This document shows, piece by piece, positions 1-29,088 of a DNA stretch of 29,088 nucleotides. The notes below the pieces were generated by a model, which saw nothing but the letters and a program-made list of their open reading frames with translations, did no database searches and had not been told where the DNA came from. A program made the position numbers and the translations under genes. Origin of the DNA: a virus; the IMG/VR virus record IMGVR_UViG_3300032116_001000, positions 1-29,088 of that record; one strand, 5' to 3'. Within the stretch, counting starts at the first letter, position 1, and each line of letters opens with the position of its first letter.

Positions 1-157
1 GATCTTCGTCCAAGTCCAGCATCATCTTTTTGTGATCTAAGTCATGCGATAAGTATTTTTCAATACTAATAGGAAGCTCCCCCATGGTTGCTGTTGCTGC
101 TAACAACAGTCTTGGAAGAGATATTTCTATATTTTGTATATTATTCTGCTCTGTCAT
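1..157 (-). CDS. Unknown protein, N-terminal part only (cut by window edge)
   Basis: Fifty-two codons are open from an ATG at 157 to the left edge, so only the N-terminus is visible. The peptide begins MTEQNNIQNIEISLPRLLLA and runs into a hydrophilic segment with DHKK and DLDED. The ATG overlaps the TGA of the polymerase gene (ATGA), and a near-perfect Shine-Dalgarno AAAGGAG lies five bases before it, so this is almost certainly a real, translationally coupled gene. No family is recognised. Its place behind dnaE suggests a replication-module accessory protein, but nothing in the visible part proves that. Confidence 0.75.
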   Translation of the reverse strand, partial: MTEQNNIQNIEISLPRLLLAATATMGELPISIEKYLSHDLDHKKMMLDLDED

Positions 158-3100
158 TTTATCTCCTTTATTGTTATAGTTCCGTCATCTGTTTTTCCAA
201 ACATTAGTTCTACCTTATGTCCAGGCTTCATTTTGCCCAAGGCTCTTGCGTATATCTGTGGAAATGCAATTGCACGAATAAGTTTTTTACTTGGGTTAGT
301 TAAAATAGTATGTGCCATCATTTTGCCAGCTTTTGTTTTATAGTTAGTAAAATCGATAACATAGAAGTTATTATCCTTTAGATCAAACTTTTCTGAGTAC
401 AAGAAATTAACAAATGGGTCTGACCTATCCTCTTTAACTACCTTATCAATCTCTACGTATCTATGAATTCTGTTATCTCCAACCAAGAAGAAATACATTT
501 GGCCAGCTTCTATCTGCGTTTGCTCATTATGAAACACTCCAACAGATCCGCTTTCATCAACCAACTCAATTCTAGACCAACCTTGACCACGCTTAATTGA
601 CTTTACCATTGCCATAAATACGAATGTACCCAGTTCCTCAAAGTCTTCCAGCCTATTAATCTGTGATTTGATAAAAGGAGTAATTCCACTTATATCAAAC
701 TTTGGTATATTTAAATATTCGTATAAATGGTCTTTTTCTTTACCGCTCCTTGGGTTATCGTCAAAAGAGGCTCCTCCTATTAAGTTGAGTGCATCTATGG
801 CTCTAGAAGATATGCCACTCTTTTTCTGTGATGCTTTTTCTTTAAGGTCGGCATAGCTTTTGTATGGCCTGTTGTCAATAATTTTACGCCCAATATTATC
901 AGAAATATATTTAACATTTGACAAACCAAATCGTATTGCGTCCCCCTGTATAGTAAAGTCTAAGTCTGACTCATTAACGTGTGGAAGTAATATTTTTATA
1001 CCAAGTCTTTTTGCTTCAATAAGGTAGTCTGTTCTGGCATCTTTATCCCCTTCATTTTTCAAAAGGGCAAACATAAATTCTAGTGGATAGTAATGCTTTA
1101 GCCAAGCAGTCCAGTAAGATAGCAAAGAGTAAGCAACAGCGTGAGACCTGTTAAAGGAATAGCCAGCATGAGCTTCAAAAGTATGCCATAGATTTTCCGC
1201 TGCCTCTTTTGATATATGTCTGCTTGCGCCAATAACAAACTTCTCACGAAATTGATCAAACTCCTTTGCGTCTTTCTTCTTACCAATAATTTTTCGCACC
1301 TTGTCAGCTTCTGCCCAAGACATTCCGCCCAAGTGTACGCAGGCCTGCATAACCTGCTCTTGATAAATAATAACACCATATGTATTCTCTGTAAACTCTT
1401 TCATAATTGGGTGAATATATGAAACAGCCTCATACTTATTTTTTCTATTTATATAAGCCTGTCCTACAGTATTCATAGCACCTGGTCTAACCAAAGCATT
1501 GGATGCTGCTAAGTCTTCAAACTCGCTTACTCCCATTTTCATAAGAAGGTTGGTGTATGGGACAGCTTCTGCCTGAAACACACCTTTTGTAAATCCAGCT
1601 GATAATGACTGAAATACTTTCTCATCTTTAAGAGATATTTCAGATAAATTAATTTTGTTTTTAGATCTTTTTTCAATCATTGCGACTGTATCTGAAACCA
1701 CTGATAGTGTTTTTAGTCCAAGTACGTCAAGCTTAATGAGTCCAATATCCGCCACTTGGTCCATGTCATAAGCAACAACTGGAACTCTACCAGATACTTT
1801 ATCGCTTGGATCTGTTCTAGTTTCTATCGGAGCATAAGCATTTAATGCCTTATTAGCTACCACTACACCAGCGGCATGCATTCCAACAGATCTAATTCTT
1901 CCACGAAGCTCTCTAGCCAATTTAACAACTTCTGGATATTTTAATCTAAACCACTTTAAATTTTCTGACTCTTCAAACTCTTCAAATGTGTCCACCAGTT
2001 TGAGCGCTTTGTTTACTTCTCCGAGTGGTACCATAAATACACGGGCAGCATCACGAACCACACCCTTATCCTTGAAATATGTAAACGTAGATATAGACGC
2101 AACATTTTTAAACTTCTTGCGAATATAGTCTTTTACTTCTCCACGCCTGCGGTCTTCAAAGTCTGTATCAATATCTGGGAAGTCATTTCTTTCTTCATTA
2201 ATAAATCTAAAAAATAGCAAATCATATTCTATGGGGTCTACATTTGTTATTCCTAATAAATAGCAGACCAATGAGCCTGCTGCAGAACCTCGACCAGGAC
2301 CCACTAAAATATTTTGTGACTTTGCCCAATTAATCATATCTGAAATTACTAGAAAGTATGGGGCGAAATCTTTTTCTTTAATAACATGAAGCTCTTCTTC
2401 CAATCTTATTTCATATACGTCATTGCCTAGCCATGAAGATGTTAACTTAAGTCTTTCCATTGCATCCCAACAAAACTGTCTGACCGTTTCGTCTGGATCT
2501 TCCTTTGGTCTTGGTAAAATGCTTAGGCCCTGCTGGAATTCATAACTTTCAATTGAATCTGATATTAAAACTGTATTGTCGTATATATCTGTTCTATTAA
2601 TTCCTTGAGCAGCCATCTGCTTCTCGATTGTTTCACGGCTCATTATATATACATCCAAGTGCTCAAAACTTATTTTTCTATCTGGGTACAGGTAGTTGAA
2701 TCTCTCAAATATATTTTCAATTTGTCTGGACTTTTCAAAGTCGGCATCTTTGTTGGCTTTTGGGGAAGTGGAAAGAATTAACATTGCTTCTTCTAGTGCT
2801 CTTTCTTCCTCTGTAGAAAAATGACAATCGGCAGTAACTACTGGCTTAATTCCAGTTGCATCTGCAATTTCTAATAACTTTGTATTTAACTCTACTGGAT
2901 TATGTGGCTGAATCTCCATATAAAAATTATCTTCAAATGTATTCTTGAACCATTTGGCAAGCATTCTTGCTTCGTCTTCTTCTCCACGCTCAATAGCCTT
3001 AGATATTAAACCGTTCATGCATCCAGATAGTATGATTAGCCCTTCTTTATACTCAGCTAAAATTTCTCTATCTATTCTTGGTTTGTGATAATATCCTTCT

Positions 3101-3447
3101 GTCCATGCAATCTCAGATAGTTTATTGAGATTACGAAGCCCCTTTTCATTTTTGGCCAAAATAATTATATGATTAAATATAGATGTATTATCATCACGCT
3201 TACTTGTATCACGCTTATCAAATCTGTCTGTGGCAGATATATATGCTTCTACCCCAAGGATAGGCTTTACACCAAGCTCCTCGCCAGCTTTTTGCATTTC
3301 TCTATGACTTGATAGGGTGCCATGGTCTGTAATTGCTATTGATGTATGCCCAAGTTTTTTTGCAGCAGACATTATTTCCATAGGACTATTAAGACCATCC
3401 ATTACACTATACTGTGAATGAACATGTAAATGTGTGAAGTTTGACAT
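154..3447 (-). CDS. dnaE: DNA polymerase III alpha subunit, DnaE type
   Basis: This is the replicative C-family DNA polymerase, 1097 aa and full length. An N-terminal PHP domain (about residues 4-275) starts with HLHVHSQYS. It keeps a complete metal-site set: H6, H8, D17, H42, E67, H93, C143, D207 and H209. The palm carries the catalytic aspartates in PDIDTDFEDRR (about 423-428) and in KLDVLGLKTL (about 573). A fingers/HhH region and a C-terminal OB-like domain (about 980-1060) follow. ATG at 3447 is preceded by AGAAAGAG. The gene lies just downstream of the SSB gene, separated by a strong hairpin, and its TGA overlaps the next ATG. No separate DnaQ exonuclease is seen here, and the PHP domain may supply proofreading (inference). 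Confidence 0.97.
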   Translation of the reverse strand: MSNFTHLHVHSQYSVMDGLNSPMEIMSAAKKLGHTSIAITDHGTLSSHREMQKAGEELGVKPILGVEAYISATDRFDKRDTSKRDDNTSIFNHIIILAKNEKGLRNLNKLSEIAWTEGYYHKPRIDREILAEYKEGLIILSGCMNGLISKAIERGEEDEARMLAKWFKNTFEDNFYMEIQPHNPVELNTKLLEIADATGIKPVVTADCHFSTEEERALEEAMLILSTSPKANKDADFEKSRQIENIFERFNYLYPDRKISFEHLDVYIMSRETIEKQMAAQGINRTDIYDNTVLISDSIESYEFQQGLSILPRPKEDPDETVRQFCWDAMERLKLTSSWLGNDVYEIRLEEELHVIKEKDFAPYFLVISDMINWAKSQNILVGPGRGSAAGSLVCYLLGITNVDPIEYDLLFFRFINEERNDFPDIDTDFEDRRRGEVKDYIRKKFKNVASISTFTYFKDKGVVRDAARVFMVPLGEVNKALKLVDTFEEFEESENLKWFRLKYPEVVKLARELRGRIRSVGMHAAGVVVANKALNAYAPIETRTDPSDKVSGRVPVVAYDMDQVADIGLIKLDVLGLKTLSVVSDTVAMIEKRSKNKINLSEISLKDEKVFQSLSAGFTKGVFQAEAVPYTNLLMKMGVSEFEDLAASNALVRPGAMNTVGQAYINRKNKYEAVSYIHPIMKEFTENTYGVIIYQEQVMQACVHLGGMSWAEADKVRKIIGKKKDAKEFDQFREKFVIGASRHISKEAAENLWHTFEAHAGYSFNRSHAVAYSLLSYWTAWLKHYYPLEFMFALLKNEGDKDARTDYLIEAKRLGIKILLPHVNESDLDFTIQGDAIRFGLSNVKYISDNIGRKIIDNRPYKSYADLKEKASQKKSGISSRAIDALNLIGGASFDDNPRSGKEKDHLYEYLNIPKFDISGITPFIKSQINRLEDFEELGTFVFMAMVKSIKRGQGWSRIELVDESGSVGVFHNEQTQIEAGQMYFFLVGDNRIHRYVEIDKVVKEDRSDPFVNFLYSEKFDLKDNNFYVIDFTNYKTKAGKMMAHTILTNPSKKLIRAIAFPQIYARALGKMKPGHKVELMFGKTDDGTITIKEIK

Positions 3448-3467
3448 CTATCTCTTTCTTGAATATG

Positions 3468-3491
3468 GTAGGGGCGGTTTCCCGCCCCTAC
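3468..3491 (-). terminator. GAAA-loop hairpin behind the SSB gene (no U-tract)
   Basis: On the minus strand GTAGGGGCGG pairs perfectly with CCGCCCCTAC around a GAAA tetraloop, starting four bases after the SSB stop. The following bases, CATATTCAAG, are not U-rich. It may therefore be a partial attenuator, a processing site or a 3'-end stabiliser rather than a full intrinsic terminator. It would lower polymerase expression relative to SSB. Confidence 0.7.
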
Positions 3492-3494
3492 AAT

Positions 3495-4163
3495 TTACCA
3501 CTCTACGTTACTAGATGAGCTATCGTTTGAAGATTGCTCTTCTGATTCCCCTACCATGTAAAACTTTTCTTGCTCTTCGTATGGGATTTCTTTTACTGCA
3601 ACTTTTTCAAGTTCAAATAATTCGTATTTAGATAGATCAACTGGCTCTTTATCTTGTCCAAGTGAAATGCCTACATATTCTGTTGATGTTCCAGTACCGC
3701 TTCTTTTTAATCTCCATGTGAGATTAGAAACGCTACCCATTTCACCAGCATATTCAATTAGTGTTGGTGTGATTGACTTGCCGCTTGTACCTTGTGAAAG
3801 AATTGCTACGTATGGCTCTTCTTTACCATCATCTACTAATACATTAATGTATAGTCTGCTACGTGCTTTCCAGCCAGCCTTGTAATCTTTGCGGTGTTGT
3901 TCGCAGGCCCAGCAGCGACCTTGGTCATCTGATGTGCACAATGCTTTTGATTTATAATTTTTTGGATTTGTGTGCTCGGCTGCTATAAAACCTAGCCCAG
4001 CTTTTTCTAAATAATTTGGTGAGTCTGGATCTAACTCTTGCAAGAATCTGATCTTTACGCTTTCTCCGTCCGCTAGTTTTACCCAGCGAGCTTTGCTACC
4101 TTCTGAATCGCTTGGCTTATCTAGAGCACTATTAATGTTCTTAAGCCCTTTAACTATTGCCAT
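3495..4163 (-). CDS. Single-stranded DNA-binding protein, T4 gp32-like
   Basis: A 222-aa protein predicted to coat single-stranded DNA at the replication fork. The visible signature is the gp32-type zinc site: H64, C76, C84 and C87 (CTSDDQGRCWACEQH), which sits almost exactly where T4 gp32 has H64, C77, C87 and C90. The C-terminus is acidic and serine-rich, ending SSSSNVEW, as expected for a gp32-like tail that contacts other replication proteins. ATG at 4163 has AAAGGAAA upstream. It has its own candidate promoter at 4215-4243 and a GAAA hairpin just past its stop, so it is probably expressed above its neighbours. It lies between the primase and the polymerase genes. Confidence 0.88.
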   Translation of the reverse strand: MAIVKGLKNINSALDKPSDSEGSKARWVKLADGESVKIRFLQELDPDSPNYLEKAGLGFIAAEHTNPKNYKSKALCTSDDQGRCWACEQHRKDYKAGWKARSRLYINVLVDDGKEEPYVAILSQGTSGKSITPTLIEYAGEMGSVSNLTWRLKRSGTGTSTEYVGISLGQDKEPVDLSKYELFELEKVAVKEIPYEEQEKFYMVGESEEQSSNDSSSSNVEW

Positions 4164-4188
4164 CTATATGTTTCCTTTTCTGATATTT

Positions 4189-4205
4189 GAGGCTGTAAAT
4201 GCCTC
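4189..4205 (-). promoter_or_regulatory. Leader hairpin of the SSB mRNA, possible autoregulatory operator
   Basis: In the minus-strand leader GAGGC, a seven-base loop and GCCTC form a 5-bp stem at the predicted 5' end of the mRNA. An unstructured A-rich stretch leads from it to the ribosome site. T4 gene 32 is autoregulated through a 5' structure plus an unstructured leader, so this is a candidate functional analogue. The stem is short and function is inferred. Confidence 0.35.
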
Positions 4206-4214
4206 TGTCATTCT

Positions 4215-4243
4215 AGTATACACCATCTTAGTAGATTTCCCAA
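4215..4243 (-). promoter_or_regulatory. Candidate sigma70-like promoter for the SSB gene
   Basis: TTGGGA (4238-4243) and TATACT (4215-4220) are separated by 17 bases, reading towards the SSB gene. The -35 box lies inside the 3' end of the primase gene or its junction. Transcription would start near 4208, giving a leader of about 45 bases. Matches to consensus are 4/6 and 5/6. Confidence 0.5.
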
Positions 4244-5253
4244 GAGTGGTACTCGTAATTTGGTACAGAATTTTCTATACACTGCTTTATCTCTTCGTCA
4301 GTCATATCTCCCATATCCTTTGCTCCGTGGGGATAGACAACCTTATATTCATAACTAGCCCAGTAAACATCTTTATTTCTAAGCTTATTAGAAATAGAAT
4401 TACCCAAGTCTCTTCCTGGATTTTTTCCATTGTGACTAGACTTATCGTCAAAGTCTGTAGCTATAATTATTTTAGTAAAGTATCTATTTAGTAAATCATA
4501 ATTGTGTGGACTTAAATGTCCGCCTAAAGTTGCTACTACGTTAGGATACCCTGCCTGATGAACTCGCATTGCATCAAATGACGCCTCTGTTACAATTACA
4601 GTAGACGAAAGTCTTTTTGCCCTATGCACATTAAATAATGTTTTTGTTTTTGGAAGACCAGTAGAATTTTTAAACTTCTTGTCTTTAATGCCCCGACCAA
4701 CAATTCCTATAGGTAATCCATCTGGAGAATGAACTGGAACTGTAACCATTTCTTGATTATGTGAGTAGCCAACCTGAAAGTATCTTATTGTTTCATCATT
4801 AAATCCACGACTATGCATATAGTCTTTACCCTCTGTGTGTGAGTCCATTTCAGACCACAACTTGTCAAGTATGTGTGGATCAAATTGTACGAAGTCTGGC
4901 TTTTCTTCTAAAACTTCAATTATCTGTTCGTCAAAATCTTCTAGGGAATCAGTTACACATTTTGATATTAACCTTAATGACTCAAAGTCATTTCTTTTTG
5001 TAATAAGTTTTACTAGCTCTTGCAAAGATCCGCTTGCACCACACGATGGATTGAAGCATAGAAATAGTCCAGTTTGTTTAGACACTGATAAGCTTGGTGT
5101 ATTTCTGTTTCCATGAATTGGGCACAGGCATAGGAAGTCATTTCCTGTTTCAGAAACTAACTTAATCTCTATCGATTTAAGGACTTTTTTGACTTGTTTT
5201 TCTGTATACTGCGTGGAAGCATCTTGCCGTTTGAGAATCCCTCTATTTGCCAC
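4228..5253 (-). CDS. DNA primase, DnaG-like (CHC2 zinc finger plus TOPRIM)
   Basis: A 341-aa primase that would lay down RNA primers for the polymerase. The N-terminal zinc finger is C44-x2-H47-x18-C66-x4-C71 (CPIH and CFNPSC). The TOPRIM domain shows the catalytic glutamate in VTEASFDAM (about E223) and the DxD pair in ATDFDD (about D267 and D269). No helicase domain is attached, matching the separate DnaB-type gene upstream. The start is GTG at 5253, chosen because AGGAAAGG lies seven bases before it. It overlaps the 3' end of the preceding gene by 85 bases. Slightly shorter than bacterial DnaG, as is usual for phage primases. Confidence 0.93.
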   Translation of the reverse strand: MANRGILKRQDASTQYTEKQVKKVLKSIEIKLVSETGNDFLCLCPIHGNRNTPSLSVSKQTGLFLCFNPSCGASGSLQELVKLITKRNDFESLRLISKCVTDSLEDFDEQIIEVLEEKPDFVQFDPHILDKLWSEMDSHTEGKDYMHSRGFNDETIRYFQVGYSHNQEMVTVPVHSPDGLPIGIVGRGIKDKKFKNSTGLPKTKTLFNVHRAKRLSSTVIVTEASFDAMRVHQAGYPNVVATLGGHLSPHNYDLLNRYFTKIIIATDFDDKSSHNGKNPGRDLGNSISNKLRNKDVYWASYEYKVVYPHGAKDMGDMTDEEIKQCIENSVPNYEYHSWEIY

Positions 5254-5486
5254 GCTTTAACCTTTCCTATATAAATTCCATGAATCGTTAATACAAACGA
5301 CCATTTTTTATCTTCTACATTATATGATACTGAAAAGGCTGGGTCTATGTCAAGCACTGGTATATAACCGTCCCCACGCATTGATTGGATTAAAGTGGAC
5401 TCAAATTGGGCACGTATGCGGATCATGTCCGAATCGTCCCTAAATGTACCTTCTACCTTGAATCTCTTTATTCTTTTGTGGGTCAA
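5169..5486 (-). CDS. Conserved-looking phage protein of unknown function
   Basis: A 105-aa protein with a mixed alpha/beta-looking centre (RDDSDMIRIRAQFESTLIQ, then DIDPAFSV and GIYIGKVKAWQIEG) and a basic C-terminal tail (NKSKKSLNR). It sits between the helicase and primase genes in the replication operon, 13 bases after the helicase stop. The apparent start is TTG at 5486 with only a weak ribosome site, so the N-terminus is uncertain. No catalytic motif is visible. The overlap with the primase start suggests coupled expression. A replisome accessory role is possible from position only. Confidence 0.72.
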   Translation of the reverse strand: MTHKRIKRFKVEGTFRDDSDMIRIRAQFESTLIQSMRGDGYIPVLDIDPAFSVSYNVEDKKWSFVLTIHGIYIGKVKAWQIEGFSNGKMLPRSIQKNKSKKSLNR

Positions 5487-5499
5487 ACTGTAGCACTTT

Positions 5500-6714
5500 C
5501 TACTCGTACAGTTCTTTAATTATACCCCTATCAATGTCCCAGTCCAAAAAGAAGCTAAAGTCTCTACCGTGTCTATTTTTTCTAGAAACGATTTCTATCA
5601 TATTAGTGTCTGGATGTCTATGTACAGCCATGGCTATATCAGCATCATATTCAATAGCCTTTGACCAAGCCACCTGACTCATCATTGGAGGGGTGTCGTG
5701 ATCTGAGATATCATCGGCTGTAGCAGCCGTAATATCAATAACAGGTATGTTGTTTGTTACTGCAAGCAGCTTAAACTCACGAGAAATATTTCTATTTCTT
5801 TCTACTTCTGAGTTAGACCTTTTGTTATCATTAAAGAGTTGGTGATAGTCAAGGATTACTAAGTCTGGTCTATGCTGGTCTATCTTTCCCTGAACTGTAG
5901 CTGGAGTTACTTCGTTGGTACCTTCGTTAGATACCAATATGAATCCACGCTTGTCTTTAAAACTCTTATTTGCCCATGTACCAAAATCATCTAAGTTAAT
6001 ATCTCCTCTTTGAAATTGGCTTGCTCTAAATAATCCAGATCCCAGCATTGTATAAATACGGTCACGCATATTTTCTGGAGACATTTCTAGAGAAATAATC
6101 ATAGGCTTAAATCCCTGCTCCCATGCTTTACAGGCAAGATAGGATGTGAACCAAGTCTTACCTTTACCTGGCCAACCAATAACAACCGCTAGGTGTCCTG
6201 GTGCTAGGCCAGTAGGATACGCAGCATCTATAGCTTTGAATCCAGTTGGAATTCCTGGTGATCCACCCATAGCTAATGATCTATCTCTAACAGCTAAGTA
6301 GTGGTCTGTGGCAGATTGAATGTCAGTAATATCTAAATCTCTAACATTATTAGTAAATTTACTTAATCCAGCTAATTGCATCTGCATTTGCTGAAGAACT
6401 CTTGCTGGTGCATTTTCTTTAAGTGATGAGCCAGAGTTTAATATAATTGTTTTAATCTTGTTTCCTAGAAATTCTGATTTCATCTGCTCTAAATAAAAAC
6501 CAGTTTCTGCATTTACATCTACCGCATCAAAATCTCTGTACTTATCTTGGAGCACACCAATATCTGGCACCGCTCTAAACTTATAATAATACGACTTTAG
6601 GCCATCCCAAACATCTTTATGTGACTGAAATACTTCATCTACATTGTCTGCAAGAAGAACGCTGATATCTTTATTTTTACATACCGCACTAATTACTGCT
6701 GCTTCGGTGTTCAT
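5500..6714 (-). CDS. Replicative DNA helicase, DnaB-like
   Basis: A 404-aa ring helicase that would unwind DNA ahead of the phage polymerase. The N-terminal all-helical domain (1-120) has a DnaB-N character (MNTEAAVISAVC, FRAVPDIGVL). The RecA-like core has Walker A GWPGKGKT (180-187), the activating glutamate in ISLEMSPENMRDR (E210), Walker B LVILDY (D289) and a C-terminal SRKNRHG element typical of DnaB/T7 gp4-type motors. ATG at 6714 overlaps the preceding gene by 26 bases and has GAGGAG ten bases upstream. It is flanked by a candidate loader and by the primase gene, consistent with a phage primosome. Confidence 0.94.
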   Translation of the reverse strand: MNTEAAVISAVCKNKDISVLLADNVDEVFQSHKDVWDGLKSYYYKFRAVPDIGVLQDKYRDFDAVDVNAETGFYLEQMKSEFLGNKIKTIILNSGSSLKENAPARVLQQMQMQLAGLSKFTNNVRDLDITDIQSATDHYLAVRDRSLAMGGSPGIPTGFKAIDAAYPTGLAPGHLAVVIGWPGKGKTWFTSYLACKAWEQGFKPMIISLEMSPENMRDRIYTMLGSGLFRASQFQRGDINLDDFGTWANKSFKDKRGFILVSNEGTNEVTPATVQGKIDQHRPDLVILDYHQLFNDNKRSNSEVERNRNISREFKLLAVTNNIPVIDITAATADDISDHDTPPMMSQVAWSKAIEYDADIAMAVHRHPDTNMIEIVSRKNRHGRDFSFFLDWDIDRGIIKELYE

Positions 6715-7042
6715 CCTTCTCCATCTCCTCTACCATCTGCTTAGTTAATTCTTTAAGCTTTTTTCTGTTAATCTCATCTTCTGCCTTCTGATATAACATT
6801 CTATCAATATTATCAAAATTAAGGAAGAACCAATTTATTGGGTGACCTGGCTTACTAGTTTTAAAATAGTATTCAAGTAACTCTTTAGCACGATCAAACC
6901 CTACTGATTCTATTACGTCTTGCATTCCCCACTTTTCTCTATATCTATTTACTACTGGTCTTTTATTATACTTGTTTAGGTATAGATTTTCGTATAAAGA
7001 TATAAGTGCATAGGATAATTTTGGATCACTTTTTGCCGACAC
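6689..7042 (-). CDS. Small helical protein, candidate helicase loader
   Basis: A 117-aa, charged, mostly helical protein. Features include the segments ELLEYYFKTSKPGHPINWF and FLNFDNIDRMLYQKAE and a strongly charged C-terminus (KQMVEEMEKDEH). The start is GTG at 7042 with CGGAAG six bases before it, and it overlaps the upstream gene by 17 bases. It overlaps the DnaB-like helicase gene by 26 bases. In many phages the gene directly before a DnaB-type helicase is a loader or primosome organiser, so that role is proposed from position and size. No diagnostic motif proves it. Confidence 0.75.
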   Translation of the reverse strand: MSAKSDPKLSYALISLYENLYLNKYNKRPVVNRYREKWGMQDVIESVGFDRAKELLEYYFKTSKPGHPINWFFLNFDNIDRMLYQKAEDEINRKKLKELTKQMVEEMEKDEHRSSSN

Positions 7043-7244
7043 TTAATTCTTCCGCTATCTCTATTGCTTTCTCTTCCAATTTTTTTTCTACAAATTTATA
7101 GACCCTGTCTGTAGCCTCGCTAATATTTTCTCCAGACCTTACGTGGTCCTGTATGCCAATATCTACTCTTAAGCTTTCAAAGTTTCCTAAATTTTTAGTA
7201 AATCCAAGGGTTACGGTTACTCTTGTATTATCAATTTCACTCAT
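7026..7244 (-). CDS. Conserved small phage protein, function unknown
   Basis: A 72-aa protein beginning MSEIDNTRVTVTLGF. The frame is open to an upstream ATG at 7283, but I choose ATG 7244 because GAGAGG lies six bases before it and the overlap with the upstream gene shrinks to eight bases. The body has a beta-strand N-half (RVTVTLGFTKNLGNFESLRV) and a long C-terminal helix (SEATDRVYKFVEKKLEEKA). This layout recurs in uncharacterised proteins of large phages as far as I recall. No enzymatic motif is visible. It sits in the run of small genes before the helicase. Confidence 0.75.
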   Translation of the reverse strand: MSEIDNTRVTVTLGFTKNLGNFESLRVDIGIQDHVRSGENISEATDRVYKFVEKKLEEKAIEIAEELSVGKK

Positions 7245-7548
7245 GATCTTCCTCTCCAGCTGGTCTAAATCCCAGTTTAGCACGTTTCTTGGACTGCTGT
7301 CCAGGGTCTAGCATATCTGCCAACTCCATCCAACCTTTTGCAACTAGCAATAATCCTTCTATATTTTTAGAAATAGCAGCTCTAGATCCAGCCTCTTCTA
7401 AATAAACAGCAGATCTAGTATAAGCAAGATCTTGATTTATGTCTACCTTTTGCTCAGGCTGTATTTGTTTAGCTTGTTTCTTTACTGTTTTCTTTTTAGT
7501 TGTTTTTTTAACTGGTTTCTTTACAGCCTTTTTTATTGGTTTAGTCAT
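7237..7548 (-). CDS. Lysine-rich, histone H1-like small protein
   Basis: A 103-aa protein whose first 28 residues are almost all Lys, Pro, Thr, Val and Ala (for example KKAVKKPVKKTTKKK), like the tails of histone H1 or of actinobacterial HU/Lsr2-type proteins. The rest is a helical domain (SAVYLEEAGSRAAISKNIEG, LVAKGWMELADML). The basic tail probably binds nucleic acid without sequence preference, and the C-terminal part has no recognised fold. ATG 7548 lies three bases after the preceding stop. Candidate roles are phage DNA packing, host nucleoid disturbance or a tether for a replication protein. All are inference. Confidence 0.75.
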   Translation of the reverse strand: MTKPIKKAVKKPVKKTTKKKTVKKQAKQIQPEQKVDINQDLAYTRSAVYLEEAGSRAAISKNIEGLLLVAKGWMELADMLDPGQQSKKRAKLGFRPAGEEDHE

Positions 7549-7551
7549 TGA

Positions 7552-8067
7552 TTACCACTCTGGCTGCTTCCAAACAGGAATGAACTCGCCATCATCTGTT
7601 TGTTGATACAACACGACTTCATTTTTAATTTTTGCACGTAGCTCCTGTTTTGTAGGTACATTCTTAGAAGTAATAAGACCATCTTTTCTTGGTCTACCCC
7701 TATGCAATGTAGATAAAAATTCTCTAACCATCATAACATCATCTTCTGACATTAGGTATTTTACTGGTTTCTTTTTAGAATCCAACGTATATGTCATCTT
7801 AGGTCTTGTTATAAAACCTTTTTCAATATACTCCAGTATTCTATTTCTGTGTCTATTTAACAATGCTGCAGCTTCGTTAATTGTATATGCTTGCTGCAAA
7901 TTCTTTTTAGCATCGCTAAGAGAGTATCCGATACGTTTAGCCTGATCATAGTTCCAGGCAGTAATAACGTCGGAAGACTTATTTACGTGCAACTTCTTAT
8001 GTAATTCCCCGTTTAGGAAAAAGTACCGTAAGTCTTTGCTCTTTCGGCTTCTTTTTTCATTAGCCAT
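7552..8067 (-). CDS. Helix-turn-helix DNA-binding protein with AT-hook-like motif
   Basis: A 171-aa protein with a MerR/excisionase-type helix-turn-helix at about 59-110 (YTINEAAALLNRHRNRILEY, then IEKGFITRP and a wing ending in KYLMSEDDV). A basic RGRPRKDG segment follows, resembling an AT-hook. The N-terminus is strongly basic (MANEKRSRKSKD). Such proteins usually regulate transcription or mark a DNA site, and the AT-hook suits an AT-rich genome. ATG 8067 overlaps the upstream zinc-ribbon gene by 55 bases. The targets are unknown. It could control the promoter at 9043-9072, but that is untested. Confidence 0.8.
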   Translation of the reverse strand: MANEKRSRKSKDLRYFFLNGELHKKLHVNKSSDVITAWNYDQAKRIGYSLSDAKKNLQQAYTINEAAALLNRHRNRILEYIEKGFITRPKMTYTLDSKKKPVKYLMSEDDVMMVREFLSTLHRGRPRKDGLITSKNVPTKQELRAKIKNEVVLYQQTDDGEFIPVWKQPEW

Positions 8068-8204
8068 GATGCAAATCTACTCCCTTGTTTGTGAAAGACC
8101 CATCTTTTAGCACACTTAATACAGTAAAGCTCAAGGTGATCATATTGAGAATAAACTCTGTCTATGAATACCCTGCCAGTTCTACACCTTCTACAAAACA
8201 TCAT
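8013..8204 (-). CDS. Small zinc-ribbon protein
   Basis: About 63 aa from ATG 8204, which overlaps the upstream TGA as ATGA. The frame also allows a start at 8234, but that has no ribosome site. Two CxxC pairs (CRRC near the N-terminus and CIKC 24 residues later) define a compact zinc ribbon. The C-terminal half is basic and aromatic (KRWVFHKQGSRFASWLMKK). Zinc ribbons of this size commonly bind nucleic acid or act as adaptors. The gene sits between the metallophosphoesterase and an HTH protein. The function is not recognisable beyond the fold. Confidence 0.75.
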   Translation of the reverse strand: MMFCRRCRTGRVFIDRVYSQYDHLELYCIKCAKRWVFHKQGSRFASWLMKKEAERAKTYGTFS

Positions 8205-9016
8205 AGGGTGAATAGTTTCCCATCCACTACGCATGTATAGTTTGGAGAAATGTGAATCATATTAATATGTGGATATTTTCCATTTTCAATATGTGCAATA
8301 GCAAAACCTTTTTGCCAGTCATGGTGTTGTGTGTATTTCATTCCTGGACCTTTTTCGTCGCACATGTGCCCAATCTCATAACCTCTGATTGTTTCGCCCT
8401 TACCATTATTTCTTAACTCATAAGTTTGAAGGTGTGAAGCAATTCTGTGTGAATGTCCACGTATTAAAGAGATTTGCATATCTTCCATGTCTTTTCTTAC
8501 TGCTCCAGTTGCGCTTATAGACATTCCATGATGTACGTGAATATCTCCAAATCGTTTCTTTGGCAGTTCGTTATAAAATATGTAGTCATATCCTAAAGAG
8601 TCTAAACTCCATAAAGATTCTGGTGTAACATGCTTTGCATATTCTGGTATTTTTTTATCTAAGTAGTCAAAAATTCTGATATCATGATTTCCTAGTGCAG
8701 AAAACAATTGTGCGTTTGGCAGCATCTTTCTTGTTTTTTCATAAAACTCTCTAGCACCGCTAGCTTCAATACGCATATCTTTTATCATTAGCTCTAGGTC
8801 ATTTGTTACGTTATCGTCTTTATATGCTTTAATAAACTCTGTTGGCTTACCATCAGTATATTTACTATAACATGCCTGATCGTCAGTATCCCCAAGGTAG
8901 TCGACTACATCTGGCTTAAACCATTTCATTACCTTAAACCATAAAGCAATGGCTTTATCATCCTGATATGGGAATTGCTGGTCGGATGATAGCATCCACT
9001 TTAAATCGTTACTCAT
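8201..9016 (-). CDS. Calcineurin-like metallophosphoesterase
   Basis: A 271-aa phosphoesterase with the family motifs in order: SDQQFPYQD (D12, with Q14 in place of the usual H of DxH), GDTDD (D43), GNHD (110-112), HVHHG (162-163) and GHSH (187-190). These would form a two-metal site for hydrolysing phosphomonoesters, phosphodiesters or cyclic nucleotides. The substrate cannot be read from sequence. ATG 9016 follows a 52-base gap with a good promoter candidate, so this is probably the first gene of the replication transcription unit. The D-x-Q variant of motif I occurs in other phage enzymes of this class, as far as I know. Confidence 0.92.
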   Translation of the reverse strand: MSNDLKWMLSSDQQFPYQDDKAIALWFKVMKWFKPDVVDYLGDTDDQACYSKYTDGKPTEFIKAYKDDNVTNDLELMIKDMRIEASGAREFYEKTRKMLPNAQLFSALGNHDIRIFDYLDKKIPEYAKHVTPESLWSLDSLGYDYIFYNELPKKRFGDIHVHHGMSISATGAVRKDMEDMQISLIRGHSHRIASHLQTYELRNNGKGETIRGYEIGHMCDEKGPGMKYTQHHDWQKGFAIAHIENGKYPHINMIHISPNYTCVVDGKLFTL

Positions 9017-9042
9017 TAAGAACCCTTCTGTGTCCTATATCT

Positions 9043-9072
9043 ATTCTACTCTTGCCCTGACTATAAAGTCAA
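9043..9072 (-). promoter_or_regulatory. Candidate promoter opening the replication module
   Basis: TTGACT (9067-9072) and TAGAAT (9043-9048) are separated by 18 bases, upstream of the metallophosphoesterase gene. Each box matches the sigma70 consensus at 5/6. The -35 box overlaps an inverted repeat at 9058-9071. Confidence 0.6.
9058..9071. promoter_or_regulatory. Inverted repeat over the -35 box, operator-like
   Basis: TGACT, four bases, AGTCA: a perfect 5-bp inverted repeat that covers the -35 element of the promoter at 9043-9072. The position would suit a repressor. No cognate protein is proven. Confidence 0.35.
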
Positions 9073-9332
9073 GCTATTTTGTGAGCATATCTATGTTCTA
9101 TCTCCGTACATGGAAATAGATTATTTATTGAGTTGTTTTGTGTATCACCATCTAAATGATGAACCGTCTCCCAAGCCTTCAGGATCCTATTTAGTTTTTT
9201 TTCTAGCACTAACCTATGTTCGTAATACCATCCACCATTAAAAGACTTAGGATGCTCTGGTACCCAGACAATTGTATATTTATTTAGTTTTTCTTTTTTA
9301 CGCTTAGACCAATCTTCGATTGGCTTATACAC
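9069..9332 (-). CDS. Small HNH endonuclease
   Basis: An 87-aa protein with an HNH_3-type nuclease motif: YYEHRLV (E38, H39, R40), then VHHLDGD (H58, H59, D61), NN (66-67) and NNL (70-72). It is full length for a stand-alone HNH unit of this type. The start is GTG at 9332, overlapping the upstream TAG as TAGTG. Small HNH genes in phages are often selfish homing elements, although a role in packaging or DNA nicking is also known for some. Its place is at the border between the structural and replication modules. The tight coupling suggests it is expressed with the tail genes. Confidence 0.85.
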   Translation of the reverse strand: MYKPIEDWSKRKKEKLNKYTIVWVPEHPKSFNGGWYYEHRLVLEKKLNRILKAWETVHHLDGDTQNNSINNLFPCTEIEHRYAHKIA

Positions 9333-9943
9333 TACTTATATAGTCTAACAGTGACATCAAATGTTGCCAATAGCCTATTTTTTAGTGCGCTATATGTTGT
9401 TTGTGGTGCATTGATGCCAGCTCTATAAACTGTTCCATCGCTTCCATTTTTTTTAGGCATAAAACTAAAAGACTGTTTATCTGAACCTATCTGGTAGTAA
9501 TCTAACCTTGCCCCCACTGCCTGAGACCTACTACTCTGAATGCCGTTTGGATGAAAAAATAAACTAGATGTTGATGCTGATAAAACCTCGTATCGTACAT
9601 ATGAAATTCCAGGTAAGTATGTTGAGAGTACTGTTGGCGTAACTGATCTAACCACTCTTGTATTAACACTACTAAAATTAATAATATTATCAATCCATTT
9701 AAATGGATAGTCAACATAAGATGATCCAGGATTATTAGTTGTAGATGCCATAGTTCCAGAGCTTGTTGATCCACTGGTTACACCAACTGGACCAGATACC
9801 AATACTGGAGCCTCTACCGCTGGAAGCTTATATATCTGTGCAATTTGAGAAGATAGGTAATTAACATTCTGTATTAGCTTATTTAATACATTTATATCTA
9901 TTGGGTCTCCTGGCTCAAATGGCTTCAGGTAATTGATTGTCAA
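9332..9943 (-). CDS. Probable tail-associated structural protein
   Basis: A 203-aa protein. The N-terminus (FEPGDPIDINVLNKLIQNVN) resembles the attachment helix seen at the start of many phage tail or fibre-base proteins. A Ser/Thr/Gly-rich linker follows (TSGSTSSGTMAST), then a beta-rich C-terminal domain (PGISYVRYEVLSASTSSLFF, FDVTVRLYK) that looks like a receptor or decoration domain. The start is TTG at 9943 with GGGGAG eight bases upstream, and it overlaps the preceding TGA (TTGA). Function is inferred from context behind the fibre gene. No named family is recognised. Confidence 0.75.
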   Translation of the reverse strand: MTINYLKPFEPGDPIDINVLNKLIQNVNYLSSQIAQIYKLPAVEAPVLVSGPVGVTSGSTSSGTMASTTNNPGSSYVDYPFKWIDNIINFSSVNTRVVRSVTPTVLSTYLPGISYVRYEVLSASTSSLFFHPNGIQSSRSQAVGARLDYYQIGSDKQSFSFMPKKNGSDGTVYRAGINAPQTTYSALKNRLLATFDVTVRLYK

Positions 9944-10419
9944 CTTATTGGCTCCCCGTCCTTATGCAATTCAGCCTCTTTATTGCTTACTAAAAGTATT
10001 GAATCAATATCAATACCAAACTTAGTAAACACATCTGGGCTTGTAATATGCTGTTTTTTACTATTTACCACTAGATATATTTTACCATTTGATATGTCCT
10101 TAATCACAGTACCGTCTCTAAAGCCTAGAATGCCCCCTAGGACCGTCTTAGATAAAGATTCTGGACTTCCATACCAAACTGAAAATCCCCAGCTCTCTAA
10201 AGCCCTCTGAGAGATTATCCTATACTTTTTACCATTTTTAATAAAATAAGTATTGATCCCGTCAAATACGGCCACCCCGCTTGGATAGGCGGTAGGTACC
10301 GTCGGAGGTTCTATTAAGCTATTCTGTTGGTCTATCTTCAGAATTGCTCTTGTTAACCATTCGAGTAATTTCTGCACGAAGGATAGCAATTTGAGTTTCA
10401 TAATTTGATACCAGCTCAC
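9940..10419 (-). CDS. Tail or surface accessory protein with an amphipathic N-terminus
   Basis: A protein of up to 159 aa. The first 30 residues are amphipathic (KLLSFVQKLLEWLTRAILK), a Pro-rich linker follows (EPPTVPTAYPSG), then a domain with two similar lobes (FDGINTYFIKNGKKYRIIS and ISNGKIYLVVNSKKQHITS). That GKKxxI/Y pattern resembles repeated surface-protein modules, though I cannot name the family. The start is uncertain: GTG 10419 or ATG 10401, both with poor ribosome sites and both inside the 54-aa ORF in another frame. The stop overlaps the next gene. It is probably tail-associated, and a membrane-active role of the N-terminal helix is also possible. Confidence 0.7.
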   Translation of the reverse strand: MSWYQIMKLKLLSFVQKLLEWLTRAILKIDQQNSLIEPPTVPTAYPSGVAVFDGINTYFIKNGKKYRIISQRALESWGFSVWYGSPESLSKTVLGGILGFRDGTVIKDISNGKIYLVVNSKKQHITSPDVFTKFGIDIDSILLVSNKEAELHKDGEPIS

Positions 10420-10483
10420 CGATTCTTTGTTGTAGTGCCAATACTACCAATTCAGCCTTGTTCTGTTGTTCGTTGTTTTCCAT
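10319..10483 (-). CDS. 54-aa coiled-coil ORF overlapping the next gene
   Basis: A short ORF of 54 aa beginning MENNEQQNKAELVVLALQQR. Hydrophobic residues at heptad-like spacing (LVVLALQQRIGELV, IAILRAEITRM) suggest a coiled coil. ATG 10483 has an excellent GAGAGG five bases before it, much better than the start of the overlapping 159-aa ORF, so translation here is likely. It shares about 100 bases with that ORF in a different frame. A candidate promoter and two palindromes lie directly upstream. It may be a small fibre-assembly or lysis-related protein, but the function is unknown. Confidence 0.65.
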   Translation of the reverse strand: MENNEQQNKAELVVLALQQRIGELVSNYETQIAILRAEITRMVNKSNSEDRPTE

Positions 10484-10494
10484 TTTTACCTCTC

Positions 10495-10514
10495 AGTATA
10501 TACTTATAATAAGT
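10495..10514. promoter_or_regulatory. Two overlapping palindromes behind the fibre gene
   Basis: AGTATATACT (10495-10504) is a perfect 10-base palindrome. ACTTATAATAAGT (10502-10514) is a 6-bp inverted repeat with one centre base. They overlap by three bases and cover the -10 and start region of the promoter candidate at 10503-10531. Operator-like, unproven. Confidence 0.35.
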
Positions 10515-10531
10515 CTACCATTATGACTCAA
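10503..10531 (-). promoter_or_regulatory. Candidate promoter for the 54-aa ORF
   Basis: TTGAGT (10526-10531) and TATAAG (10503-10508) are separated by 17 bases on the minus strand. The -35 box lies in the last codons of the fibre gene. Matches to consensus are 4/6 and 5/6, in an AT-rich setting where chance hits are common. Confidence 0.35.
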
Positions 10532-13214
10532 GAGCGTCAAGTCTTGATTTAATAGATAATATAGAGTCGTTCTGTGTTTGAATAATCTTTAATAGTCCTG
10601 GTATTATGAAGTCGGCATTCCATCTTTGTGGAGTTCCATCTGCATCACGATCCACAGCTATTGGATAAACTTCTTCTAGCTCTTCTGCTATAAATCCTGG
10701 TAAATCCATGCCATACCTTGCGTCATCTTCTGGCAAATATCCTTGTTTATAGGTGAAAGATCTTACTGGCAAATTTAATAAAGTAGACGGATCAAGGTCT
10801 GGTTTCTCTGAAATATTAACAATATTTTCTTTAAATCTAATGCTAGAACCAGAAGCAGCAACTAATCTTGAGGCTGGAGTTGTTGCGTCGTTAACTCTTG
10901 CTGCACCACCGCTTGTAGAAACTGGGTATCCTGGATAGTATATATAACTATTAAATGTTGCATTTGACGTAACGGTTCCAGAAGCATTTATTGCAAATCC
11001 GCCGTTTGCCAAAGACATTCCTTCTTCTCCAATTAAACTATATCCGCCAAATCCGTTTCCCTGTATTTGAACAAATTGTCCAAACCTAACTGGTTTAGAT
11101 GTAAATATTGAATAAACATTATTTATTCCAGTTGTTCCAGCAAACAGCCTCAGTGTTCCGCCAGAGTTAATTAATCCATCTGCATCCATGCTAAACCCAG
11201 CAATGGTTCCAGTAGTTGAAGTTATTTCACCACTAAAAGATGCATTTCCAGAAGGAGTAAGGAATACAGTTCTTGTACCGCTAGTATTCCATATTTCAAT
11301 TCCAGAGCTACTTAGTTTTACTGTATTGGTTGTTCCAGATCCGCTGTTAACTAATACGTTATTAAGATTAATTGTTCCAGTTGTTATAACTCCACCAGAA
11401 ATCGATGTTACATTAGAGTTAACCTGATTTGCTGCAATTGCTGTCTGTCCAGTCCCAGCAATAGTAAATGTTCCAGTAGCGGTAACATCTCCTGCTGCGC
11501 TAACATTAAAGTTTGATCCAAGACTAAATTGGCCAGTGCTATATAAGCCCACTGCTTGGCCAGAAGAGTTTGTTGTAGTAAGAGAAGTAGGACCTAATGT
11601 AAATCCTCCTATTTGTCCGCCAGTAGCAACTATTTGTCCAGTGTTTGCCTGTATAGTTACAAGTGGGGATCCTCCTGTTGAAGCATTGTATCCTACGAGT
11701 CCGAGAGAACTCATTTCTACACGACCCGCAGTACCAGTAACACGGATTGCCCCACCATTTACAATTAAGCTTCCACCAGAGTTAATATTTAAATTAGCAG
11801 TCATTGTTGATGCTTGTGTTACGTTTAATGAACCTTTAACTGTTAATGCTGATCCATCCCAAGTAAGTTGGTCTTTTAGGCTAAATTTTCCAGCAGCATC
11901 TAAATAAAATGCAGTATTTGAGTTGTTATATACACCACCTCCATAATATATTTTTGGCAATAGGCTGGCTCCGTCAAGCACAATCCTATTTGTTCCAGTT
12001 GGCGAGTCATCTGATCCAACATATATAATTCCTGCAATTCCAGTATTTGTTTTAAATCTATCTGCATCAACTGTATTTGCCTGGATTTTATCTCCAACAA
12101 TTGTATTTGCTGCAATTAGATTTCCTACAATTGTTCCAGAAGTAATAGATGTTGAAGCATTTATTGTTGATGGAGTTGTTGATGCCGTAGTTGACCATGC
12201 ACCAGCATTGCCAGATGAATCTATAGCCCTTACTCTAACATAATATAGAGTACCAGTAGTTAATCCATTAAAGGTTGCTATGGTTCCGCTTATAACACAA
12301 TCCTGCACAATGCTTGCAAATGAACTAGATGTCGATATCTGAACTTCATACTGACCCCTTGCAAAGTCTACGTCTGATTCTGAGTTTCTGTCCCAATATG
12401 CAATTATATTATCTAAGCCAGACAGCGCTGTTAAATTAAGTGGGGCTGATGGTGCTGATGTATCACCAGGTATTACAACTGATATTGGCACAGACGGAAC
12501 ATAAGAGCTTGGATTACTTCCGTCCGTAGCATTAACCTGAAAATAGTATGTTGTTCCAGACTTTAAATTAAATATTCTTTTTGTATTTTGCCCAGCTTGA
12601 ATAAATAAATACTCATCCCATACAGAAGATGTTCTTCCATATCTAATATAATGTCCTAGCAAATCAGTTGATGTGGATCCAGTCCATGAAACATCTACAT
12701 ATCCAGTAGCACCAGATGTATCTGTAGTATCATTATATGCAAGTACGGATAGACCGCTTGGTACGGATGGTGGTGTTGTATCTATTCCTATTGTTCCAGC
12801 AGATACACTATCTGATGCCTCTGACAATGCTGATACGTTACCGCTTCTATCAACTCCAGTAAATTTAAATGTAAATGGCCCAGTTACTCCTTCTGGCGGA
12901 ACATATGTAACAACGCTATTTATTGAAGCAATAGATCCAAATTTAGTATATGCGCCACCGCTAGAAACATAAACATCAACTCTATTAAAATCTATTGGTG
13001 TTTGATATGCTGTTTCTACCCATTTAACCGATACCCCGCCAACCACAGAAGTAACGTTTGGTTTTGAAGGTACTGGGGGTGGAGTTGTGTCTCCAACAAC
13101 CGTATATGTAAATGCTGGTGACCAATCACCAGAAATTCCATTATCGCTTATAGCCTTGAATCTAAAAGCCCAAGTTCCTGGTGTTAGTCCAGATATTGTT
13201 CTTTTTGTTGTCAT
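10521..13214 (-). CDS. Tail fibre with FN3 domains and C-terminal S74 chaperone
   Basis: An 897-aa tail fibre. It opens with what looks like the second half of an FN3 fold (TISGLTPGTWAFRFKA, 1-40). Three full FN3 domains follow (about 46-139, 145-248, 250-350). The middle (350-780) is Gly/Ser/Thr-rich with triple-stranded-fibre character and two related GFxM/L segments (GGFTLGPTSL, AGFSMDADGL). The end (from about 785) is a peptidase_S74 intramolecular chaperone with SIRFKENI (S791, K795), the usual self-cleavage dyad, and a C-terminal coiled coil. It would trimerise, fold and release the chaperone. ATG 13214 overlaps the upstream stop (TAATG), and an in-frame stop lies three codons upstream, so no longer N-terminus exists. 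Confidence 0.92.
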   Translation of the reverse strand: MTTKRTISGLTPGTWAFRFKAISDNGISGDWSPAFTYTVVGDTTPPPVPSKPNVTSVVGGVSVKWVETAYQTPIDFNRVDVYVSSGGAYTKFGSIASINSVVTYVPPEGVTGPFTFKFTGVDRSGNVSALSEASDSVSAGTIGIDTTPPSVPSGLSVLAYNDTTDTSGATGYVDVSWTGSTSTDLLGHYIRYGRTSSVWDEYLFIQAGQNTKRIFNLKSGTTYYFQVNATDGSNPSSYVPSVPISVVIPGDTSAPSAPLNLTALSGLDNIIAYWDRNSESDVDFARGQYEVQISTSSSFASIVQDCVISGTIATFNGLTTGTLYYVRVRAIDSSGNAGAWSTTASTTPSTINASTSITSGTIVGNLIAANTIVGDKIQANTVDADRFKTNTGIAGIIYVGSDDSPTGTNRIVLDGASLLPKIYYGGGVYNNSNTAFYLDAAGKFSLKDQLTWDGSALTVKGSLNVTQASTMTANLNINSGGSLIVNGGAIRVTGTAGRVEMSSLGLVGYNASTGGSPLVTIQANTGQIVATGGQIGGFTLGPTSLTTTNSSGQAVGLYSTGQFSLGSNFNVSAAGDVTATGTFTIAGTGQTAIAANQVNSNVTSISGGVITTGTINLNNVLVNSGSGTTNTVKLSSSGIEIWNTSGTRTVFLTPSGNASFSGEITSTTGTIAGFSMDADGLINSGGTLRLFAGTTGINNVYSIFTSKPVRFGQFVQIQGNGFGGYSLIGEEGMSLANGGFAINASGTVTSNATFNSYIYYPGYPVSTSGGAARVNDATTPASRLVAASGSSIRFKENIVNISEKPDLDPSTLLNLPVRSFTYKQGYLPEDDARYGMDLPGFIAEELEEVYPIAVDRDADGTPQRWNADFIIPGLLKIIQTQNDSILSIKSRLDALES

Positions 13215-14170
13215 TAAATATCAAATGCCAATCTGTATTCGACGTCGAATGGATACCCGCCTTCAACAATTAATGGTGTTGCCAATACAGATCTGCTTAC
13301 TAATATTGGTTTTTCAAGGTCTGAGTAGTTATCAAACTTTATGGCATCCATAGTTACAATAGATTGTGATGCTCCAGAGTTTACTAAAACTGATATAGAT
13401 TGTGTTTGGCTAATTTCTGGAGATCCCGTAGCAACTAGTTGAGCTATATTATATGTAACTATATTATATCCAAGAGATAGGTTTGCTGCTGGTATTGTAA
13501 GCGTATAGTAGTTTAATCCATCATTAGAAAGCCTTATCATAACAGAGTTTGGTATAGATCCAGATATGTGTAATGCCACCTTTATTTTATCAGAGCTGAT
13601 GTATGGCAAAATTGGTACTATAGAGTTTAGTGTAGACTGTCTAGTTGTAGATGATGGGGCTGTTATTTCAAGTCCGTACTTTCCTATCCTAAGTCTTGGT
13701 GTACCCTCCAAATCATTTGTATGAAATGCAACTCCAGTTGAAAGTGACCAATCTTCATAATCTGGGTCAAATGTGGCTGCAAGTTCTGGGTTATCGTTTA
13801 CGCTATTAAGATTTGTTAGCGTAACCCCACCGCCAGTAGTTATTCCAGATTCATATATAACACCATTAAATGTTGATGGTAATGTAGTTCTAAAAACTAG
13901 TTCAGTTGGAGTTTGTGTATAGTCCAATGTTTTAAAGTTAATTGATGTGGCAAACATTTCAAGCGATAAAAACTCATCTGATATGGATGCAGCAGTTGGT
14001 CCACACCCCAAAACAATTCTAGACGCATACTCATATGACTCCCTAGACAAATATTTTAATATTGCCTCTTTACCTAGAGTAGTTATGATATTTTTTGATC
14101 TAGCTACCTCTACACCATTTTTATAAAATACATACTCTCCACTAAGAGATTTTGGTAAATTGAACTTCAT
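13214..14170 (-). CDS. Tail protein of unknown fold, probably tail-tip or fibre base
   Basis: A protein of about 318 aa from ATG 14170, preceded by AAGGGGG nine bases upstream. The frame also allows an ATG at 14191, which lacks a ribosome site. The N-terminal part (FYKNGVEVARSKNIITTLGKE) is like the start of phage proteins that place a tail-tip domain, and the rest is beta-rich with a jelly-roll look (KIKVALHISGSIPNSVMIRL, YTLTIPAANLSLGYNIVTYN). It sits between the acidic linker protein and the fibre and is coupled to both. Likely a minor tail or carbohydrate-binding protein. The specific role is inferred. Confidence 0.78.
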   Translation of the reverse strand: MKFNLPKSLSGEYVFYKNGVEVARSKNIITTLGKEAILKYLSRESYEYASRIVLGCGPTAASISDEFLSLEMFATSINFKTLDYTQTPTELVFRTTLPSTFNGVIYESGITTGGGVTLTNLNSVNDNPELAATFDPDYEDWSLSTGVAFHTNDLEGTPRLRIGKYGLEITAPSSTTRQSTLNSIVPILPYISSDKIKVALHISGSIPNSVMIRLSNDGLNYYTLTIPAANLSLGYNIVTYNIAQLVATGSPEISQTQSISVLVNSGASQSIVTMDAIKFDNYSDLEKPILVSRSVLATPLIVEGGYPFDVEYRLAFDI

Positions 14171-14522
14171 AGTTTGTAGCCCCCTTAACATCTGAAATTA
14201 TTGCCGTAACATTTGCTAAATATGTACCGTCGCCAGTAAATGATCCAGTTTGTTCAAACAATACTGAATTTACTGCTCCGAGTTTTTCTTCTAGCTCGTC
14301 TTCTGCCTTTTCTAAGTTAGATCCCTCTAAAGATTCTTCTCCAGAACCAGTACTACTGTCTTCCCCAGATTGCTCTGATGATCTTACAAATGATGTCTGA
14401 TATCCATATGGATCTGACTGGTTAACACCGCCAACTAATTCTGCATCAGTGTCGAATGGTGAGAATACGTCTTCCTCACCTTTTACCTGCCTATTTGAAT
14501 AGTTTACTTTTTTATTTTTCAC
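14142..14522 (-). CDS. Acidic Ser/Glu/Gly-rich tail-module protein
   Basis: A 126-aa protein in three parts: a basic N-terminus (KNKKVNYSNRQVKG), a long disordered acidic stretch (SSEQSGEDSSTGSGEESLEG, then KAEDELEEKLG) and a short beta-rich C-terminus (FTGDGTYLANVTAI, NYEVQFTKIS). The start is GTG 14522, overlapping the hub stop as GTGA, with AGGAG six bases upstream. No family is recognised. The layout suggests a flexible connector between the hub and the next tail protein. The C-terminal part resembles small phage tail-tip domains only in composition. Confidence 0.75.
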   Translation of the reverse strand: MKNKKVNYSNRQVKGEEDVFSPFDTDAELVGGVNQSDPYGYQTSFVRSSEQSGEDSSTGSGEESLEGSNLEKAEDELEEKLGAVNSVLFEQTGSFTGDGTYLANVTAIISDVKGATNYEVQFTKIS

Positions 14523-17500
14523 GGTATCTCCTGTAGTCTGACACTGGTCGAAATTCCACCGTTAAACTCCTGACCTACTCTTGTCACAACAAATGTATGT
14601 GTTGCTGAGGACAGCCCTAGATCTGGGTGTATTACATCTACCGTATCGCCTAGCTGAATTAATGGGTTAGCAAAAATTTCAGCGTCTAGTATTATGATAT
14701 CATTTAACTTGCCATTTTTCAAGGTTACTGAGTTCAACTTGATAAATTCAGCAATATCCTTAGCCTGTCCCTCGGATTGAATCCATTCACTATCTATTTC
14801 AAATTTAGCATCGTCTGATTTGGCCTTAGATATTGTGGTTTTATACTCTCTTGGTTCAAACTTTTTCAATGCATATCCAAGGAGTTTAGGGTACACGGCT
14901 GTTGTAGTTCCAGGGAATGTACTTGCTAAATCTACTGGAGAGTTTGTTTCATTTACTACAGCAACCTTTGCTCTAAATGAATTAGATTCTAAAATTGTTG
15001 CTCCATATAATGTTATTGCTGGACCAGCAGATATTTTTAGTGGAGAAGCTGGGAACTTTGTGTAATCAAACTCCGCTACCCTTATTTCTCTCATGTGCGG
15101 ATAAAACTCATAATAGTCATAATCTTTTTCTAAGCTGATTTTGCTTGCTACCCCAAGATTTCCAGCTGCCACAACCTCTGTCATAAAGCCTCTAATAGAG
15201 TCTGCAAAGAAACTGCCGTCTTGCAAAGTAGATTCGTTATTTGCTCCCCAGGCAGCAAACTTTGTAAAGAATGCTGTTGAATCTCCACGAACAAATACTC
15301 CAGCGTTTAATGTTGGTGATAGTGGGGTAGAGTCTTCTACCTGAATGATTAGCTGACCCATTATATACACGTCTATACATCTTTTACCATTTCGATCTAC
15401 ACGCAATACCTGTATGTCGTAGTCTTGTACTGTTTCAAAGGATACGGTATCTTTAAATATGTTTTCTGGACTATCTGTCTTAGCTCTTCCAGTAAGACTT
15501 CCCACACTTTTTATCTCAGAGATATTACCACTTGAGTTAATCTTATATATATTAACAGACTTATTTGCATTAGCTGTTTTATAGGTTGCTGTTGTATAGT
15601 CCAATCCAAGCTCTATAAAGTATCCAGAATTATTTGCTGGATTATAGTCAAAGAATATCCCACCAAGACTGTCCACGTCACCTACTTCTTCGCCAGGCTG
15701 TTTATTAACTATTCTCATAGTACATTCAAATCTCTTATAGTTTGATTTTTTTAACCCCACTAATCCAAGCTGTATGTACTTTCTTCTTTCGCTATTTGAT
15801 AATGAAGCTATTTTGCTGGCTCCAGAGTCATTATCTGTTGAAAGCTTAAGTGCTCTTTGTTGAAGGCTAAATGAAGGTGCGGTTAGGTTATTTTGTGTCG
15901 TTGTACCAATTTTAAATTGTTTTCTTGACCACAACCCATTATCTGTTGATACTGGTGTGTGTGCTATCTGGGTTGTTGAAAATTGTGCTCTTTTTATTCC
16001 AGTTAAAATACCAGTATTTGTTATTGTACTTATTCCTGGATCTGATTGAACCAATGACTCAAACTGTTGTCTTGAAGATATGTCTATGTCTTCTGGAGCT
16101 CTTCCATCCTTATAAAGAACTCTATGCCTAATAGCATCATAATAAATAATCTCACCATTTAAATAAAAATATCCAGAAAATGATGTAAGCCCAGAAACTA
16201 CCTTCCACACAACTTCTCCATTTTTTTGAACAACTTGCTGCATTTCTGGAGCCTGTGTTTGTATTGATGTTGTTTCTGATTGTGATATTGGATAGACCAA
16301 TGGTGCTGCTCCAAGTACCCAGGCTTCTCCTGGATCCCAAATTGATGTTGCATATGATGATCCTCTAAAGCTAACTAATTGTTCTTTAGGGTTATTTGCA
16401 ATACTTTGATATGTTGTAAGAACATCACTTTGTGTTTCATATGATCTACGTGAATATTTTACTACAAGATTTCCTATCCTAGGCTTTGCAGATTGATCTA
16501 TACTTACAATATTGGATACCACGCCGCCAGAATTGTTATATGTTAATACTTGCTCTACTGTTGTAGAGTCTAATGCAGTTGCTCTAGATTTAAATATAAA
16601 CCTTCCGTACTCGTCGACAAAGATGCAGCATTGATTAGATATACATAATTGTTGTAAGGCTTGCCATATTGTTTGTTCTTTAGACATCCAGAATATATCT
16701 ACAACTTGAGATGATGACGAGTTAGTATCTATTGTAATTTCATTTAATCCAGCAGAGTCAAATATTGTTCTTATTACTCTTGATAGAGGTAGATTGCTTC
16801 CAATAACCATATCTGGTGCCTGTGTTTGTTGTAAAATTTTAGCCATGTCGTAGCATGTAGCACTGGCAACGTCGTTTGCAGAAAGGCTCCATGAGTCTGT
16901 AAATCCAGTAAACTGTGGTATTTCATTTGAATCAATTACTGTAAATATTCTTACTCCAACACGTTTATCAACTAAGCCATAGTACTTAGATAGGGTATTT
17001 TCATAACTAAATACATTAGACGTATTGTCTAAATTTATAGTTGCACTATTTGAGCTTATTTCTCCAATTGGAAGAACTTCATGATCTTCAAAGTACGTCT
17101 TATCTACTGTCCAAGATACTACGTCTGAGCTTACATCTGCCTCTAATCTTCCAGAAACTTCAATGATTTCTAGTGGGGCATAGCCAACATTTACCGTAGA
17201 TACCAATACCTTAATACCAGATATCTCCTGTGTATTAGATGTGACTGATGGGGACGTATGTCTTGTTGTTGTCCATGTTGCTCCATTATAGTATAGTGCG
17301 AGACCGCCGTTTGTTAATGGTGTTGATGACGTATATGCCTGTACCCATACACCAGATTGTTTAACATAAACTGTATAGTTGTTGGGCACAGTATGAGATG
17401 TTTCAAACTTAACAACCAATTTATTTACTTTTACCGTTCTGTCATAGTTAAAGTATACTGATTTATTTACAGAAGTGCTAGACTGATTTTTTCTAATAAA

Positions 17501-17899
17501 TGCCCAGTATTTATATCCATCATCTTTTGATACAAAGTAGTTTCTGGTTGCGGATGTTAAGTCGTAGTTTGCTAGTCCACTTACTGAGCTACCAAATATT
17601 GATTTTACAATACCGCCCACCTTCTGGTTATTATGAAGGGCATACTCTCCTGGCCTAATAAAGTTTGTTATAGATGTAAGTGGATATAATGACTCATAAT
17701 ATTTATTATAAACCGTAGAGGTTTCAATAAGTTTTAAATCAGATATTTCAGAGTCATACTGATACAAGGCAACGTCGTCTATACCCATTTCGCTGACGCC
17801 AGCATGTATATTATAGTTCCACTCTAACCATACTTTTTGTCCTGGCCTTATAGTATATTGAGAATCTATTGCTGTTTTAACTGAAGGAAAGTTTAACAT
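14519..17899 (-). CDS. Large minor tail protein / tail hub with lectin-like domains
   Basis: A 1126-aa tail-tip protein. After an N-terminal domain there is a discoidin-like segment (about 115-230, with NYTVYVKQSGVWVQAYTSS). A hub-like central region follows (about 250-480, with GFTDSW and QALQQLCISN). A concanavalin/LamG-like region lies at about 690-870 (FECTMRIVNKQPGEE, GYFIELGLDY, IDVYIMGQLIIQVED). The C-terminus (NPLIQLGDTVDVIHPDLGL to TSVRLQEIP) is typical of gp27/PblB-type hubs. It would cap the tail tube and carry adhesion domains for host sugars. ATG 17899 overlaps the upstream stop (TAATG) and has AGGAGG four bases before it. Confidence 0.85.
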   Translation of the reverse strand: MLNFPSVKTAIDSQYTIRPGQKVWLEWNYNIHAGVSEMGIDDVALYQYDSEISDLKLIETSTVYNKYYESLYPLTSITNFIRPGEYALHNNQKVGGIVKSIFGSSVSGLANYDLTSATRNYFVSKDDGYKYWAFIRKNQSSTSVNKSVYFNYDRTVKVNKLVVKFETSHTVPNNYTVYVKQSGVWVQAYTSSTPLTNGGLALYYNGATWTTTRHTSPSVTSNTQEISGIKVLVSTVNVGYAPLEIIEVSGRLEADVSSDVVSWTVDKTYFEDHEVLPIGEISSNSATINLDNTSNVFSYENTLSKYYGLVDKRVGVRIFTVIDSNEIPQFTGFTDSWSLSANDVASATCYDMAKILQQTQAPDMVIGSNLPLSRVIRTIFDSAGLNEITIDTNSSSSQVVDIFWMSKEQTIWQALQQLCISNQCCIFVDEYGRFIFKSRATALDSTTVEQVLTYNNSGGVVSNIVSIDQSAKPRIGNLVVKYSRRSYETQSDVLTTYQSIANNPKEQLVSFRGSSYATSIWDPGEAWVLGAAPLVYPISQSETTSIQTQAPEMQQVVQKNGEVVWKVVSGLTSFSGYFYLNGEIIYYDAIRHRVLYKDGRAPEDIDISSRQQFESLVQSDPGISTITNTGILTGIKRAQFSTTQIAHTPVSTDNGLWSRKQFKIGTTTQNNLTAPSFSLQQRALKLSTDNDSGASKIASLSNSERRKYIQLGLVGLKKSNYKRFECTMRIVNKQPGEEVGDVDSLGGIFFDYNPANNSGYFIELGLDYTTATYKTANANKSVNIYKINSSGNISEIKSVGSLTGRAKTDSPENIFKDTVSFETVQDYDIQVLRVDRNGKRCIDVYIMGQLIIQVEDSTPLSPTLNAGVFVRGDSTAFFTKFAAWGANNESTLQDGSFFADSIRGFMTEVVAAGNLGVASKISLEKDYDYYEFYPHMREIRVAEFDYTKFPASPLKISAGPAITLYGATILESNSFRAKVAVVNETNSPVDLASTFPGTTTAVYPKLLGYALKKFEPREYKTTISKAKSDDAKFEIDSEWIQSEGQAKDIAEFIKLNSVTLKNGKLNDIIILDAEIFANPLIQLGDTVDVIHPDLGLSSATHTFVVTRVGQEFNGGISTSVRLQEIP

Positions 17900-18357
17900 T
17901 AAACCTCCTCTAGAGATATATTTACATTCATCCTTATGTACGGATATGTGCCTGATGGGTTACGCTTAACAATTTCAAAGGAGCAGGACGAGAAGTTAAC
18001 CAGAAACTCCTGGTAGCTTAACGTTGCATCTGAATCAATTTTTTGTGTTATCTTCATATAAAATGGCTGTGTGTTATCCATATAGAAATCATAAATTTCT
18101 CCGCCACCAAGTCCGCCGTCTACGGTATACTGAGATAAGTTTGGGACGTCCTGCCAAGATAGATCAAATCTATGTTTTTCTGCAATGGTGGATCTTCTCA
18201 TAGTGCCGTTTGCAGTTCTTAATGAATTCTCAATTTTTTCTATATCTATGCCTAATGGCCTTCTGTTATGATCAGTAATTTTTTGATATGTAGCACCAAC
18301 AGAAGATGATTTAAAATAGATTAATGAGTCTTTAAGACCAGTTACCAACCATGTCAT
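17899..18357 (-). CDS. Distal tail (Dit)-like minor tail protein
   Basis: A 152-aa protein starting MTWLVTGLKDSLIYFK. The core has the layout seen in small distal-tail proteins of siphoviruses: IENSLRTANGTMRRSTIAEK, then HRFDLSWQDVP and a beta-rich C-half ending RMNVNISLEEV. It would form the ring joining the tail tube to the tail tip. It lies directly between the tape measure and the hub genes, the standard place for Dit. ATG 18357 overlaps the tape-measure TGA (ATGA), and its own stop overlaps the hub start. The assignment rests on context plus the general pattern. Confidence 0.78.
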   Translation of the reverse strand: MTWLVTGLKDSLIYFKSSSVGATYQKITDHNRRPLGIDIEKIENSLRTANGTMRRSTIAEKHRFDLSWQDVPNLSQYTVDGGLGGGEIYDFYMDNTQPFYMKITQKIDSDATLSYQEFLVNFSSCSFEIVKRNPSGTYPYIRMNVNISLEEV

Positions 18358-21300
18358 ATTGAAAGATACCTCGTATCCTTTGATCTACCCATAGACGCAA
18401 ATAGTTTCTTTTCCATTGTAGCAATAATTGTATCAGCATCTGCACCTGGCTCTATAATGTCAATCTTATTTACATATACACTAACAGATGAATTTCCAAC
18501 GGCTGCCGACATATTATTTCTTGAAGGTGCCCCTGGGTTATATTGTAAATTATTTATACTATCCATAAATGGTACACCGTATTTTCCAGTAGCCCTAGCA
18601 CTCATCATAAACTCTTTATTTGATCCCCAAAGTGGTATGTTGTCCGCTGTTGAACTTCCGAATCCAGTTATATATCCTCCGCCAGCATATCCACGAATTT
18701 TTCCACCAGCAAATTTCTTTTGTATAGCGCCAGTGTTAATTAAGTCATCTTTTTCTTTATCATATCTATATCTAAATCCGAAAGCTTGTACCATCTCATC
18801 GGCTACTAAGCCATTTGATATTATTCTTCTTTCTTCTTCATTTGTTAGTTTTCTTATTTGTTGAGAATTATAAATACCAAGCATTGCTGCAGCATCTCTA
18901 GGATTACTGTATGTGCCAGTTTTTCCGCTCATTCCAGAAGAATCTATATTAAATTTACTTTGTGCCTCTCTTAAAGAATCCTCTAATACTTTAACGCCAG
19001 CATTAAATGATTGTGGATTCAGAATTCCTTTAAATTGTTTTTCAAAGTTTTTAAATGCACCGCTATTTGTAAAATCATCTAAAGCTTTACCAATTTGACC
19101 GCCATCTTTAAATCCTTTGGTAATTGCTTCAATGGCCTTTTCTACATTTGTTTTCATTTCATTAAACTTGGCACTTGTATTTTTTACTCCAGAAGGAGCA
19201 TTGTCAAGTCCCTTTAGTCTATCTTGTAAGGACTTCTTTTTATCTTCACGAGCAATTTCTTTTTGAAGTTGTGCATTTTCTGATGCATATTCCGCTTGTT
19301 GTTGTTGCACTGCTAGTTGAGCTCTTAATGCTCCCTCTAAATCTCCAGAAGCCAAAGCTGATAAATAATCTACTGAAAGATTTCTTAGTTTTTCTTCATA
19401 CTTTACTCTAAGCTCTTTTAGCTTATTAATATTTTTTTCTTTACGCTCTATTTCTTCTAGCGCATCTATCTGTGCTTGCAGAGCTTTCTTTGCGGCATCA
19501 TTATTTACAGAAGAGCCACCGCCAGAAAACATCCCTTGTAAAGATGACTCTAGTTCTTTTTTAGATTTTTCAAGATCCTGTTGTGCACTTAGTAATTGAA
19601 ATGTTGCTCTTATCTTCATTCCATCAAAATCTTTTACAGCCTGTAAGCTTGGTATAAGTCCTTCAATTCTCATCTTTAGTGCTAGCAAAACATCGGCTGA
19701 CTCTACTCCATTTCTTACTAGACCATTTAAAATTGTTCTTTCTGTTCCCTGCAGACCAGCAATAGAGTCTGCTACTAACTTTACGCCTTCTGCTGTAAGC
19801 CTTCCACTCTTTGCTGCTAAATCCATAGTTTCTGCAAATGTTTTTAAGTCCTGATTTGCAAGTGCATTATTTAATATTGCTGCTTCTTGCTTAAAGGCGA
19901 TAGTACCAAATAGTGTGTCTTGTTGAGCTTTTGTTAATTTATTATACTCTTCTGTTAATTTTGAAATTGCTTGTCTTTGCTCTTCTGTAACTCCTACTGG
20001 GCCAGCACCACCACTACGGGCAAGTGCCGCAAGTCTTTGCTGGTCCATGCCAGCTAATGATGGATTTTGTAAAGCTCTCTCAAATCCAGTTCCTCTTATA
20101 GATGTTATGCCAGAAAGCATTGTAGACACAGAAGATGCTTGTGTTTGATTAGACAATCCAGATAGCATCATGTTTAAATCTGTTGCAAATCCTTCTTGTC
20201 CAGCAGCTTTTAATATGGCAGCCATCATAGTCTTGGCAACCTCTGGGGCAGCTCCAGCAGCAATATAAGTTAGATATTGACTTTGGAATTCTCCAGCAAC
20301 TTCAGCAAAGCTGGATGCGCCTTTTGTTTTTTCTCTTAAGGCACCTGTTGATAAATTTGTAGATGCATTTAACGCAGCTTGAGCTAATACTTCTAGTTGA
20401 CTTGCGGCTTCAGCTGATTTTCCAACTATTTGTTGCAGTTGTATGTCACCTATTGTTTTTAAACTTAGGCCAGCAGCTTTTGCATACTCTTGATCTATTT
20501 CATACTGTCTTACATTAAGAGCAACTATATCTCTCAGTCTATCAAATTGTGTGTACAAAGCTTTTGCAGTTGGTATAAGTGCTCCTAAAGATGCTCCCAC
20601 TGCTGCACCTACAGGACCAAACATCATACCCATTGATGCTCCCATTAATGCCCCGCCAGCAATATTTCCAGCAGTTCCTGTTTGTGGTATTGCAGCTGAT
20701 GCAATTCCAAGACCCATCATTCCCATGGACATTCCCATTCCACGGAATCTTCCAAATCTTCCACCGCCTGCTGTCGCAGCCATAGCCAATTCATTAGGTC
20801 CACCAGCAGCAGCTGTATTTGCAACGGTTTGTAAAGCCACTGCTTTTTCTTGAATATCTTGTGTAACTGCTTGGTCTGCTTTTACCTTAGCTGCTTTTAA
20901 TTGTGCAATTGCAGCAGAAACTTTTGCATCATCTGCCATTTCTTGTGCAGTTAACTCTCTACCAGCTGCAGTAAATGCCATTGCCGTATCTCCAAGTAGT
21001 TGTACCGCAACTCTTCCAAATTCTTTTGTTGATGCTGTTACTCTCTTTTGATAAACAGCTATCTCGTTCATCACGCCACCTTGTGATATGGCCAATGACA
21101 TTCTAGAAATTCTTTCTACTGTTGTTTTGGATGCTGCTCCAGATAACAACCCTGCTCTCATTGCTGTTAATTCTGCTTTGGCTGCAGCTATCATTGCTGC
21201 ATCTGATCCACCAGATTTAAATGCTGCTAATATTTCTGCAGAAGTTTTTCTAACAATTGTTGTATATCCAGTTCCAAGTTCAGCCTTGGCAACCTCCGCA

Positions 21301-23774
21301 GCTGCTCTTGCTGCAGCAACTTCATCACCAGTATCAGCGAATGTTTGCTTCCATGCCTGCTTCATTGCATTTGCTAGTGCAGTACCATCTTTTGCGCTCT
21401 TTGAATATGCTTGAGATATTGCAGTTAAATTAGCGACATGCGTTGCTTGAGTTTGTGCATAATCTTCTGATGTTTGAAAAGCCTTTGTTATATTAGGGCC
21501 AATATTCATCAAAGACTCTCTACTTCTTTCTGTTGTTGCTAGTGGCTCTAGCCTTGCCCTCATTTGTTCTGGTGTTGTTCCTGGAGGAACAATAAAGTTT
21601 GGCATTCTTTCTGCAAAGTTTTGTTGCAGCTGTGCTTCTGGTGATCCAGCAGCCATAGGTCTTGTCAATGATGATAGTGCGGATATTCTGGTTCCGCCTA
21701 ACATTTGTGTTTCTTGTGCTGTTAATCCTAATTGTGCTGCTAATTGTTCTCTAGCGGTTTTTGACATTCCGTGAGAATATTCTATTCCAGCAGGCATAAC
21801 GCCAGCGCCAGATTGGAACATAGGCCTTGGTATAAATGCACCAGCTGCTCTTTGTGCTGCACCAGACATTGCTGTTCCTTGCGCTGCATTAAGATTTTTT
21901 AATGAATTAATTAAGTTATCAATATTTTTTCTAGCTGTTTCAGCGGCAAGTGCCTGGTCATAGAAAGAGTTTGACATTTTTTCAGAGGAAAGACTTGTTG
22001 CCATTATCTCTTCTGTTAGTAACTGGAATTTAGGAGTTCCAGTAAATAGTCTGCCAAGCACTCCCACTGATTTTAGCAAGAATCCAAAGAAGTTAAGGAA
22101 TACACCAGACAACATAATAAGTGGTCCGACTAGTCCAATTAATGCTCCGACTATTGTTAAGACATTTTTAACTCCATCTGGAAGATTATTGAATCCATCT
22201 AACAATTTATTTACTGCACTAAGAACTGTTGTAAAGACGCTAAGGAATCCTTCTCCAACACCAGCAAGGTTAGCCTTGAATGTTTCAACCTGTCTTTGGA
22301 ATCTACCAGAAGCTGACTCTGTTAATATTGATAACTCTCGGTCAGCTATTTGAGCTAATTCCGCAGTAGAGGCTCCCATTAATTCTATAACCTGTAATGT
22401 TTGACTTCCAGATTTACCTAGGTTATCAAATAATGCTGACATACGTGCAAACTGGAACTTACCGAATAGTTGTTCTATAGCCCTCGCTCTAGCTAATGGG
22501 TCTAGGGCATTCAATTCATTTTTTAATGCTATAACAGTTTGTACTAAATCTCCAGCATTTGCATTAACTATACTTTCAATATTTACACCAAATCCATTTA
22601 GAACTTCTGTAGTTTTTTGTGTTGGATTAATTATAGATGCTAATCCAGACTTAAGTGCGTTTGCTGATTCAGAAGCGTTTATACCACCCTCACGCATTGC
22701 TGTAAGGAATAGTGCTAAGTCTTTTACATCTCCGCCAAGCTGTCTAACAACTGGCCCAGCTTTTGGAATTGCTATAACTAGGTCATTAAGGGATGTAGAT
22801 GTTTGGTTTTCAACTGCGTTAAGGAAGTTGATTGATTCAGCCAGCTCTTTTGTATTTAAATTAAATGCATTTTGAAGTGATAATGTCGCAGCCATAGCTT
22901 CTTGTCTATCTACTTCTCCGAGTACTGCAAGACGTGTGGTTTCTGCTACTGACTTTATTAGGTCTTCTCCCGTAGCACCAGTTGCCGCAATATCCGCAGC
23001 CAAACCTATTGTTTCTTGAACAGATGCACCAAGATCTCTGGCTAAGGTTTTTGCCAAGTCAGATGTCTGTGCTTTTATGTTTGCTATCTCAGAGGTTGTT
23101 GCACCACCAACATCCCCATAAACCTTTGCTAATCTTGTTAACTGTTTATCTACTTCTTTAAATGAATTTGCTGCAGCCCCTGCAAACATAGTGAGTGGTA
23201 CTGTTAATCCTACTGTTAGCTGGCGTCCTGCCCATTGTGTATTTTTACCCAAATTAATGAGTTCTGTTGAAGCTCCCTGTATGGACCTTCCTATAATCTT
23301 AAACTGTTCTGCTCTTAAAGATTTCATTACTGCTGGGTCAAATTTATCTAGCCCAGTAGGTGTAGACAGAATATTTCTTGTTTCTCCGCTTGGCCCAATA
23401 GATGTAGTAAGTACAGACTTCTGTAATTTTACCTGATCTTCTGCAAGCCTTCTTATCATTCCACGCTGTCCTCTGGCCTGCAGCGTAAATTCACGATAGT
23501 AGTCTCTTAGCTTTATTCTTCCTTGATCTAAGTGTTTACCAAATTCTCTTGTTTGATTTGTAACATCGACAAATGATGATGACCAGAGTCTGCTGTTACG
23601 CATACCTTGTATAAATTGTTTATTTAGATTGTCAATTGAGACGAAAGCTCCTGAACCCAAACCATTTAGTTGGGCTTGTAGTGTTCCAATTTCAGCGTTG
23701 GCTCTTTTAATCTCTGATATAAGATCAGAGAAGTTAGCATTAGCATTAAAATTAATTACTACTGATTGTGCCAT
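18354..23774 (-). CDS. Tape measure protein
   Basis: 1806 aa, the longest gene of the window. It sets tail length and acts in DNA delivery. Residues of about 200-400 form a TP901/PhageMin-type core (DKQLTRLAKVYGDVGG, AMREGGINASESANALKSG). A hydrophobic stretch at about 540-575 (LTIVGALIGLVGPLIMLSG) and a glycine/methionine-rich one at about 1000-1060 (GMGMSMGMMGLGIASA) could enter membrane. Long helical coiled regions follow. The C-terminus has the usual GGG-containing tail (GGKIRGYAGGGYITGFGSST) and a NIPLWGSNKEFMMSARA segment. At about 0.15 nm per residue the tail would be near 270 nm. It sits behind the chaperone genes, as expected. Confidence 0.95.
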   Translation of the reverse strand: MAQSVVINFNANANFSDLISEIKRANAEIGTLQAQLNGLGSGAFVSIDNLNKQFIQGMRNSRLWSSSFVDVTNQTREFGKHLDQGRIKLRDYYREFTLQARGQRGMIRRLAEDQVKLQKSVLTTSIGPSGETRNILSTPTGLDKFDPAVMKSLRAEQFKIIGRSIQGASTELINLGKNTQWAGRQLTVGLTVPLTMFAGAAANSFKEVDKQLTRLAKVYGDVGGATTSEIANIKAQTSDLAKTLARDLGASVQETIGLAADIAATGATGEDLIKSVAETTRLAVLGEVDRQEAMAATLSLQNAFNLNTKELAESINFLNAVENQTSTSLNDLVIAIPKAGPVVRQLGGDVKDLALFLTAMREGGINASESANALKSGLASIINPTQKTTEVLNGFGVNIESIVNANAGDLVQTVIALKNELNALDPLARARAIEQLFGKFQFARMSALFDNLGKSGSQTLQVIELMGASTAELAQIADRELSILTESASGRFQRQVETFKANLAGVGEGFLSVFTTVLSAVNKLLDGFNNLPDGVKNVLTIVGALIGLVGPLIMLSGVFLNFFGFLLKSVGVLGRLFTGTPKFQLLTEEIMATSLSSEKMSNSFYDQALAAETARKNIDNLINSLKNLNAAQGTAMSGAAQRAAGAFIPRPMFQSGAGVMPAGIEYSHGMSKTAREQLAAQLGLTAQETQMLGGTRISALSSLTRPMAAGSPEAQLQQNFAERMPNFIVPPGTTPEQMRARLEPLATTERSRESLMNIGPNITKAFQTSEDYAQTQATHVANLTAISQAYSKSAKDGTALANAMKQAWKQTFADTGDEVAAARAAAEVAKAELGTGYTTIVRKTSAEILAAFKSGGSDAAMIAAAKAELTAMRAGLLSGAASKTTVERISRMSLAISQGGVMNEIAVYQKRVTASTKEFGRVAVQLLGDTAMAFTAAGRELTAQEMADDAKVSAAIAQLKAAKVKADQAVTQDIQEKAVALQTVANTAAAGGPNELAMAATAGGGRFGRFRGMGMSMGMMGLGIASAAIPQTGTAGNIAGGALMGASMGMMFGPVGAAVGASLGALIPTAKALYTQFDRLRDIVALNVRQYEIDQEYAKAAGLSLKTIGDIQLQQIVGKSAEAASQLEVLAQAALNASTNLSTGALREKTKGASSFAEVAGEFQSQYLTYIAAGAAPEVAKTMMAAILKAAGQEGFATDLNMMLSGLSNQTQASSVSTMLSGITSIRGTGFERALQNPSLAGMDQQRLAALARSGGAGPVGVTEEQRQAISKLTEEYNKLTKAQQDTLFGTIAFKQEAAILNNALANQDLKTFAETMDLAAKSGRLTAEGVKLVADSIAGLQGTERTILNGLVRNGVESADVLLALKMRIEGLIPSLQAVKDFDGMKIRATFQLLSAQQDLEKSKKELESSLQGMFSGGGSSVNNDAAKKALQAQIDALEEIERKEKNINKLKELRVKYEEKLRNLSVDYLSALASGDLEGALRAQLAVQQQQAEYASENAQLQKEIAREDKKKSLQDRLKGLDNAPSGVKNTSAKFNEMKTNVEKAIEAITKGFKDGGQIGKALDDFTNSGAFKNFEKQFKGILNPQSFNAGVKVLEDSLREAQSKFNIDSSGMSGKTGTYSNPRDAAAMLGIYNSQQIRKLTNEEERRIISNGLVADEMVQAFGFRYRYDKEKDDLINTGAIQKKFAGGKIRGYAGGGYITGFGSSTADNIPLWGSNKEFMMSARATGKYGVPFMDSINNLQYNPGAPSRNNMSAAVGNSSVSVYVNKIDIIEPGADADTIIATMEKKLFASMGRSKDTRYLSI

Positions 23775-23777
23775 TTA

Positions 23778-24478
23778 TTAATCCCAGACTTCGTATCCTA
23801 AGCCATGTCCGATACCGAATCCCTCTTCTTTGGCAAGTCTGCCCTTTAGATTTGTAATATCGTTTATTCTTGGATCGTCTCCCAGTGCTTCCCTCCTGAC
23901 ATCATCAAATGATTTAGAACTTTGTGATCCACCTTCAAGGTCAACCCCCTGTAGAGCTGCTAGGAATTTCTTATCTTCTAAGTCTTTCCTGTTCATCTCT
24001 TCTAGTGTGTCAATAAGTTCTTTTAATGACATCTTTTCTTCCAGGTCTTCATAGTTTTCCCATGAGCCCAGAAGAAAAACTTGCTTTTCTAAGGCAGCGA
24101 GATCAAGTTCTTTCCAAGTCGTTGAAGACTTAGTTTTTTCGGTTAGTTCTCCCCAACCATCTTGTTCGCTGCCGCTATTAAATTTGGGTCACCAAGTTTA
24201 ATACCGCCACACACCTCAATAATTTTCCATATTGTAGGCACGTCTAAAGCTTCTTCTAGGGCTTCCTTGTTCCCTGCTAGGTCTGGCAATGATCGCTTAA
24301 GCGCAATTGCACAAGCATCGATAAAAATGTCGATAGCTTCTTTTTCATTCTTTACGTCATCAAGTTTTGTGACGACCTCCATAAAATCACGAAGGTATTT
24401 AATTGGGAGCGGTTTTAATTTTACTTGCCGTCCGTCTTGCAGTTCAATCTCTACAGTATCATATAACTGAGTAGCCAA
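23778..24478 (-). CDS. Tail assembly chaperone, frameshifted long form (-1)
   Basis: Predicted gpGT-like fusion of about 233 aa. The first 100 codons are read in the frame of the short chaperone. After A AAT TTA (24179-24185) ribosomes slip back one base and read 133 codons to a stop at 23778. The -1 frame is open through the whole junction (NSGSEQDGWGELTEK, then SSTTWKELDLAALEKQVFL) into MSLKELIDTLEEMNRKDLED and FLAALQGVDLEGG, which is typical of actinophage second chaperone frames. An ATG at 24032 exists, but the 49 in-frame codons upstream look protein-like, so the fusion is preferred to a separate gene. The product would coat the tape measure during tail assembly. Confidence 0.85.
24143..24478 (-). 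CDS. Tail assembly chaperone, short form
   Basis: A 111-aa gpG-like protein, with segments VEIELQDGRQVKLKPLPIKY, AIDIFIDACAIALKR and ALEEALDVPTIWKIIEVCGG, a common pattern of siphovirus chaperones. The start is TTG at 24478, chosen because AGGAGG lies seven bases before it. It is the first gene after the tail-tube terminator and has a strong extended -10 promoter of its own. Most ribosomes would end here at TAA (24143-24145). A minority would shift frame to make the long form. It binds the tape measure and recruits tube subunits (family knowledge). Confidence 0.9.
   Translation of the reverse strand: MATQLYDTVEIELQDGRQVKLKPLPIKYLRDFMEVVTKLDDVKNEKEAIDIFIDACAIALKRSLPDLAGNKEALEEALDVPTIWKIIEVCGGIKLGDPNLIAAANKMVGEN
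24179..24185 (-). promoter_or_regulatory. Programmed -1 frameshift site A AAT TTA
   Basis: A canonical X XXY YYZ heptamer in the correct phase: the zero-frame codons are AAT and TTA, and after slippage they pair as AAA and TTT. It lies 36 bases before the zero-frame stop, inside the region where the -1 frame is open. The only obvious hairpin downstream (24141-24158) begins about 20 bases away, farther than usual, so its role as a stimulator is doubtful. Confidence 0.75.
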
Positions 24479-24505
24479 AATTTGACCTCCTAAATAGTCA
24501 AGATA

Positions 24506-24535
24506 ATTATACCAAAAAACAGGTTAAAAAGACAA
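24506..24535 (-). promoter_or_regulatory. Extended -10 promoter for the chaperone/tape-measure genes
   Basis: TGGTATAAT is a perfect extended -10 (TATAAT at 24506-24511). TTGTCT at 24530-24535 lies 18 bases upstream and touches the foot of the tail-tube terminator. The AGGAGG ribosome site of the chaperone follows within about 15 bases of the -10 box. Confidence 0.65.
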
Positions 24536-24556
24536 GGCCCTCCTTTCGAAGGGCCT
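24535..24556 (-). terminator. Intrinsic terminator behind the tail tube gene
   Basis: On the minus strand AGGCCCUUC, loop GAAA and GGAGGGCCU form a 9-bp stem with one U-G wobble. TTGTCTTTTTAACC follows. The wobble would be a C-A mismatch on the plus strand, so the hairpin is built for minus-strand RNA. Confidence 0.88.
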
Positions 24557-24577
24557 GTGCCTAATTCTAAAATCGAA

Positions 24578-25252
24578 TTACGCTACAATGCGGTCAACGA
24601 TTCTACCATATGTATCTGAGTAACGTGGATCACCCAAGAGACGGAATGTCACTGGGAATCTAGTTGCCTCGTTACGGGTCAAAGCATGCTCAGATGCTTC
24701 TACTGAAAGAACACGACGTGCGTAGTAAATACGCTCACGGTCTTTAGCTACTCCGCCTACGGTTGCGCCTGGGGCGTTACCAACTGCGACGAATTGACGT
24801 TCTGTTGGTTCTGCGTTAAGAGCACCGATTGATAAGTCCAAACGTGAGTCTGGGACTGCATCGTATGTCTTTAGGTCATCCTCGGATGCACCGAATACGA
24901 CTAGAAGGTTACGAAGTGTACCTTCTGTAAGTGTTGTTGAAAGCATAACACGTTGTGAAGACTTGAAAAGTTTTGCAACGTCTAACTGTTGATCAACTTC
25001 TACCTCACCGTATGTTGGTTCATACATAACTCTTAGACCATCAGATGTAAATCCTACCTCTGACCATTTTGTTGAGTCAAGTGCTCCTCCAGTACCTGTT
25101 GAAGCTGCGTATGATCCTGTTGGTTGTGGTGATACTGTGAATGGATCTAATCCATCTTGGTATGCATCTGTCCAATCAGCTGATGTTGAATCTTTTTTTG
25201 ATATATAAATTCTAGCTGCACCAATAATAATATTACGAACATTAGTTGCCAT
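24578..25252 (-). CDS. Major tail (tube) protein
   Basis: A 224-aa protein that would form the hexameric rings of the tail tube. Diagnostic points are its place before the chaperones, its size, and the sequence style (MATNVRNIIIGAARIYISKK, then WSEVGFTSDGLRVMYEP with EVDQQLDVAKL and SVEASEHALTRNEATRFPV). Arginines are mostly CGT/CGC (13 of 17) and the G+C is visibly higher than in neighbours, a sign of strong expression. ATG 25252 has a long ribosome site AAGGAGGAGGTGA. A candidate promoter lies at 25313-25341 and a terminator at 24535-24556, so it may be a single-gene unit. Confidence 0.92.
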   Translation of the reverse strand: MATNVRNIIIGAARIYISKKDSTSADWTDAYQDGLDPFTVSPQPTGSYAASTGTGGALDSTKWSEVGFTSDGLRVMYEPTYGEVEVDQQLDVAKLFKSSQRVMLSTTLTEGTLRNLLVVFGASEDDLKTYDAVPDSRLDLSIGALNAEPTERQFVAVGNAPGATVGGVAKDRERIYYARRVLSVEASEHALTRNEATRFPVTFRLLGDPRYSDTYGRIVDRIVA

Positions 25253-25312
25253 TTATTTTATTTCACCTCCTCCTTTTTATGGAATGTGGCTTGCGGCATT
25301 TCCTCATATCTA

Positions 25313-25341
25313 ATCATAGCCGAATCAGCCTTATTAGGCAA
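25313..25341 (-). promoter_or_regulatory. Candidate promoter for the tail tube gene
   Basis: TTGCCT (25336-25341) and TATGAT (25313-25318) are separated by 17 bases, and the -35 box lies within the 3' end of the tail terminator gene. Matches are 4/6 and 5/6. Together with the terminator it would give the tube gene its own transcript. Confidence 0.5.
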
Positions 25342-25861
25342 ATCTTCCGCTCTGGTCTAAATCTCTGGAATAAGAGTAAGTTATTGCTATATCTGCTTCC
25401 AGACGCCCTGCCAATTCTTCTGCTGGGTTGGGTGAATTTGCTTCAGCCAGGGTAAAGTAATGGTATTTGAAAGGAGTTGTTGGGTCCAGGTTTTTTGCGT
25501 AGGAATTCATAGTTTTGGCACTGTCGTCAAATCTTCTAAATAAATCTACCATAAGGTTAGTTATTGTTATTACGGTGTTATATGAATTTGCATATATTTT
25601 AAATGTTAATCTTTCATGGCATATAAACCAATCCGTATCATATCCCACTATATCCAAATCATAAACGATGTATGGCAGTGGAGTTTCTCTATTAACAACA
25701 AACTTATTTTTAAAAGTATCCTGCTCTTGAATTGGTATGATTGGTATATAACTAACGTTATTTTCTCTATAGTCAGAAGCAGTCAATATTCCAGCAGCTT
25801 GTAGTTCTGCCCATAACAACTTTCTTACTTCCCATACAGCACCTTTACTATAATCAGCCAA
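25334..25861 (-). CDS. Tail terminator / tail completion protein
   Basis: A 175-aa protein with a helical N-terminus (VWEVRKLLWAELQAAGIL) and a centre (TPLPYIVYDLDIVGYDTDWF, ERLTFKIYANSYNTVITITN, LMVDLFRRFDD) like tail-terminator proteins that cap the tube at the neck. It lies between the gp10-like neck protein and the tail tube gene, the usual position. ATG 25861 overlaps the upstream gene by eight bases, so translation is coupled. No enzymatic motif is present. Assignment is by pattern plus synteny. Confidence 0.8.
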   Translation of the reverse strand: MADYSKGAVWEVRKLLWAELQAAGILTASDYRENNVSYIPIIPIQEQDTFKNKFVVNRETPLPYIVYDLDIVGYDTDWFICHERLTFKIYANSYNTVITITNLMVDLFRRFDDSAKTMNSYAKNLDPTTPFKYHYFTLAEANSPNPAEELAGRLEADIAITYSYSRDLDQSGRFA

Positions 25862-26603
25862 TTATTTCACCATCCAATAATGCGTAGGCTTTTGTTACTT
25901 GCCTAATATGTCTTGCGGTATTTGCAGTAGCAATTCCAGCCATCATAGATTTTGATGATCCAGACAGCCCAAGTATTGTTTGTGAGGCTGCCATCCTTTG
26001 TGCAAGCTCCAGTCTTTTTATTATTCCAGATGCCTCTATATCAATATTTAAATTATTTGAAATCTTAAACCTGTCCATGGTTTTACCGAACGCTCCACGA
26101 ACTTGTTTACCACCAGGAGACTTAACAACAACAGATCTACCTTTTGGAATAAATACTGGATCCCCGCTTGAGGAATAAAAAAATAAAGCTTCTGCTTTTT
26201 TAGGAGTTATTCTTACAGATCTTCCTTTTTCCATAACATCTGCTTTAAATGTAAACTTACTTCTTCTTGATGTTCCATTTTTAATTGGTACAAAAGTTCT
26301 GGATTGTTTAAAGTTTGTAGAAAGTGTAATAGTTCCTGTTTTATATGTTGAGTTTAGCTTCCACAACCTACCTAATGGTTTACCAACCTGGTTCCATTCA
26401 TATACGTGATGCATTGATGATGGGCTAAGTCTAGCCTCTGTATCAATAAATCTAGACAATGATCTGTGTGCAATTGCTGTAATTGCAACTCCTATTTCAT
26501 TATTTACGGCAGGGGTATTTGGAGCCTGTGCAATGCCTTGCATATAGGCTGTTGCATTTTGTATTATATTTGATGCATCGGATTTTATATTAAGTGAGGG
26601 CAT
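25854..26603 (-). CDS. Neck protein, HK97 gp10-like
   Basis: About 249 aa from ATG 26603, preceded by GAGGAG eleven bases upstream. An ATG at 26636 is in frame but lacks a ribosome site and would lengthen the overlap with the stopper gene. The body is basic and mixed (MHHVYEWNQVGKPLGRLWKL, KNGTSRRSKFTFKADVMEKG, PGGKQVRGAFGKTMDRFK), with a helical C-terminus (LAQRMAASQTILGLSGSS). Proteins of this type join head and tail or help complete the tail end. The family name is a moderate-confidence call from order (adaptor, stopper, gp10-like, terminator, tube). Confidence 0.72.
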   Translation of the reverse strand: MPSLNIKSDASNIIQNATAYMQGIAQAPNTPAVNNEIGVAITAIAHRSLSRFIDTEARLSPSSMHHVYEWNQVGKPLGRLWKLNSTYKTGTITLSTNFKQSRTFVPIKNGTSRRSKFTFKADVMEKGRSVRITPKKAEALFFYSSSGDPVFIPKGRSVVVKSPGGKQVRGAFGKTMDRFKISNNLNIDIEASGIIKRLELAQRMAASQTILGLSGSSKSMMAGIATANTARHIRQVTKAYALLDGEIIG

Positions 26604-27021
26604 TCTGAATGTCGCTCCTCTGTAAAGTACTTTCATACTCTAAGGTCTGTCCAAACCCGTCAATTATTGGAGTGGATCCTACCACTTCAAATATGGTTGC
26701 TGGGCTTCCAGAAATTTCTGCCTCTTCCCAAATAACATTGTCGTCTAAATCTCTTACATTGCTAATCTTTGCATTTCTTGGAAGTTTAGAAAGTGTGTTT
26801 ACTTTAATAATTTCTTCAACCATATACCTTGAATCTACAGTTCTATCATTGGATGGACTTCTAACTCCAGTAGAAATTATAGACTTTGCAAGACATGGTA
26901 TGGTTTCTGTGTATGCCCATTGACGTCTTATCTCTCCGCTGTTGGGATCCTGTGAGATCTGTACACGATAAATATCTAACTTCATGGCATATTTAGCCTC
27001 TACAGCAAAATACCCGATCAT
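26590..27021 (-). CDS. Head-to-tail stopper
   Basis: A 143-aa protein of the SPP1 gp16/HK97-type head-closure group. It has a beta-rich core (KLDIYRVQISQDPNSGEIRR, IPCLAKSIISTGVR, SRYMVEEIIKVNTLSKLPRN, WEEAEISGSPATIFEVVG). It would plug the portal channel once DNA is packaged. ATG 27021 overlaps the adaptor stop (TAATG). An in-frame ATG at 26985 with AGAGG eleven bases upstream is an alternative start giving MKLDIYRVQ. It sits directly behind the adaptor gene, as in most siphoviruses. Confidence 0.82.
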   Translation of the reverse strand: MIGYFAVEAKYAMKLDIYRVQISQDPNSGEIRRQWAYTETIPCLAKSIISTGVRSPSNDRTVDSRYMVEEIIKVNTLSKLPRNAKISNVRDLDDNVIWEEAEISGSPATIFEVVGSTPIIDGFGQTLEYESTLQRSDIQNALT

Positions 27022-27950
27022 TAGATTACCGCCATGCTTGTAGACTTGTACTCATCTAGGAGCTTGTCTACATAGAAATTACCTGTTCCCCTAAATGCTA
27101 ATTTTGATAGCTCTATGTCAGTATCGCCGAATGATATGTTCTGTACGTATCGGGCTCTCCAAATATTATCTTTACCAAAATAATCTTTCATTAGCATTAG
27201 TGCTGCCAATTGAACTTTTTCTGGAACTGATTTCCACCCAAATACGCCAGTTATATCATACTTGTATCCATTTAAAAAACTACCTTTAGAAGGGTAAACT
27301 AGGTCTTTTTGACCACCCTCAGATATATCATCAGTAGAGTAAATTCTTATAGAATGATTCGTTTCAGTTATTTCTATTGGGTATCCAAATACGTTTATAT
27401 TGCTTGCCGTATTAACAACAACCTTGTTGTTTTCTTTTAGTTGGCTAAAAGATATAATTCTTTCCCCAAGGAATAGGACATCTGAATCTTGACCGTATGC
27501 TGTTATAGTACCGTCATATTTTCCAAATTTATGGCCAGTATAATTTTCAATCATAAACCTAGCAAACCTTTCGGCTTCGGCTAAGTCATGAAATGGTTTA
27601 TAGTTAGCATCACCTATTTCTCTACCTATATGTAACTTTGTGTAAGCCTCGGATATAGATATATATGGAGTTACCACATTATAATAATTAATACTTTGCA
27701 TAACGTTTCCGTCTACAGCATATGACCATACAGCCTTTATTGTTTTATCAACAGTTAGATAATTGTCTAATATTGAAAATCCATAATGACCTTCGTCATC
27801 TAGCTCTGGCTCTGCAAAAGCGTTGAACAATTGAACATCCGTTGTACCATCATATATGGTAACAACTGGATTTGTATCTGTTGCTCTTAACTCACCGTCT
27901 TCATATACATCTAAGTATATTTTTTGGGTAAGGCCTGTGTATAACTCCAT
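27021..27950 (-). CDS. Head-to-tail adaptor with an N-terminal Ig-like domain
   Basis: A 309-aa protein. Residues of about 1-95 look like a beta-sandwich domain (KIYLDVYEDGELRATDTNPV, TIKAVWSYAVDGNVMQ). The rest resembles gp15/gp6-type adaptors: ISISEAYTKLHIGREIGD, DLAEAERFARFMIENYTGHK, and a C-terminal helix (VPEKVQLAALMLMKDYFGKD) before a surface loop. It would sit below the portal. The added N-terminal domain makes it longer than plain adaptors. ATG 27950 has no close ribosome site, and a small inverted repeat (CAGGA, TCCTG) lies over the preceding stop, so expression probably depends on coupling to the upstream gene. Confidence 0.82.
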   Translation of the reverse strand: MELYTGLTQKIYLDVYEDGELRATDTNPVVTIYDGTTDVQLFNAFAEPELDDEGHYGFSILDNYLTVDKTIKAVWSYAVDGNVMQSINYYNVVTPYISISEAYTKLHIGREIGDANYKPFHDLAEAERFARFMIENYTGHKFGKYDGTITAYGQDSDVLFLGERIISFSQLKENNKVVVNTASNINVFGYPIEITETNHSIRIYSTDDISEGGQKDLVYPSKGSFLNGYKYDITGVFGWKSVPEKVQLAALMLMKDYFGKDNIWRARYVQNISFGDTDIELSKLAFRGTGNFYVDKLLDEYKSTSMAVI

Positions 27951-27955
27951 TTAAA

Positions 27956-28348
27956 TCAGGAATAAAACTCCTGAACCTCCTTGGGTGTAGCTAGCCTAAA
28001 TCCTTCTTGGCTATCAAAAATTTCCTGGGCCTTTGACTCAGACATAACAATAAATGGATTTTCCTTTGTAAAGGTAAACTCGTTTACATCATATCTAGGA
28101 TTCATTCGCTCCATCTTTACTAAAACTTGACCATCTGTTGGGGCCTCTGGCGCAACTTTAACTTTACCAGGTGCCAGCTCTGGATCGACCTTTTCGGCAT
28201 TTGAAAACTTGTCATACATTTCAAAGCTTATGCCCTCTTCTGTAAGAAGTGCAACTAGGTCGGCTTTATTATTTGCAGTTTGGTGATCTACAGCGAAGGT
28301 TTCTGCTACCTTTTGAAGCTCCTCAAGCCTCATATTATTGAAAGACAT
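27956..28348 (-). CDS. SAP/LEM-like head-module protein
   Basis: A 130-aa protein. Residues of about 6-40 (MRLEELQKVAETFAVDHQ, NNKADLVALLTEEGI) match the two-helix SAP/HeH/LEM pattern, often linked to nucleic-acid or protein binding. The remainder is acidic and beta-rich (VLVKMERMNPRYDVNEFTFT, LATPKEVQEFY). It is the first gene after the capsid terminator. ATG 28348 has GAGAGGAG five bases before it and an extended -10 upstream. Genes with this fold are common just behind phage capsid genes. The exact role is unknown. Confidence 0.78.
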   Translation of the reverse strand: MSFNNMRLEELQKVAETFAVDHQTANNKADLVALLTEEGISFEMYDKFSNAEKVDPELAPGKVKVAPEAPTDGQVLVKMERMNPRYDVNEFTFTKENPFIVMSESKAQEIFDSQEGFRLATPKEVQEFYS

Positions 28349-28376
28349 TAATTCTCCTCTCGTCTTTTCTTTACTA

Positions 28377-28385
28377 ATTATAGCA
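28377..28385 (-). promoter_or_regulatory. Extended -10 promoter behind the capsid terminator
   Basis: TGCTATAAT is a perfect extended -10 (TATAAT at 28377-28382), about 16 bases after the capsid hairpin and about 29 bases before the next ATG. No -35 box is visible at 16-18 bases, as is usual for extended -10 promoters. Confidence 0.6.
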
Positions 28386-28400
28386 TCAAAAATGACTAAA

Positions 28401-28422
28401 GGGGAGCCCTTTCGGACTCCCC
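28401..28422 (-). terminator. Intrinsic terminator behind the capsid gene
   Basis: On the minus strand GGGGAGUCC, loop GAAA and GGGCUCCCC form a 9-bp stem with one U-G wobble. TTTAGTCATTTTTGA follows. The plus strand would have a C-A mismatch at the wobble position. Confidence 0.88.
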
Positions 28423-28449
28423 AATAGACTATTTAGTTTTTAAGGGTTG

Positions 28450-29088
28450 TTAGGCTGAAACTTTTACGTTCTTAACCACAACAAATGCCTCTGGATTCTC
28501 AATTGCACACCCTGTTCTGATGAACATTGTGTATTCAATTGTGTCCTTCTTTGGCTTGAACTCACGGTAAACTTGAATTTCACGCTTTACACCAACAACA
28601 AAGTTGTTAGCGAAAGACAAGTGAATGTCTCCATGTTGTCCTGTTGCACCTGAGTAATCACCAGTACGAGTTTCATCAATTAGAGGAACCTCAACTACTG
28701 GAATACCGAATGCGAATGGGATTACACCGCCTGGTGCACCTGCTGGTCCGTTTGGATTTCCACGAAGAATTGAAGATGCAATGTCTTCTGGAGTTCCACC
28801 GTTACCGATAGATGTCAAGCTGTATAGATAATCCTGTACTAGGTTTGAACCTGTAAAGAAACGTAGCTCATTACGACGTTGCTTGTACTTACGTGGCAAT
28901 GCCTTAATTGCGCTGTTGAATACTGCCTTGCTGATTGTTGCACCACCAGCGTTTACGACGTTAGCACTTGATAGCGCTAATGCACGGAAACCTGCGAATG
29001 CTGACATCAAACCAGTTCCAGTTCCAAGACCGTTGATCAAAAGATCTTCGATGTCGTTACCAGCCTGTGTTGCCATCAGACGTGCAAT
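28450..29088 (-). CDS. Major capsid protein, HK97-type, C-terminal part
   Basis: At least 212 codons of the capsid gene, open to the window edge (the four codons before the internal ATG at 29076 are in frame), so the true N-terminus lies outside. Visible segments are NDIEDLLINGLGTGTG (spine-helix/loop region of HK97 folds), NELRFFTGSNLVQDYLYSLT, a proline- and glycine-rich loop (NPNGPAGAPGG) and a C-terminal beta domain (VEVPLIDETRTGDYSG, YTMFIRTGCAIENPEA). Arginines are nearly all CGT (11 of 12 counted), unlike the AGA/AGG of neighbours. A terminator follows within 30 bases of the stop. Capsid identity comes from this pattern plus position before the adaptor. Confidence 0.9.
   Translation of the reverse strand: MARLMATQAGNDIEDLLINGLGTGTGLMSAFAGFRALALSSANVVNAGGATISKAVFNSAIKALPRKYKQRRNELRFFTGSNLVQDYLYSLTSIGNGGTPEDIASSILRGNPNGPAGAPGGVIPFAFGIPVVEVPLIDETRTGDYSGATGQHGDIHLSFANNFVVGVKREIQVYREFKPKKDTIEYTMFIRTGCAIENPEAFVVVKNVKVSA

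Follow-up and report, generated by a model that had tools for sequence, protein, structure and literature searches.

The locus described here raises the question of how a phage reading frame with no start codon near its beginning comes to be translated and, if ribosomes enter it by slipping out of the gene before it, on which bases they slip. It lies on the minus strand of a 29,088-nt stretch of viral DNA (IMG/VR record IMGVR_UViG_3300032116_001000, positions 1 to 29,088), which we call the window. A first-pass annotation made from the letters had noted a zero-frame gene stopping at 24143, a -1 frame open to 23778 and 49 codons of that frame ahead of an ATG. Reading of the open reading frames confirms this arrangement. 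The zero-frame gene, G, runs from a TTG at 24478 to a TAA at 24145-24143 (111 codons), and the second frame, T, overlaps it by 43 nt in the -1 frame. The first in-frame ATG of T is at 24032, with 49 -1 codons between the slip and that ATG, and no ATG, GTG or TTG occurs in the window's T frame before it. The features of the locus and its neighbours are as follows.

24143..24478, minus strand: G, zero-frame tail assembly chaperone, 111 aa, TTG start (open reading frame, homology, PHROG 10504 at E 4e-33)
23778..24188, minus strand: T, -1 extension open across the G stop (ORF P0001, 136 codons; stop at 23780-23778)
24182..24188, minus strand: C CCA AAT heptamer, in phase, common to most relatives
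24179..24185, minus strand: A AAT TTA heptamer, in zero-frame phase, overlapping C CCA AAT by 4 nt
18354..23774, minus strand: tape measure protein, the next gene (PHROG 10030 at E 5e-119)
24578..25252, minus strand: tail tube protein, the previous gene (PF25681 at E 1.7e-5, just under the curated cutoff)
24556-24535, minus strand: terminator-like stem-loop before G
24511-24506, minus strand: extended -10 promoter (TG.TATAAT) before G

The pair is placed between the tail tube and tape measure genes, as in chaperones of the gpG/gpGT type; in Streptomyces phages the major tail protein occupies the position equivalent to the window's tail tube gene. Homology to known chaperones is evident from sequence comparison. 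G matches 127 Streptomyces phage records, mostly annotated as tail assembly chaperone (46-53% identity among the matches listed), and tblastn of G against annotated tail assembly chaperones gives E values down to 4e-24; matches to PHROG 330/344 are weak. From its residue 29 onwards, T matches the following -1 frame in Streptomyces phages and in three Rhodococcus phages, and two Streptomyces phage records and one Rhodococcus record are annotated as joined. The predicted structure of G (pLDDT 77) matches a viral library entry named tail assembly chaperone at E 2e-6, and the HK97 chaperone 2ob9 only at E 1.3; that of fused GT has a pLDDT of 69.5. A sequence search of solved structures with G found no relative. 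The locus closely resembles that of the Stanwilliamsviridae Streptomyces phages, which have homologous G and T genes in the same order and the same -1 frame; this comparison covers the tail genes only, and when 1644 nt of the tape measure gene were compared as DNA no match appeared. Elsewhere in the window, a small open reading frame (9069-9332) resembles, by eye, an HNH endonuclease, and the end of a tail fibre-like one (10521-13214) resembles, again by eye, an S74-type chaperone domain.

Xu, Hendrix and Duda reportedly described conserved -1 frameshifting in tail assembly chaperones in 2004, and lambda gpG/gpGT slips on G GGA AAG. We propose a chaperone pair of the lambda type. Most ribosomes would stop at 24143 and release the 111-aa G, and a minority, shifting by one base at the decamer CCCAAATTTA (24188-24179), would continue in the -1 frame to 23778, giving a GT of a predicted 233 aa. 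Either of the two heptamers in the decamer might be used, the ancestral C CCA AAT or the derived A AAT TTA, and a branched RNA structure over the G stop, at ordinary spacing, would probably stimulate the slip. On the strength of the relatives, -1 frameshifting to a GT chaperone is very likely in this freshwater phage gene, and we hold the account with the decamer as slip site and the downstream structure as probable stimulator to be highly probable. Sequence comparison shows that the -1 frame is conserved, under selection and without a start of its own, that the site is constrained and that the proteins are homologous to chaperones; from this we infer the slip, whereas any rate for it is conjectural. 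By analogy with lambda, G and GT may load the tail tube protein on the tape measure. The Atkins 2016 review (PMC5009743) likewise describes -1 frameshifting of lambda gpG/gpGT-type tail assembly chaperones as conserved.

Two canonical X XXY YYZ heptamers are in phase inside the window's G/T overlap, and CCCAAATTTA contains both. The first-pass annotation had picked out the all-A/T heptamer as the site. A AAT TTA is indeed in the right phase (24185-24179), and it or its TTG form stands alone in some relatives (below); as a single site the proposal falls short, given the overlapping C CCA AAT. As a bare 7-mer AAATTTA is common, with 20 occurrences in the window against 16.6 expected. In-phase AAATTTN occurs 4 times in the 7745 codons of the window's genes, or about 0.007 per 14-codon overlap. 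The chance of any in-phase X XXY YYZ in an overlap of 14 codons is about 0.07, so a heptamer by itself is weak evidence; what is decisive for frameshifting, over the heptamer, is the conserved -1 frame together with the relatives. Compared with lambda, the window combines C CCA AAT with A AAT TTA in one site, and Asn and Leu rather than Lys tRNAs are in the second codon. Rous sarcoma virus gag-pol slips on A AAU UUA, the same heptamer as the derived one here, in an unrelated system with a retroviral stimulator and a eukaryotic ribosome. A literature search for AAATTTA (also in RNA spelling) with phage tail genes returned nothing relevant; its coverage left out most subscription papers, and novelty is unproven.

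Scans of IMG/VR gave several hundred relatives, many contigs occurring more than once, and we mark counts of distinct sequences as such. Relatives with G and T in separate frames (split relatives) comprise 336 loci, or 207 distinct sequences, from many metagenomes and cultured phages. C CCA AAY is found in 176 of the 207 distinct sequences, eight of which also have A AAT TTR; A AAT TTR stands alone in 16, CCG GAA of the Boydwoodruffvirinae type is found in 13, and G GAT TTA (L151) and G GGA AAA (Rhodococcus phage Francesca) in one each. Loccivirinae have only C CCA AAT; the window differs in having A AAT TTA as well, and in an insertion that falls within the RNA structure. Boydwoodruffvirinae, unlike the window, have GAC CCG GAA, and CCCGGAA is listed as a hypothetical slippery site by PRFect (PMC10885494). 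Since the 13 Streptomyces-phage-type sequences with CCG GAA do without one, a canonical heptamer is not indispensable in the family. Loci of the Boydwoodruffvirinae type with a -1 T frame are L016, L017, L020-L022, L024, L028-L031, L033, L034, L092 and L108; GAC CCG GAA replaces C CCA AAY in all of them, and their overlaps contain no X XXY YYZ.

That only C CCA AAT acts in the window, A AAT TTA being a chance product of Asn-Leu codons in an AT-rich genome, is a possibility we entertain tentatively. It draws on C CCA AAY occupying this position in most family members, on RNA stems that start 6-8 nt past it across the family, and on the frequency of TTA and TTG, which together make up 34% of the Leu codons in G. 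Against it stands the pattern of loss. For the tree, G was trimmed 66 nt ahead of its stop to keep out the columns of the site. Four groups on it lack C CCA AAY: the window clade (L036, L038), the L168/L173/L180/L183 clade, L154 and the L189 clade. A AAT TTR is present in all four, except in L151 within the second. The sequence comparison suggests at least four losses of C CCA AAY, and every freshwater lineage with such a loss has A AAT TTR. Codon use alone predicts AAT TTR with a probability of about 0.2 per lineage and about 0.002 for all four, the lineages being assumed independent; an independent-pairs test on the tree, with too few supported pairs, was not significant. In L151 (and L416, on the same contig), inside the L168/L173/L180/L183 clade that otherwise has A AAT TTA only, G GAT TTA replaces A AAT TTA. 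That the change went from C CCA AAY towards A AAT TTR is suggested by the family-wide spread of C CCA AAY, the tree being silent on order.

The first-pass annotation had named the synonymous disappearance of its heptamer from close relatives as evidence that would count against it. This check did not refute the proposal; the heptamer that disappears is C CCA AAT. In the close relatives L003/L036 and L005/L038 the site reads TCCAAATTTA, a synonymous GAC->GAT change having removed C CCA AAT and left A AAT TTA; L036 and L038 keep the T frame with A AAT TTA as their sole canonical heptamer. The site is constrained across the family as well: the Asp codon of the D-P-N site (window 24190-24188) is GAC in 161 of 170 sequences, against 41% GAC elsewhere in G, and all nine GAT cases have AAT TTR next (Fisher p 9e-11, uncorrected for relatedness).

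These same sequences, with the 16 distinct ones that have A AAT TTR alone, lend something to the opposite reading, in which only A AAT TTA acts in the window. We consider this unlikely, as C CCA AAT, the site of most of the family, is intact there. In the preferred reading either heptamer of the decamer may be used. The readings are directly testable because their predictions differ by one junction residue: DPN-F-NSGSEQ if C CCA AAT slips and DPN-L-NSGSEQ if A AAT TTA slips. The first-pass annotation had expected the Leu form (PNL followed by NSGSEQ); with the family's usual heptamer overlapping A AAT TTA, the junction may have Phe instead.

Downstream of the decamer, the RNA from 24178 to 24078 folds with a minimum free energy of -33 kcal/mol, against -18.9 for shuffled sequences (z -4.8; 0 of 200 shuffles as good). 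The elements of this fold are listed below.

24166..24173, minus strand: 5' arm of the outer stem, GGCAGCGA (fold), starting 5 nt past A AAT TTA and 8 nt past C CCA AAT
24093..24100, minus strand: 3' arm of the outer stem, TCGCTGCC (fold, window-clade pairing)
24161..24164, minus strand: 5' arm of the second stem, CAAG, pairing with 24107-24104 (CAAG/CUUG)
24141..24158, minus strand: hairpin GGTTGG/CTAACC over the G stop codon, 24158-24153 pairing with 24146-24141
24114..24133, minus strand: second inner hairpin (fold)

Written as RNA, the outer stem pairs GGCAGCGA/UCGCUGCC, and the outer and second stems enclose two hairpins, one of which covers the G stop. The first-pass annotation had seen a 6-bp hairpin over the stop and set it aside as too far downstream to be a stimulator. 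The hairpin is real, but it is an inner arm of the larger structure, and the objection from distance fails because the outer stem, starting 5 nt past A AAT TTA, had been missed.

The eight window-clade sequences retain pairing in all 160 cells, most of which never vary; covariation says little there because the stem is nearly invariant. In two other groups similar stems occur about 6-8 nt past C CCA AAY; these are 92 and 91% paired, with 6 and 11 compensatory cells, above every shuffle; covariation is limited by coding in two frames and by the relatedness of the sequences. When 83 relatives from mixed groups were pooled, the RNAalifold consensus contained a weak stem, because its register differs between groups, and the sequences were then folded group by group. 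In relatives with A AAT TTG alone the stem begins only 3 nt downstream. From the fold and its conservation we infer that the structure probably stimulates the slip. No conserved Shine-Dalgarno-like stimulator was found upstream: GGAGG occurs 15 nt upstream in 70 of 178 relatives and is missing from the window, so none is claimed. Relative to its relatives, the window clade has an extra T sequence, GWGELTEKTKSSTTW (about 24160-24112, after the G stop), with two W-x-E-L motifs, part of which forms a hairpin within the RNA structure.

Whether T needs the slip at all is decided by its relatives. Stops in their -1 frame would have spoken against recoding, as the first-pass annotation recognised, and all 336 split loci keep T in the -1 frame, which bears out its proposal of recoded tail chaperones. 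One contig (L203/L405) scores +1; a large internal deletion in its G joins the G start to the slippery region, a defect or assembly error. In bacterial genomes the single contig match is L429 (109,918 bases), which belongs to a cyanobacterial MAG but may be a phage contig placed there by binning.

T could in principle be a separate gene read from the ATG at 24032, by its own or a re-initiating ribosome, and this ATG does have GGAAG a few nucleotides upstream in the window. Yet conserved T sequence and purifying selection already lie upstream of it. For the T codons from the G stop to the ATG, dN/dS is 0.08-0.12 against L036, L037 and L117-L119 (0.42 against L116, on few sites), and 184 of 191 relatives have no ATG, GTG or TTG ahead of T's conserved W motif. 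T is under purifying selection, including the stretch before its ATG, and with neither early starts nor high dN/dS the simplest reading is that ribosomes enter it from the other frame, upstream. One clade, moreover, makes G and T as a single polypeptide. The internal start at 24032 was rejected on this evidence and strikes us as very improbable. That same single-frame clade might suggest that a sequencing error or a decay mutation has split a single gene into two frames, but the split recurs throughout the 336 loci and the fused clade, nested inside the split ones, has an additional G gene, so an assembly error was rejected as contradicted by the relatives and scarcely deserves credence.

The fused clade itself, with G and T in one frame, comprises 87 loci (73 distinct GT sequences; L007, L009-L014, L269-L348) and is nested among split relatives with SH-aLRT 100. 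Fused GT is 226-240 aa long in the six read closely. A second G gene (G'), mostly of 104-110 aa, follows it in all 86 testable loci, the contig of the 87th ending first, and 15-29 nt past G' (78 measurable loci) comes a long open reading frame, read as the tape measure gene by position. Among the split loci, 319 of which have 600 nt or more of downstream sequence, no second G was found; the combination of fused GT and a second G gene is confined to loci whose T is not -1. G' groups with the split G of the nearest clade, with weak support (80-81). No residual slippery site was found in 79 of the 87 fused genes.

An extended -10 sequence, TGnTATAmT, is present in 51 of the 59 distinct GT-G' intervals (shuffle mean 0.5) and ahead of split G in 102 of 159 distinct relatives (shuffle mean 1.6); it precedes fused GT in 3 of 65 (shuffle mean 0.3) and is found in 0 of 155 control regions. 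Recoding seems to have been replaced by two genes in this clade, since the second G is always present and the extended -10 promoter stands in most intervals. The distribution of the motif suggests that the putative promoter stayed with the short copy, G', and may set the ratio of G to GT.

Such an arrangement is already known in kind. Some T4-like phages have a short chaperone gene and a fused long one, according to PRFect (PMC10885494), which cites Vladimirov, Gautam and Davidson 2022. The fused clade resembles them, as described there, in its short gene and long fused gene without a frameshift, and fits this two-gene type in 86 of 86 testable loci, whereas the window is split. It differs from the T4-like case, as far as that source describes it, in being nested among frameshifting relatives and in having a promoter-like site before the short gene and not the long one.

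Chaperone frameshifting itself is known, and a compound slip site that turns over is a variant of it. The case is ordinary in kind; two features are worth following, this site with its turnover and the apparent substitution of two genes for recoding. On balance we lean towards the view that control of the chaperone ratio has moved: at least four times from one heptamer to its overlapping neighbour, by way of compound sites (CCCAAATTTR), and once from recoding to two genes, the short copy keeping the promoter and the long one going without. The family offers a natural series for studying how the site of a programmed frameshift can shift and stay functional, and it bears on how phages set the ratio of the two chaperones once the frameshift is gone.
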